Shown here: piece by piece, positions 1-46,224 of the stretch | How the letters are laid out: each line of letters begins with the position of its first letter | Numbering within the stretch: the stretch's first letter is position 1 | Virus record (IMG/VR): IMGVR_UViG_3300047496_000116 | Coordinates: 1 to 46,224 of that record | DNA: 46,224 bases | Strand: one strand, 5' to 3' | Source of the DNA: a virus | Translations under genes and position numbers: made by a program | The notes under the pieces: model-generated | What the model saw: only the letters and a program-made list of their open reading frames with translations | Told to the model about the DNA's origin: nothing | Database searches by the model: none

Positions 1-163
1 CAGCCGCAGACGCAGCCGCATACGCCGCAGCCGCAGACGCAGACGCATACGCATACGCAGCCACAGCCGCAGACGCAGCCACAGCCGCAGACGCAGACGC
101 AGCCGCATCAAAAAAACGTGATGAACGCTTAGCGGCTCATTGTGAACACGCTGTACAAGTGCT
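1..163. repeat. Terminal overlap, left copy
   Basis: These 163 bases recur at the right end of the window (46056-46224). The two copies are identical except that the right copy carries one extra 6-base unit (GCAGCC class) inside the alanine-codon repeat. The reading frame is continuous across the join, so this is either the overlap of a circular assembly or a terminal redundancy. The length difference means either real variation in repeat number or an unresolved repeat. Confidence 0.9.
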
Positions 164-212
164 AATTAGCATGAATACACCTGGTTCTAAATTTCTTAAG
201 GAGATTGAATAA
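1..212 (+). CDS. Alanine-rich repeat protein, C-terminal part (rest at 45149-46224)
   Basis: The frame is open from base 1 with no start codon. It continues the gene that begins at 45149 and runs off the right edge. Joined, the product is about 374 residues. This part encodes the last Ala/Asp/Tyr/Thr repeats, then a 34-residue charged tail beginning SKKRDERLAAH and ending KFLKEIE. The TAA stop at 210-212 overlaps the ATG of the next gene (TAATG), which supports translational coupling and confirms this frame. The product is described under the 45149 entry. Confidence 0.85.
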   Translation, partial: AADAAAYAAAADADAYAYAATAADAATAADADAAASKKRDERLAAHCEHAVQVLISMNTPGSKFLKEIE

Positions 213-538
213 TGGCTGACCGCTTCCAACAAGCCACGGCCACGCGCCCATTTAAGTGTGAAGACTGCAAAAACCCTGTTAATGAGGGTGATGAGTTTTT
301 CTGGGATAGCCAGCGCAAGGTAGGCCCTAAACAGATATCAGCTCGCGTATGCCCTGATTGTAAAGAGACTAACAGCGACGACGGCATCACGGCGCTCGCC
401 AAAAGCTCTATTTTTAGTCGAGTAAGCCAATCACCCACGGGTAATGATTTAGCCGCCTTAAAAGAGCAGCTAGCCACTCAGGGTAAACAAATAGCAGAAA
501 TAGTTAAATGGATTAAGGAGAATAATCATGACAGTTAA
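212..538 (+). CDS. Small zinc-ribbon protein with C-terminal coiled coil
   Basis: A 108-residue protein of unknown function. It has two CxxC pairs (CEDC near residue 16 and CPDC near residue 48), typical of a zinc ribbon that binds nucleic acid or protein. The last 30 residues (LAALKEQLATQGKQIAEIV) have heptad spacing and probably form a short coiled coil for self-association. The ATG overlaps the stop of the alanine-rich gene (TAATG), with AAGGAG about 10 bases upstream. The 3' end overlaps the start of the next gene by 11 bases. It belongs to a plus-strand run of small genes. The coding call is firm; the role is not known. Confidence 0.8.
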   Translation: MADRFQQATATRPFKCEDCKNPVNEGDEFFWDSQRKVGPKQISARVCPDCKETNSDDGITALAKSSIFSRVSQSPTGNDLAALKEQLATQGKQIAEIVKWIKENNHDS

Positions 539-1175
539 AACAGAGATGATAGTCACAATGGCCGATATAAGGGCTCTTGGCCCTTGTTATAACCCTAATA
601 AATACGCTAATGACAACTGGAAAGGCTCACCTGTAAAGATATTACAGCACCCTTGCATACCTGCTGAGGATAAACTATGGCTTGTCTTAAAGCTCAAATG
701 TGTACCTGATAGAACTAAGCGATTGTTTGCTGTATGGTGCGCCAGACAAGCTTTAGCCCTTGTTAAATCACCAGACCCCTGCTCCATTGCCGCTGTTGAT
801 ACAGCCGAGCGCTATGCTAATGGAGAATGTGGAATAGAAGAATTAACGGCAGCCTACAAAGAAGGTAGCGCTGCTGCTGCTGCTGCTGCTGATGCTGCTG
901 CTGATGCTGCTTCTGCTGCTGCTGCTGATGCTGCTGCTGCTGCTGCTGATGCTGCTTCTGCTTCTGCTGCTGCTTATGCTGCTGCTGCTGCTGCTGCTGC
1001 TGATGCTGATGCTGATGCTGCTTATGCTGCTGCTGCTGCTGCTGCTGCTGATGCTGATGCTGATGCTGATGCTGATGCTGCTTCTGCTTCTGCTGCTGCT
1101 TCTGCTGCTCGCCAAAAGGCTCGCGCGGCCCAGGTAAAACAACTAACCAAAATGCTTAAGGAGCAACAATCATGA
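528..1175 (+). CDS. Imm5-like protein with long alanine-rich tail
   Basis: A 215-residue protein in two parts. Residues 1-110 form a folded domain containing DKLWLVLKLK, RLFAVWCARQAL, PDPCSIAAVDTAERYANG and EELTAAYKEG. From memory this pattern matches the Imm5-type putative immunity family, which is common in phages and in polymorphic-toxin loci. Residues 115-194 are almost only Ala, with Asp, Ser and Tyr, encoded by GCT, GAT, TCT and TAT. A basic tail follows (RQKARAAQVKQLTKML). The tail probably forms long helices. The start follows AAGGAG. The family assignment is a sequence impression only; whether it gives immunity to anything is unknown. A second alanine-rich gene lies just upstream across the circular join. 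Confidence 0.75.
   Translation: MTVKTEMIVTMADIRALGPCYNPNKYANDNWKGSPVKILQHPCIPAEDKLWLVLKLKCVPDRTKRLFAVWCARQALALVKSPDPCSIAAVDTAERYANGECGIEELTAAYKEGSAAAAAAADAAADAASAAAADAAAAAADAASASAAAYAAAAAAAADADADAAYAAAAAAAADADADADADAASASAAASAARQKARAAQVKQLTKMLKEQQS
870..1109 (+). repeat. GCT-based trinucleotide repeat tract
   Basis: Eighty consecutive codons drawn from GCT, GAT, TCT and TAT. The tract encodes the alanine-rich tail of the 528-1175 gene. It is open in several other frames and gives poly-Leu and poly-Ser shadow translations. Such a tract is prone to in-frame slippage. Confidence 0.95.
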
Positions 1176-1279
1176 CAGTCACGTTTCCCAGCTTGGCCAC
1201 CAGAAGTACCTACTACACTCGATGATGAGGTTTATTAAAAGACCGCTTAGGACCATACGATATTAATCAGGATGTTTAG
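1171..1279 (+). pseudogene. Probable frameshifted remnant of a small gene
   Basis: The ATG at 1171 opens MTVTFP in a context (TTAAGGAG then AATCATGACAGT) nearly identical to that before the gene at 528. The frame stops after 17 codons. Protein-like fragments continue in the other two frames: PPEVPTTLDDEV, then LLKDRLGPYDINQDV ending at TAG 1277-1279. The last fragment resembles RDLGPYDEPDD in the gene at 1865. Two frame changes in 100 bases suggest a decayed gene or a recombination scar. Confidence 0.4.
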
Positions 1280-1287
1280 CATACCAA

Positions 1288-1317
1288 TTGTACAAACTGC
1301 AAATAATGTGGTATTGT
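1288..1317 (+). promoter_or_regulatory. Candidate promoter with extended -10
   Basis: TTGTAC (1288-1293), an 18-base spacer, then TATTGT (1312-1317) preceded by TGG. This lies just upstream of the gene at 1346. The site is flanked by a 10-base direct repeat, CATACCAATT, at 1280-1289 and 1323-1332. The TGGTATTGT core also occurs upstream of recT. Confidence 0.4.
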
Positions 1318-1345
1318 ACACACATACCAATTAGGAGATTGACCG

Positions 1346-1606
1346 ATGGCCATACCAGCGTTTTTATCTGATGTTGCATATAACAGAATTAAATCAGCAC
1401 GAGAAACAGGATTTAAGGAGTATGATACGTACTGGAAGTCTCAAGGTAAAAATTATCAAATAGCAAGTTGCTACGATTGTGGGCGCCGTACAAAGCACGA
1501 ACCAGGAACCTACCACAAGTACGACCCTCGCTGTCGTTTCTGTACTGCTGATTCCTACGCGCAAATGGAAGCCGAAAAATTATCTGAACAAATGGGGGTC
1601 TGTTAA
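1346..1606 (+). CDS. Small zinc-finger protein
   Basis: An 86-residue hypothetical protein. CYDC (near residue 42) and CRFC (near residue 63) form a likely zinc site. A helical N-terminus with RIKSARETGFKEYDTYWK precedes it. The ATG follows TTAGGAG with 8 bases between. It is the first gene after a candidate promoter at 1288 and is followed directly by the gene at 1607. No family was recognised; a small regulatory or host-binding protein is a reasonable guess. Confidence 0.7.
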   Translation: MAIPAFLSDVAYNRIKSARETGFKEYDTYWKSQGKNYQIASCYDCGRRTKHEPGTYHKYDPRCRFCTADSYAQMEAEKLSEQMGVC

Positions 1607-1864
1607 GTGGTGAATGGTAACCCCGATAAATATCAGGTTGTTCTCAGGCATCGCAATAGCGATTGGTACAAAAAAGTGTGGATACCAGCCATTAGCGCAT
1701 CATTAGGAGGGTATCCTCACTTAATCAAGCATTGTGGGGAATTGTATGAGTATGATAGAAGCTGGCAATTAGAAGGTTTACCCTGTTACGTTCGCATAAG
1801 AAGCTGGCCGGCGTTTACTACATCAGCCAATGTAGACATTTGGCGATTGATAGAGGATGAATAA
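1607..1864 (+). CDS. Hypothetical small protein
   Basis: An 85-residue protein starting at GTG 1607, or at a second GTG three bases later. It is rich in aromatic residues (YKKVWIPAISASLGGYP, YEYDRSWQLEG) and looks like a compact beta fold. It begins one base after the stop of the previous gene and ends beside the next start, so it is part of the same operon. There is no strong Shine-Dalgarno site, which suggests coupled translation. Function unknown. Confidence 0.55.
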   Translation: MVNGNPDKYQVVLRHRNSDWYKKVWIPAISASLGGYPHLIKHCGELYEYDRSWQLEGLPCYVRIRSWPAFTTSANVDIWRLIEDE

Positions 1865-2206
1865 TTGAAAGAACAAGAAGATTTAGAAAGAAGAATAATC
1901 AGCAATCTTCCCAACCGCTTCGCTTATGACTTATGGCGAAAACAAGAAGCCACAAATTACCTATTTTCTCTACTAGAGGACCAGCAAATGAGTAACATAC
2001 CAGAGCCGCATATGCGCGACCTTGGCCCATATGATGAGCCGGACGACTGTGAGCATAACAAGGTACGCTTACTTGGTAGCCACCTACACGCCGATGGCGG
2101 TTACACCCTTTGGATTAAGTGTGATGTTTGCGGCGCCACTAAGGAGGTAATAAAAAACATTTGGGATGACAAGGACTGCTTAGATGATTGGAGTGAACCA
2201 GAATGA
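1865..2206 (+). CDS. Hypothetical protein with CxxC motif
   Basis: The frame opens at TTG 1865 and encodes 113 residues. An ATG at 1988, preceded by GAGGA seven bases away, would give a 73-residue form (MSNIPEPHMRDLGPYDEPDD). Both starts have a fair ribosome site. The C-terminal half contains a Cys/His-rich segment (DDCEHN then CDVCGA), compatible with zinc binding. It overlaps the next gene by 4 bases (ATGA). The real start is uncertain; the C-terminal half is secure as coding. Function unknown. Confidence 0.6.
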   Translation: MKEQEDLERRIISNLPNRFAYDLWRKQEATNYLFSLLEDQQMSNIPEPHMRDLGPYDEPDDCEHNKVRLLGSHLHADGGYTLWIKCDVCGATKEVIKNIWDDKDCLDDWSEPE

Positions 2207-2394
2207 GAAACGCTTACTTAATGGATTTTAGCCCGGTATCAGATCCGGTGTTCGATACTTATGTCAAGGAGATGCAATTTGAAGACTGCGCTAATGGTCA
2301 TTGTGTTCATGGCCACGATACAGACAGTGGATGCCCGGTGGCAATTCAAGCATACGAGACCCTTATTTCATTGCAAGAAGGAGACACACAATAA
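2203..2394 (+). CDS. Small Cys/His-rich hypothetical protein
   Basis: A 63-residue protein starting at ATG 2203, overlapping the previous stop (ATGA). The centre holds Cys and His residues (CANGHCVHGHDTDSGCP), which could bind a metal. It is acidic overall. It lies in the same run of small accessory genes and has no recognised family. Confidence 0.6.
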   Translation: MRNAYLMDFSPVSDPVFDTYVKEMQFEDCANGHCVHGHDTDSGCPVAIQAYETLISLQEGDTQ

Positions 2395-2422
2395 ACCAAA
2401 AAAACCAGAATATTTAGACCGG

Positions 2423-2488
2423 ATGTGGGGCAGCAACTATCATCAGGTGTATAATTTTGAAACAAAACAATGGGAGTATGATAAATGA
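2423..2488 (+). CDS. Possible very short ORF before the 2485 gene
   Basis: Between the stop at 2394 and the start at 2485 there is an open frame ending EYDK. The first in-frame ATG, at 2423, gives 21 residues (MWGSNYHQVYNFETKQWEYD then K). The stop overlaps the next ATG (ATGA), which fits a coupled gene. No good ribosome site precedes 2423, although an AAGGAG lies at 2380. The true start could lie further upstream in frame. Low confidence. Confidence 0.25.
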   Translation: MWGSNYHQVYNFETKQWEYDK

Positions 2489-2940
2489 CAATTCAAGAGA
2501 AACAAAAACCCATTTGGGAGACAGAGGGAGACGAAAAGCAGTTTGAATACAAAGAGCTTCAATGCTTTATTTGGCGCCATAAATTAGGTTGCGGGCACTT
2601 GTGCGGGTACGTGGAAGTAAAACCCAATCATCCTTGGTATAAGCAAAATTATAACTACCTTGATATCACCGTCCATGGTGGCATCACCTTTGGTGATACT
2701 TTCCATGATGGTCGCTTTGATGGTAAATGGTTCTTAGGTTTTGATTGTGCGCACGCTGGTGACTTGTTACCAATCAGCCGTAATTCAAACATCTTTAGAG
2801 ATTTAGCCATTGGATTTGGTGCTGACGGTGGAGATTACGATGCCATGCGCGATGGTTACGAAACTTATAAAGACATGGCTTTTGTGGAAAAGGAGATACA
2901 CAAATTAGCGGACCAGATACTAAAGGCGGTTGAGGTTTAA
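2485..2940 (+). CDS. Conserved phage hypothetical protein (WHGK/CAHAGD type)
   Basis: A 151-residue protein resembling a family often seen in phages and prophages. Its hallmarks are GYVEVKPNHPWY, DITVHGGITFGD and WFLGFDCAHAGD. The Cys and His in CAHAGD and the preceding VHGG look like conserved functional positions, but no activity is known to me. It is the last plus-strand gene of this block and converges with the SNF2-type helicase gene. The two stop codons overlap (2937-2940), leaving no room for a normal terminator. Confidence 0.75.
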   Translation: MTIQEKQKPIWETEGDEKQFEYKELQCFIWRHKLGCGHLCGYVEVKPNHPWYKQNYNYLDITVHGGITFGDTFHDGRFDGKWFLGFDCAHAGDLLPISRNSNIFRDLAIGFGADGGDYDAMRDGYETYKDMAFVEKEIHKLADQILKAVEV

Positions 2941-4724
2941 GCAGCTAATTTAGCCATCAGGATATCTAACAGCGGCGCTGACTCTTCATGAGCGGCGCCG
3001 TCTGTAGTTTGGCCACAAATAAGGCCCTTGGAATCAATCAAGCCAAGTATGTCATGCTCAATCGTCTCTTGCCCTACTATGATATGGTTCATAGTCGGTT
3101 CATCCTGGCCCATGCGATAGATACGGCCCTCCCACTGTCTCATATGCGCGTCAGTCCAGGGTAGCTCTAATGTGAGGCAGTTAGATGCTGCTGTGAGTGT
3201 GTGGCCGGTGCCGATAGGTGAGCTGCCAGCGCTGGTGCCCATGGCACCGATTAACATCTGTATCTCTGGGTTGCTCTGGAATAGGCTAACGGACATTTGG
3301 CGCTCTTGTGGCGACATGTCGCTAGTCACGCATACAGCATCAGGGTAGCGCTTCCTAAGAGCCTCTATGATGTTCTGGTGCACTGCTGATACTACTATCT
3401 TCTCACCAGACTCAATGAAGTCATCCAGCCATTGTAAGGCAGCCTTGAGCTTGCCCCTGGCAGCTATGTCTCTTAGTGCGCCGATACGTATCATAGCTTC
3501 TGCCCTCATGGCCCGGGCTGCTTTGTCGTTAGCGTGCTCCTGTATGGCAGCTTCACGCTCAATCTCGGATAGCCCTTTTATAGCCTGTTGAAACTTATCA
3601 TCGTTGCGGGCCTTCTCTTCGGCCTTCTCGCGCACCCAAGCTATTAGCTGGTCTTCTGCATACTGATATTCTTTGCGGTTATCTATTGGCACCGGCACGA
3701 TGTTACGGCTAAACGGTGGCAGCTCTAATCTGACATCCTTCTTTGTCCGGCGCAGATAGAACGATGAGCGCATACGCTCATTAAGCTCTAATAGATTGTG
3801 AGCGCCGGCATTGGGGTTGAACTTATTCTTGGGCGATGAGCAGTAGCGCTTCATGAAATAGCTATAGCCGCCCATGTCTTGCAGGCGGTCTAGTATGGCC
3901 AACAAAGGCGCTAGCTCGGACGGCCTGTTAGTCACTGGCGTGCCTGTTATGCCTATGCGATACGTGCGCCCTTGGGCTAGCTTCTTAACTGCTTTCGTGC
4001 GCTGTGCTTGCCCGTTCTTACATGCGTGCATCTCATCAAAGATGATAGTCTCAAACGGGTGAGCCATTAGCGCTTCTGCTAGCGGTGTAAGATTGACATT
4101 TTTCTTTTCTGGTGTCTCCCATCCGGCAGCAAGTAAGTCATAATTGACTATGCAGACATCGGCCATGGCAATACTGAGAGGTTTAAACTTTGAGTCAAGA
4201 ACAACAAAGACCTTACCCGGAAGGCAGCGCTCTCCTTCCTGCTTCCACCAATATTTCAGAGATGCAGGACAGATTATTAGAGCTGGGTAAACCGCTGCGC
4301 CCTTATGCAATAGTGCAAGCGCTTGAGAAGTTTTACCTAGTCCCATTTCATCTGCCAGTAATACTCTCTTGGCCCGTAGCATGTACTCAACTCCGGCCTT
4401 CTGATATGGATGAAGCTCCAATCCAAATCCCTGAAAGTCTAGCGAAGACTCTGTGGCCTTACTTAGACGAACGCGGTCTGCTGCTTCTGCAATCAGATAG
4501 CGTCCTCGCTCTGCTGCTTGAGCCGTCCAAGTAAGCTTTATGGCTGATAGATGCTGGACGTGCAGCGGTAGCGCTGGCACACGCCAACACGGCTCTGACT
4601 TAGTTGGTCGTTTAATGCCGCCAATCTTCTCTACCTTGACAATAGTGTCGTCGTCTAAGCCAAAGGCCCTGAAGACATGGCCGTCATAGTCTAATAGGTT
4701 CTTGTAGCGGTCGAAGATACTCAC
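2937..4724 (-). CDS. SNF2-family (SMARCAL1-like) DNA helicase/translocase
   Basis: A 595-residue superfamily 2 ATPase. Visible motifs are the Q-like HPYQKAG at 105-111, Walker A DEMGLGKT at 125-132, the NYDLL region near 195, motif II DEMH at 230-233, motif III TGTP at 260-263, and motif VI QWEGRIYRMGQ near 535. RxxRxGQ-type motif VI with DEMGLGKT points to the SNF2 group, so it should move on double-stranded DNA and remodel forks or displace proteins. The GTG start overlaps the previous stop (GTGA). It is the last gene of the recT-led operon, so it probably acts in phage replication or recombination. A long insert near 360-410 is rich in Glu and Lys and likely helical. Confidence 0.9.
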   Translation of the reverse strand: MSIFDRYKNLLDYDGHVFRAFGLDDDTIVKVEKIGGIKRPTKSEPCWRVPALPLHVQHLSAIKLTWTAQAAERGRYLIAEAADRVRLSKATESSLDFQGFGLELHPYQKAGVEYMLRAKRVLLADEMGLGKTSQALALLHKGAAVYPALIICPASLKYWWKQEGERCLPGKVFVVLDSKFKPLSIAMADVCIVNYDLLAAGWETPEKKNVNLTPLAEALMAHPFETIIFDEMHACKNGQAQRTKAVKKLAQGRTYRIGITGTPVTNRPSELAPLLAILDRLQDMGGYSYFMKRYCSSPKNKFNPNAGAHNLLELNERMRSSFYLRRTKKDVRLELPPFSRNIVPVPIDNRKEYQYAEDQLIAWVREKAEEKARNDDKFQQAIKGLSEIEREAAIQEHANDKAARAMRAEAMIRIGALRDIAARGKLKAALQWLDDFIESGEKIVVSAVHQNIIEALRKRYPDAVCVTSDMSPQERQMSVSLFQSNPEIQMLIGAMGTSAGSSPIGTGHTLTAASNCLTLELPWTDAHMRQWEGRIYRMGQDEPTMNHIIVGQETIEHDILGLIDSKGLICGQTTDGAAHEESAPLLDILMAKLAA

Positions 4725-4987
4725 TGATAAATCAACTCCACTTCGTAGTTCTCAGCACAGCAACTTTGGTCTTCAATCTCTTCTTCTGACGTGCCCTCGG
4801 CTCGCTCAAAAAACAGGTGATGATTGCAATTGCAAGAGTAATTACCCTCTTCCCACATCCAATCAATGTAGTATTCAGGGGTGTAGCCGTCTTTGGCTTC
4901 TTCTTCACTGACTGTAGAAGCCCAATCAAAGTCAATGATATGCGTTTTCCCATCGGCTTTACGGGTTATCTTTGCTTTGTACTGCAC
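4721..4987 (-). CDS. Hypothetical acidic protein with Cys/His motifs
   Basis: An 88-residue acidic protein starting at GTG 4987, inside the end of the previous gene. GGGAG lies about 10 bases upstream. It contains CNCNHH and a later SCC, suggesting metal binding. TEYYIDW-like aromatic segments occur mid-protein. Its stop overlaps the GTG of the helicase gene, so the two are probably translated together. Function unknown. Confidence 0.6.
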   Translation of the reverse strand: MQYKAKITRKADGKTHIIDFDWASTVSEEEAKDGYTPEYYIDWMWEEGNYSCNCNHHLFFERAEGTSEEEIEDQSCCAENYEVELIYQ

Positions 4988-5168
4988 GTTGTGTCATCTC
5001 CCAAAACTTATTAACCGGACCATTAGGTGTGGATATAATTATCTTCATCGGTGCAACAGAGGGACAAATCTCTTCCATGTGGTTAAGCGCATCAATCATG
5101 CGTAAGTCTTCCATGAGTAAGCACCACTTCCAAAATGGCATACTTTTAGGGTCCGGTGGGTCAATCAT
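4959..5168 (-). CDS. Hypothetical small protein
   Basis: A 69-residue protein (MIDPPDPKSMPFWKWC start). It overlaps its upstream neighbour by 8 bases and the next gene by 29 bases. A predicted strand-turn-strand segment (MKIIISTPNGPVNKF) is followed by a helix. It is part of the replication operon. No family recognised. Confidence 0.55.
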   Translation of the reverse strand: MIDPPDPKSMPFWKWCLLMEDLRMIDALNHMEEICPSVAPMKIIISTPNGPVNKFWEMTQRAVQSKDNP

Positions 5169-5430
5169 TTTTGATATCCTTCATCGGCCAATTGGTGATT
5201 AAATTAGGCTCACAGCTCAGCTTCTTTTGAAACTTAAATATTTCTGCATCTATCTTTTCATCAGCACTAGGCTTGGCACCGAGAATGACAATCTGGTTTC
5301 TGTATCTAGCCAGCTTGCGGCGATACAGAATTGATAGATTACGCCAATCCTCTTCCCGTTTATCCACCTTTGGGCTGTACTCTCTCAATTCACCACAACA
5401 TTCACAACTATCACTACAACAAGCCATCAT
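5161..5430 (-). CDS. Hypothetical protein with Cys-rich N-terminus
   Basis: An 89-residue protein that begins with a dense Cys cluster (CCSDSCECCGE at 4-14), probably a small metal site. A basic helical stretch follows (LSILYRRKLARYRNQIV). The ATG overlaps the stop of the upstream RHH gene (ATGA). A nucleic-acid-binding role is plausible from the charge pattern, but this is inference. Confidence 0.6.
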   Translation of the reverse strand: MMACCSDSCECCGELREYSPKVDKREEDWRNLSILYRRKLARYRNQIVILGAKPSADEKIDAEIFKFQKKLSCEPNLITNWPMKDIKND

Positions 5431-5645
5431 GCCCTCTTTGCTATTCTGCTAAACAGCGATGTGTTAGTCTTTGGCTTATTATACTCTGCTTCCCAAGCAT
5501 CCAAGTAAGGCACGATGGCTTCGGCAGCAATACTTGACACACTTCTATTCTCAAGCTGAGATATCTTGTTGATTAGCTCTCTGTGATGGTCTGACAGCCC
5601 TACGGCTATCTGTGTGCGCGGTCTTGGTCCTCTATACTTTCTCAT
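5427..5645 (-). CDS. Ribbon-helix-helix type DNA-binding protein
   Basis: A 72-residue basic protein with the RHH pattern: a short strand (RTQIAVGLS, residues 10-18), helix A (HHRELINKISQLEN) and helix B (SVSSIAAEAIVPYLDAW). RHH proteins of this size dimerise and bind short operators, and usually repress transcription. It sits inside the replication operon downstream of the helicase gene and overlaps both neighbours by 4 bases. It may tune expression of the operon. Its target is not identifiable here. Confidence 0.7.
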   Translation of the reverse strand: MRKYRGPRPRTQIAVGLSDHHRELINKISQLENRSVSSIAAEAIVPYLDAWEAEYNKPKTNTSLFSRIAKRA

Positions 5646-6007
5646 GATTGTTTCTCCTTCAATCTATCAAACATTGATTTTTTCTTTGGTGGCTCTGGTG
5701 GTGCCATCAATTCCCGTAAAGGGATGAATAGCGCCTTTGCAAACTCATACGATAGTTGCGTGTCATCAAATCCCATACTATGCTCTGTCGCTTGCATGAC
5801 TATCAAGCAGTCATCAGCCCATGGCACTTCTAACACTCTGGTGTTTTCGGCCACGGCTCCAGCTTGCTCATACTGTTTGCCGTGCCACTTAAGTAGCTTC
5901 TCCCAAAACTGTTCCCTAGTCTTGCCAGAAGTAACCCTTTCTTTGGTCAGTATCTCCTTGCACTGTTCCTTCGTCCACACCTTCTGTGAAGATTGACTCA
6001 AGCTCAT
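5642..6007 (-). CDS. Hypothetical protein, possible replication accessory factor
   Basis: I place the start at ATG 6007 (MSLSQSSQKVW), preceded by a GGGGGAAA Shine-Dalgarno-like run, giving 121 residues. An in-frame upstream start at 6043 is possible. The N-terminal 92 bases overlap the end of the DnaB-type helicase gene in another frame. The helical N-terminal half (KEQCKEILTKE, REQFWEKLLKWHGKQ) is followed by a Pro-rich linker and a basic tail ending MFDRLKEKQ. The position after the helicase hints at a loader or accessory role, but no motif proves it. Confidence 0.55.
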   Translation of the reverse strand: MSLSQSSQKVWTKEQCKEILTKERVTSGKTREQFWEKLLKWHGKQYEQAGAVAENTRVLEVPWADDCLIVMQATEHSMGFDDTQLSYEFAKALFIPLRELMAPPEPPKKKSMFDRLKEKQS

Positions 6008-7670
6008 TGGTTTCCCCCCGTACTTGTTCTTTAGGTAGCCCATCTATGTGAAAGCCCTCTACTATTGTCGCCGTCTTAAAGTGGCTCGTTATCGCTATGC
6101 GCTTCCTGACTGTACCATCTCTACCCTTGCCGATTGCTAAATAACCTACGGCTATACTGTCTTGCTGTAATCTCTCTTTGATTTTAGGCGCCATTGATTC
6201 TTTCGTTTTCTTATCGATTGATTCGATATCCCTTTTATGCGGCCACCACACCGTAATTGCCACACCTTCGGGGTCGAAGTGTGAACAGAACTCGTCAACA
6301 GTAGGCCCCTGAAGAAGCAAGACGATATCAGCCGCGTAGCTAAGTCTGCTGCTTCCCTTGAGGTCTTCCGGTGCCAATACCCTGTCATAAGCTTCTTTCC
6401 TTATTTCACTGATACAAATGACAGCATCGTGTCTGTGAATACTGCTCTTAAGCTGCTGTGCTGCCTCTACCTGCCACTCATCTTTATCCATGTCTGTACG
6501 TAGTACCTTCCTTAAAGCATCAGGCACCCTGAGCCTTTGTAGATAGTCCAACACATACATAATACGTGTGCATCCAGTGCGCTTCTTCGTCTCATTCCCC
6601 ACGGCAATAGCATCTTCGATGTTGCCAGTAAAGTTAGTGTGGTCGAGTACAACCAACCTGTCGCCAAATACCTCCACCTCCTTCCTGCCGGTCTTAATTG
6701 GTACATTGTGGCCGCGAACAAATTCCTTCCACTCAAAGCCACCAACATAGCAGCGTATACGTGTCAGTAAATCGTTAGTGTCCATATCCAGGTTCATGTA
6801 CACTACACAGGTGTCAGGTTGATTCTGTAGCACCTGTATAGCTAGCTGTGTCGCTAGCACGGTCTTGCCTAGATTGGGCGGTCCACCTAGAAAGATAAGC
6901 CCACGTAGCCCTAAGAGCCCGTCAGTCAATTCCTTCATGTCGGTTTTTAAACCAAGTATGTCCCGGTCTCTGTATTGTACCACATCTGCTTCGTGGTCAT
7001 CCAGCATTTCATTTAGTGTACGTACCGGCTTTAGCTTGGATAGGCGTGTTAGGGCTTCGCTCTCACTGTAGCCATCAAAGAGCACGAACTTAGCCTCTTC
7101 AAAGCTACCTTGGCGGGCTAGCTCATCTGCCATCTTTGAAGCATTGCGAATGATGTCATTACTCTTCTTGATGGTGACATTGTGCCGGTAAGCCTGGTAT
7201 AGCTCCCCTATGGGCTGCTCTAATGGGCCAAGGTGCTCTTCTATCACCGGCCAAAATTGCAGCGCCATATGAGCTATACGGATAGGGTTAGTGATGCTTT
7301 CATCAAAGCGTATGACAGCATTTACTAGCTCTTCTTTATCCTCAAACCTGTCAATAAATGTGTAAGCCTGCCAGGTGTGCGCTGAGTGCCAGCCACCACC
7401 TCCAGAATCTACTAGCACCTCTGGTGGTACCACTAGGCGATAAGCGTAATCTATTACCCGGTCGATATATTTTTGCTCTTCAAAGCCAAGAACTATCTTT
7501 TTTATGCCAGCATCAATAAGAGCCTGTAGGTCGCCCGGGGTTACTACCGCCGGGTCGCCCACCGACACCATACCTTTAGCTGGCTCATCACCATCAATCA
7601 GTATGATGGTATCTGATTTGGACTCCAAGGCAGTCTTAAGCCCTATCCATCCAAGGTCTTCTAAAGCCAT
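5916..7670 (-). CDS. DnaB-family replicative helicase with degenerate TOPRIM-like N-terminus
   Basis: A 584-residue helicase. The RecA-type core shows Walker A GGPPNLGKT (262-270), Walker B VLDYLQ (373-378), a downstream ICISEIRKE motif, and KGSSRLSYAADIVLLL matching the DnaB signature after Walker B. Residues 20-90 (TIILIDGDE, then KKIVLGFEEQKY) resemble a TOPRIM fold but lack the usual catalytic Glu and the DxD pair, so primase activity is unlikely. No zinc domain is present. It should unwind DNA 5'-3' at the phage fork. The start follows GAGGTG and overlaps the RusA gene end by 10 bases. The last 31 codons overlap the next gene. Confidence 0.85.
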   Translation of the reverse strand: MALEDLGWIGLKTALESKSDTIILIDGDEPAKGMVSVGDPAVVTPGDLQALIDAGIKKIVLGFEEQKYIDRVIDYAYRLVVPPEVLVDSGGGGWHSAHTWQAYTFIDRFEDKEELVNAVIRFDESITNPIRIAHMALQFWPVIEEHLGPLEQPIGELYQAYRHNVTIKKSNDIIRNASKMADELARQGSFEEAKFVLFDGYSESEALTRLSKLKPVRTLNEMLDDHEADVVQYRDRDILGLKTDMKELTDGLLGLRGLIFLGGPPNLGKTVLATQLAIQVLQNQPDTCVVYMNLDMDTNDLLTRIRCYVGGFEWKEFVRGHNVPIKTGRKEVEVFGDRLVVLDHTNFTGNIEDAIAVGNETKKRTGCTRIMYVLDYLQRLRVPDALRKVLRTDMDKDEWQVEAAQQLKSSIHRHDAVICISEIRKEAYDRVLAPEDLKGSSRLSYAADIVLLLQGPTVDEFCSHFDPEGVAITVWWPHKRDIESIDKKTKESMAPKIKERLQQDSIAVGYLAIGKGRDGTVRKRIAITSHFKTATIVEGFHIDGLPKEQVRGETNELESIFTEGVDEGTVQGDTDQRKGYFWQD

Positions 7671-8098
7671 GATGCACCTCGCTTAGGTGAGGTCTTCAGA
7701 ATTTCAACCACAAAACATACATCTTCTGGGATATCGGCCCTTACGCGCTGTTTCTCTATATAGTCGAACAATTTATCATCGCCAAAAGCTACATTTTTCA
7801 AAGCATCCAAGATGGCCTTCTCAAAATTATCCAAATCACCACTCTTCTTTGTTTGTACAAAAACAAGGCGTGCGCCAATAGAATTTTCTGTACATTTGTG
7901 AGTGAGAGTTTCTTCAGCTATTTCGATAACCATCTGCTGGAAGCTCTTACTACGTGCTTTTACTGGGGTATTACTCCCTTTGCGGTTACCTTGGCTATGA
8001 GGCACCGCCGGGAAGTTAAACTCAAACATGTGAACCGATTCAGCATCTCGCCAATCAAGAAAACCGGATGAAATTTTGTCTGCTAATGCTTGTCTCAT
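7661..8098 (-). CDS. rusA: RusA-family Holliday junction resolvase
   Basis: A 145-residue protein with the RusA core. DLDNFEKAILDAL (88-100) and GDD (106-108) give the Asp cluster that binds magnesium and cuts four-way junctions. The length fits the family (about 120-140 residues). RusA acts as a dimer and resolves recombination or replication intermediates before packaging. It lies between the Gam-like and helicase genes in the recT operon. Its ATG overlaps the Gam stop (ATGA). The first 20 residues extend beyond the usual N-terminus. Confidence 0.85.
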   Translation of the reverse strand: MRQALADKISSGFLDWRDAESVHMFEFNFPAVPHSQGNRKGSNTPVKARSKSFQQMVIEIAEETLTHKCTENSIGARLVFVQTKKSGDLDNFEKAILDALKNVAFGDDKLFDYIEKQRVRADIPEDVCFVVEILKTSPKRGASWL

Positions 8099-8790
8099 TT
8101 GCCACCTGCCTTAAGTGAGATGTAATCACCCGCTGGTTTCTTCTTAATGCCTGGGATAACTGAGCCAGTGGCTGCACGCTCTTTGATGGCATCTAGGTTG
8201 CGTGTATAAGTCTTAGGATAGACTTCTAGCTTTGCGCGGCTAAGTGGTTCTAGCTTGTCCAACCATTCTTGCAAGGCTTTTTCATCCTCTACCACATACT
8301 CATCATTGGCCTGTGTCTTGACCTTTATGCTGCCATGCGGGAAGTGCTCAGTCTTCTTGCCAGTCTCTTTATAGCGGCGCTCAGCATAGTCCTTTGCCTG
8401 CTGGGCATACAGATAGTTAAGGCTAGTTAGCTCAGCTTTAGGACCAGCTAGTGCCGCCTGCATCTGTGCCGTGATAGCGTCAATCTGAGCTTGGATAATG
8501 ACCTGCTGTTGGAAGTACCAATCAAGCATCTCTGCGCTGTCGATAGGCTTTATCTCTTTGGCTTCGGCACGTAGGTCATTTTGTTCAACAGCACTTTCGA
8601 TGAGCATATGTAGAGTATCTAGCTTGTCCTTAGTTAGGTCGCTTTCTACTAGGTCTGCTCTTTTCATCAGGTTGAAAACTTGGTCAGGGTCTAACTCTAA
8701 GTTTTCAGCATGTATCATCAGGTTCTTGTATCTGTCCGCTAATTCTTCTAGTGTTGGCCCCGCTGGGGCTAATTTGCTAAATAAACTCAT
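8095..8790 (-). CDS. Gam-like host-nuclease inhibitor
   Basis: I choose ATG 8790 (MSLFSKLAP), which overlaps the previous stop (ATGA) and has GGAG seven bases upstream. The product is 231 residues. A long central helix (QQQVIIQAQIDAITAQMQAA) and the later EHFPHGSIKVKTQ segment resemble the Mu-Gam/host-nuclease-inhibitor group, which coats DNA ends and blocks exonucleases such as RecBCD. Position next to recT and rusA supports this. The family match is by eye, so an alternative DNA-binding accessory role is possible. Confidence 0.6.
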   Translation of the reverse strand: MSLFSKLAPAGPTLEELADRYKNLMIHAENLELDPDQVFNLMKRADLVESDLTKDKLDTLHMLIESAVEQNDLRAEAKEIKPIDSAEMLDWYFQQQVIIQAQIDAITAQMQAALAGPKAELTSLNYLYAQQAKDYAERRYKETGKKTEHFPHGSIKVKTQANDEYVVEDEKALQEWLDKLEPLSRAKLEVYPKTYTRNLDAIKERAATGSVIPGIKKKPAGDYISLKAGGK

Positions 8791-8999
8791 TTTGTTCTCC
8801 AAAAAACTTGACCGTCAGGGTGTGCGCTAAGTGTTGGGTCCGGCCTTACTGTCTTTAAGATTGGCCCTACGAATAGGTCCGGGTAGGGCACTATAACCTT
8901 CACCGGTGGTGGCTGAGAGCCCCACCAGAGGAAGCCACCATATAAAGCCAAGAAGGCTATAGCTCCTACTACTACTTTGTCCTCTTTTCTAATACTCAT
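8787..8999 (-). CDS. Small single-pass membrane protein
   Basis: A 70-residue protein starting at ATG 8999, which overlaps the previous stop (ATGA) with GGAG upstream. The same frame stays open upstream to 9131, but no coupled start is seen there. A hydrophobic segment at about 10-28 (VVVGAIAFLALYGGFLWWG) spans a membrane once, after a basic N-terminus. The remainder is Pro-rich (QPPPVKVIVPYPD). A membrane protein inside a recombination operon is unusual. Function unknown. Confidence 0.6.
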   Translation of the reverse strand: MSIRKEDKVVVGAIAFLALYGGFLWWGSQPPPVKVIVPYPDLFVGPILKTVRPDPTLSAHPDGQVFWRTK

Positions 9000-9184
9000 T
9001 TCATTCTCCGTCTTATATCTTGGTGTATTGGTCTGGTCATCAGGGTTTTGAGGAATAAACGTATGAACGTTAGTCGGGTCATAACAGCTTTGTATAAAGT
9101 CCTCGATTTTTCGTTGTGACATTGCGGGCACACTCCATTGCCTTTACCTTGATAGTGACCGTGAAAGGGCCATGGGCACCTCAT
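8996..9184 (-). CDS. Small zinc-motif protein
   Basis: A 62-residue basic protein whose ATG overlaps the recT stop (ATGA). The N-terminus has a likely zinc site made from Cys3, His8/His10 and CPQC near 19-22. The rest is basic and helical (RLTFIRLFLKTLM). It overlaps the next gene by 4 bases. Overlap coupling at both ends supports its reality, but the frame in the second half competes with another open frame. Confidence 0.5.
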   Translation of the reverse strand: MRCPWPFHGHYQGKGNGVCPQCHNEKSRTLYKAVMTRLTFIRLFLKTLMTRPIHQDIRRRMK

Positions 9185-10236
9185 GCTGTCACCGCTTTCT
9201 TACTGAAAGCATGTTTCCATTGTGCTACTTGTGTCTTGGTTAGAACGGTAAGCGGATCGACTTCTTCAGTGATGCCAAAGTGCTTGGCTGCGAAGGCTTC
9301 AATCTCTCCTTCCGAGTAGCCATTAAGTTTGCCAATGTGGAGGACTCCCATAATGTCATCGACTGTGGCAAGGGGCTCTGGGGCTGTGAGCTTGGTATCT
9401 CCTGTGGTGACTTCAACATCAACGGGGCTATCTCCTGCACTATCATCTGTGCTGGCTTCACTCCTATGCTCTTCTTTAATTTCAGCGACAACTTGACGCG
9501 CTTGCTCCCTGAGTTGAGCGACTTCGCTAGATACAGCTTCACGTCCTTGAGCTGAGTCTGGCTCAACACCTTCAACGACTTTGGCTGTTTGCTTGGGCCT
9601 GCCACGAGTCTTACTGCCTTCAGCAGATACTGCTTTATCTGCGCTTGCCGGTACTGCTTGTTCCCCTTCGCGTTGTAATACGCTGACCTCGCCTTGGCCC
9701 ACTTCGACCTCTTCGTACCCCAATTCTTCTTTACCATATAGGCCACTCAAATCATTAGGGAAAGCCTTACGTATAGCCAACATCTCTGTACACTTGGCTA
9801 GCATGTGCTCGCCCATCTTATTCCAGATAGGACTACTCTGCACAAAAGACACATAGCGAGCTGTAGCCCACAGCGTCTTATTCCAATCTGTACGAATGAT
9901 GCCTACCTTACAAGCTACAGGCGGCAACTTGTCCAGCCAAACATCTTTCCAATCGCCATCAGGACCGCACCAGAAGGGGCCTTCTTGACCGCCATACTTA
10001 CCACTGCGCTCCGCAATAATACGGAAACCATCAATGGTAATGCCGATGGTTAACTTGTTACCCTGAGGGAAACCATAAATCTGACGACTAAACGGGTCGA
10101 GTCTTGTTCGCTTGCACTGTGTTACAAATAAATTCAAGGCACTATCACTAGTACCCGGTGGCAGTAATGAAGCTTTGATGGTTTTTAAGTCATCATCGCT
10201 AAAATCAACGACTGCTGGCAATTGTTTCTCTGTCAT
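9181..10236 (-). CDS. recT: RecT/Bet-type single-strand annealing protein
   Basis: A 351-residue protein. Residues 1-175 match the Bet/RecT annealase pattern: ALNLFVTQCKRTRLDPFSRQ, TIGITIDGFRIIAERSGKY, and KCTEMLAIRKAFPNDLSGLY. Residues 180-290 are low-complexity and acidic (EEVEVGQGEVSV onwards). A short C-terminal domain (about 300-351) follows. It should anneal complementary single strands during recombination-dependent replication. It leads the minus-strand replication operon, with its own promoter at 10264-10293. The start is ATG 10236; the only ribosome site is AGGGG five bases upstream. No partner exonuclease is encoded nearby. Confidence 0.85.
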   Translation of the reverse strand: MTEKQLPAVVDFSDDDLKTIKASLLPPGTSDSALNLFVTQCKRTRLDPFSRQIYGFPQGNKLTIGITIDGFRIIAERSGKYGGQEGPFWCGPDGDWKDVWLDKLPPVACKVGIIRTDWNKTLWATARYVSFVQSSPIWNKMGEHMLAKCTEMLAIRKAFPNDLSGLYGKEELGYEEVEVGQGEVSVLQREGEQAVPASADKAVSAEGSKTRGRPKQTAKVVEGVEPDSAQGREAVSSEVAQLREQARQVVAEIKEEHRSEASTDDSAGDSPVDVEVTTGDTKLTAPEPLATVDDIMGVLHIGKLNGYSEGEIEAFAAKHFGITEEVDPLTVLTKTQVAQWKHAFSKKAVTA

Positions 10237-10241
10237 AAAAA

Positions 10242-10261
10242 CCCCTCACTAACAACGAGGG
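10242..10261 (-). promoter_or_regulatory. Inverted repeat in recT leader covering the ribosome site
   Basis: On the minus strand, CCCTC and GAGGG (10257-10261 and 10243-10247) form a 5-bp stem with a 9-base loop. AGGGG, the only Shine-Dalgarno candidate for recT, lies in the right arm and is followed by TTTTT and ATG. If the transcript starts upstream of the left arm the hairpin would hide the ribosome site; otherwise it could be an operator. Confidence 0.4.
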
Positions 10262-10263
10262 AT

Positions 10264-10293
10264 ACAATACCACACCACTTTGCTAAATTGCAA
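10264..10293 (-). promoter_or_regulatory. Candidate promoter for the recT operon
   Basis: On the minus strand TTGCAA (10293-10288) is followed by an 18-base spacer and TATTGT (10269-10264), preceded by TGG to give an extended -10. Predicted start of transcription is near 10257. The same TGGTATnnT core recurs in plus-strand intergenic regions, and TTGCAA recurs at other intergenic sites. Confidence 0.55.
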
Positions 10294-10295
10294 AC

Positions 10296-10595
10296 TTATT
10301 TTTGAGAAGTTTTATCATCTTTATTGATAAGTTCTGTCGCTTTCTTGCCATATCTGGTTACCAGCGCCGCCATGCCTGCTGGTATCAATAGTGGCAGCAA
10401 AGTAGTAGCTGCGTCAGGATGTGCGAAGCAGAGATAAATAAACAAAGCCGTGCAAGCTACTGTACCGATAGATAAGACGGTGACGCCTATAATTACCGCA
10501 AGGAGTTTGACACCCATCTCAAAAGCGCTTCTAACGTCAAGGCTAGTGCCACAAGAAGGCTGAAGCTGATTATCCCGGTCGCCTGTGTCAGACAT
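10296..10595 (-). CDS. Holin-like membrane protein
   Basis: A 99-residue protein with two hydrophobic segments, about 28-54 (VKLLAVIIGVTVLSIGTVAC and onward) and 62-78 (TTLLPLLIPAGMAALV). A polar N-terminus precedes them and a basic tail (RYGKKATELINKDDK) follows. Size, two membrane helices and position directly after a lytic transglycosylase-like gene fit a holin that triggers lysis. GGGAGG lies upstream but at a long distance of 13 bases. An alternative is a membrane-anchored accessory protein. Confidence 0.55.
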   Translation of the reverse strand: MSDTGDRDNQLQPSCGTSLDVRSAFEMGVKLLAVIIGVTVLSIGTVACTALFIYLCFAHPDAATTLLPLLIPAGMAALVTRYGKKATELINKDDKTSQK

Positions 10596-10604
10596 ACATC
10601 CATC

Positions 10605-11219
10605 CTAACCTCCCGCTAATTGCTTCTGTACCATATCCCTTAATCGGACCACATTCAAGGCCCTATCTATTACGGCGGGGTCCGCTGTCTTTATGTTCCC
10701 GCTGTTATATCCTTTATATGCTTCAAATAGGTCACCATTGGTAACACGCATTAAATCCGAGATTTTATCTATAGCCGTGGTTATCTGTAGGTCAACATTC
10801 CCTTTGAAATTCTCTATATACGACAGCCAATCACTTGTCTTCGGTGGTAGAACCCATCTCATCATCTGCTGGCCGACACCAAAAGAGCAGGATGCTAAGA
10901 ATCTTTCAGTCGGAGAAGATAGCTGATGGCCGCCGGACCAGGCCCAATAACTCGGCTCAAACCTAAACTTAGCTATTGATTTAGCCAGGGGGCCAGACTT
11001 AATCAACAGCGCATCCATCAGCATCAGCTCAGGTAATGTGGTGTATTTGGTGGCGGCGGCCATATTGGCTTTGTAAAGGTCATCCAACGGGGTGAATGTA
11101 GGGCTGCCTTCAGACTCCTGTAGGAATACAGCTATCATGACAGCCGGTGTGGTGTAATGCACCGGCTTGGTAGGCAGATGACTTATCACTTCCTTATAAA
11201 AGGGTGGAAACTCAGTCAT
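10605..11219 (-). CDS. Lytic transglycosylase/lysozyme-like endolysin
   Basis: A 204-residue protein starting at ATG 11219, which overlaps the previous stop (TAATG). Features of the lysozyme-like SLT fold are IAVFLQESEGSP near residue 35 with the probable catalytic Glu, FRFEPSYW, SFGVGQQMM matching the S-x-G-L-x-Q-M type motif, and YKGYNSGN near the end. It has no signal peptide, so release would need the adjacent holin-like protein. It should cleave the glycan strands of peptidoglycan. It could instead be a virion-borne wall hydrolase. Confidence 0.7.
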   Translation of the reverse strand: MTEFPPFYKEVISHLPTKPVHYTTPAVMIAVFLQESEGSPTFTPLDDLYKANMAAATKYTTLPELMLMDALLIKSGPLAKSIAKFRFEPSYWAWSGGHQLSSPTERFLASCSFGVGQQMMRWVLPPKTSDWLSYIENFKGNVDLQITTAIDKISDLMRVTNGDLFEAYKGYNSGNIKTADPAVIDRALNVVRLRDMVQKQLAGG

Positions 11220-11413
11220 TAACAATTATCCGCCTTACGGTCTGCTTTAGCCTTTTGGGTCTTAGCGCTACCGAAGCCTGTTTTACCTTTACCCATAGAC
11301 ATCTGCTTACCAGCGCTCTTGGGCGATGGCATAGCGCTCGATAGTGCTTTATCCATTGGTGTCACGGTGGGTAGCTTCTTTACGCTACCTTTCCCGCCAT
11401 AATTACGACTCAT
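11219..11413 (-). CDS. Small basic Gly/Lys-rich protein
   Basis: A 64-residue protein, very basic and low in complexity (SVKKLPTVTPMDKA, KSAGKQMSMGKGKTGFG). Its ATG overlaps the stop of the upstream gene (ATGA) and its stop overlaps the next ATG (TAATG). The composition resembles small phage proteins that bind DNA or line the virion interior, such as the 107-residue protein at 30504. No family recognised. Confidence 0.6.
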   Translation of the reverse strand: MSRNYGGKGSVKKLPTVTPMDKALSSAMPSPKSAGKQMSMGKGKTGFGSAKTQKAKADRKADNC

Positions 11414-11571
11414 TGCTTCTTACCCCGTTTTTGCATCTGCTTATTGTGTGTCTTTTGTGGTGCCGCTGGTGACTTCTTGCTATCGGGTGGCACTTTGGGT
11501 GGTTTCTCAGAGAAAGGCAGCCGCTTGCTGTCCTTCATCTTACCTTGTGACCAGCCATCTACCGGGTACAT
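11410..11571 (-). CDS. Small basic Pro/Lys-rich protein
   Basis: A 53-residue protein (MYPVDGWSQGKMKDSKRLP start) rich in Pro, Lys and Gln, probably disordered. The ATG at 11571 overlaps the stop of the cysteine peptidase gene (TAATG). The TGA overlaps the next ATG. The overlap at both ends and an uninterrupted frame support it as real. Function unknown; the composition matches its downstream neighbour. Confidence 0.6.
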   Translation of the reverse strand: MYPVDGWSQGKMKDSKRLPFSEKPPKVPPDSKKSPAAPQKTHNKQMQKRGKKQ

Positions 11572-12374
11572 TAAGACACCACCTCAACACTCCACAAATC
11601 GGAGCAAAGATTAGGGTCTGTTAGATACTTAAAGGGAATATGGAAATTACCCTTATCGCCCCATTTATCGCCCCAACTATTACGGCCATCAGCATGGTCA
11701 GCGTCATAATTTCCATAGCCCCAAAGAAACAGGCAATGACCGCCCAGCAGCGGGTCAAGGAAAGGCAGCCCTGGCATAGGTATAACACCGGTTTCTGCAA
11801 CAGCCTTGGACTCAAATGATTGATAGACAGAGATGCCAATAACGACAGGATAACCGCTAGCTAAAACCGTCTTTATAGAGTCAACATTTTGGTCTATTTT
11901 CCTAAACTGGACTAGCTTGTGTTTAAGTGCATCAGTCTCGCACTCTTCCGGTGGCTGTTCTTGCCAGCGGCCATCTGATGCTGAGAATGGCCACGACCAG
12001 ACTTCACTGCTGTCTTCAGGGCATACACCTTGCTCGCTAAGTACAGTCATTACATCAGCGATGGATGCGCCACTGTCATTGGTTAAAGGTTGGCCTTCAA
12101 AGGTGCGTACCTTGGCGTATATATCAAGAGCTGATGGCGTGAAATTCCACTTGTAATCAATACTATTGAGCAGAGTCTTTAGCGCGCGTGATGTACCACA
12201 TCCGGTACACATGCCTACCTGCATCTGGTCAATGACCGGTGGCAGGTATTGTTCCAGCTCATTGCATACAGCCGGTAGCGCGGCACCCGTGGCCAGATAG
12301 GGAAACTTCAGGTAGTGCGGTGATGGCAGCGAAGGTATCAAACCGTAGCGTCTACCGATAGTGCTTCTATTCAT
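11571..12374 (-). CDS. Papain-like (C1) cysteine peptidase
   Basis: A 267-residue enzyme from ATG 12374, with GAGGA five bases upstream. A GTG at 12386 is an alternative start. The catalytic set of the C1 clan is visible: oxyanion Gln50 and Cys56 in DQMQVGMCTG, His213 in GGHCLFLWGYG, and Asn232 in NSWGDKWGDKG. There is no signal peptide and no obvious propeptide. Such peptidases are rare in phages. It lies between two wall-active enzymes, so it may process virion or lysis proteins or degrade host surface protein. It overlaps its neighbours by 8 and 1 bases. Confidence 0.8.
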   Translation of the reverse strand: MNRSTIGRRYGLIPSLPSPHYLKFPYLATGAALPAVCNELEQYLPPVIDQMQVGMCTGCGTSRALKTLLNSIDYKWNFTPSALDIYAKVRTFEGQPLTNDSGASIADVMTVLSEQGVCPEDSSEVWSWPFSASDGRWQEQPPEECETDALKHKLVQFRKIDQNVDSIKTVLASGYPVVIGISVYQSFESKAVAETGVIPMPGLPFLDPLLGGHCLFLWGYGNYDADHADGRNSWGDKWGDKGNFHIPFKYLTDPNLCSDLWSVEVVS

Positions 12375-12798
12375 GGACTTCCTCACATTCTAGTAACATC
12401 TGCGGTGTTATGCGGGTAACATCATCGCGGATTAAGTATATCCCAGCAGCCTCAAAAGAAGCAGCAACTAATTCACTGCAAAACCAACTATCTTTCTCTC
12501 GCCAGTTGCGGTGCAAAGCAAGGTTGATTATGCCAGTGAAGTCATAAGGCTTACCTATCTGCTTGGTAGCGTAATCAATAACTAGATTGTATTGCGGTAT
12601 TGTGCAATCCACGTATCTGTATACGTACTCACATTTAGCGTAGTCAAATGGCCTTATCTTCACGCCATCGACTTGTGCGCCCAATAGCCCTTCGTTTAGT
12701 ACAAATTCAACGTGGCTAAACTCCGACCAAGTAAAGAGCCGGATAAGTTTGCTTACCACAGAGCTATTCTTAGTGAAGCGTAGTTTCACCTTGGCCAT
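12367..12798 (-). CDS. NlpC/P60-superfamily hydrolase (YiiX/permuted type)
   Basis: A 143-residue protein with the permuted papain fold. His29 lies in FSHVEFV and Cys107 in SWFCSELVAASFEAAG, with GKPYDFTGI between them. This group includes peptidoglycan peptidases and lipid-linked amidases. The size is near the minimum for the fold. The ATG overlaps the stop of a 53-aa... upstream small gene (TAATG). It forms, with the C1 peptidase and the transglycosylase-like gene, a three-enzyme hydrolase cluster. Its substrate cannot be told from sequence. Confidence 0.75.
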   Translation of the reverse strand: MAKVKLRFTKNSSVVSKLIRLFTWSEFSHVEFVLNEGLLGAQVDGVKIRPFDYAKCEYVYRYVDCTIPQYNLVIDYATKQIGKPYDFTGIINLALHRNWREKDSWFCSELVAASFEAAGIYLIRDDVTRITPQMLLECEEVHE

Positions 12799-12974
12799 TA
12801 CATACCTTCAATCAACGGGCATACAGCATCAGACACCTTGCATACCATCTGAGCGATGTGGAGCACATCAGCAACAGACACCTTCAGGTTATGGTCGTCT
12901 AAGAACTCTTGCAAGTCCGCTTCTACCTTGGGGCCTTGCAATGCCTTTATGAATTGTTCGTGGTCTAATTCCAT
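12798..12974 (-). CDS. Small helical protein
   Basis: A 58-residue protein from ATG 12974, with AAGGAGC nine bases upstream. The sequence is acidic at the start (MELDHEQFIKALQGPKVEAD) and then forms a hydrophobic helix (VADVLHIAQMVCKV). The TAA overlaps the next ATG. Its first 86 bases overlap the end of the upstream gene in another frame. A good ribosome site and tight coupling support it. Function unknown. Confidence 0.6.
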   Translation of the reverse strand: MELDHEQFIKALQGPKVEADLQEFLDDHNLKVSVADVLHIAQMVCKVSDAVCPLIEGM

Positions 12975-13506
12975 TTAACTGTGCTCCTTGTAATGGTATT
13001 ACATATATATTTGAATAGGACTCAATCAGCGCTATCTCATTAGCCGATAATTTACCAGTATTCTTTATGGCCGTCCACAAAGGGCCAAGCAGCGCTGCAT
13101 TAGTCTGATTGGCCGTTATAGTCGGAAAATATGGAGTCAATAGCAGCTTGGTAGCATCGGAGATATTCTTATCCTGCATGATAGCCGTCTCCATACCAAC
13201 AGCATTAGGCTGCGGTGGCGGCGGCGGTGGCTTAGGTGGAGCAGGGGGTGGCGCCGGTGGAGCAGGTGGTGTATAGACTAGCTTGCCGTTAACGACAGAC
13301 CAGTGAGCAAATGATTTGTCAGTACCGGTTGGTACCCAGGGGAAGACGGTGGAGCCAGCGGGGCAATTGACGCCCGGCACAGGCTTGAATGAGCCTTGCC
13401 AGAGGCAGTTAGGGTGAGTGTCGCCGGGCAGCACATCAACATAGTCTGCAAAGGCGGGAAGAGCCCAGAGAGAGGCTATTAGAGCTAGCCAGAGTTTACG
13501 CGACAT
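12889..13506 (-). CDS. Secreted-type protein with polyproline linker
   Basis: I place the start at ATG 13506 (MSRKLWLALIAS), preceded by AAGGAGC, giving 205 residues. Residues 1-20 form a classical signal peptide ending ALPAFA. A Cys-containing domain follows (CLWQGSFKPVPGVNCPAG). Then comes a linker of almost only Pro and Ala (about residues 88-112), and a helical C-terminal domain (ISDATKLLLTPYF onward). The last 29 codons overlap the next gene and look basic and atypical, so the original stop may have been earlier. It is encoded after the tail-fibre gene; a surface-exposed or host-envelope role is inferred. Confidence 0.65.
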   Translation of the reverse strand: MSRKLWLALIASLWALPAFADYVDVLPGDTHPNCLWQGSFKPVPGVNCPAGSTVFPWVPTGTDKSFAHWSVVNGKLVYTPPAPPAPPPAPPKPPPPPPQPNAVGMETAIMQDKNISDATKLLLTPYFPTITANQTNAALLGPLWTAIKNTGKLSANEIALIESYSNIYVIPLQGAQLNGIRPRTIHKGIARPQGRSGLARVLRRP

Positions 13507-16093
13507 CTTTGTAGCTCCTTGGGCGAACAGCGTAAAGTTTAGCGATATTGTGGCCATTGCTTAAACCAAGACCGAAGTTTTCCAGCTTCGGCAAGAAATG
13601 GGCATTATGATCGGCCATCAAAGCGATATATTGCGGCTGGCTCTCGGCCATAGCTTCAATGGCTTGCACGCCACTTATATCATAGCCGTGAATAGATGCT
13701 ATCTCTGTGCGTTGAAGGTACTTTGTCATGGGCACCAAGTTGCGTTCAAGCGTGGCGAGGAAATGGGTAGTGGGCACTTCAGTGAAGGCAACAACAGCGC
13801 CGACAGTGCCTGCCGTGCCAGCAGTGACAGTGCCAGTACCACCAGCACCACCAGCGGTAGCCGTAGCGCTGACGAGAGAGTTTGAATTTGATGGCGATAC
13901 GATACCGATGAATGAGCCCGCACCGCCGCCACCACCATCAGCAGTCGTGCCACTAGCACCTCCAGCGCCACCAATGGCGGTCATCGTACCGGCAGCGATT
14001 GTGCATGAGGTTAGACTGCTCACTATTATGCAGCCTGCTCCACCACCACCTGCACCCCCTTGTGAAGCGCCACCAGCACCACCTACGCTACCGTTGGCAC
14101 TAATTACAGCACCGGTTGCTGTGGTTAGCGCACCATCAGCGCATATACGTATCAAAGCGCCACCGTTACCACCAGCGGTAACGCCAGCACCGCCTGCGCC
14201 ACCACCAGAACCGGCGACAAACATGGTGGAGCCTGGTGCACTAGCTCCATAACCAGAAGTGGTGACGCCCCCGCCATTACCGCCGCCAGATATTGCACTA
14301 CCACCGCCGCCACCACCAACGGCGGTGGTAATAGAACCATAACCACCGTTAGGGCCAGAGGCGATACCGCCGCCGTTGGCGGAGTTTGATAGACCTGTTC
14401 TTTGCCCAGCCCAACCAAGACCGTTGGCTGATAGAACCGTGCCAGAGTTGAATGTAGCTGTGGATGTAGCCTGATACAGTACGCTTGCATAAGTTGTAGC
14501 GCCAGTAGATGCAGATGTTGTGATTGTGGTGGCATTAATAATTGGGTTCGTGAATGTCGTCAATGCGCCATCGGCTCCCGTGCCGCCAAAGCCGGGTGCA
14601 TAAGCACCAAGGGAGGTAGAACGCGCCCCGGCAGTGGATTGTAGCACCACTGCATTGTTGACGGCTGCGGCTGATGTTATTTCAGTGAGGTTGGCGCTCG
14701 GCAACGTGAAATCTGCGTTACTCCCACTTACGGGCGGGTTGATACCGTATTGTCCTCCTGGGATATTATATAGAACCAGGTAAGAATTGACAGTTGTGCT
14801 AGATCGCAGTTGCAGCAGTCCTCTGTTAGTTGTACCGTCGCCTATTTGAAATTGCGTTATACCGCCGCTAGTAGCACATGTAAATGCGTTATTGCCGCCA
14901 ATTGCGCTTGCGCTACTCCATGTCGCGATCTGGTTAGCTGCACCAGAACCGGTAACGGTGCCAGTGCCAGCAGCGGACCAGGACAGCACACCAGAGCCGT
15001 TATTGCTCAAGTTGCCGGAAGCATTATTAACTGGCCATGTCAGAGTCTGACCCGGCAAGATGAATGGCACAGCACCGGTAGCAGCCTGTGTAGTTATCGC
15101 AGTCGATGAAGATGCCGTTGAACTACCGATAGTGAAAGTGCCAGCAGTGCCAGCAGCACCGACAGTGAGAGAGTTAGCAGCACCTACAAGACCAGCAGGG
15201 AATGACTCTACACCAGCCGTGGTGGCGGTCATTATGCCGCCGCTTACACCAGGCAAAGCTGTCACCTCTGTTATATTCACGGTCGGTCCCACCCAGTTTG
15301 CTGTTGGCATCGTGAAGGTTGGCGTGCCGGTAGCAGCAACGGTGGTGAGGTTCACGGTGCCCGAAGTCGTGCCTTTCAAGGCGAATGTACCTTGTGTACC
15401 AACTGCACCAGCAGTCACCGTACCGGCAGCATAAGTAAACGCGGCAGCACCGGTTTGGGTGCTAGTGCCACTCCAGAAAGACACTTGAGGTGAAGCACCA
15501 GTGCCGGTGACGGCATTAGTAGTACCAAGCATGGTATTAACTTGAGCCACGGTAAGGTACACAGGAGCCGCACCAACGCCAGTGTTATTGCCAAACAGAG
15601 TATTAGCACCAGCATTGGTCAGAGTGAATGTCAGAGCAGGTGTGGATGTCGGCGTGCCCACAGACGTGGTGAACAGCGGCGACAGCGTACCGGCAGAGAA
15701 AGAGCTTACCGTGCCAGGCACACTGCCTGAAGTTATAGAAGTTATGCGGCCCTGAGCGTCAGTAGTGACAGAGCTTGGATTGGTGTAAGTGCCAGCCGTG
15801 CCGGTATTCTTTAGTGTGATTACACCAGATGATGCAACAATGGTAGCATCGCCATTCATTGTATAGCCACCAAAGCTGCCAGCATTATTGTACTGAGTCT
15901 GACCGGACGAGCCACCGGGGTTGCCTGACCCACTTGCGTTGATGGTTACCACACCCACACCGTTAGTAGGCGACAATGTTACCCCGGTGCCAGCAATAAT
16001 TTGTTGAACGCCAGCACTAGGCTCCCATTGCCCCAAAGCCACAGGTACAGCAAAAAGCAGTATGCAAAACAGTAATACCAGATACCGTCTCAT
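13496..16093 (-). CDS. Large Gly/Ser/Thr-rich tail fibre or adhesin with signal peptide
   Basis: An 865-residue protein. Residues 1-21 are a signal-like sequence (LVLLFCILLFAVPVALG). About 25-520 are repetitive, beta-rich Ser/Thr/Gly/Ala fibre sequence (GTVTGSGAANQIATWSS type blocks, usual in phage fibres). About 570-770 hold glycine runs (GGGGGG, GGGAGGAG, GGNGG), recalling the polyglycine sandwich of gp38-type adhesins. A helical C-terminal part of about 85 residues ends RSYKDVA. It follows the collar-domain fibre gene, so receptor binding is likely. The glycine-adhesin comparison is by composition only. The start follows GAGGG. Confidence 0.65.
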   Translation of the reverse strand: MRRYLVLLFCILLFAVPVALGQWEPSAGVQQIIAGTGVTLSPTNGVGVVTINASGSGNPGGSSGQTQYNNAGSFGGYTMNGDATIVASSGVITLKNTGTAGTYTNPSSVTTDAQGRITSITSGSVPGTVSSFSAGTLSPLFTTSVGTPTSTPALTFTLTNAGANTLFGNNTGVGAAPVYLTVAQVNTMLGTTNAVTGTGASPQVSFWSGTSTQTGAAAFTYAAGTVTAGAVGTQGTFALKGTTSGTVNLTTVAATGTPTFTMPTANWVGPTVNITEVTALPGVSGGIMTATTAGVESFPAGLVGAANSLTVGAAGTAGTFTIGSSTASSSTAITTQAATGAVPFILPGQTLTWPVNNASGNLSNNGSGVLSWSAAGTGTVTGSGAANQIATWSSASAIGGNNAFTCATSGGITQFQIGDGTTNRGLLQLRSSTTVNSYLVLYNIPGGQYGINPPVSGSNADFTLPSANLTEITSAAAVNNAVVLQSTAGARSTSLGAYAPGFGGTGADGALTTFTNPIINATTITTSASTGATTYASVLYQATSTATFNSGTVLSANGLGWAGQRTGLSNSANGGGIASGPNGGYGSITTAVGGGGGGSAISGGGNGGGVTTSGYGASAPGSTMFVAGSGGGAGGAGVTAGGNGGALIRICADGALTTATGAVISANGSVGGAGGASQGGAGGGGAGCIIVSSLTSCTIAAGTMTAIGGAGGASGTTADGGGGGAGSFIGIVSPSNSNSLVSATATAGGAGGTGTVTAGTAGTVGAVVAFTEVPTTHFLATLERNLVPMTKYLQRTEIASIHGYDISGVQAIEAMAESQPQYIALMADHNAHFLPKLENFGLGLSNGHNIAKLYAVRPRSYKDVA

Positions 16094-16095
16094 GA

Positions 16096-16581
16096 TTAAC
16101 CCTCTAATTGCTGTCCGATTAAACGCTCTGAGACACCATCCATTAGCGCCTGACCAGTTATGGCTGCGCTTGATTGGATGAGGAAAGTTGTACCTTCTCC
16201 AATCTGAAAGGTGTAAGAGCCAAACGTAGCATCAAATGCTTTATTGTAATCACCGGCACCAGCGCCAATCTTAGTCCAGCCACCATTTGGCTGTAGCGCC
16301 GTACCCGTGCCTATGATGGCAGGGTTATACTCCCAAGCAGTTAGCGTCACCGGTGGAGTGAAGCCATTGGTTATGGCTATAGTCACTGTGCCGTCTGGGC
16401 CACTGATACCGGTAGCGTAAAACTTCGGAAAGTTATTAGTGTTAGGGTCGGTTGTGAATATAGAAAACGGATTAGTGCCGCCGCCATTTTGCCAGACCGT
16501 ACCGCCAGTACCCCAGTTAAAAGGTATGTTGGTGCGCGGGCTGTGTCTGCCGTTGCTGTTTACGCGCATTATTGCTGACAT
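16096..16581 (-). CDS. Small tail-associated structural protein
   Basis: A 161-residue beta-rich protein (MSAIMRVNSNGRHSPRTN start) lying between two fibre genes. It contains DGTVTIAITNGF, YTFQIGEGTTFLI and other strand-like segments, with no membrane part. GAGGAT lies upstream of the ATG. Position suggests a tail or fibre-attachment protein. No named family recognised. Confidence 0.6.
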   Translation of the reverse strand: MSAIMRVNSNGRHSPRTNIPFNWGTGGTVWQNGGGTNPFSIFTTDPNTNNFPKFYATGISGPDGTVTIAITNGFTPPVTLTAWEYNPAIIGTGTALQPNGGWTKIGAGAGDYNKAFDATFGSYTFQIGEGTTFLIQSSAAITGQALMDGVSERLIGQQLEG

Positions 16582-16591
16582 TTATCTATCC

Positions 16592-17377
16592 TCACAGTAG
16601 TTCAATATAACAGAGAGCGTAGTAGCGCGGTGTCACTACAACACTAGAAGTGGCACCAGATACGCCTACGGTAGCGGTTGCACCGGTACCAGCTTTTACG
16701 GTAGTACTAGTAACATTCACACTATAACTTTTGCCCACGCCAGCACCAGAAGAAGTATCACCAGCTAAAGTCTGAGGTGCAATTAAACCCATGCCGCCAG
16801 TAGCAGCAGGTGAAGTAGCGCCAGCACCGACTACAAATAAGCCTTGCAGGTTGATACCAGAGCCGCCTAAGCCAATTGCGTTATGCACGCCATCACAAAT
16901 ACCCCAGCCAGTAGGCACGGCATTTATAGCCCCAGACCAAAGAACGATGATGTTTGCGGGCAGTCCGCCCTGAGCTTGCCAGACCGGCAGCGTACCGGCA
17001 CCGTTAACTGTAAGAGCCTGACCGGGAGTACCAATAGGTAATCTAACGGTGCTGCTACCGTTGTAGTAAAGCAGGTCGCCAGCGGTAGTGAAAGGTAGGC
17101 CCGGTGGAGCCGCCCAAGCTAAGCCCTGAGTAGCAGCCGCGTTTTTCGTCAGCACCCAGCCATCGGCTATACCCGTAGTGGGCAGTGTAGTTATTGTTGT
17201 GCCGGTGTAGCACATAATATCGCCCTTGTTGGCAAATACATTGAATGAAGCTGTCAGACTGGCATTGATGTAGTTAACTACCGTGCTCCAATCAATTGTC
17301 CACGATACGTTATCAACCACAGCATTAGCGGCGGTAATAGTATTGGGATTAGTCAAGTTGGTCAAAGGAGGCGCCAT
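16592..17377 (-). CDS. Tail fibre protein with collar-type domain
   Basis: A 261-residue protein. Residues 1-140 are fibre-like (GDIMCYTGTTITTLPTTG, GDLLYYNGSSTVRLP). The C-terminal part starts ANIIVLWSGAINAVPTGWGI followed by CDG, the signature of the phage tail collar domain, and ends RYYALCYIELL, the usual end of such fibres. It should form a trimer at the distal tail and touch the receptor. The ATG lies next to the stop of the large nozzle gene. Confidence 0.75.
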   Translation of the reverse strand: MAPPLTNLTNPNTITAANAVVDNVSWTIDWSTVVNYINASLTASFNVFANKGDIMCYTGTTITTLPTTGIADGWVLTKNAAATQGLAWAAPPGLPFTTAGDLLYYNGSSTVRLPIGTPGQALTVNGAGTLPVWQAQGGLPANIIVLWSGAINAVPTGWGICDGVHNAIGLGGSGINLQGLFVVGAGATSPAATGGMGLIAPQTLAGDTSSGAGVGKSYSVNVTSTTVKAGTGATATVGVSGATSSVVVTPRYYALCYIELL

Positions 17378-20300
17378 TATGGTCTCAAGCCTCCCATTGT
17401 GGTGACATAGGCAAGTGCAGCAAAATCTAGCGACTGACCTAAACCATTTGTAGTCAAAAGAAACTCGCAGTAAGGGCCTTCGCCGGTAGCTTCAAAATAG
17501 ACGTGCCTGATGTGGTCAGACGGGAAAGCCGAATAACCCAAGGTCCAATCCAAAAACTGTGTGCTACCGCCCAATATCGTTAGCCCCTGTGCTGGTGACC
17601 CTATCGTCTGGACACCTTCAGGGCTCATCGTCCTGACCATGGTGCCATCTTGCATCTTAGTATAGAAGAAGCTCGTGACGTTGAATAGCTGATTCTGGCC
17701 CTCGGTGATAACTTCGCCCTGTCTAAGCTCAATATTGCCCTGTATGTTAGGACCACTGACCAAAGCTAAATCTATCGTACCGGGTATAGGTACGCCATTA
17801 TAAGTATTACCAGTGTAGTGCTGTTGTAGTATGCCATCATATCCACCACCATACATGACACCTTGAAACTCAATACCACAAGCTACGGCAGTATTACTTT
17901 TAGTACTGAAGACGGGCGTGATAGCCTGCGGTGTCGGTGTTGGCACATTGTAGTTCATGATTATGGCGTGCTGGTTCTCGTAGGTGCTACTGACAGCATC
18001 AGTAATTGTAGGGAACCAAAACTGCATCTCTAGCGTATTTCTGTGGTGCACGGAGAAAGCTTGGCAGTTGTACAGCAGGTTACTGCCAGTTATCGGTAGA
18101 GTAACTATCGACTGAATAACATCTTGCATATTGAATGTTAGCGCCGCGTTAAGCAAGTTGGCATTAACCGTAAGGTTTGAGAAGGTGCGTATGCCGTTCG
18201 TGCTCATGTAGTACAGGTCATTCTGTACTTGGTTGAATGCGCGATTAGACATAAGCCCGTAATCCTTGGTCAGGATAGTAGCTTGATAAGTAGTGGCATC
18301 TGAAGTGACGCCATTACCCATAACCACGGCTATGCCGCGCTGGAAGCCCAACACCAAGACTTCTTGGTTATTGGTGTTAGTCAGCCGGAAAGATGTTAAC
18401 CCCGTAGGTAAACCTAGCCCAGGTATGGTGAAGGTGACAGCATCAGTAGCTTGTATCGGCACTGAAGTGACAAACCTGCTAGGTGAGCCCTGATTGGATA
18501 TCAGCACGTCATAGGCAGCATTAGAACCCGGGGCGAAGCCGAAGTAAGCCATGCGCTGGTTAAACTCAGCACAAAACAACGGCATACTGTAAGTCTTCTT
18601 GGTTAACTGAAAGACACCAGGCCAATTGCCGCTACCGCCATAGAGGAAGTTACCAATCTCAGATGTGCCATTCATGGTGAACCAGATTGATTGGTCCGGG
18701 CCATTAGTTATACCAAAGGGCTGAGCATTATTCACCGGCACGGCAAATTCAGAGATAGCACCAATCGGTGTTATCTTGCCGATGTTATTGCCAGCGGCTT
18801 CTGTGAAGTACATGTTGCCATCGCCGCCAAGGGTGATACCTTCCGGTTTAGATGATGCTGTTGGTACGATATATTCAGAAAATACGCCGGGCACAGTCAT
18901 AGCACCAATCTTATTAGCGCTAGCTTCAGTGAACCACAGGCGGCCATCAGAGCCAAGAGCGATATAGGATGGTACAGCGGCAGCGGTCGGCACATTGAAC
19001 TCAGTTATAGTGCCGCTGGTTGTGCAGGAGCCAATCTTGTTAGCACTAGTTGCTGACTCGCAAAAATACAAAATGCCATTAGCCGCGCATATACCGATAG
19101 GCAAACAGTTTGCAGTCAGACCGGCACTGTACTCAGTGATGGTGCCAGGCGTGCCAGTACCACCAGTAGGCGGCACAATCTTCGCTATCTTATTGTTGGT
19201 CATCTCGGTAAACCAGATGTTACCGTCACCGCCAGTAGCTTTACTGTTGTAGCAAATACCAACTGGGGCTGATGCAGCAGTTGTCAGGGCATATTCAGTC
19301 ACCACCCCGGCAGTAGTCATCATGCCGATGTAGTTGCCAGTCTCTGCCGTGAACCAGAGGTTAGTACCATCTGTGGTTATACCGATAGGACCAGACACAG
19401 CCGTTGTGGTCGGCAGCGGATAGGTCGTTATCGTGCCCGTGGTAGTTATAGCAGCGATGCTTTGAGTGGCGAACTCAGTGAACCACAGGCGGTTATCCGG
19501 CCCGGTGACAATACCGCGCAGGTTGGCAGAGCCAAGCAGCATTGTACCGATAGCATTCCCACTGGGCTCGCAGAACCACAAATTACTATCGCTGCCTACG
19601 CATATACCAAAGAGTGTGGTTGTAGACGGCGGCCCAGTAAACTCAGTGATGACGTTAGTGGTTACATTCAATCTAGCAATTATGCTGTGCAGGTAAGTGA
19701 ACCAGATATTGTTATCAGAACCAAGACAGATGCCTTGTGGTTGTGAATTATTTGTTGGAGTTTGAACCTCAGAGATGGTGCCAGTAACCGTGTTAATGAC
19801 ACCGACAGCATTAGTACCAGCATCAAGGAAATACATATTTCCACTACCACCAGGCCCGGCGCATATTTGATTAGTAGACGCCGTAGCCTGCAAGCCCGTA
19901 GTGTAGACAGTGGTGGCACCAGCAGGCACTGTGGCCTGAATGAAGTTGCTATTGGTACCTGTCCAGATACGACCATCCGGGCCAGCAAAACAACTGTAAG
20001 CAGCATGAGTCAACGTCATAGTGCTATTCAATGTTCCAGCAGTTGTGTACTGCTTCATTGAAGTAGTGCCAAAAACGACATATATAAAGGTGCCATCTGA
20101 GCAGATGTCCAAGGCACCAGTGACGGTGATTGTATAAGGTGTAGTCACACCAGCGGTAGTGGTAGCAGATATGATGGCATTGGACAGGTAGCCACACCAC
20201 AAACGACCATCAGGACCATTACAAATACAGGTGGGGTGCGGGTCAGCAGCGGCAAAAGTAGTGACTACCCCTAGTGGCGATATATTACCGATACCACTAC

Positions 20301-21024
20301 CAGTGACCAGACCGTTAAACCATACGTTGCCGTCATTACCCAAGCAGCATTTACCCGGGCTCGTCAAAGGGGCTGTTGGATAGTTGGCTATCATGGTACC
20401 AACGGTGAAAGTGCTTATCGGATAGCTGGTATCAAATTGGCCACCATTTGGATTGGTATTAGTTACCAGAGGCGTACCGACAAACGGCAGCGGTAACACG
20501 TTAGCAGCGGCTGTGCCAGTTATCTCTACTGGTTGAATAGAGCCATTAGTGTAGATAGTCATTGGCGTGACTTGCCCGGTCTGGTCAATGAACGACCGCA
20601 TACAGGGTAAGTTGGCTAATGAAGTGCTCAGTCCGGTGAGAGGTGCGTTATATGCTGTCTCTGTTTGGGTTGCCAGATTGTAAGAATATACCTGACCACC
20701 CACCTGAAATAGCATAGTTTGGTTGCCACCGAAGTCCTCGAAAACACCAAAGTCCATGAAGGCGGCGCCACTGTTAAAGACGGCGGCGCGCTGGGGCTGC
20801 CATCCAATACCAGTAGGGCTAGACCAAACACCCCGCGTAAGCATCTGGAAATTGTTGATAATACGCGCTTGATACTGCGTGCGAATGACTTCAGAAACAT
20901 AGCTCCATTGGCCCTCATTGCAAGTAAGTAAACCGACATTGAGCGAGTGTCCTTCGACACTTAATGGTGACTGGCTCGCGGGTGGCACGTAACCATTGTT
21001 TGATGTTGGTGGATTGATAGACAC
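17377..21024 (-). CDS. Tail nozzle/hub-like protein with inserted 14-repeat Vgb-like beta-propeller
   Basis: A 1215-residue protein in three parts. Residues 1-220 and 808-1215 look like a podovirus nozzle or hub (SVEGHSLNVGLL, FNQRMAYFGFAPGS, YDVLISNQGSPSRF, GFQRGIAVVMG). Residues about 221-807 hold 14 repeats of roughly 42 residues with the pattern G-(P/S)-D-G-x-(L/I)-W-F-T-E, then IGxxTTxGxxTEY, like virginiamycin B lyase (Vgb/SMP-30/NHL) blades. Fourteen blades fit two seven-bladed propellers. The GTG start overlaps the previous stop (TAGTG). Position after the adaptor gene supports a tail role. Vgb-type catalysis is not claimed; the propeller may bind host surface glycans. Confidence 0.75.
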   Translation of the reverse strand: MSINPPTSNNGYVPPASQSPLSVEGHSLNVGLLTCNEGQWSYVSEVIRTQYQARIINNFQMLTRGVWSSPTGIGWQPQRAAVFNSGAAFMDFGVFEDFGGNQTMLFQVGGQVYSYNLATQTETAYNAPLTGLSTSLANLPCMRSFIDQTGQVTPMTIYTNGSIQPVEITGTAAANVLPLPFVGTPLVTNTNPNGGQFDTSYPISTFTVGTMIANYPTAPLTSPGKCCLGNDGNVWFNGLVTGSGIGNISPLGVVTTFAAADPHPTCICNGPDGRLWCGYLSNAIISATTTAGVTTPYTITVTGALDICSDGTFIYVVFGTTSMKQYTTAGTLNSTMTLTHAAYSCFAGPDGRIWTGTNSNFIQATVPAGATTVYTTGLQATASTNQICAGPGGSGNMYFLDAGTNAVGVINTVTGTISEVQTPTNNSQPQGICLGSDNNIWFTYLHSIIARLNVTTNVITEFTGPPSTTTLFGICVGSDSNLWFCEPSGNAIGTMLLGSANLRGIVTGPDNRLWFTEFATQSIAAITTTGTITTYPLPTTTAVSGPIGITTDGTNLWFTAETGNYIGMMTTAGVVTEYALTTAASAPVGICYNSKATGGDGNIWFTEMTNNKIAKIVPPTGGTGTPGTITEYSAGLTANCLPIGICAANGILYFCESATSANKIGSCTTSGTITEFNVPTAAAVPSYIALGSDGRLWFTEASANKIGAMTVPGVFSEYIVPTASSKPEGITLGGDGNMYFTEAAGNNIGKITPIGAISEFAVPVNNAQPFGITNGPDQSIWFTMNGTSEIGNFLYGGSGNWPGVFQLTKKTYSMPLFCAEFNQRMAYFGFAPGSNAAYDVLISNQGSPSRFVTSVPIQATDAVTFTIPGLGLPTGLTSFRLTNTNNQEVLVLGFQRGIAVVMGNGVTSDATTYQATILTKDYGLMSNRAFNQVQNDLYYMSTNGIRTFSNLTVNANLLNAALTFNMQDVIQSIVTLPITGSNLLYNCQAFSVHHRNTLEMQFWFPTITDAVSSTYENQHAIIMNYNVPTPTPQAITPVFSTKSNTAVACGIEFQGVMYGGGYDGILQQHYTGNTYNGVPIPGTIDLALVSGPNIQGNIELRQGEVITEGQNQLFNVTSFFYTKMQDGTMVRTMSPEGVQTIGSPAQGLTILGGSTQFLDWTLGYSAFPSDHIRHVYFEATGEGPYCEFLLTTNGLGQSLDFAALAYVTTMGGLRP
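18604..20364 (-). repeat. Fourteen in-frame Vgb-like blade repeats
   Basis: A run of about 126-base units encodes blades such as GSDGRLWFTEASANKIGAMT and GGDGNMYFTEAAGNNIGKIT. The last eight blades are the most regular. Blade 7 (GSDSNLWFCEPSGNAIG) is truncated before blade 8 begins, marking a likely boundary between two seven-bladed propellers. Confidence 0.75.
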
Positions 21025-21599
21025 TATTTCTTCACCACGTTAGATATCTTCTTCTTAGCCTTCATGGCTGCCCACATATCCCCGTTGAGTAGCTTACCAT
21101 TCACATAGATGGGACGTGCGTGCAGTTTAGTCTCAGCATCATTAATAACGTGGTCTGGTATGCTGCCATGGTAGATGCCCATGTGCTGGCCAGTCTTCAA
21201 AGCATTCTCGTAAGCCTCATCTACATTATGAGTTTTGCCCTCGTAGATTGTAGGGAAAGACATCCAGTTGCCATTAGGCAGTCTACGTCTAGCTGAATAC
21301 TCACTGCCGTACTCTCTTGGATCTGGATGTTTCGGGTCTTCTGGATTATCTATCATCTGCCTTTGAGATAGGTCTATATTGCCCGGCGCTAGCAAATACT
21401 GAGAAGCAGGATGATTTTTTAAAACCGGATAACCTTGCGGCGTAGGCGAATATTCCACACCGGAAGTGCCCCATACAGGTTGCTTCTGTAGTGGTGTGTT
21501 GGTAGCCCCTAAACTAAACGAGCTTGGCTGACCGGCAGCATTAGTGCCAGTCTGTTGAGGTTCCCAAGTTGGCTCTGCTGCTTGTAATGGCTCTTGCAT
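21024..21599 (-). CDS. Virion-associated protein with NIDL-type domain
   Basis: A 191-residue protein. The disordered N-terminal third is rich in Gln, Thr and Pro. The rest contains LAPGNIDLSQRQMIDNPED, GNWMSFPTIYEGK, EAYENALKTGQHMGIYHGS, a pattern I associate with a domain found in many podophage virion or ejection proteins. A basic tail ends the protein (AMKAKKKISNVVKK). It lies between the adaptor and nozzle genes. Exact role unknown. Confidence 0.6.
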   Translation of the reverse strand: MQEPLQAAEPTWEPQQTGTNAAGQPSSFSLGATNTPLQKQPVWGTSGVEYSPTPQGYPVLKNHPASQYLLAPGNIDLSQRQMIDNPEDPKHPDPREYGSEYSARRRLPNGNWMSFPTIYEGKTHNVDEAYENALKTGQHMGIYHGSIPDHVINDAETKLHARPIYVNGKLLNGDMWAAMKAKKKISNVVKK

Positions 21600-21600
21600 A

Positions 21601-21972
21601 TCATACCGGTGTCCTTGTAGGACTATTAGCAGTAGACGGCAGCGGCTGCGCTACATACGTTGGCTTACCTTGCACTATTTGCCACTGGCCAGCACCATAG
21701 GTAGTGGGCTCACTTGGCGCGGTAGCTGGTGCAAAACCAGCCTGATACCCGAAGGCATCCATGAAGCAATCAGAGCCATAGTTATTATTAGCCGTGGTAC
21801 CGTTAGCCGGTCCCTGTATTTGCTGGCCTTGAAATGAAGGCGCCCAATTACCCGCCGCACGGGCCAGGTACTGCGCTTGGGTATACGTGCTGTTGTTGCC
21901 GCTATCAGTCGGCCCCAGCAAAGACTGTGGAGACCAGTAATAGTACTCTGCCCATATGCTCTTTAGACTCAC
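21601..21972 (-). CDS. Hypothetical structural protein
   Basis: A 123-residue protein starting at GTG 21972, which overlaps the adaptor stop (GTGA). AAGGGGG lies about 10 bases upstream. It is rich in Tyr, Gln, Pro and Ala (YYWSPQSLLGPTDSGNNST) and has no clear fold or membrane part. It lies in the tail-assembly block, so it is probably a minor virion protein. The low-complexity C-terminus ends in PTRTPV. Confidence 0.55.
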   Translation of the reverse strand: MSLKSIWAEYYYWSPQSLLGPTDSGNNSTYTQAQYLARAAGNWAPSFQGQQIQGPANGTTANNNYGSDCFMDAFGYQAGFAPATAPSEPTTYGAGQWQIVQGKPTYVAQPLPSTANSPTRTPV

Positions 21973-22742
21973 CCGAAGTAGCCCCCTTGTCGCCCACGGC
22001 CATAGCCGCCCTGATTCATCCTCATCATTCTAACGCCCTTGCGGACTTCTGAAGCAGGCTGAGATGCCAGTTTAATCCTACTCAGCACTTGGTCAACCAA
22101 AGCATCAAGCATCATCTCTCTGCCTTCTGCTAAGTCTACTTCCAAAAACTTCCAGGCCCATGCCCAGATGCCATGTTCGTAAGCTGTCGGCCAAAGTATC
22201 TGGCTAGATGAACTAATCAATGGTGGCGCATTTAGTGCGGCTTGATATTGCAGGGTGTAGTTAGTGTCCGGTATTGGATATACTCTAACCATAGGGATTG
22301 GATTAAAGGCACCAGTAGGGAAGTCTGTTTGCCTGTCGTATGGCAACTGCACTATGTACTGTGGTGGCCCACTCCAAACAACAGTCTGGTCCGGCCACTT
22401 GTTCATGTAGTCTTCGTACAGCATGAACTTTAGATGACGGTCGTAGTTGCCACCGGGAGTGATGTTATACCACCCATGGTAGCGTAAGGCTTCACCGCTA
22501 ATGCCAAGGTCAAGCGGATAGTCAGACATACCAGCTTGTATAGGCAAACTAAACTTAGCATTGTCCATGTAGGTACGGACTTGCAAGGTCAGGTGCCTGT
22601 GCGCAAAGTCAATCTTATACTTAGCTGCGTTCTGAGTCTTGCTTAATTGGCCGCCATCGAAGACGGCTGTGCTAACCACTTGAGGAAGCACAGCCAAATT
22701 GAGCACACTATTAGTGGCTTGAAACCACGTTGAGTTAGCCAT
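21969..22742 (-). CDS. Head-tail adaptor (tail tubular protein A / gp4-like)
   Basis: A 257-residue protein. The segment MVRVYPIPDTNYTLQYQAAL followed by ILWPTAYEHGIW and a helix (AEGREMMLDALVDQVLSRIK) matches the layout of podovirus head-completion or tail-tube proteins that bind under the portal. A Gly/Arg-rich tail (GYGRGRQGGYFG) ends it. Its place two genes after the capsid gene fits this role. The ATG follows GGGAGGG. Confidence 0.65.
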   Translation of the reverse strand: MANSTWFQATNSVLNLAVLPQVVSTAVFDGGQLSKTQNAAKYKIDFAHRHLTLQVRTYMDNAKFSLPIQAGMSDYPLDLGISGEALRYHGWYNITPGGNYDRHLKFMLYEDYMNKWPDQTVVWSGPPQYIVQLPYDRQTDFPTGAFNPIPMVRVYPIPDTNYTLQYQAALNAPPLISSSSQILWPTAYEHGIWAWAWKFLEVDLAEGREMMLDALVDQVLSRIKLASQPASEVRKGVRMMRMNQGGYGRGRQGGYFG

Positions 22743-22760
22743 TGAGCCCTCCCTGCCGGG

Positions 22761-23456
22761 TTAGGGCTCGCCGTATAGAGTGAAGCCAGTGAGCACAACA
22801 TCGTTGTTAGCTACAGCAGTGCTTAACTGAGTAGATACGATTATGTTGGCAGTATCGGTCTGAGCCGAAGTGGCGCTTAATGCATTCAATAGCGCACCAT
22901 TGGCGTAACCAGCAACGTTAATCTGTTGGGTGTTAGCACCAGTCTTGATAATCTCAATGTCAGCATAGAAGTCCTTGGCGTTAGCCGTGGTGCTGAATAA
23001 GGTTACAGGAGTAGAGCCCCAGTTAAAGATTACAGTCTTCGCGTTAGCGTTGGCTGCCGTGGTGCCTTGTATTCTTACCCTTACGGCAGAGCCGGTATAG
23101 GCCAACGAGTTAGCCGACAAAGTGTAAGAAGAAAGGGTGTTACCGGTGGTGACAGAAGCCACGTTAGCAGCCACCATACTCATGACACCCGCCTGCTTAA
23201 ACCAGCTACCTGGGTTATTAGGGTTCCAACTTTGAGTGACACCATTTACAGAGAAGCCACTATTACCCATGTCTTGCCAGATGTTACCAGATATGGCAAC
23301 GTCGCCATTTATGCTGGTGGTGGGTATATTCATTGGGTTTGGTACTGGCTGAGCAGCAGGAGGCAGGGGTAAGCTCTGCGCCAAGGAGAATGGCGCAAAG
23401 CATAACCCGAGCACGGCGACCAGCGAGAAAGCAGTGATTAACCTTGTGAGCCCCAT
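22761..23456 (-). CDS. Secreted-type beta-rich protein in the capsid block
   Basis: A 231-residue protein with a clear signal peptide at 1-27 (LITAFSLVAVLGLCFAPFSLA), a Pro-rich linker, then a beta-rich domain of Thr/Asn/Ala sequence (VRVRIQGTTAANANAKTVI, IIVSTQLSTAVANNDVVL). It resembles fibre-head or decoration folds. It lies between the capsid and adaptor genes and overlaps the capsid end by 19 bases. The ATG follows GGAGAGGACT. If the signal works, the product leaves the cytoplasm, which would be odd for a virion part; the hydrophobic start may instead serve in capsid or envelope attachment. Confidence 0.65.
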   Translation of the reverse strand: MGLTRLITAFSLVAVLGLCFAPFSLAQSLPLPPAAQPVPNPMNIPTTSINGDVAISGNIWQDMGNSGFSVNGVTQSWNPNNPGSWFKQAGVMSMVAANVASVTTGNTLSSYTLSANSLAYTGSAVRVRIQGTTAANANAKTVIFNWGSTPVTLFSTTANAKDFYADIEIIKTGANTQQINVAGYANGALLNALSATSAQTDTANIIVSTQLSTAVANNDVVLTGFTLYGEP

Positions 23457-24355
23457 AGTCCTCTCCAGGTGGAAGTCAGGAATGAATAACGGACACGAGA
23501 CTGGAAGAGCACGGAAGACGAGCTGATGTCATTCACCATGCGGGTCTGTGGGTGTACTCTCCAGAAGAAGTAGTTACGGGCAAGCATGGGGTCACGCAGA
23601 TACCATTGGGTATTCTGGAATGAATAACCAGCTTGACCAGCTTCAAACAACTGAGGAATACAGATTGGCTCAATCTCGAAAGGATTGATTGCATTGTTGG
23701 CGGTGTCAGGGATGTAAGGAGACTTACAAAGCTGAGTAGCCAAAAGGCGCAGGTATGGAGGAAATATAAGCTGAACAGCACCGATACCAAACGGGTCAAC
23801 TGAGCCGTTTTCATCAAGCGTCTGGTTCATGTCAGCGATAGCATTAGCCAGCGCGGCAGATGACAAGGGAATGACGCCACCACCATTACCTGAAGTTACA
23901 CCGGCGGCGGCATAAAGCAGGGTATGGGCTGGATTGAACAAAGAAAGGTTATCTGGTGACTGCACGGGGCCAAAGCCATTGAACAGTTGAGAAGTACCAT
24001 CCTTAGCAATCTTACGCTGAATAGCATTAGCGAGGCCGTAGGTACCATCGTAGATTTCCTCATACATGTTGTCTTCAATGAAGGTCTGGGTGATTTTGAT
24101 TTCACCGGTGAACTCCAAGTTGATGACGTTAGTGAGGTAACCACGTCTGATATTCAAACGGCGGTACGGTGCGCCTTCGTCTGTCTGGACAACTACGTCC
24201 GGGTAGACAAACTCGTTGATTTCTTCACGGCGCTTCTCAGACTCTTCCTCACGGAAAGCCTTAATCCATTCATCGCCATAGTTGAAACCGAGAGCGTACA
24301 CTTCGCGGAGTGTGGGCTCCTGCCATTCAATAAACTCTTCGCGAGTAACTTGCAT
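23438..24355 (-). CDS. Major capsid protein
   Basis: A 305-residue protein with features of HK97-fold capsids. A long N-terminal helix (EEFIEWQEPTLREVYALGFN then KAFREEESEKRREEINEFVY) is followed by an E-loop-like segment (VINLEFTGEIKITQTFIEDN), a helix (GLANAIQRKIAKDGTSQLFN), and a beta-rich end with RNYFFWRVHPQTRMVN. Position after the scaffold-like gene and before the adaptor is diagnostic. The ATG has AGGAGT upstream. It assembles the procapsid with the scaffold protein. Confidence 0.75.
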   Translation of the reverse strand: MQVTREEFIEWQEPTLREVYALGFNYGDEWIKAFREEESEKRREEINEFVYPDVVVQTDEGAPYRRLNIRRGYLTNVINLEFTGEIKITQTFIEDNMYEEIYDGTYGLANAIQRKIAKDGTSQLFNGFGPVQSPDNLSLFNPAHTLLYAAAGVTSGNGGGVIPLSSAALANAIADMNQTLDENGSVDPFGIGAVQLIFPPYLRLLATQLCKSPYIPDTANNAINPFEIEPICIPQLFEAGQAGYSFQNTQWYLRDPMLARNYFFWRVHPQTRMVNDISSSSVLFQSRVRYSFLTSTWRGLWGSQG

Positions 24356-24367
24356 CTTCGGAAACTC

Positions 24368-25147
24368 CTATGCCAGTAGTGCAGTGTTGAATTTGACATA
24401 AACGATTCTCTGAGAGAGGTCTACATCAAAGATATAAAGTACGCCACCGGTCTTACCGGCAATGGTTACGCTGGTGCCCTGTTGCGGGTTAGCAGCCTGA
24501 AACTGGACACCGCCACCATAACCTGCGGCCCACGGTACGACACGGACAGTATCACCAGTGGTGACTGCCCTAGAGAAACCACCCTGAGTACCGCCAACTG
24601 GGGCAGTGACTTCGTACTTGGTAGCCATGTCTTTAACACCAGCCACGGTGGCTGTGTAAGTACCGTTAGAACCACCAGAGACCGAGAGTGTAGTGATTAC
24701 CCCTTGCTGGTTAAGCGAAGGGATATATATAGTACCGCCAAGGAAGTCGGTGTTAACGGTAGTACCGACACCAACCCATTGGACTTGGTTATTGACAGCG
24801 TTAATAGCAGCGGCGGTACCGTCATAGGTAGCAGCAGCAAATTGATTAGCGAAGACCAAAGGAGTTTTATCAACATCGAGCACTAACCCTGCTTCGTTAT
24901 ATACAGGGTTATTGAATACAGCCGGGCGCAGATATTGACGGGCTGAACGCATAGTCATATAGACGAATTGCCCGGGGTCAGTACCAGCAGCTACTTGGAG
25001 CAGCAGGCCAGCGCTACCAGAAGTGGTAGACAACTTAAGGGCATCTCCCTGTTGGTACTGCGTACCGTTAACAAGGGACATCCTTGTATTGATGTTGTCT
25101 TCCAGACCCGGCAGGTCACGGTCGATATAAAATCCTGTAATGGCCAT
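24368..25147 (-). CDS. Beta-rich head protein, possible decoration protein
   Basis: A 259-residue protein rich in Gly, Thr, Val and Ala with many predicted strands (GTIYIPSLNQQGVITTLSV, VTIAGKTGGVLYIFDVDLS). It lies between the scaffold-like and capsid genes and has its own strong ribosome site (AGGAGT, seven bases before ATG). Decoration or capsid-stabilising proteins commonly sit here. No specific family was recognised. Confidence 0.55.
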   Translation of the reverse strand: MAITGFYIDRDLPGLEDNINTRMSLVNGTQYQQGDALKLSTTSGSAGLLLQVAAGTDPGQFVYMTMRSARQYLRPAVFNNPVYNEAGLVLDVDKTPLVFANQFAAATYDGTAAAINAVNNQVQWVGVGTTVNTDFLGGTIYIPSLNQQGVITTLSVSGGSNGTYTATVAGVKDMATKYEVTAPVGGTQGGFSRAVTTGDTVRVVPWAAGYGGGVQFQAANPQQGTSVTIAGKTGGVLYIFDVDLSQRIVYVKFNTALLA

Positions 25148-25157
25148 TTTCTAACTC

Positions 25158-25901
25158 CTAAGCCTGCGAGCCGCTTCTTTTAAACTCTCTGACGCCCATC
25201 GCAAGTGCTTTATTATTGGCCTCTACTGCATTGTACTTTCCGGTACGCTTCAATAAAGAGTGGAATTTTTGAGCTGCAATACGACGCGGTTCTTCTTTTA
25301 TGTCACTAATGTTACCAGCCGATTCAGAACTTTCAATGGCCTTCTGTCCTTGACTGCCTGGTACGTTACTAGCCATGGTTACACCCTTAGCAGATTTATC
25401 TCTCTTCAATACGTTCTTGGAGTGTGCTTCTACCTCTGCTTTAGCTAAAGCCTTTATGCTTTGCTTATCGAGTACGCCACTATTGAACTTCTGTACAATA
25501 CTTGGGTCTTTGGCGAGCTTACTCATGATTTTGCTATGCAGATACTCAGAGGCACCTTCAAGGTCGTCATCGCCTTCTGTATATTTTTCCAGTGCGTCTG
25601 ATACCGCTTCCTGATATCTACCTTGCATAGATTGGCCACCGGCAACATTGGCAGTCTTTTGAAATTCCTGCTTCAAATCTTCGCCGTGCTTCTCAATTAA
25701 GTCAGCGATGACATTGAGATTGTCAGCATCAACATTTTTGTCTTGCAGGATAGAATTAATCTTTTCCTTGAAAAACGACTTCGGCGCCGCTGGTTTCTCT
25801 TCAGCCTTACGTAGCTCGTTGTATGCGCGCGCTACTTCGTGAGCGTCAATTGTCGCCCTTACTTCCTTCTGCTCAGAAGGGTTACCATCCGTCATTGTCA
25901 T
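25158..25901 (-). CDS. Scaffold-like protein
   Basis: A 247-residue, highly charged and helical protein (FFKEKINSILQDKNVDADNL, AVSDALEKYTEGDDDLEGA) ending with a basic segment (MGVREFKRSGSQA). Charge pattern, a helix-turn-helix-like basic C-terminus and position between portal and capsid genes fit the internal scaffold that directs procapsid assembly. GGAGAG lies upstream of the ATG. Sequence itself is not conserved in scaffolds, so the call rests on context. Confidence 0.6.
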   Translation of the reverse strand: MTMTDGNPSEQKEVRATIDAHEVARAYNELRKAEEKPAAPKSFFKEKINSILQDKNVDADNLNVIADLIEKHGEDLKQEFQKTANVAGGQSMQGRYQEAVSDALEKYTEGDDDLEGASEYLHSKIMSKLAKDPSIVQKFNSGVLDKQSIKALAKAEVEAHSKNVLKRDKSAKGVTMASNVPGSQGQKAIESSESAGNISDIKEEPRRIAAQKFHSLLKRTGKYNAVEANNKALAMGVREFKRSGSQA

Positions 25902-26193
25902 CTTTATTGCTCTCCGTGAATTTAGCTATGCTCTCGGCTTGTCTGAATAACATACCGAAGCCCCACATTATTGTACAGTGAGTTTCGTATGCTATTTTTT
26001 CTTCCGGTGTCCTACCGGGTACACTAGTGTATGCACTACCTATACTTAAGGCCATCTTCTTCAATATTTTGTAGCCGGGCTGATTGACCAATGCTTTTAG
26101 CTGATGGTACTGCTCAGTCTTTCTGGCTTCAGAATCCTTGGCTTGGGATAGTTTGCGCTCCTTGGTTTCCCGGGGCCTGACCATTTTGCTCAT
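25882..26193 (-). CDS. Small charged protein between portal and scaffold
   Basis: A 103-residue protein whose first 65 bases overlap the portal gene end in another frame. Basic N-terminus (RPRETKERKLSQAKDSEARK), then a helical body with PGYKILKKMALSIGSAY and MWGFGMLFRQAESI. A GGAGC ribosome site lies eight bases before the ATG. Many podoviruses carry a small gene here. Its function is unknown. Confidence 0.6.
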   Translation of the reverse strand: MSKMVRPRETKERKLSQAKDSEARKTEQYHQLKALVNQPGYKILKKMALSIGSAYTSVPGRTPEEKIAYETHCTIMWGFGMLFRQAESIAKFTESNKDDNDGW

Positions 26194-28198
26194 TGGGTGG
26201 TGCTCCTTGTTGCTGTGGCGTGTTGGCTTGGTCGAAGCTCAACTGCCGTGCTTTATGCTGCTGCTCTTGGAAAGCTTGTACTATCTCTGGGTTTTGCATG
26301 GCCGACTGCAATGCTGCCATCTGCACCTGTGGGTTAGCTGCTGCCAACTGCATCGGGCTCATCATGTCTTGTGGGTCAAGCGTGACATTTAACCGGCTCA
26401 ATATCTCCACCCACAGCTTCTGCAATACCATCGGGGCATTGGGCAGAGTGGCGCCAATCTCTTGGGTCATCTGGGCAGCCTGTATGAGCTGCTGCATCTC
26501 CATACCTTTATTTAAGGCACCCAATACACCATTAACTTGTATCGTGCGCTCAACATTGGCAAAGTCCTGATAGTTAATAGTCTTCTCTTGTATGCGGTCT
26601 TGCAGGGCCTTCTCGTAAACAAGGTTGCCTTGCGCGTCAGGTATAAGGTTCTTGCGCGAAGACTCATAAACGCCCTGGCAAAGCTCGGTGAGCATGTCGC
26701 TGAATTTCTCCACAGCATTATCAATGAAGCTAGAGCCGCTACTTTCATCACTGGTGACTTCAGTAGCAGTCTTACGACTAGACATGGCACGGGTGGCACT
26801 ATCTGTAGTGAGACCATCAATACCCATCTTGGTACGTATCTCAGAGCCCCAAAACTTCATATCTTGGAAAGCTAGCTGCAAGCCTGTAGCGGGCACGGGC
26901 ACTGGTGCGATAACCGCCAAGCCTAATGGATTGTGGCTGACTATGTTGGAGTAGCCGGGCGTATAAGAGATGTCATTCTCATCCCGGAAAGCATCGGCAT
27001 ATACAAGGTTGGCCGGGAATTGCGTGGCTACCGCCGCGTTGAGCATAACTGCTTGCAGTACGTTCTTTTGCCGGTAATAGGTGAGCGCTTTCTCCACGCC
27101 CGAGATTCCATAGCCAATATTTGTAAACCAATCAATGTAGTTATCCACCAGGACATGGGGATGTCCGCTGTCCGAGGGGTTTTCTTCAACCTTAATAATA
27201 CGCGGCCATCTGAAGCCATTATTAAGCGCGACGTGAAAATAGGTGTCATAGAACTCTTCGCCTTCAAACTTCAGATACGGGAAGTGAAAGATATAGACGG
27301 GGACCAGCTTGGTAAACCCGGTGATACGAGCAGGATATGTCCCGAAGATGGGCGATGTACCAATAACCTCTGGGGCACGGGTTCTAAAATTGTTATCCCA
27401 AGCATATATCTGCTCAACACTAAAAGGAGTAAGCCCCTCCAGATTCTGGTAGGCGTCATTTCCATAGTCATCTTTTGCGTCCACCAAGTCAGGTAGGTAG
27501 TTAAACGTCTGCACAATGGTAGCAGGATAGGCCGTATTGGTCATGTCAAGGTGCGGGTCTATCCACAAGTCAAACACATCTAATGGTCTAATCTGAGGAC
27601 CACTAAAGGTGACTTCTTTGATACGCGCCTGTTTGCCCAGCGCCTTATTGATATCCTTCGGGTCAGCACCCATGGCCTTGAGGTGCTTCTTGAGTAGTGG
27701 GCTAGACTCAACTGAGCTTAGTCTTCTGATGCGCTCGTTGTCTCTCCATGCCCAAATGAGTGCCGTGGTGCCACGAATGATATTCTGCTTGATAACACGC
27801 TCAAACGCCCTGCGCGTCTTAGCCTTGCGGTGCATGTATATCTGTTGGTCTTGAATAGCTTGGATAACGTCTTGCGCTTCATCTTGACGACTAGTAACAG
27901 TGAGCCACGTGTACCCCCGGGGCATGAGAGCATTGCTTATCTTTTCTGCGAGCTTGTTGACGTTATCGAAGATGTCTGTCTCTCCCATATCACTATCGTC
28001 AATCCAATCCATACCACCAGAATCAGGTAGCCGTCTATAACAGAGGTAAGCTTCATCACACTCTCTCCATTTAACTTCTAAGGGTCTGCGAGCATCATGC
28101 CAGTAGAGCTTCCACTGCCACAAGTGCATTGCCAAGCGGTTCATATAATCACTGTCAAAGGGTGGCAGTTCTGATTGTTTGTACAGCAATTTGGCCAT
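26129..28198 (-). CDS. Portal (head-tail connector) protein
   Basis: A 689-residue protein with portal features. The N-terminal wing is helical (LHVQ-like LAMHLWQWKLYWHDARRPLE). Mid-protein has FDLWIDPHLDMTNTAYPATI and KALTYYRQKNVLQAVMLNAA. A long helical clip/barrel region follows (KMGIDGLTTDSATRAMSSRK), and the tail is very rich in Gln and Ala. Length fits podovirus connectors (about 550-720). Twelve copies should form the DNA channel. It begins at the stop of the terminase gene, the usual order. Confidence 0.8.
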   Translation of the reverse strand: MAKLLYKQSELPPFDSDYMNRLAMHLWQWKLYWHDARRPLEVKWRECDEAYLCYRRLPDSGGMDWIDDSDMGETDIFDNVNKLAEKISNALMPRGYTWLTVTSRQDEAQDVIQAIQDQQIYMHRKAKTRRAFERVIKQNIIRGTTALIWAWRDNERIRRLSSVESSPLLKKHLKAMGADPKDINKALGKQARIKEVTFSGPQIRPLDVFDLWIDPHLDMTNTAYPATIVQTFNYLPDLVDAKDDYGNDAYQNLEGLTPFSVEQIYAWDNNFRTRAPEVIGTSPIFGTYPARITGFTKLVPVYIFHFPYLKFEGEEFYDTYFHVALNNGFRWPRIIKVEENPSDSGHPHVLVDNYIDWFTNIGYGISGVEKALTYYRQKNVLQAVMLNAAVATQFPANLVYADAFRDENDISYTPGYSNIVSHNPLGLAVIAPVPVPATGLQLAFQDMKFWGSEIRTKMGIDGLTTDSATRAMSSRKTATEVTSDESSGSSFIDNAVEKFSDMLTELCQGVYESSRKNLIPDAQGNLVYEKALQDRIQEKTINYQDFANVERTIQVNGVLGALNKGMEMQQLIQAAQMTQEIGATLPNAPMVLQKLWVEILSRLNVTLDPQDMMSPMQLAAANPQVQMAALQSAMQNPEIVQAFQEQQHKARQLSFDQANTPQQQGAPPNEQNGQAPGNQGAQTIPSQGF

Positions 28199-29899
28199 CT
28201 AGAACCACTTACCCCCACGCTCATCTCTACCGCTTGAATTGTCTTTCATGCTCTTCCAGCCGTTTTGCTGATTGACAGCTTTCTTGTCTCTTGGCGTTGT
28301 CCAAGTACTGCCATTTTTTACAATATTCAACTTTGGCTTACCGCCGCCTCGTATGTTACCAGCATTAGCGTGTAACGCCAAATATCTAAGGTCATCTGCC
28401 ACATCCTCATAAGGATGGCCCGAAGCTGGCTTGCCTTCCATAATCTGACCATTATGGTCCACCTGCCAAGCATAACCACCACTAAGGGCTTGGTGCAGTA
28501 TCGGGCACTCTTTTGAGTTAATCACAAACTTAGACGTTCTTGTTTCTGGGCATGGCGTAGTCATCTTATCTTTGATGAAAGAGATTGACTGCTTGGTCCG
28601 CTGCTGTGGGCTGACCGCCGTGATAGTTTGCGTGCGTACAAAAATGCCGTACTTGCGCTGCATGATGCTGTACTCAGTATCTTCAGTCATGGCTGACCGG
28701 CGGTACAGATTGGCCGGGTCACCAATATCTTCTATGCGGCAGCCTTCCGCTATTGTGTTGGTTATATCAAGCGCCATCTCTACAACAGGTTCTAAAATAG
28801 AATCCTTTTCGATGACCAGCTCTTTATATACAAGGATGCGGTCATAGGCATCTATCTCGCCCCAAAGCACAGCGGTACATAACCCCCAGTCCCAGATGCG
28901 GATTATCTTACTTTCCGGGTTTGGCACTAAAGTATCGTCAACGTGGTGCGGACCATACATGAAGAATATCTTGGCGCCGATAGAATCGTAGTAGTTTAAG
29001 TCATACTCTTTCGCCATAGTTTGCGCAGACTCAACCGCCTTGAGAGCTTCATACCAAGGGGATGTCCAACTGCCATCGGAACGCTGTGTTTTGTCTTTGC
29101 CAAATACTGGATGCAGGTGCCAGTAGAAAGACGTGATATGTATCTTCTCGTGCTCTTTGCCAAACCGGAGGCGGTAATACTTATTATTAACACCATTGGG
29201 CGTTGATACGGCGATACGCACTTTAGCGGTACCAGACCCAGATGTCCAGATAGCCTCATCGTTTTCGCAGTAGGCGAACTCATCGTATAGAATTGCCAGA
29301 GCCCGCTTTTGTCGTGTAGCAGATGCAGCAGAAGAGTCACCACTTATCTGACCTCCATTGGGGAGCTTCAATAATAGCGTCTTGCTCCACTTGCGCGAGT
29401 TAATATCAAAGCCCGCTGGCAGCAAGAAGTCTGGCAGGCGCCGCATAAAAAAGCGTATCTTCTCAAATGGCGTATCCAGGTCACCATCACGGTCTACGTC
29501 ATCCTCTTTCTTGGACATGATAAGGAAAGAGGCGTTATGAAAGACAAGGAACCAGATAAAGACAAGAAGCGTAGACCACGTACCAGCAGTCTTTCTGGCT
29601 TTCTCGATTAGCTCGTTATGCCTGAATGTTTCACTCTCAGCCGCTTCCTTAAGGACACCGACAAGATGCAGGACATATTCTTTTTGCTGGGGATACAATA
29701 CGAGTGGTATAGCTGTAGCAGCCGTGCCGATACCCTGACGGTTCTCAACCCATCCGAACGTTTCGAGAAAGTATATTGGGTCATCTTTGCACCGGCGATA
29801 AACGACAGCAGCGTAAGCGGGGTCTTGGCGACACTTAAGCATTACCTGCGTGCGGACTAATCTTACTTCTTCAGGATTTGGCGGCCACGAGAGTGTCAT
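28199..29899 (-). CDS. terL: Terminase large subunit
   Basis: A 566-residue packaging motor. The ATPase part has a deviant Walker A (EKARKTAGTWST, about 99-110) and Walker B LAILYDEFA (201-209). The nuclease part shows acidic residues of the RNase-H-like fold: IRIWDWG (333-339), EDIGDPA (390-396) and HPYEDVADDL near 515. It cuts concatemers and pumps DNA through the portal. It overlaps the upstream gene by 29 bases and is followed directly by the portal gene. The class of end it makes cannot be read off reliably. Confidence 0.9.
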   Translation of the reverse strand: MTLSWPPNPEEVRLVRTQVMLKCRQDPAYAAVVYRRCKDDPIYFLETFGWVENRQGIGTAATAIPLVLYPQQKEYVLHLVGVLKEAAESETFRHNELIEKARKTAGTWSTLLVFIWFLVFHNASFLIMSKKEDDVDRDGDLDTPFEKIRFFMRRLPDFLLPAGFDINSRKWSKTLLLKLPNGGQISGDSSAASATRQKRALAILYDEFAYCENDEAIWTSGSGTAKVRIAVSTPNGVNNKYYRLRFGKEHEKIHITSFYWHLHPVFGKDKTQRSDGSWTSPWYEALKAVESAQTMAKEYDLNYYDSIGAKIFFMYGPHHVDDTLVPNPESKIIRIWDWGLCTAVLWGEIDAYDRILVYKELVIEKDSILEPVVEMALDITNTIAEGCRIEDIGDPANLYRRSAMTEDTEYSIMQRKYGIFVRTQTITAVSPQQRTKQSISFIKDKMTTPCPETRTSKFVINSKECPILHQALSGGYAWQVDHNGQIMEGKPASGHPYEDVADDLRYLALHANAGNIRGGGKPKLNIVKNGSTWTTPRDKKAVNQQNGWKSMKDNSSGRDERGGKWF

Positions 29900-30272
29900 C
29901 TTTAGTCTCTACCTCTTCCGGCTCATCTTCGACCAAGAAGGGCATAAACTCACGCTTACCGGTCCCTACTTCGATACCTGCATCTTCCCTAAAGCCACCA
30001 CTATAAGAGCTGTCCAGCACCATAACGTCTATGATACCGGCGGTGGGATAAGCGGCGGTCATGAGTGCCATAGATTTACGGCTGCCACCAGACTCACGGT
30101 AGACACCAAAGGTTTTAGCTAGAGGCTTGACTGCATCGGTCACTATTTTGACCTTGTACAGCTCTGCGTCCAACGTCTGTATCATCTCAATGGCGCGTTC
30201 AAGTTGCGTTTTTAGCGCGGCCACTTCCTGCTCTAACTTGTAGAGGTCAGTGGCCGATTCTTTTCCTGCCAT
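29871..30272 (-). CDS. Small protein before terL, possible small terminase
   Basis: A 133-residue protein. The N-terminus is a likely coiled coil (LYKLEQEVAALKTQLERAIE), then a compact domain (TAGIIDVMVLDSSYSGG) and an acidic tail (EDEPEEVETKDDTL). Its place just before terL suggests a small terminase subunit, but no DNA-binding helix-turn-helix is visible. A coiled coil plus acidic tail would also suit other packaging accessories. Confidence 0.45.
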   Translation of the reverse strand: MAGKESATDLYKLEQEVAALKTQLERAIEMIQTLDAELYKVKIVTDAVKPLAKTFGVYRESGGSRKSMALMTAAYPTAGIIDVMVLDSSYSGGFREDAGIEVGTGKREFMPFLVEDEPEEVETKDDTLVAAKS

Positions 30273-30275
30273 TTA

Positions 30276-30503
30276 CTATACCTCTGTAATGTCAAGATAG
30301 TATTGCTTCCCGGCCGTAAAGTGTTGCTCATTAACAACACCTAAAGTCAAAGAGCCAGCGGGTGTATAAGCAAAGAACTGGCCGTTTTCGCTTTCTTTGT
30401 TGCTATCGTACACTGGCGAAAATTTCGCGGAGTGCAGAGCTTTATCCCCACTTCTAATCTGGCCTGTTCCGTCACAGACAAATTTACATCTTGTAGTGGC
30501 CAT
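30276..30503 (-). CDS. Small conserved phage structural-type protein
   Basis: A 75-residue protein. The segment KFSPVYDSNKESENGQFFAY followed by TPAGSLTLGVV is a pattern I recognise from small proteins in podovirus structural modules. A short beta-rich fold is likely. The start is immediately after the stop of the 107-residue protein. Role not established. Confidence 0.6.
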   Translation of the reverse strand: MATTRCKFVCDGTGQIRSGDKALHSAKFSPVYDSNKESENGQFFAYTPAGSLTLGVVNEQHFTAGKQYYLDITEV

Positions 30504-30827
30504 TTATTTCTTGCCTTTCTTCATTGGAGTAGCACTCGGCATTTTCTTGCTAACCGTTTGCGGTGTGTGACCCTGAAGGGCTTTAGTGTTATTACGTGGC
30601 ATATTGCTCGGAGGCTTATTACCAGTCTTCTTAATCATCGAGCCTTTATTAGCAGGCAAGCCAGACATATAGGCTTTCTTCTGCTCAGCAGGTTGACCAC
30701 CCCAGGGCAGGTTCATCTCTTTACTTCCACTTTTCATTTGTGCAGGTTTCTCCGTTTCTTCCATGCGTTCGATGTGGCGCGGCAACTTACCGCCCTTATC
30801 TTTGCCCCAGTCAAATGCTCCATCCAT
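30504..30827 (-). CDS. Basic Lys/Pro/Gly-rich protein
   Basis: A 107-residue basic protein, mostly disordered (MDGAFDWGKDKGGKLPRHIE start, PSATPMKKGKK end). It resembles in style the two small basic proteins at 11219-11571. It is the first gene after the candidate promoter at 30854-30881 and heads the packaging and head operon. It could bind DNA inside the virion; there is no direct evidence. Confidence 0.6.
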   Translation of the reverse strand: MDGAFDWGKDKGGKLPRHIERMEETEKPAQMKSGSKEMNLPWGGQPAEQKKAYMSGLPANKGSMIKKTGNKPPSNMPRNNTKALQGHTPQTVSKKMPSATPMKKGKK

Positions 30828-30853
30828 CGTTTTTCCTCGATTGGCTACCCCTA

Positions 30854-30881
30854 AGAATACCGTATGTTACGGATTTTGCAA
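30854..30881 (-). promoter_or_regulatory. Candidate promoter for packaging and head genes
   Basis: On the minus strand TTGCAA (30881-30876), a 16-base spacer and TATTCT (30859-30854). A 5-bp inverted repeat, CCGTA-ACA-TACGG, lies in the spacer and could be an operator. It lies in the 54-base gap between the stop of the 1317-residue gene and the next start. TTGCAA is shared with the recT promoter. Confidence 0.4.
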
Positions 30882-33800
30882 TTAGTGGTTGTCGATACCC
30901 GGGGTAGGGTAGTCATCTTGCATATGCGGTAGCCTACCGCCGTAGTCCTTACGTATTTGTCTAAATTTAGCTTGTTGTCTTTCATTGCCTTCTGACTGGG
31001 TATGGCCCGGGCCAAAGATATGATAAAGGGCATCCCCGATATTAAGCTTTTGGCGGTGCTCTTCTTTGGTGTAGAACGGCGCCCGCTTCATTGAACCCGT
31101 ATATATATTCAGATTCTTCTTACCTTTAGCTAAGTCTAGCCCTGCGTACTCAACATTTTTAAGGGTGCCAACCCCAACACCCAAAGGAGCAGAGAACTTA
31201 GTCACTGCTAGCAGGCTAGCTAGCGCGTCAGAATAGCGCTCAAACTGACTCTTGTCGCCTTTATCGTTTATGTGGATAGCGGTCTTACCTATATCAGCCA
31301 CAGCCTTAAGCATGGCTGACTCCTGCCAGTTAAGCAGTGAATACTGCATATGGTCTGACACATCCACCCCTGTCTTCTTAAGGAGGTTGAATTGGTCTAG
31401 CGCTTTCTCTAGGCCGTAAAGATTTTTGGTGCCCATGATTTTGGCCAATGGCTCTTCTGACTGTTTAGGTATCACCGCGTAGCCACCAAGTAACACGGTG
31501 GCGGCTTGCAAAGCAGCAAATGAGCCAAAGGCTTCCTTCATCTTAGCTGAGTCACCAGACATCATATCTTTAGCTAGCTTCAGGTGATATTTGAGCACCA
31601 CATCTTTGTAACCCATGTAATTTTTAAAGACCTTACCCATAGGCAAGCGTTGAGCCATTGAGCGGTTCATACCAAAGCTACCGCCACCAGTAGCATCAAA
31701 CAAGCCACGAGAGGCAGCCGTCAAAAGTGGCAGCGCTTCATTGGCTGGTAACGTGCCATCCGCCAATCTGTCGATAGCTTCTAAGCCTTTATCTATTCCA
31801 CCGTAAATTTTGCGTGCTTCTTTCAGCATTGAAGCACCGCTGATGATTTCATTATTGAATCTATCAATCGGCACTTCAGGAATGAGGTGGTTTGACTCAT
31901 GGCCAGCTTGGTTGAGCGCATGTAGGTCAACACCCATAAGCTTACGCCACTTGGCTGATGTGGCCATCTTGGTATAAGCAGTAGCTATGTTGAGCGGCCC
32001 AGATACGGCGCTGCCAATCTGAATAGGGTGAAAGGAGCGCAAAGCGATAGCCTTTGGGTTATTACGGAAAATGCTTTGCGACAAGTGCCCATGCAACTGG
32101 TCGTACCAGCGCTCTTGTGATGTACTACCTTGTCCAGCGCGGCCATACTGCTCGGCGCTGTAGTCGGTCAAAGCACGCTCGTAAGCGGGGTCAATTACAC
32201 CACCGTGTTTTTGAAGAGTAGCTTTTATCAGTTTCTTTGAATCCATACGGTGGACCTTTTTAGTTGCCACGTATTGGCGCTGGTCTGGCGTCCAGCCTGG
32301 ATGAATAAGAGGGTCGAGTATTTCGTGCGGCTTCTCTGAGCGGAGCGCCTCTCTAGCCTCTTCGCCAAATTTACCTTCCATTTTCACACCAAGGCGCATA
32401 GTGTGCAGGTTCTCTAAGTCAATGTTGTTTTGTAGGTCATCATGGATAGTGTCGCCATGAGCTTCAGCGCCTTCTCTTATGCGCTCCAAATCAGCGTGCA
32501 TCTTCAAAGTATCAGCCAAAGCTTGTGGCGCATCATCGCCAAAAGTCTCCAAGGCACCTTTAAGGGTAATATTTTTGGACTTAGCAAGACTAGCTAAACC
32601 TCTCATCAACTGAGGTAGGCCGGGTATCGTGATTGGCGAATACCCGCCCTGGAAAACAACACCGCTCAATTTTTTCATAGCGTTATCGCCAAAACTCTCA
32701 GCAGCTTTAGTGTTATTGCTATTGATGATGTCCATAACTTCGGCCTGCGCCTTGGGCGTGTTGCCTTTGCTATTCTCTTCGTTTAGCCTATCGACAGACC
32801 GCTGTTGCTCTGGCGTCATGCTGCCTGACTGTGAATCCTCATACAAGGTGCCCATATTGCGGCGCCCCGTGAGCGAGTCTTTAGCCCTCTCTAGTCTAGC
32901 CGGACTGAGAATACCGCCCTTGGTAGGGTGGTCAACAATGGCACCAAGTCTGGCTTTACCCGGCTCTTCGTGTGGTGCAGCTACGTGTATGCGGCCACTG
33001 CCAGACCAACGGGCAGGGCGCGGCTCTGGGTTGGCTGTATCGAATGGCTTATCGTACTTGCCCTTGTCGCCCTTCTCTAGTAGCTCACCGGCATCAACCT
33101 TGGACCGTGCCACATGGGTATTCTTATCGACGGGCTCATCCAAGTCTTCCGGTGGTGGCTCTTTGCCCAGCTCTTTATAAAGATTATCGGCTTCGGGTGA
33201 ACCCTGTACAGGCGGATTAAAGTCGGCTGGCTTCATTGGCATATCGGAGGTGGGCGCCTGTGATTTGGCAGGCGCTACTTCATCCACACGGCTCTCAAGA
33301 GGCGCTTCAGTCTTCGGCGCTGGTGTCTCCTTAATGAGACTGACCTTTTTTTTTGATGCTTTGGACTTTGGTGGTTCAAGAGGTTGAGTCTCTTGCTTTG
33401 GAGCTTTGAAAACATCGAGCTTCTTCTTTGGCTTAGGTTGCGGTTCTGGCTTGGCTGATTGCTCCATATAAGATGGCTCACCAGCATTACGAATAGCATC
33501 AGCTCTCTGTATTTGCTCTGGTGTAGGCTCAGTCCAAGCGCCCGGCTTTGGCCCAGGTTGAGCAAAGTAAGACGGTCTATTCTCGTGATAATAGTCAACG
33601 CGCTCGGGCTCTTGGCCGGGCTTATCCATACCAATACGGCGCGGTCCAGTTTCCTGACCAGACCCTATCTCTCTAGTCGGCTTGATGATTCTGACATCTT
33701 CAGCGTCATGCACATCTTCACGCATTGGCGGCTCTTCCATCCTGCGAGCCTCAACAGACAATTCTCTTGATGATTCCGGCGCACGCGCATCTGTCCCTGG

Positions 33801-34835
33801 TTGACCAGTGGTAGCGGGTAGCTGCTTCTTAATAACAGCGGGTAACTGCTTCTTGGGAGGCAAGCCCTTGTCTATAGCTTGCTGCTCACCATGCCAGTAG
33901 TCATAACCAGGCATACCAGACTCTGGCATAGGCTTCTTAACATCGGATACTTTCTTCTTTTCACCCGGCTTGGTCATAGCAGCGCCAAGCAAGCCGCCTA
34001 CCTTGGCAGCAGTGCCAGCACCTTCCATCGGGTCTTTGCCCTGCGATATGTTAGAACCAGCATTATAAGCGGTGCTGATACCAGCGCCCGTAGCTGTACT
34101 ACCGGCTATCTTCGCTGCTACTTTGCTGACAAGATTTCTACCTACCGGGGACTCGGCTATCTTCGCCAATAGAGCTTTCTCTACAGCAGTGAAACCAAGG
34201 CCGGGGCCAGCAAGACTGCCACCTAATTCACCTAATGCCACAGAATGTGGATTGTCAGGAAAGGCGCTGTTAACCGACTCGCCCAGTGCTTCTGATGGCA
34301 ACTTGCCACCAGTGAAAGACTTATAGTCATGGCCAATAGCATCCCTAGTCTTATCGTCTAGAGGTAGTGCGCGACCAGCCAAGGCACCCAATGCTTCACC
34401 AGTCTGTAGCATACCAACACCCGCACCACCGGCGGCTGCCATGCCAGCATTCATAGGATTACTAGCCACTTCTTTGCCCGCATTGGCTTTATTTAGCACA
34501 TTGCCAATAGAGCGGAAGGCATCGCCCATGACAGGATTTTGATAGAGATTATTTCTAAAAGCAGACCACCCATTAGGCGGTTGAGATGCTTGCTCCATAG
34601 CCTGACCCATATTGCCACTTGGGGCTGGCGCCGCACCCATAGGCTTAGGCGTAAATTTATCAGGCGACGGTTTGGCGACGGATTTTGGGGTTGACTCTTG
34701 TGGTGGCGCAGGGTCAAATTTGGCGAAGTAATTTCCAGATTGTGCGGGCGCCACAGCGGCAGACGCTTGCGGCGCAACAGGGGCGCCCGCTGTTTCATCT
34801 GGCGCAGGGTCAAATTTGGCGAAGTAATTTCCCAT
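30882..34835 (-). CDS. Very large internal virion/ejection protein
   Basis: A 1317-residue protein, close in length to T7 gp16 though not visibly related. The motif GNYFAKFDPAP occurs twice (2-12 and 34-44). About 130-290 is Gly/Ala-rich with glycine-zipper-like hydrophobic helices (AAAGGAGVGMLQTGEALGAL, KVGGLLGAAM) that could enter a membrane. About 290-700 is Pro/Lys/Glu-rich and disordered. The C-terminal half is helical (LHALNQAGHESNHLIPEVPI). Size, membrane-active segment and position among structural genes suggest a protein ejected with the DNA. No lysozyme motif was seen. Confidence 0.65.
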   Translation of the reverse strand: MGNYFAKFDPAPDETAGAPVAPQASAAVAPAQSGNYFAKFDPAPPQESTPKSVAKPSPDKFTPKPMGAAPAPSGNMGQAMEQASQPPNGWSAFRNNLYQNPVMGDAFRSIGNVLNKANAGKEVASNPMNAGMAAAGGAGVGMLQTGEALGALAGRALPLDDKTRDAIGHDYKSFTGGKLPSEALGESVNSAFPDNPHSVALGELGGSLAGPGLGFTAVEKALLAKIAESPVGRNLVSKVAAKIAGSTATGAGISTAYNAGSNISQGKDPMEGAGTAAKVGGLLGAAMTKPGEKKKVSDVKKPMPESGMPGYDYWHGEQQAIDKGLPPKKQLPAVIKKQLPATTGQPGTDARAPESSRELSVEARRMEEPPMREDVHDAEDVRIIKPTREIGSGQETGPRRIGMDKPGQEPERVDYYHENRPSYFAQPGPKPGAWTEPTPEQIQRADAIRNAGEPSYMEQSAKPEPQPKPKKKLDVFKAPKQETQPLEPPKSKASKKKVSLIKETPAPKTEAPLESRVDEVAPAKSQAPTSDMPMKPADFNPPVQGSPEADNLYKELGKEPPPEDLDEPVDKNTHVARSKVDAGELLEKGDKGKYDKPFDTANPEPRPARWSGSGRIHVAAPHEEPGKARLGAIVDHPTKGGILSPARLERAKDSLTGRRNMGTLYEDSQSGSMTPEQQRSVDRLNEENSKGNTPKAQAEVMDIINSNNTKAAESFGDNAMKKLSGVVFQGGYSPITIPGLPQLMRGLASLAKSKNITLKGALETFGDDAPQALADTLKMHADLERIREGAEAHGDTIHDDLQNNIDLENLHTMRLGVKMEGKFGEEAREALRSEKPHEILDPLIHPGWTPDQRQYVATKKVHRMDSKKLIKATLQKHGGVIDPAYERALTDYSAEQYGRAGQGSTSQERWYDQLHGHLSQSIFRNNPKAIALRSFHPIQIGSAVSGPLNIATAYTKMATSAKWRKLMGVDLHALNQAGHESNHLIPEVPIDRFNNEIISGASMLKEARKIYGGIDKGLEAIDRLADGTLPANEALPLLTAASRGLFDATGGGSFGMNRSMAQRLPMGKVFKNYMGYKDVVLKYHLKLAKDMMSGDSAKMKEAFGSFAALQAATVLLGGYAVIPKQSEEPLAKIMGTKNLYGLEKALDQFNLLKKTGVDVSDHMQYSLLNWQESAMLKAVADIGKTAIHINDKGDKSQFERYSDALASLLAVTKFSAPLGVGVGTLKNVEYAGLDLAKGKKNLNIYTGSMKRAPFYTKEEHRQKLNIGDALYHIFGPGHTQSEGNERQQAKFRQIRKDYGGRLPHMQDDYPTPGIDNH
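34704..34832 (-). repeat. 33-base direct repeat pair in ejection protein gene
   Basis: Identical 33-base copies at 34704-34736 and 34800-34832, 96 bases apart (32 codons, in frame). They encode the duplicated GNYFAKFDPAP motif at the N-terminus. The perfect DNA identity suggests a recent duplication. Confidence 0.9.
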
Positions 34836-36347
34836 TTATTCCCCCGGGTCCCAGCCATACCAAGCAATAAATTGCTGTCTTAAGCCAGGAACCTTATTTT
34901 TATTCGCCCTATAGCTAGCCAAAGCATCAGGAGATGCAGCCCTAATCTTGAGTTTTGGAGCGTTGCCCTGTGGTGCATTTTGTTGTGGCGCGGACTGCTG
35001 CGTGCCACCTGGAGCTGCTGCTTGCTGTTGCCCTACTCCAGCACCAGCAGAAGGTGCTCCTGTTGGCATAGCACCTTGCGAGGGACGCATAGCATTCGCC
35101 ACATCTTGCTGTGTGGGGGCGCCCATCTGTGGCATGGTTGGCTTAATCGGCGGCGGTAATGGTGTATAGCCTACTGACTGACCGCTGGGTACCTGCTTCT
35201 CGGGTTCACCGCCCTGTCCGAACATATTTGGCTCTACTGCTGGCTGTGTTGTAGTGCCTTGATATTTCGGAACCAGTTCATTATTTTCAGGGTCTTTTAT
35301 AACCTCTGCCAGCTTGAGGCGCATATCTCTATTATCTTTCTCTTGGTCAGCAAGATTCTTTTGATACGCCTGCTGCTTCTCTTCGTAATATTTCATACCC
35401 TCAAAATCTAGCGTTTTATTCTGATACGCCATTGTGTGCGCATCAAGATAGCGTTTATCTTCATCAAGTACAGACTGGCGCTTTTCTGCCCTAGCGGCAG
35501 CCCCTTGCGCATCTTTGAATTTTTGACGCTCTAAGTCAAGATGTTGTCCACTTATACCAGCTTGCACTGTAGAAGCATCTGCGCCTTGTTTCCCGCTATA
35601 AGCGTTCATCATCTGGGCAACATTGCCCCAATAATGATTCTGAGCCTCTAATTTGCGCTGGTCTACCTTATCAGCATGTTCCATATTGGCTTTCGCCCAG
35701 TCTTGATGAAGCTGGGCGAATTGATGGACATCCTCCGGGGAGGCACCCGCATAACCGAAGCGCCTTGCAGTCTCGCCCATTTCTTTTAGCTCAGCAGCAT
35801 CTTGCTTGTCTTGGACTTGTTTCCCTAGATAAGCTTGCACTGATGCGTCTCTTAGCAACTTGGTGAACTGATGACTAGTGTGAAAACCGGAATGACCATG
35901 TTGATTCAAATTTTCAAAAATAGCAGCTTTGCCTGCTGCTTGTGGGTCTTTCTCTAACTGCTCATCTCTCATGCGTTTAGCTAATCTAATCTGACCAATA
36001 CGTTTCTGGTCTTCTGCCATCATCAGCTTGCCAGTATCTGATGCAGGGTCAAACATGCGCTGTGGGTCAGAAAAACCAGTTGGATTGGGTGCAACTGTAA
36101 AATCTGATTGAGGCTGGTACTGAGTCGGCATTCCCGCATCCCCGGGGCCTTTGGTGGGGTATATCTGGCTAACTTGCTGTTGAGGGAAACCTTGGCTATA
36201 AGCCTGTGGCGCAATCTGAGCATAGGTCGGCACTATTGGCGGCGGCGGCGGCACGAACCCCTTACCCTTAGCTGGGGGTGGCTTCACTTGTGTTATTTGT
36301 TTGGGAGATTGACTCCTGTTGTCATCAATCCCTATATCATCTGCCAT
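34836..36347 (-). CDS. Helical internal virion protein
   Basis: A 503-residue protein. The first 110 residues are Pro/Gln-rich (KPPPAKGKGFVPPPPPIVP). The middle (about 110-350) is charged and helical with coiled-coil character (RLAKRMRDEQLEKDPQAAGK, QQAYQKNLADQEKDNRDMRL). The C-terminal third is Gln/Pro/Ala-rich, with a final conserved-looking segment (GLRQQFIAWYGWDPGE). It lies directly upstream of the giant protein and likely belongs to the same ejected complex. No enzymatic motif. Confidence 0.6.
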   Translation of the reverse strand: MADDIGIDDNRSQSPKQITQVKPPPAKGKGFVPPPPPIVPTYAQIAPQAYSQGFPQQQVSQIYPTKGPGDAGMPTQYQPQSDFTVAPNPTGFSDPQRMFDPASDTGKLMMAEDQKRIGQIRLAKRMRDEQLEKDPQAAGKAAIFENLNQHGHSGFHTSHQFTKLLRDASVQAYLGKQVQDKQDAAELKEMGETARRFGYAGASPEDVHQFAQLHQDWAKANMEHADKVDQRKLEAQNHYWGNVAQMMNAYSGKQGADASTVQAGISGQHLDLERQKFKDAQGAAARAEKRQSVLDEDKRYLDAHTMAYQNKTLDFEGMKYYEEKQQAYQKNLADQEKDNRDMRLKLAEVIKDPENNELVPKYQGTTTQPAVEPNMFGQGGEPEKQVPSGQSVGYTPLPPPIKPTMPQMGAPTQQDVANAMRPSQGAMPTGAPSAGAGVGQQQAAAPGGTQQSAPQQNAPQGNAPKLKIRAASPDALASYRANKNKVPGLRQQFIAWYGWDPGE

Positions 36348-36355
36348 AGCAACCT

Positions 36356-37165
36356 CTAATTACTGAAGTAATTAATAGCACCAAGCAAGCCACTGCCCCC
36401 GCTATCACTAGTACCACCAAGTAAGCCACCAGCACTATGAAGCAACCCGCCAAAACCACCACCAAAAGGGCTGGCCGCATAGGCTTGTTCTTGTGTACCG
36501 TACTTTTGCAGATTGAAGTTATTTGGGCTGTTTTGCGTCAAGAAGTTAGCTTCATTGCTGTTTATGCCCTCATTGTACTGGTTGCCTGAAGTCATCGTGG
36601 CGATACCAGCCTGGTTGAACAAGTCAGCCTGATTCATATTGTACTGATTGGCTTGCTGTTGATTGACATTGCTTTGATTAGCCGACAATGCTGCTGGGTT
36701 TTGATAGAAGCTCTGTATGCCACCTAAGACATCTTGGTACTCTTGCTGATTGGCATCCAATGCTGTAGCGAAAGCCGACTGCTGACCTTGGCCGTAAATC
36801 TGACCAGCTTCAGCCGCCCCATAACTGCCGTAGTTTTGCCCCGAAGCCTGACCCGCCGACTGCGCCGCCGCTACTGCTGGCTGCACCTGATTCTGCATGT
36901 AATAGTTGCTCATCTGCTGTATCAGATTCTGGTCGAAGGGTCCACCCTTCCCGTTCGGTGAAGATGGGTTCCCTGTCCCGTCGTAGTTGTTCAGGTTCAA
37001 CCAGCTCGGCCCCAGTCCCATTTCCTGCTGGGCTTGGCTCACCACCTTCGGACCACTCAGGTTCGGCGTGAATGGTGCTTGCTGTGCCCCCGCGTAAGTC
37101 AACGCTGGCGGTGCCGCCGGGAAGTTCATCGGCTGGTAGCTGGGTGCTTTGGGGGCTGATTGCAT
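36356..37165 (-). CDS. Gln/Asn-rich virion protein
   Basis: A 269-residue protein very rich in Gln, Asn, Ala and Gly (NQSNVNQQQANQYNMNQADL). It ends with a glycine-rich hydrophobic stretch (FGGGFGGLLHSAGGLLGG) that could touch membranes. It is the first of three consecutive candidate ejection proteins. The first 356 bases overlap the end of the GNAT-like gene in another frame. The ribosome site is weak (GCAGGT), so coupling with the upstream gene is possible. Confidence 0.65.
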   Translation of the reverse strand: MQSAPKAPSYQPMNFPAAPPALTYAGAQQAPFTPNLSGPKVVSQAQQEMGLGPSWLNLNNYDGTGNPSSPNGKGGPFDQNLIQQMSNYYMQNQVQPAVAAAQSAGQASGQNYGSYGAAEAGQIYGQGQQSAFATALDANQQEYQDVLGGIQSFYQNPAALSANQSNVNQQQANQYNMNQADLFNQAGIATMTSGNQYNEGINSNEANFLTQNSPNNFNLQKYGTQEQAYAASPFGGGFGGLLHSAGGLLGGTSDSGGSGLLGAINYFSN

Positions 37166-37760
37166 TTGTAATTACCTGCGTCCCTGTGCTGAAATACTTT
37201 GGATTAAAAGTCTCCAACAAGAGAATATCGCAAGGAACCCCACCCCGCAAGCCATCCATCTTCGATATTCCATAGGGCTCAAAGCCTGCCTTGGCCAACA
37301 TGCGTATCGTTCGCATATTACCTTGTACTACTTTGGCCTTTAGTTTCTTGAGCCCAAGACCAGCATTACCAAAATCGCCAAATGCATATGCAATTATCTC
37401 ACCCATAGACTTGCCAATGCCAAGCGGGGTGTAATACTGCGCGTTAGCTATACCCTCAAGGTAGCCGCTACGACCAAATTCAATGTCAGTAATAGCGGCT
37501 AGTCCTATGAAGTTTTCCAGAGTACGTTGCTTGCCAGAGAAAGAGAAATAGACTTCGCCATTTTGTAGCTTACTTATGATGTGGTCTTCTAGCGTCCATT
37601 TTGCGCTAGCATCATCGAAGTAAAAACCAGGCACCATATTCTGCATCAATGGAAGATATTTTTTCACTTCTTGACGCAGTGCCGCCCACTTATAAGCAGC
37701 TACATCTGATGGTTCATTCTGGAGTCTATATCCACTTAGTCTGACAAGCTCGACACCCAT
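36810..37760 (-). CDS. GNAT-like protein with long overlapping C-terminal extension
   Basis: A 316-residue frame. Residues about 1-195 resemble a GNAT acyltransferase: a central strand with GLAAITDIEFG, the acetyl-CoA loop region YTPLGIGKSMGEIIAYAF, and KKLKAKVVQGNMRTIRMLAK with AGFEPYG near the end, a typical GNAT finish. It could acetylate a host or phage protein. Residues 198-316 are Glu/Gly/Pro-rich and lie over the start of the next gene in another frame. The fold ends almost exactly where that gene starts, so the extension may be an overprinted or readthrough tail. Confidence 0.65.
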   Translation of the reverse strand: MGVELVRLSGYRLQNEPSDVAAYKWAALRQEVKKYLPLMQNMVPGFYFDDASAKWTLEDHIISKLQNGEVYFSFSGKQRTLENFIGLAAITDIEFGRSGYLEGIANAQYYTPLGIGKSMGEIIAYAFGDFGNAGLGLKKLKAKVVQGNMRTIRMLAKAGFEPYGISKMDGLRGGVPCDILLLETFNPKYFSTGTQVITNAISPQSTQLPADELPGGTASVDLRGGTASTIHAEPEWSEGGEPSPAGNGTGAELVEPEQLRRDREPIFTEREGWTLRPESDTADEQLLHAESGAASSSGGAVGGSGFGAKLRQLWGG

Positions 37761-37762
37761 CT

Positions 37763-37966
37763 CTACGCTGTTGCCTCATGTGAATGAGCGGGAGGGATTA
37801 CCATCGTAACTGGTGCACCAAGAGAGGCACCGCGTTTGGCGGCATCGAGATAACGTCTCATGCCCTCACGTATCAAGTCTGAGCGCGTGCGGTGCTCAGC
37901 CGTTGCTACATAATCTATCTGCTCTAACATCGCTGGCGGGAAGGCCACGAGTACCTTTTTAGGCAT
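37763..37966 (-). CDS. CopG-type ribbon-helix-helix regulator
   Basis: I choose ATG 37966 (MPKKVLVAFPPAM), preceded by GGGAG at nine bases, giving 67 residues. The RHH layout is clear: strand KKVLVAFP, helix A PAMLEQIDYVATAEHR, and helix B TRSDLIREGMRRYLDAAKR. It should bind as a dimer to a short operator. A palindrome, TGTG-CGA-CACA, lies within its own promoter at 38009-38019, so self-repression is likely. The GNAT-like gene follows after two bases, so the two are co-expressed. Confidence 0.75.
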   Translation of the reverse strand: MPKKVLVAFPPAMLEQIDYVATAEHRTRSDLIREGMRRYLDAAKRGASLGAPVTMVIPPAHSHEATA

Positions 37967-37998
37967 ACTTTTTATCTCCCAAAGTGAATAACAACGGA

Positions 37999-38027
37999 AT
38001 AGTAACAGTGTGCGACACATATATCAA
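37999..38027 (-). promoter_or_regulatory. Candidate promoter with palindromic operator
   Basis: On the minus strand TTGATA (38027-38022), a 17-base spacer and TACTAT (38004-37999). The spacer contains TGTG-CGA-CACA (38009-38019), a perfect 4-bp inverted repeat suited to an RHH dimer. It lies 33 bases before the RHH gene start. Confidence 0.5.
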
Positions 38028-38060
38028 TCAATAGTTCCCAGATGGAAATCGACAAAGATT

Positions 38061-38690
38061 CTAATCTGCTTTTAGTAAATCCCCTGAGCAAGCATCCTCT
38101 GAGTTGCCAGCATCAGCTTCGGTGCAGCAAGTGGCACAAAATCTAACCTTGCCGGTCACGTCCCACATCCACTGATGCTTCTCAACTTTCATGCTAGGCT
38201 TATCGCCTTCTTTATTCAGCGCTGCTTTCACGTCAGGTATGCCGGTCATCTTTGATATCAGTGGCACATTGAGTTTGGCCCGCTTCTCTTGCCTTGGCAC
38301 AATTTCTGCTTCTACATCCTGGATGCCACCTATAGCCGCTAGACCCTGAAGTATCTCTACTTGCGCGTCTTCATCACCCTGCAAGAAAGCATCCATCTGC
38401 TCTTGTGATAGCTCTTCCACTCTGACCTTCACCTTATGCATGTCTTGAAGGAAGATGTTTAGCTTCATCTTGCCTTGGCCCGCGCCTTTCAATGCGGTCA
38501 TAGCGTAACCAGCCGCCACACAAATGGTGTTGGCCTTCTTGTTATCTAGCTGGTCAGCCCAAACATCGTTGATGACTTCCTCGAATAAATCAAGGTAGTT
38601 CTGGTACGTTTGCAGCGTCCTTCTCTTTGCCGATGGCGGCAAGTTCGGATTTTCTTCTTGCTGCTTCTTCTTGTTTGATACGCCTTTCAT
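38061..38690 (-). CDS. Hypothetical protein with C-terminal Cys cluster
   Basis: The start is unclear. I use ATG 38690, giving 209 residues; the frame is open to 38747, and the overlap with the upstream gene would be about 100 bases. The body is helical (QTYQNYLDLFEEVINDVWAD, MTALKGAGQGKMKLNIFLQD). The C-terminus has RFCATCCTEADAGN and a late Cys, suggesting a zinc site. No family recognised. It may be a regulator or packaging accessory. Confidence 0.55.
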   Translation of the reverse strand: MKGVSNKKKQQEENPNLPPSAKRRTLQTYQNYLDLFEEVINDVWADQLDNKKANTICVAAGYAMTALKGAGQGKMKLNIFLQDMHKVKVRVEELSQEQMDAFLQGDEDAQVEILQGLAAIGGIQDVEAEIVPRQEKRAKLNVPLISKMTGIPDVKAALNKEGDKPSMKVEKHQWMWDVTGKVRFCATCCTEADAGNSEDACSGDLLKAD

Positions 38691-38865
38691 CTTCTTCGTG
38701 AACCCTATAGCATTTTGCACATAACATGGCAGATTTGAATCTACCACCAGCTTGTCTCACTCGCACAACCTCTGGCGGTATAGTGCTACGCTCACAATGA
38801 TTACCACACGAATCGCAAATTTCCTCTTCTGAAAAGAAGGTTGGTTTTAACACTCCACCAGCCAT
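38590..38865 (-). CDS. Zinc-finger protein
   Basis: A 91-residue protein from ATG 38865, with AGGAG eight bases upstream. CDSCGNHCE (about 17-25) and CAKC (about 49-52) form a likely zinc site. The C-terminal third is a charged helix (HEEDERRIKQEEAARRKSEL). It sits in an early-type run of small genes. Function unknown; nucleic-acid binding is plausible. Confidence 0.65.
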   Translation of the reverse strand: MAGGVLKPTFFSEEEICDSCGNHCERSTIPPEVVRVRQAGGRFKSAMLCAKCYRVHEEDERRIKQEEAARRKSELAAIGKEKDAANVPELP

Positions 38866-38876
38866 TATTGATACTC

Positions 38877-39080
38877 CTATTTAATTGGAAGATACTGCCA
38901 GGCCCAGCCCGGTACAGTATCGGTAGCAGCACGTTCAAGAGTAGCTGATAACGGTTCTTGCACCGAAGCAACCAAAGCTTCATGCATACCCATGGCCGCT
39001 TTGATGTTTTTATATTTGTCTTTTACAATGATAGTGACTTCTTTGTCGCCCTCACTGACCGTTATTTGCATCTTTGCCAT
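38877..39080 (-). CDS. Hypothetical small protein
   Basis: A 67-residue protein. The N-terminal half is a likely beta hairpin (MQITVSEGDKEVTIIVKD), followed by a helix (AMGMHEALVASVQEPL). It starts within the end of the upstream gene (29-base overlap). No motif of known function. Confidence 0.55.
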   Translation of the reverse strand: MAKMQITVSEGDKEVTIIVKDKYKNIKAAMGMHEALVASVQEPLSATLERAATDTVPGWAWQYLPIK

Positions 39081-39390
39081 ACCTCGCTATAATCTCGTCG
39101 CTCAATCTGTCGCAGTCCCAAATAGTGTAATCATGGAAGTGAGCGCCCTTGATGGTATCACACACTTTAACGTGGTCCCTGCAATACTTGTGTGCTAAAG
39201 CAAGCTCCAAGCCAAGTCTATCCAGAGGCATAGTCTCTTCGGCTACAACTTCTGCATGTTTGCGCTCAATCAGCTCCTGTATGTTTGGCAGTTGAGCGGG
39301 TGGTAAGGTGCGGCCTTCGTAAGGCTGCGCCCAAGCACTAGTAATGCCGCTAGTCAGAAGGAATAGCCAGAGTATGATACCGTCTTTCAC
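39052..39390 (-). CDS. Small secreted-type protein
   Basis: I choose GTG 39390, which overlaps the previous stop (GTGA) and has GGGAG seven bases upstream, giving 112 residues. Residues 2-21 form a signal peptide (KDGIILWLFLLTSGITSAWA). The mature part is helical and has three Cys (YCRDHVKVCD, IWDCDR). It could act in the periplasm, for example in excluding other phages, but this is inference. It is in the early-type minus-strand run. Confidence 0.6.
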   Translation of the reverse strand: MKDGIILWLFLLTSGITSAWAQPYEGRTLPPAQLPNIQELIERKHAEVVAEETMPLDRLGLELALAHKYCRDHVKVCDTIKGAHFHDYTIWDCDRLSDEIIARYGKDANNGQ

Positions 39391-39617
39391 CACTTTCTCC
39401 CTATCTTGTGACGAATAATCCATACTTCAACCAAAGCATCAGCAGCTTCACAAGCAGCGCGGGCTGCCGACTGAGCATCACGACCAGGGCTGCAATTATA
39501 CAGGTTAGCCAATATCATCATGGCTGTCATCTGATTCATGTATGCTAAACCCATCGGTGGATTAACCGCTCGGTCATACTTAGGTGGTTCAAGCACTACA
39601 TCTTCTTTCTTAGCCAT
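39387..39617 (-). CDS. Hypothetical helical protein
   Basis: A 76-residue protein. The centre is one or two helices (MTAMMILANLYNCSPGRDAQ, ARAACEAADALVEVW). It overlaps the upstream gene by one base and the downstream by four. No recognised family. Confidence 0.6.
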   Translation of the reverse strand: MAKKEDVVLEPPKYDRAVNPPMGLAYMNQMTAMMILANLYNCSPGRDAQSAARAACEAADALVEVWIIRHKIGRKW

Positions 39618-39970
39618 TAACTTCCCTTTGCCTTTTGCGCGATACGGTCAAGCCACATGCTTGAACCGCGCTCTACTGGTATACCATCTTGGTCAAGCTC
39701 CCAGCCGTTGCGCACCTGCACACAGACTACGACAAGACATTTTTCGTCATCCCATTTCCTGTCTGCTGCTGCATTCTTTAGACCATGTACAGCTTTCATT
39801 ATCTTAAGCATGGCTTCGTGCGATTGGTCTACTCTCAGCTCAGCTAAAGAAAATTGTGTGCCGGTCTCAATGACGGCATTCTCTTCTGTGCGATGACCCT
39901 TAAGGCGTAAGCTCTTCTCTGCTGGAGTCTCACGCCACTTGTCTATTTTAAATCTCTGTCCCTTAGCCAT
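39617..39970 (-). CDS. Hypothetical protein
   Basis: A 117-residue protein with a basic N-terminus (MAKGQRFKIDKWRETPAEKS), a central beta/helix part (AMLKIMKAVHGLKNAAADRK) and strand CLVVVCVQV. The ATG overlaps the stop of the small membrane protein (TAATG). No function can be assigned. Confidence 0.6.
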   Translation of the reverse strand: MAKGQRFKIDKWRETPAEKSLRLKGHRTEENAVIETGTQFSLAELRVDQSHEAMLKIMKAVHGLKNAAADRKWDDEKCLVVVCVQVRNGWELDQDGIPVERGSSMWLDRIAQKAKGS

Positions 39971-40092
39971 TAGTATCTTTTCTCATCAAGGTATTGCTTG
40001 TGCGCCGATATGGCTATCAATAAATGAATAAAAGTCTCAATAGCCTTCGTGAACAAGAATACAGAAATAGAGCCAAACAATAATTCAGTCAC
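39970..40092 (-). CDS. 40-residue membrane protein
   Basis: Starts at GTG 40092, inside the end of the XRE gene, with a strong GGAGGT site seven bases upstream. The TAA overlaps the next ATG. The product begins VTELLFGSISVFLF and has one hydrophobic helix (to about residue 28) and a charged tail (QYLDEKRY). The ribosome site and overlap at both ends support it, despite its small size. Function unknown. Confidence 0.6.
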   Translation of the reverse strand: MTELLFGSISVFLFTKAIETFIHLLIAISAHKQYLDEKRY

Positions 40093-40303
40093 CGTCAATA
40101 CCTCCACTGCCCAGCTTGAATACTAATCCTGTGTGCTTAGCCAGCACGGCCAATAGATTGAGTGTCCAATTACGCTTACCAGCCAGCAGCAAACTAAGCT
40201 CGCTCTGGGTGATACCAGTGGCTTCGTACAAGTCCTTTTGACTCATACGTTTTTTACTCAAGTAGGCTTGTACCCGCTCATTGATTTCGTTGTTGAAGTT
40301 CAC
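40085..40303 (-). CDS. XRE/Cro-type helix-turn-helix regulator
   Basis: A 72-residue protein starting at GTG 40303. The HTH is clear: QAYLSKKRMSQKDLYEATG then ITQSELSLLLAGKRNWTLN, the usual XRE four-helix core. It has no dimerisation domain beyond this, like Cro proteins. It is transcribed divergently from the small plus-strand genes at 40370. A 12-base perfect palindrome, AATTTGCAAATT, lies in the gap and overlaps the plus-strand -10, so it probably represses that promoter and may also control itself. Confidence 0.75.
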   Translation of the reverse strand: MNFNNEINERVQAYLSKKRMSQKDLYEATGITQSELSLLLAGKRNWTLNLLAVLAKHTGLVFKLGSGGIDGD

Positions 40304-40306
40304 TGT

Positions 40307-40344
40307 TTGCTTTTCTGCTAACCATCTTATACAATTTGCAAATT
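40307..40344 (+). promoter_or_regulatory. Promoter and palindromic operator upstream of plus-strand small genes
   Basis: TTGCTT (40307-40312), a 17-base spacer and TACAAT (40330-40335). The perfect palindrome AATTTGCAAATT (40333-40344) covers the -10 end and likely +1 region, a classical repressor position. The divergent XRE gene is the obvious candidate repressor. Confidence 0.55.
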
Positions 40345-40369
40345 CTACGGCACCAAGGAGAGAGAGTCA

Positions 40370-40510
40370 ATGGCAGAAGATGAGAAACCAGACGACTATC
40401 TAATGGATATAGATACGGTTTTACACTTCATGCAGTTGATGGTGGGGTTACTGCAAGATGAAAGAGATAGAAGGATGTTGGAGTTACAACCACTGGAGTC
40501 AGCAGAATGA
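40370..40510 (+). CDS. Small acidic protein
   Basis: A 46-residue acidic protein (MAEDEKPDDYLMDIDTVLHF start) with a likely amphipathic helix. AAGGAG lies 9 bases before the ATG. It is the first gene after the promoter at 40307, and its stop overlaps the next ATG (ATGA). A small acidic early protein could bind a host enzyme; this is a guess. Confidence 0.6.
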   Translation: MAEDEKPDDYLMDIDTVLHFMQLMVGLLQDERDRRMLELQPLESAE

Positions 40511-40575
40511 TTTGTAGTTGCGTAGTATGTGTACATTTAGGTAACGGCTCATGCACAAAAACAAAAGTATAAATG
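40507..40575 (+). CDS. Possible 22-residue Cys-rich peptide
   Basis: The ATG overlaps the previous stop (ATGA). The peptide is MICSCVVCVHLGNGSCTKQK plus two residues, with four Cys that could bind a metal. It overlaps the next gene's start. Only coupling and Cys content support it. Confidence 0.3.
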
Positions 40576-40811
40576 AATGGGAGTCTGTATATCCCGTTTT
40601 GGGATATCGCACAGAGCTACCCGTGTGCGGCTCGGACTCAGATCATGCAATACACTATGCCACCACAGAACAGGTGGTGGACGAATTGATTAGGGTTAGA
40701 CATTTATTACAAGGTGCATACAAAACAATAAGGATGATGGAAGATGAACAAGATAATAACGATAGTAATGCTAGCACTACTGGCGGTGCCGGTACTTGCA
40801 GCACCGACTAA
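40551..40811 (+). CDS. Hypothetical protein
   Basis: An 86-residue protein starting at ATG 40551. The body (NEWESVYPVLGYRTELPVCG, VDELIRVRHLLQGAYKTIRM) looks like a real small domain with a C-terminal helix. The last 22 codons (Asn/Ser/Thr-rich) overlap the next gene. No family recognised. Confidence 0.55.
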   Translation: MHKNKSINEWESVYPVLGYRTELPVCGSDSDHAIHYATTEQVVDELIRVRHLLQGAYKTIRMMEDEQDNNDSNASTTGGAGTCSTD

Positions 40812-40941
40812 GAAGAAGGTGGCGACCTTCGGATTGACCGTGCCATCATATGCGGTGCAACCAAATATCAGCCACGCAGAAAAGAGAAAACAAAAGGCGT
40901 TGCTCTGGGCAGCAAAACATTTCACAAAAGGGGGAAAGTAA
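40744..40941 (+). CDS. Small secreted-type protein
   Basis: A 65-residue protein with a signal peptide (MNKIITIVMLALLAVPVLAA) and a basic mature part of about 45 residues (KRKQKALLWAAKHFTKGGK). The ribosome site GGATGATGGAAG is modest. The TAA overlaps the next ATG. A small periplasmic or inner-membrane-associated protein could modify the host envelope; no direct evidence. Confidence 0.6.
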   Translation: MNKIITIVMLALLAVPVLAAPTKKKVATFGLTVPSYAVQPNISHAEKRKQKALLWAAKHFTKGGK

Positions 40942-41147
40942 TGGTTCCACAACCAGACGAGCGGTGGAAGCATTATGGCACAGGTATGGAATGTGACATT
41001 ATTTATTCCAACAATGTGCAAATGAAAGATGGTGGTACGCGCTGGATAGAAGCAGTGGTGTATCAAGAGTTTAAAAACGGCCAGCAGTTTATTTATGTAA
41101 GGTCAATGCGTAGCTTCTTACAGGCTTTTGAAAAAATAGGAGGATAG
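40941..41147 (+). CDS. Hypothetical protein
   Basis: A 68-residue protein with strand-rich sequence (MECDIIYSNNVQMKDGGTRW, EFKNGQQFIYVRSMRSFLQA). The ATG overlaps the previous stop (TAATG) with GGGGGAAAG upstream. Looks like a compact beta domain. Function unknown. Confidence 0.6.
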   Translation: MVPQPDERWKHYGTGMECDIIYSNNVQMKDGGTRWIEAVVYQEFKNGQQFIYVRSMRSFLQAFEKIGG

Positions 41148-41354
41148 ATGAAGGACGACAACAAGCTGATAGATATAGCGGCGCATAAAGCAATAGATTT
41201 GGCGCCCAAGCCAGAGATGCAACCAGTGGATGTACCGCCCCAGATGATATTAGCCATGGTACACGCTGGAGTATTGAGCAAGCGCCAAGGGTTTGACTGG
41301 CTGTTTAAGTACATTGAGCCGACAGAGTTTGACTACAAGAAAGAAAACAGATAA
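41148..41354 (+). CDS. Hypothetical protein
   Basis: A 68-residue protein with a strong GGAGG site four bases before the ATG. N-terminal helix (LIDIAAHKAIDLAPKPE), then PPQMILAMVHAGVLSKRQGF. It is the last gene of this plus-strand unit; a terminator hairpin follows at 41455. Role unknown. Confidence 0.6.
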   Translation: MKDDNKLIDIAAHKAIDLAPKPEMQPVDVPPQMILAMVHAGVLSKRQGFDWLFKYIEPTEFDYKKENR

Positions 41355-41454
41355 GATAAAGACAAGGGTACGCACTGGCCAGCTATCGACCCGAGACCGG
41401 TTAGGTCCGTCTTATGCGGAGTCTGGTATGTCACATAAACAGCCAATCGGCGCG

Positions 41455-41484
41455 AAGACCCGGACTAAAAATCTGGGTCTTTTG
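41455..41484. terminator. Bidirectional terminator hairpin
   Basis: AAGACCC (41455-41461) pairs with GGGTCTT (41475-41481), with a short AT-rich loop, followed by TTTTG on the plus strand. It lies between the converging plus-strand unit ending at 41354 and the minus-strand unit ending at 41499, and can serve both. Confidence 0.65.
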
Positions 41485-41498
41485 CTTTACGCCATATT

Positions 41499-41624
41499 TT
41501 AGCTAGTCTTTTCTTTAGTCTGCGTTTTGCCATTGGGGTCCAACCGGCTGTCATATTCATTACATTCAATCGCTTCACTTTCAGTAATTTGTTTTTCGAC
41601 TTCTTCATGTCTTTCAGCTTCCAT
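41499..41624 (-). CDS. Possible 41-residue acidic protein (alternative frame 41465-41608)
   Basis: After the 63-residue gene two minus-strand frames are open. One from ATG 41624 gives an acidic 41-residue peptide (MEAERHEEVEKQITESEAIE start). The other, from ATG 41608 to 41465 with GGAAG upstream, gives a 47-residue very basic peptide (MKKSKNKLLKVKRLNVMNMT start) that ends inside the terminator. I cannot choose firmly between them; at most one is probably real. Confidence 0.3.
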   Translation of the reverse strand: MEAERHEEVEKQITESEAIECNEYDSRLDPNGKTQTKEKTS

Positions 41625-41630
41625 AGTTTT

Positions 41631-41822
41631 TCATTTCTTCCTCTTCTCTATCGGTTCTATCGTAACTTTCCATTCTCCACTGCCTATAATGGCTCGCAGG
41701 TCGTTAGTATCGCGCTTGTTGGGTTCTAGGATGGTACTCAAAGTAGCTTTGAATTGACGCTTGCAGCGATGTAAATCATAAGGCAAAAATGTCACCATAA
41801 AAACGGGGTCATCTGCCATCAT
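41631..41822 (-). CDS. Hypothetical small basic protein
   Basis: A 63-residue protein (MMADDPVFMVTFLPYDLHRC start) with a basic end. The ATG overlaps the previous stop (ATGA). Strand-rich (DPVFMVTFLPY, EWKVTIEPIE). No family recognised. Confidence 0.55.
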   Translation of the reverse strand: MMADDPVFMVTFLPYDLHRCKRQFKATLSTILEPNKRDTNDLRAIIGSGEWKVTIEPIEKRKK

Positions 41823-42184
41823 TTCTTCCTCCGTCTACGCTTCTTACCGTAAGCCCATTCATAGGTAGAATCGCTCAATTGGGCATTTATACCCTTTTGT
41901 CTCATGGCGTCTAATCTGTCCAAGTAGGTCTTATGCAGTGAGCGTATGGACTTAACACGCTCACCTGGGGCACGCTTGTGGCCATAAGCCATCTCCTTAA
42001 ACGTCTCAAGGTACTTACCTGTAGGCTCGCCTTCTTCATCGGTCTCTAGCGTCCAGACGTAGATGGGATTCTCCACCTTATCAGCCCAAGGCACCAAATC
42101 AAGGTCGTACAGGTCTGCCAGCTCAGCAGCAGCCTGTATGAGAGTCATCAAGTCTTCTGGTGATATGCGTATGCGGCTAGTCAT
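41819..42184 (-). CDS. Hypothetical protein with basic C-terminus
   Basis: I choose ATG 42184 (MTSRIRISPEDLMTLIQ), with AAGGTG upstream and overlap with the previous stop, giving 121 residues. The helical N-terminus is followed by a strand region (ENPIYVWTLETDEEGEPTGK) and a helix with RSLHKTYLDRLDAMR. The tail is strongly basic (YGKKRRRRKK) and could bind nucleic acid. Function unknown. Confidence 0.6.
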   Translation of the reverse strand: MTSRIRISPEDLMTLIQAAAELADLYDLDLVPWADKVENPIYVWTLETDEEGEPTGKYLETFKEMAYGHKRAPGERVKSIRSLHKTYLDRLDAMRQKGINAQLSDSTYEWAYGKKRRRRKK

Positions 42185-42260
42185 TTTTGCGCACCTTAAA
42201 CTTATAGTGGCAGCCGCGCTTATCCCTAGACTTCCAATCCCTATCAACATGTTGGCTCAT
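42177..42260 (-). CDS. Possible 27-residue basic peptide
   Basis: ATG 42260 opens MSQHVDRDWKSRDKRGCHYK and seven more residues, ending at a TAG that overlaps the next ATG. A run of nine C (42263-42271 on the plus strand, nine G on the minus) sits directly upstream and may serve as a crude ribosome site. Low to moderate confidence. Confidence 0.4.
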   Translation of the reverse strand: MSQHVDRDWKSRDKRGCHYKFKVRKND

Positions 42261-42326
42261 TACCCCCCCCCTGTTTCTAACGTCTTTATAGTTTAGCAAA
42301 GTGCTGAGCCCAGTGTCAATGAAACC

Positions 42327-42335
42327 TGGTATAAT
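42327..42335 (+). promoter_or_regulatory. Extended -10 promoter of the methyltransferase-like gene
   Basis: TGGTATAAT, a perfect extended -10. The last T is seven bases from the A of the ATG at 42342, so the transcript probably starts at or within a base or two of the start codon (leaderless). No Shine-Dalgarno site is present. Confidence 0.6.
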
Positions 42336-42341
42336 CTCACA

Positions 42342-42899
42342 ATGAATATTTTGGTTGCATGTGAATATAGCGGCAAGGTGCGCGATGCTTTTAGAGCACG
42401 CGGCCATTATGCTTGGTCGTGCGATTTACTACCGACTGATTCATCTAGCGACTATCACTATCAAGGCGATGTAATCACGCTGCTTAGCAGCCGACTTTTA
42501 AAGTGGGACATGCTCATTGCCTTCCCTCCTTGTACGCATCTAGCGGTGTCCGGCTCGCGCTGGTTTAAGGATAAAGTGGTTGAACAGGGCGCAGCCCTCG
42601 ATTTTGTACGACTACTCTTGTCGCAGCCCATACCGCGTATTGCACTAGAGAACCCTGTCGGCGTCATATCCAGCCAAATACGCAAGCCTGACCAGATAAT
42701 ACAACCCTGGCAATTCGGACATGGCGAAACTAAAGCTACTTGCCTGTGGCTCAAAGGTCTTCCCTTACTTGTTCCAACTGATGTTGTTGACGGGCGCGAG
42801 GCACGAGTGCACAGGTTGCCACCATCATCCAATAGATGGAAATTGCGCAGCACCACATATGATGGCATAGCAAATGCTATGGCTGAGCAGTGGGGATAA
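42342..42899 (+). CDS. C5-methyltransferase-like phage protein
   Basis: A 185-residue protein with parts of a cytosine-C5 methyltransferase. MNILVACEYSGKVRDAFRAR is a motif-I-like SAM loop. FPPCTHLAVSGSRWF (61-75) carries the PPC-type catalytic motif IV. ALENPVG (101-107) corresponds to the ENV motif. The C-terminal part (RKPDQIIQPWQFGHGETKAT, LWLKGLPLLVPT) is typical of a short phage family. It lacks room for a full target-recognition domain, so activity or specificity is uncertain. The predicted transcript is leaderless. It could protect phage DNA from host restriction. Confidence 0.7.
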   Translation: MNILVACEYSGKVRDAFRARGHYAWSCDLLPTDSSSDYHYQGDVITLLSSRLLKWDMLIAFPPCTHLAVSGSRWFKDKVVEQGAALDFVRLLLSQPIPRIALENPVGVISSQIRKPDQIIQPWQFGHGETKATCLWLKGLPLLVPTDVVDGREARVHRLPPSSNRWKLRSTTYDGIANAMAEQWG

Positions 42900-43148
42900 T
42901 TCCAAAGCAGAGGTCCGGGATGACCTGAACTCAAATGCTAGCTAAGCACTCTATTGTTTCAGTGTGACCGGACATGCCCCATGGTAATTGGTATTATAGC
43001 AAATATAGGTTCCCCTACATGTCGCATCGGATTTTGGGTTAGTGGTGGGTCGTCAGCCCAGTGGTGGGGTACCCCCTACCCCTATGGTGGGCAGTCAATC
43101 AGCCACAATACCCTGGCCAATCAATGCAATACATCTAATGTACATCAA

Positions 43149-43241
43149 TGTATTGTACTCATTCATTGTGGTATAATACACATATGGATTGAGAGACAGC
43201 GAGCGGGCACAACACTCCATGATGGCAATGAGTACAATACA
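43149..43241. repeat. 15-base inverted repeat flanking a promoter
   Basis: TGTATTGTACTCATT (43149-43163) and its perfect reverse complement at 43227-43241, separated by 63 bases. The -10 at 43172 lies between them, and the right arm ends beside the ribosome site of the 43250 gene. The spacing suits looping by a bound protein. Confidence 0.75.
43169..43177 (+). promoter_or_regulatory. Extended -10 promoter
   Basis: TGGTATAAT, with TGTATT as a weak -35 at 17 bases spacing. Reads toward the 43250 gene, giving a leader of about 65 bases that contains the right arm of the 15-base inverted repeat. Confidence 0.6.
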
Positions 43242-43249
43242 AGGATGGT

Positions 43250-43450
43250 ATGATACCAATGGCTGAACGTGTATACTTAACTGAGTGCAATACATGCGAT
43301 AAGACTAATTACTCCTGGAAGTGTAACCAATCACAGTGTATTCACTGTGGTGAACATACACTGACCTTTACCGGCACCATGAATAGGGAAGAACCACAAT
43401 ACGATACTTTTGCGGATAAGGCAGATAATCAGGCAGAAAGAGGTTACTAA
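43250..43450 (+). CDS. Small zinc-ribbon protein
   Basis: A 66-residue protein. CNTCDKTNYSWKCNQSQCIH followed by CGE forms a zinc-ribbon-like Cys set. The C-terminal third is acidic and polar. AAGGA lies before ATG 43250; MAERVY at 43259 is an alternative start. It lies inside the repeat-rich region between two candidate control segments, so a role in replication or its control is possible but unproven. Confidence 0.65.
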   Translation: MIPMAERVYLTECNTCDKTNYSWKCNQSQCIHCGEHTLTFTGTMNREEPQYDTFADKADNQAERGY

Positions 43451-43471
43451 CAAGTTTGTTGGTTAAAACAA

Positions 43472-43492
43472 GAATGAAAACAGTTTTCATTC
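43472..43492. repeat. Near-perfect palindrome
   Basis: GAATGAAAAC, one central A, then GTTTTCATTC: a 10-bp stem with a single central base. It lies 22 bases after the stop of the 43250 gene. It could be an operator or part of the origin; there is no following T-run for termination. Confidence 0.85.
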
Positions 43493-43772
43493 CATTTATC
43501 ACCATACAGGATGAATATCTCATGAAAGCATTAAGATATAGCCGTAAGTATAACAAAATGTATGCAAGATTTATATCATACAAACATATATCTTGTGTAT
43601 ATATTTTATACAATACATATTGACAACTAAATATTATCCCATTGCATGGCCATTTGATGCCATAATTACTCTCATTTTAATGTGCATTATGGTACAATAC
43701 ATCATCCCTATATCATAACGCCTAAGCTAGCGTGTGGCGGTACGCACACACACGCTAAGCTAGTGCGTCATC

Positions 43773-43802
43773 ATGATGATGATGATGATGATGATGATGA
43801 TG
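43773..43802. repeat. ATG trinucleotide microsatellite
   Basis: Ten perfect ATG units in non-coding DNA (CAT on the other strand). Copy number is expected to vary by slippage. It sits between two inverted repeats. Confidence 0.95.
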
Positions 43803-43809
43803 CATAATC

Positions 43810-43864
43810 ATGCATGAACATGGTTTTTTATCTGTCATACTGACATAAAAAACCATTCATGCAT
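43810..43864. repeat. Large imperfect inverted repeat (hairpin/cruciform)
   Basis: ATGCATGA (43810-43817) pairs with TCATGCAT (43857-43864), ATGGTTTTTTAT (43820-43831) with ATAAAAAACCAT (43845-43856), and GTC with GAC, with 2-base bulges and an 8-base loop region. This 23-bp stem is too AT-rich to be a typical terminator. Confidence 0.85.
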
Positions 43865-43895
43865 CATGTATGATGTTATGACATGATGATGCATG

Positions 43896-43917
43896 ACGCG
43901 CGTGCACGCGAGCGCGT
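43896..43917. repeat. GC-rich palindrome
   Basis: CGCGTGCACGCG (43899-43910) is a perfect 12-base palindrome. The wider arms ACGCGC and GCGCGT add a second pairing. It lies about 30 bases before the 43948 gene. Confidence 0.85.
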
Positions 43918-43947
43918 AGTATTACTTTACTTTTTTAGGAGAAAAAC

Positions 43948-44175
43948 ATGAGGAAGATAGTAAAGCTTAGGGGTATGAATAATGGTTTTATCGCCTATGT
44001 GGCCGCTGGTCAGATAGCTGCTATTGAGGCAGACGACACTGAAGATATCTCCGTTAAGGTCACGCTAGCCAATGGCCTTTCCTTTGGTGGTGTCTTTTCT
44101 CCTGCGTTGCCTGAACTGCTCGACCTAATGTCAGACACCACAACTAAACCATTAACTAAGAAAGAAACTGAATAA
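43948..44175 (+). CDS. Hypothetical small protein
   Basis: A 75-residue protein with AGGAG seven bases before the ATG. Beta-rich (IVKLRGMNNGFIAYVAAGQI, VKVTLANGLSFGGVF), then a short helix and polar tail. It is the first gene after the origin-like region. No family recognised. Confidence 0.65.
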   Translation: MRKIVKLRGMNNGFIAYVAAGQIAAIEADDTEDISVKVTLANGLSFGGVFSPALPELLDLMSDTTTKPLTKKETE

Positions 44176-44176
44176 C

Positions 44177-44210
44177 TTGCAATTAATGCAAATAGATAGC
44201 ATGGTATGCT
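44177..44210 (+). promoter_or_regulatory. Candidate promoter with TTGCA inverted repeat
   Basis: TTGCA-ATTAA-TGCAA (44177-44191) is a perfect 5-bp inverted repeat, followed by TGGTATGCT (44202-44210), an extended -10 type core. It lies upstream of the 44273 gene. The TTGCAA word is shared with three other control regions. Confidence 0.4.
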
Positions 44211-44272
44211 ACATTATCTAAGCCAGTCAGGGGCTTGCCTGATATCTAAATCTCAACATAGGATATATAATA

Positions 44273-44632
44273 ATGAACGACTACAGCAAAGCGGTTAAGA
44301 AGCTCCGCGGTGGCCTTCCTGAAGCTCTCAGGCTCTCAAAGGAAGCACCCAAACCAACACCAATAGGTAACGACAACATGACACGCCTATTAATCGAGAT
44401 TGATCTACACGACGCCCACGGCAACCGCATGAGCGATGAATCAGTAGCGGGCCTTCTGTTTGGCCTAGCTGGCAAGATACGCAAGAGCGGCCTACAGGAC
44501 ACACACATACGGGATATGCACTACAACATAGTGGGCTGCATGTTCCAGCATGACAAAGAGGTGTCACTAACCGAACCCAAGCCAGACCTGTTTGGCAGCT
44601 ACCGGCTTGATAGCGCCACGGAGAGAGTATGA
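44273..44632 (+). CDS. Hypothetical protein
   Basis: A 119-residue protein with a helical N-terminus (NDYSKAVKKLRGGLPEALRL), a Pro linker (APKPTPIGN) and an alpha/beta domain (MTRLLIEIDLHDAHGNRMS, VAGLLFGLAGKIRKSGLQD). The 20 bases encoding the linker recur at 44827-44846. GGATA is a weak ribosome site. The stop overlaps the next ATG. Function unknown. Confidence 0.6.
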   Translation: MNDYSKAVKKLRGGLPEALRLSKEAPKPTPIGNDNMTRLLIEIDLHDAHGNRMSDESVAGLLFGLAGKIRKSGLQDTHIRDMHYNIVGCMFQHDKEVSLTEPKPDLFGSYRLDSATERV

Positions 44633-44846
44633 CTAGCACAGTAAAAATCGGCAAGCGTGCTTGTGGCGCCAATTGGCCTATGGTGCTGACAATCTGGTCA
44701 ACAGACCAGGATGCAGTAGACGTAACGGCGCGAGTGGAGCAGGCGCCACTATCAAACACAGGCCTGGCGCGCACTGTCACTATTCGCCTGTCGGCAGAGG
44801 TAGCTAACGCGCTTACGGTAGCCCTAACCCAAACCAACACCAATAG
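44347..44846 (+). repeat. 20-base direct repeat pair
   Basis: ACCCAAACCAACACCAATAG occurs at 44347-44366 and 44827-44846, 480 bases apart. The second copy lies exactly where the frame of the 44629 gene is broken. Suggests recombination, or an assembly misjoin, at this repeat. Confidence 0.9.
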
Positions 44847-44886
44847 AAAAACCCCGCCATCTAGGCCACGATGCTGGCATTGGTGA
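44629..44886 (+). CDS. Hypothetical protein, frame broken near 3' end
   Basis: An 85-residue frame starting at an ATG that overlaps the previous stop (ATGA). Residues 1-65 look coherent (VTARVEQAPLSNTGLARTVT, RLSAEVANALTVAL). The last 20 (QTNTNRKTPPSRPRCWHW) are probably out of the original frame, because a long protein-like frame begins at the same point in the +1 frame (44828-45064). Either a frameshift or a recombination joined two genes. Function unknown. Confidence 0.5.
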   Translation: MTSTVKIGKRACGANWPMVLTIWSTDQDAVDVTARVEQAPLSNTGLARTVTIRLSAEVANALTVALTQTNTNRKTPPSRPRCWHW

Positions 44887-45064
44887 TGTCGTCCAGTTTA
44901 CCTACCCTGCTGACCCGTATAAGCCCGATGGTGAGTATCAAGAGCTTATGGGCATTGTCCAAGCTTTTGGCAGGTATGGTCAGTTACTTATCGCTACTGA
45001 TATCATGCGCCCAATGTACCTACATTCTGTTGGTCCAGCGCTTATAACCAAAATACTTAAATAG
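44828..45064 (+). pseudogene. Orphan coding segment without a start codon
   Basis: A 78-residue open segment with no usable start (PKPTPIEKPRHLGHDAGIGD start, ALITKILK end). The content looks like a real domain (VVQFTYPADPYKPDGEY, FGRYGQLLIATDIMRPMYL). Its first six residues match the linker of the 44273 gene, encoded by the 20-base repeat. It is +1 to the preceding gene, across A5C4 homopolymers. A one-base error, +1 frameshifting or recombination are all possible. Confidence 0.5.
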
Positions 45065-45077
45065 CTTTTCCCAAAGT

Positions 45078-45107
45078 GCCCGGTGGTTAGTTGAGTCTCC
45101 ACCGGGC
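45078..45107 (+). terminator. Strong GC-rich hairpin, terminator-like
   Basis: GCCCGGTGG (45078-45086) pairs perfectly with CCACCGGGC (45099-45107), with a 12-base loop. It follows the orphan segment's stop and precedes the alanine-rich gene. No T-run follows, so it may need a protein factor, or may be an RNA-stabilising or control element. Confidence 0.5.
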
Positions 45108-45148
45108 TTAGGAGACTACAAACTACACCCATAAGGAGAATATATAAT

Positions 45149-46224
<1,076 letters not shown>

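Follow-up and report, generated by a model that had tools for sequence, protein, structure and literature searches.

The window analysed here, an IMG/VR stretch of viral DNA of 46,224 bases, encodes on its minus strand a complete nozzle protein of 1215 residues with tandem propellers of the virginiamycin B lyase (Vgb) type (17377-21024), recognized as a single open reading frame with a GTG start, no internal stop and a match to the Pfam family PF24684. The evidence presented below makes it probable that the two propellers lie between blades 2 and 3 of the nozzle core and act as non-catalytic host-surface binders at the tail tip. Together with a second phage described below, this protein indicates that a resistance-enzyme fold entered the DNA-ejection nozzle of short-tailed phages on at least two independent occasions, once in the slot of the tip domain. 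With it, the idea that the nozzle is a host-contact device becomes testable, and a natural series of 0, 7 and 14 blades is at hand for asking how tail tips grow.

Two blocks of seven Vgb-type repeats

A reading of this DNA made from the letters alone (the sequence-only reading) had claimed 14 Vgb-type repeats, and these are found as two blocks of seven, marked by Pfam matches and by an LWF-type motif at residues 234, 275, 316, 353, 397, 440 and 482 (repeats 1-7) and 513, 556, 603, 652, 696, 738 and 780 (repeats 8-14). The spacing of the repeats is 37-49 residues, with the exception of a step of 31 at the boundary between repeats 7 and 8. Repeats 7 (IGTMLLGS) and 14 (IGNFLYGG) are truncated at the same point, as is the C-terminus of genuine Vgb (NKIGQLIY); this shared truncation and the 31-residue step are as expected from two separately closed seven-bladed propellers. 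The Vgb block does lie between two flanks as first proposed, but its limits, earlier set at residues 221-807, are refined to 205-498 for propeller A (19531-20412, minus strand) and 499-796 for propeller B (18637-19530, minus strand).

The whole protein matches the Pfam Vgb_lyase family (PF24684) with an E-value of 6.7e-108, and each half on its own passes the curated cut-off of 50 (block A: E 4.1e-33, 114.9 bits; block B: E 1.3e-80, 270.8 bits). A loose form of the repeat motif was counted 12 times within the insert and not at all in the flanks, against a mean of 0.46 and a maximum of 4 in 2000 shuffles; these counts, in conjunction with the Pfam E-values, exclude a chance origin of the repeats. 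A search of a viral fold library recovered distant propellers only, and the protein as a whole has no match in PHROGs.

The proposal of two complete seven-bladed propellers is upheld in full for B, which in the model of the full-length protein is a closed Vgb-type propeller that aligns structurally with Vgb (PDB: 2z2n) at Z 29.0 over 264 residues (2.3 A, 36% identity). This AlphaFold2 model, computed from a shallow alignment, has a mean pLDDT of 41.6 and is poor outside propeller B, with A at a pLDDT of about 30-45. The assignment of A as a seven-bladed Vgb-type propeller thus derives from its seven repeats and from the match of its sequence to Vgb (PDB: 2qc5) at E 9.5e-29.

The flanks constitute one nozzle protein

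The N-terminal flank (residues 1-199; 20428-21024, minus strand) aligns with the N-termini of insert-free nozzle proteins from L102 and L103 and appears to comprise the platform strand(s) and blades 1-2 of a core propeller, with blades 3-7 and the remaining platform assigned to the C-terminal flank (residues 797-1215; 17380-18636, minus strand). An hhalign comparison of the latter with the L102/P0001 nozzle gives 99.1%. That the two flanks belong together, as the sequence-only reading had supposed, is established by a relative, a continuous 569-residue protein from locus L106 which lacks Vgb repeats and matches both flanks. Its identity is 45% with residues 15-170 of the window protein and 39% with residues 810-1214, with 24 residues separating the matched parts, and on its contig the genes for the major capsid protein (MCP), the adaptor and the fibre are arranged as in the window. 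No relative with a continuous non-nozzle fold was found, those recovered carrying either no repeats or seven.

When the L106 protein was modelled with AlphaFold2 (20 aligned rows; pLDDT 66, pTM 0.71), the 19 top-ranking PDB entries in a Foldseek comparison were exclusively tail structures of short-tailed phages, including those of Pa223, VP1, P22, A4, Pan3, Sf6, SU10, E1004, Pam1, T7, HRP29 and GP4. In VIA-align comparisons the model reaches Z 24.1 over 422 residues with the Pa223 tail protein, 21.5 with both P22 gp10 and SU10, and 21.0 with the phicrAss001 muzzle. Given that many unrelated propellers reach Z 20, the assignment of the nozzle fold rests on coverage of the whole length and not on the Z-score alone. 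At the sequence level, a profile of the nozzle family matches 9k09_U, described as 'Tail tubular protein B', with an E-value of 2.7e-14, and 9nwi_Y with an E-value of 1e-5, but has no significant match to T7 gp12 or SU10 gp17. Kinship with P22 gp10 and T7 is seen at the level of fold, through the L106 model. Taken together, the flanks are those of a single short-tailed-phage nozzle protein whose core, as modelled, is itself a seven-bladed propeller, so that each chain would contain three propellers.

The insertion site

In the L106 model the site of the window's insertion maps to a loop that is bounded by strands 154-156 and 189-193 and preceded by two blades, the blade count being a reading of the strand list. 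The loop is of low confidence, with residues 162-174 below pLDDT 50. By this strand assignment the insertion probably separates core blades 2 and 3. In 9k09_U, approximately 250 additional residues are present at this position. The nozzle domains of SU10 sit between blades 2 and 3 (PMC9509320), as does the IG1 domain of the phicrAss001 muzzle (PMC10172136), and the nozzle tip of T7 is reached through a loop of blade 3 (PMC6702177). The position shared with the SU10 and phicrAss001 domains suggests that the Vgb block occupies the nozzle-tip slot; for T7 gp12 and SU10 gp17 the correspondence is structural and by strand counting, given the lack of a sequence match.

Gene neighbourhood

The order of genes in the window, portal - MCP - adaptor - nozzle - fibre, is that expected around a short-tailed-phage nozzle. 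The portal protein (26129-28198, minus strand; phrog_332 connector, E 5e-10) is 73% identical to that of L002, a closer relative than L106, and the MCP is assigned by position and conservation, being without a family match. The adaptor (21969-22742, minus strand) belongs to the SU10_adaptor family (PF24175, E 3e-7) and would form the ring on which the nozzle sits. Directly downstream of the nozzle lies a collar/tail-fibre-like protein (16592-17377, minus strand) matching the tail families phrog_9851, phrog_5795 and phrog_1800, which is retained in L002 (55% identity) and L106 (38%). A gene for a 191-residue protein (21024-21599, minus strand) separates the nozzle from the gene at 21601-21972; as the L002 counterpart of the latter directly adjoins the nozzle, the 191-residue gene reflects an insertion in the window or a loss in L002.

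Evolution of the 0, 7 and 14-blade series

L002 has one seven-repeat propeller at the site where the window has two and L106 none, and the same site is therefore known with 0, 7 and 14 blades. Searches of IMG/VR for direct relatives of the whole protein, the C-terminal flank and the portal returned only L002. A scan of the same database with a profile of the C-terminal flank and its insert-free homologues recovered 25 loci, the L002 contig among them; Vgb repeats are present in none of the other 24, which encode proteins of 498-573 residues and fall into about eight distinct groups.

Propeller B groups with the L002 propeller in the tree (support 100/99), whereas A, which L002 lacks, forms a long branch elsewhere. 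This placement led us to reject a recent duplication of B as the source of A. Propeller A would instead stem either from an ancient duplication, followed by its loss from L002, or from a separate capture; the data are compatible with both. Between the window and L002, propeller B retains 51% identity, as against 77% and 73% for the flanks and 88% for the MCP. Synonymous divergence (dS) between the two is saturated, making dN/dS uninformative, and B may have diverged faster because constraint on it was relaxed and not because it was adapting to a receptor. It is conceivable, if somewhat less than probable, that phages generally use the loop between blades 2 and 3 to dock and exchange complete host-contact modules, and that this lineage stacks propellers there (0, 7, 14 blades), so that each tail ring would hold eighteen propellers belonging to two unrelated kinds.

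Vgb-type propellers in other phages and their annotation

A separate acquisition is represented by L023 (IMGVR 3300004088_000018), in which a nozzle-family protein (phrog_3287) contains an inserted seven-repeat Vgb propeller (PF24684, E 1.5e-66). This phage also has a portal, an MCP and an adaptor, the nozzle gene adjoining those of the latter two. Its portal has no match to that of the window. The insertion lies earlier than in the window, within blade 1 as judged by alignment and by eye; the nozzle also contains some 170-200 residues of additional, non-Vgb sequence, and its propeller is not sister to propeller B. L023 is an unrelated phage that gained a Vgb propeller separately, in a different nozzle loop. 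Its nozzle gene (L023:7134-10934) is followed by one for a pectate-lyase-like spike.

Free-standing Vgb-type propellers were also observed in tail gene clusters, beside tail collar fibres (L016:8442-9590), a tail protein (L020:5445-6899), and a tape measure and minor tail protein (L092:1273-2211); all three are candidates for false annotation as a 'resistance gene'. Related propeller repeats occur in two further phage ORFs, as a pair of consecutive propellers with a repeated linker (L039:5633-7732) and as a single propeller that follows an ARGDHDH tail-fibre-like segment (L047:6062-7687). Among annotated phages, Vgb matches are confined to the genuine vgb cargo of S. suis phages, located beside a streptogramin acetyltransferase. 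A 'virginiamycin B lyase' match in a virome may represent a tail protein devoid of the catalytic histidines, as opposed to a resistance gene.

Two labels encountered among the nozzle homologues also merit comment. The only match of the C-terminal flank among annotated phages is the record 'Microcystis phage MaAM05' (L003; MW495066.1), which carries lepA, proS, ftsH and a potassium transporter, and whose nozzle shares 79% identity with that of a Vampirovibrio chlorellavorus contig (in the comparisons with L102 and L103, the 79% is to L102); the record has the appearance of a prophage-bearing bacterial contig, not of a Microcystis phage. Many nozzle homologues match phrog_5107 ('amidase') over nearly their full length, with E-values down to 7e-79. 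Since phrog_3287 (virion protein) and phrog_578 (head closure) are hit by these homologues as well, we reject the amidase label for them, and the label of phrog_5107 itself is probably wrong.

Catalytic residues and proposed role

The vgb of S. suis phages, used as a control, retains two histidines (in PHAI and PHGL) which we take to be the Vgb active-site-region residues, that of PHGL presumably being H270, the residue replaced in 2z2p, a structure described as catalytically inactive Vgb H270A. The two are replaced by E and F in propeller B, by Q and F in A and by L and Y in the L002 propeller. Both are likewise replaced in L016 and L020, and the PHA[IL] and PHG[IL] motifs are absent from L023. 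With both histidines lost, the window propellers are, on these alignments, unlikely to be streptogramin lyases. CylK, for example, is a related propeller whose catalysis relies on other sites (PMC8916777), so that the loss of single residues leaves room for another chemistry.

Under the proposed scheme, two seven-bladed Vgb-type propellers, arranged one after the other and each closed on itself, would split the core propeller of the nozzle after blade 2 and before blade 3, and this block may replace or extend the nozzle-tip domain. By analogy with characterized nozzles, six copies would assemble into a ring with the propellers exposed at or around the tail tip, amounting to 12 copies per virion for a nozzle of the usual hexameric form. 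The propellers might then bind a ligand on the host surface, probably a glycan or other envelope component, and such binding could help to position the tail or trigger its opening. Binding to the host surface appears to be the best-supported reading, given the tip position by analogy, the repeated recruitment of the fold to tails, the faster divergence of B, and the beta-propeller domains of the phi11 receptor-binding protein and PhiKZ gp131C (PMC4901313).

It is rather unlikely that the propellers are purely structural, lengthening or stabilizing the nozzle tip or aiding gating without a specific ligand. The domains of T7 and SU10 in or near this slot do form the physical tip and rearrange on ejection (PMC6702177, PMC9509320), and a number of blades varying among relatives would suit a tolerant spacer; yet the type of domain varies from phage to phage and B diverges faster than the flanks, which better suits a changing partner, albeit without constituting proof. 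An enzymatic function of some other chemistry, such as a glycan or ester lyase or hydrolase degrading the host envelope at the tip, is distinctly unlikely. Vgb, SMP-30 and CylK illustrate how readily the fold turns catalytic (PMC8916777), and Pfam SGL does match the window protein weakly, but the histidines described above are gone from A, B and L002, propeller B contains no histidine at all, and no other catalytic signature was found.

An artefact of assembly or annotation, joining an unrelated Vgb gene to a nozzle gene, might be considered because the 14-repeat form is seen in one copy only. We regard it as highly improbable: the frame is open and without stops, its base composition is similar throughout, and A and B, at approximately 34% identity, are too different for mis-assembly of a repeat. 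It is contradicted by L002, an independent contig with a like block, of one propeller, at the same site. Host-surface binding by the inserted propellers remains the reading that we favour.

Comparison with known systems

The closest architectural counterparts of the window protein are SU10 gp17 (PDB: 7z47, 7z4f), T7 gp12 and P22 gp10, which share with it a seven-bladed core propeller, a platform and an extra domain within the core. In SU10 this domain likewise lies between blades 2 and 3, and the adaptor encoded upstream in the window is of the SU10 family; however, the inserts of SU10 are Ig-like and the T7 tip is a beta-barrel, whereas the window inserts Vgb-type propellers. The phicrAss001 muzzle gp44 (PDB: 7qok) is similarly a propeller resembling a nozzle, whose large insert faces the host, IG1 being placed between blades 2 and 3, and its distal domain has been proposed to contact the cell surface (PMC10172136). 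Its insert consists of Ig and 'crass fold' domains in place of propellers. Vgb itself (PDB: 2z2n, 2qc5; PF24684) has the seven-bladed propeller in common with propeller B, but is a free enzyme with both histidines, as opposed to a part of a virion protein that has lost them. Tail beta-propellers with a proved or proposed receptor-binding role are known from phi11 gp45 and PhiKZ gp131C (PMC4901313), the former a five-bladed trimer on a siphovirus baseplate and the latter a free C-terminal propeller on a myovirus baseplate; neither is inserted in a nozzle. A literature search of partial coverage found no precedent for a propeller within a nozzle. Thus, the nozzle and its insertion slot are known, and the new element is the Vgb-type propeller as the module that fills this slot.

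Follow-up and report, generated by a model that had tools for sequence, protein, structure and literature searches.

A non-coding stretch of about 500 bases lies at 43451-43947 of the viral record IMGVR_UViG_3300047496_000116, which has 46,224 bp and is referred to over its full length as the window. All six frames of the stretch are interrupted and codon scores are negative in every frame, in agreement with the initial annotation, which had described it as non-coding and proposed a replication origin or master control region. One bordering ORF stops at 43450 and the next begins at 43948. We found the locus to be longer than the stretch originally flagged: it reaches upstream to about 42900 and would be the main non-coding control locus of the phage, with 43451-43947 as its downstream half. 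The first gene downstream codes for a 75-aa product that matched no family and had no homologue in the phage collection. On the upstream side lies a DNA methyltransferase gene on the + strand (42342-42899; phrog_757). Its product is 60-71% identical to methyltransferases of widely differing phages (cyanophages, Burkholderia and Arthrobacter phages and an archaeal virus), and was not found in the close relative described below.

The lowest GC content and the least stable duplex of the entire 46 kb, measured at 100, 150 and 300 bp, all fall within 43451-43947. The AT-rich stretch of the initial annotation was confirmed, with a GC content of 21% at 43545-43644. The perfect 21-base palindrome, the direct repeats, the ten ATG units, the hairpins and the GC-rich palindrome that it listed were each recovered, and the features of the locus are collected in Table 1. 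Its 9-bp inverted repeat was recovered less specifically, as several repeats of similar size exist and that one was not singled out.

Table 1. Features of the non-coding locus, with two genes located elsewhere in the window. Coordinates are those of the window.
Feature	Position	Strand	Remarks
DnaB-like replicative helicase	5916..7670	-	
Cro/C1-type HTH protein, 72 aa	40085..40303	-	PF13443 above cut-off; candidate GTAYNRTAC binder (inferred)
Whole locus	42900..43947 (left edge approximate)		Non-coding except short ORF 43250-43450; precedes + strand operon genes
GTAYNRTAC site GTATTGTAC	43150..43158		Overlaps -35 position of promoter-like site 43169
Extended -10-like TGGTATAAT	43169..43177	+	Takes in GTAYNRTAC 43171-43179; consensus match only
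GTAYNRTAC site GTACAATAC	43232..43240		Inverted repeat partner of 43143-43163 (21 nt, 90%)
Promoter-like TGGTATGAT	43246..43254	+	Takes in GTAYNRTAC 43248-43256
Short ORF, 66 aa, zinc-ribbon-like (CxxC pairs)	43250..43450	+	Weak family matches only
Perfect 21-base palindrome GAATGAAAACAGTTTTCATTC	43472..43492		Arms of 10 bp
AT-rich minimum, least stable 150 bp of window	43489..43638		GC 24.7%, z 4.3
Near-match ATACAATAC	43608..43616		Within AT-rich stretch
TTGACA-N5-ATATTATC	43620..43638	+	One copy per genome, at AT minimum, in window and relative
Promoter-like TGGTACAAT	43690..43698	+	Takes in GTAYNRTAC 43692-43700; candidate leader start
Hairpin 1, GC-rich, CTAAGCTAGCGTGTG...CACACACGCTAAGCTAG	43718..43768		
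(ATG)10 tract	43773..43802	+	10.0 copies, 100% matches; belongs to CATCATGATG hairpin
Hairpin with T6/A6 stem, ATGGTTTTTTATCTGTCATACTGACATAAAAAACCAT	43820..43856		
Hairpin TCATGCATCATG...CATGATGATGCATGA	43857..43896		
GC-rich hairpin enclosing perfect palindrome CGCGTGCACGCG (43899-43910)	43896..43917		Weak terminator-like match (43898-43917)
Ribosome-binding sequence AGGAG	43937..43941	+	Free of hairpins; direct reading
First gene downstream of locus, 75 aa	43948..44175	+	

Inverted repeats cover 118 of 500 bases in the flagged stretch, compared with 49 in the runner-up region, which bears out the statement that no other region of the window is this dense. A coverage of at least 118 was also reached by three of 159 pieces taken from other viral contigs, and thus it is unusual but not unique. 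Folding was compared with dinucleotide shuffles: 43451-43947 folded as DNA gave z = -8.0, and the leader, which is the last 243 bases of this stretch, gave z = -6.1 when folded as RNA. The leader of the relative gave z = -5.0. After GC correction, the + strand at 43681-43920 is the top-folding 240-base segment of the window (z = -4.2); on the - strand, a low-complexity Ala-repeat array near 45.7 kb gave better folding. In both phages, the sense strand folds better than the antisense strand by about what base skew predicts. Once skew is allowed for the two strands are equal, and therefore selection on RNA is indicated by nothing here and strand bias in folding was rejected as proof of RNA function. 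We also rejected a Met-rich leader peptide translated from the ATG tract, which is not conserved in the relative and on direct reading is not preceded by a ribosome-binding sequence.

Except for a difference in repeat length, the ends of the record overlap over about 160 bases, and the record is therefore probably a complete genome, terminally redundant or circular. Genes for a T7-type head-tail adaptor, terminase, a RecT-like annealing protein, a Gam-like protein, RusA and a SNF2-type helicase are on the - strand, and small genes, together with the DNA methyltransferase gene, are found mostly on the + strand. The premise of the initial annotation, a replicative helicase without a polymerase, held: a DnaB-like helicase is encoded, and searches for DNA polymerase families A, B and C found none in the window or its relative, with control searches positive. 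Separately, hexanucleotide arrays (GCAGCC/GCAGAC and GCTGCT) occupy 45649-46168, 1-107 and 870-1109. They sit in two + strand ORFs (45149 to the end, and 528-1175) whose products have long Ala/Asp/Tyr-rich tracts, and the first array crosses the overlapping ends of the record.

We found a single close relative, IMGVR_UViG_3300031962_000006 (45,048 bp, also from IMG/VR). A megablast of the window against phages and plasmids returned no relatives, and searches with the MCP, portal and TerL returned this record as the only one among close matches, with none among genome contigs. The two phages are 69% identical in TerL, 88% in MCP and 73% in the adaptor, and the core gene order of the relative matches that of the window in inverted orientation. 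The counterpart locus is the longest ORF-free gap of the relative (44061-45048; L165:4061-5048). Direct alignment of the two loci yielded nothing significant beyond short motif matches. The layout of the two loci is nevertheless the same: towards the operon, both phages have scattered sites, an AT-rich minimum, a hairpin array and then a gene. Each phage has the AT minimum of its genome in its non-coding locus, and the locus of the relative has the top inverted-repeat coverage of its genome (198 of 500 bases). The genes just downstream have no detectable relatedness between the two phages, and the arm that runs from the HTH gene to the SNF2 helicase, in which both phages have their long non-coding stretch, contains no small + strand gene detectably common to both. 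With neighboring genes unrelated, we consider common descent of the two non-coding stretches likely rather than proven, in a comparison that rests on two genomes.

The two phages also differ in the four-base sites that they avoid. GATC is nearly missing from the window (8 found compared with 145 expected), and the relative instead avoids GGCC (21 compared with 132 expected), which suggests differing host restriction systems. In the relative, about 1 kb adjoining the non-coding locus (L163:151-1200) has a GC skew near +0.5, much higher than elsewhere in the stretch profiled.

The sole significant sequence common to the two loci is GTAYNRTAC, an interrupted palindrome. The motif search was unbiased, covering all 9-mers on both strands with one mismatch permitted, and GTAYNRTAC was the most enriched 9-mer family in both loci. 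Because the hairpins of the relative are made of GTACTGTAC-like units, we repeated the test with both hairpin arrays removed. GTAYNRTAC still ranked first, with a score of 8.1 compared with a shuffle maximum of 3.1 (0 of 200 shuffles). The whole window contains 11 exact sites, where 2.1 are expected, and five of the 11 fall in the locus, which is 2.3% of the sequence (binomial p-value = 2.5e-6, calculated after motif choice). The relative has six sites outside its hairpin array (binomial p-value = 7e-9, likewise after motif choice); with the motif picked on the same data, the 200-shuffle test without hairpins is fairer than either p-value. Exact sites in the window's locus are spaced irregularly, at 21, 61, 16 and 444 bp, and the arrangement is thus operator-like and unlike that of iterons.

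Three of the GTAYNRTAC sites coincide with TGGTAYNRT, an extended -10-like sequence of which the locus has four copies in the + direction. Correctly oriented copies are also found upstream of gene 1346, recT (10236) and the methyltransferase gene (42342). In the relative's locus TGGTAYNRT is not clustered, and a sigma-70 scan found promoter-like sites to be no more numerous than in shuffles. For both reasons, we treat these elements as putative promoters. A 12-mer, TTTAGCAAAGTG, has exactly two copies in the window, one upstream of recT (10276-10287, - strand) and one upstream of the methyltransferase gene (42292-42303, + strand), and both stand immediately before a TGGTAYNRT element. The TTGACA-N5-ATATTATC sequence was rejected as a conserved element, having been chosen after both sequences were viewed and having a blastn E value of 9.5, which is not significant alone; it may still serve as a lead.

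Our conclusion is that the most likely role of the locus is to switch a group of small genes, and that DNA copying might start there as well. On balance, we lean towards reading 42900-43947 as the promoter/operator region of the + strand small-gene operon, whose transcript would carry a structured leader. From these features, we infer the promoter activity, the binder and the role of the leader as follows. The operon would have its promoters and operators in the GTAYNRTAC sites, some of which lie within extended -10-like TGGTAYNRT promoters. Transcripts begun by RNA polymerase near 43700 would include a series of stacked hairpins, about 240 bases long, ahead of the gene at 43948 and would form a strongly folded leader with its ribosome-binding site left free. 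Timing would be set by a phage protein on GTAYNRTAC, most plausibly the Cro-like HTH protein. The AT-rich stretch would ease DNA opening for polymerase, and replication could make use of that opening too. The HTH gene is retained in the relative (32% identity), and its presence in both phages was counted for the operator reading; perhaps its product regulates via GTAYNRTAC. Likewise, the same inverted-repeat scan of lambda and P22 placed their peaks at late-operon leaders, and in lambda also at cos, and the peaks at late-operon leaders were counted for the leader reading. The unrelated genes just downstream, the lack of a sigma-70 excess, the unclustered TGGTAYNRT of the relative and the equal folding of the two strands weigh against this reading. 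Of the two roles initially proposed, that of a control region is well supported, by the repeated palindromic site common to both phages, the promoter-like sequences along the operon and the matching layout of the relative. The other role, that of an origin, stays at the level of a possibility.

Known phages offer partial likenesses, and literature searches found no closer precedent for the locus. The lambda OR/PR-cro-O-ori region resembles it in having repeated palindromic sites by promoter-like sequences, a Cro-type HTH gene in the genome and AT-rich DNA downstream, with a promoter and a possible origin in one locus. In lambda, however, there is no large hairpin array, whereas in the window the HTH gene is not adjacent but some 3 kb distant, the sites are irregular and no O/P-like genes were recognized. 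The primary origin of T7 (phi1.1A/B plus an AT-rich stretch) likewise combines promoter-like sites with a neighboring, extremely AT-rich intergenic stretch that ranks with the least stable DNA of its genome, but T7 has its own RNA and DNA polymerases and no hairpin array at this origin, whereas the window lacks the DNA polymerase families searched. The late leaders of lambda and P22 are similar in that inverted repeats are densest immediately before an operon. They carry qut and terminator sequences, whereas the window has no good terminator and an operon of small genes without known function.

An alternative, which we regard as a serious possibility but would not expect to prevail, is that the locus is a replication origin: an initiator would bind GTAYNRTAC, 43489-43638 would melt, the DnaB-like helicase would load and host polymerase would copy the genome. 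The hairpins could be single-strand entry or priming sites in such an origin, and opening could be by transcription, as in lambda and T7; we give these details the same tentative standing. In both phages the AT minimum lies beside the densest inverted repeats in the same locus, and the order of sites, AT-rich minimum and hairpins is common to both and persists despite unrelated neighboring genes. Presence of the elements in relatives had been named as a check on the origin proposal, and the layout in the single relative found favors an origin, as does a helicase encoded without a detected polymerase. The T7 origin region ranks 3rd-4th among the least stable windows of its genome, alongside other promoters. 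In lambda and P22, by contrast, the origin coincides neither with the least stable DNA nor with the peak of inverted repeats. An AT-rich unwinding stretch adjacent to the sites, as expected of an iteron-type origin, is present and is the genome minimum, but evenly spaced initiator sites are not. No O-like or Rep-like initiator was recognized among the proteins searched, a subset of all ORFs. There is no DnaA box (TTWTNCACA) in 42900-43947, although the relative's locus has one, and DnaA and IHF sites were rejected as origin marks, as they are not clustered in the locus. The skew change expected at an origin failed to appear: GC skew tracks the direction of genes and the composition of their proteins and does not turn at 43.7 kb.

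The two functions may both hold, because in lambda operator, promoter and origin can be coupled, with origin opening requiring transcription from a repressor-controlled promoter (PMC5043065). We consider it rather unlikely that the locus is a transcription-coupled origin whose layout of 9-bp palindromic sites, AT minimum and hairpin array has been kept with almost every base changed, in a helicase-encoding, polymerase-less lineage without a known initiator.

Still less probable, in our judgment, is that the hairpins are passive, that is, that short repeats (ATG, or GTACTGTAC in the relative) expand by slippage in a gene-poor spot and have no function beyond the promoter. The hairpin sequences are wholly different between the phages and are built from low-complexity units, which favors this account, but the arrays stand at the same point of the module order in both phages and consist of several unrelated stems rather than one expanded repeat. 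A transcription terminator or attenuator before gene 43948, or a non-coding RNA gene, is highly doubtful: the leader folds strongly as RNA and has one weak terminator-like match, but that stem has no directly following U-run, and no curated RNA family (Rfam) reached threshold in the window, the sub-threshold matches being mostly to eukaryotic miRNA and snoRNA models and therefore taken as chance hairpins.

The analysis identifies a specific cis-acting locus and offers GTAYNRTAC as a candidate binding site in a lineage with one detectable relative in the collections searched. Its layout is conserved without alignable sequence, and alignment-based annotation would miss such loci. If the locus is indeed an origin, an unrecognized initiator would be at work in phages that have a helicase but no polymerase.
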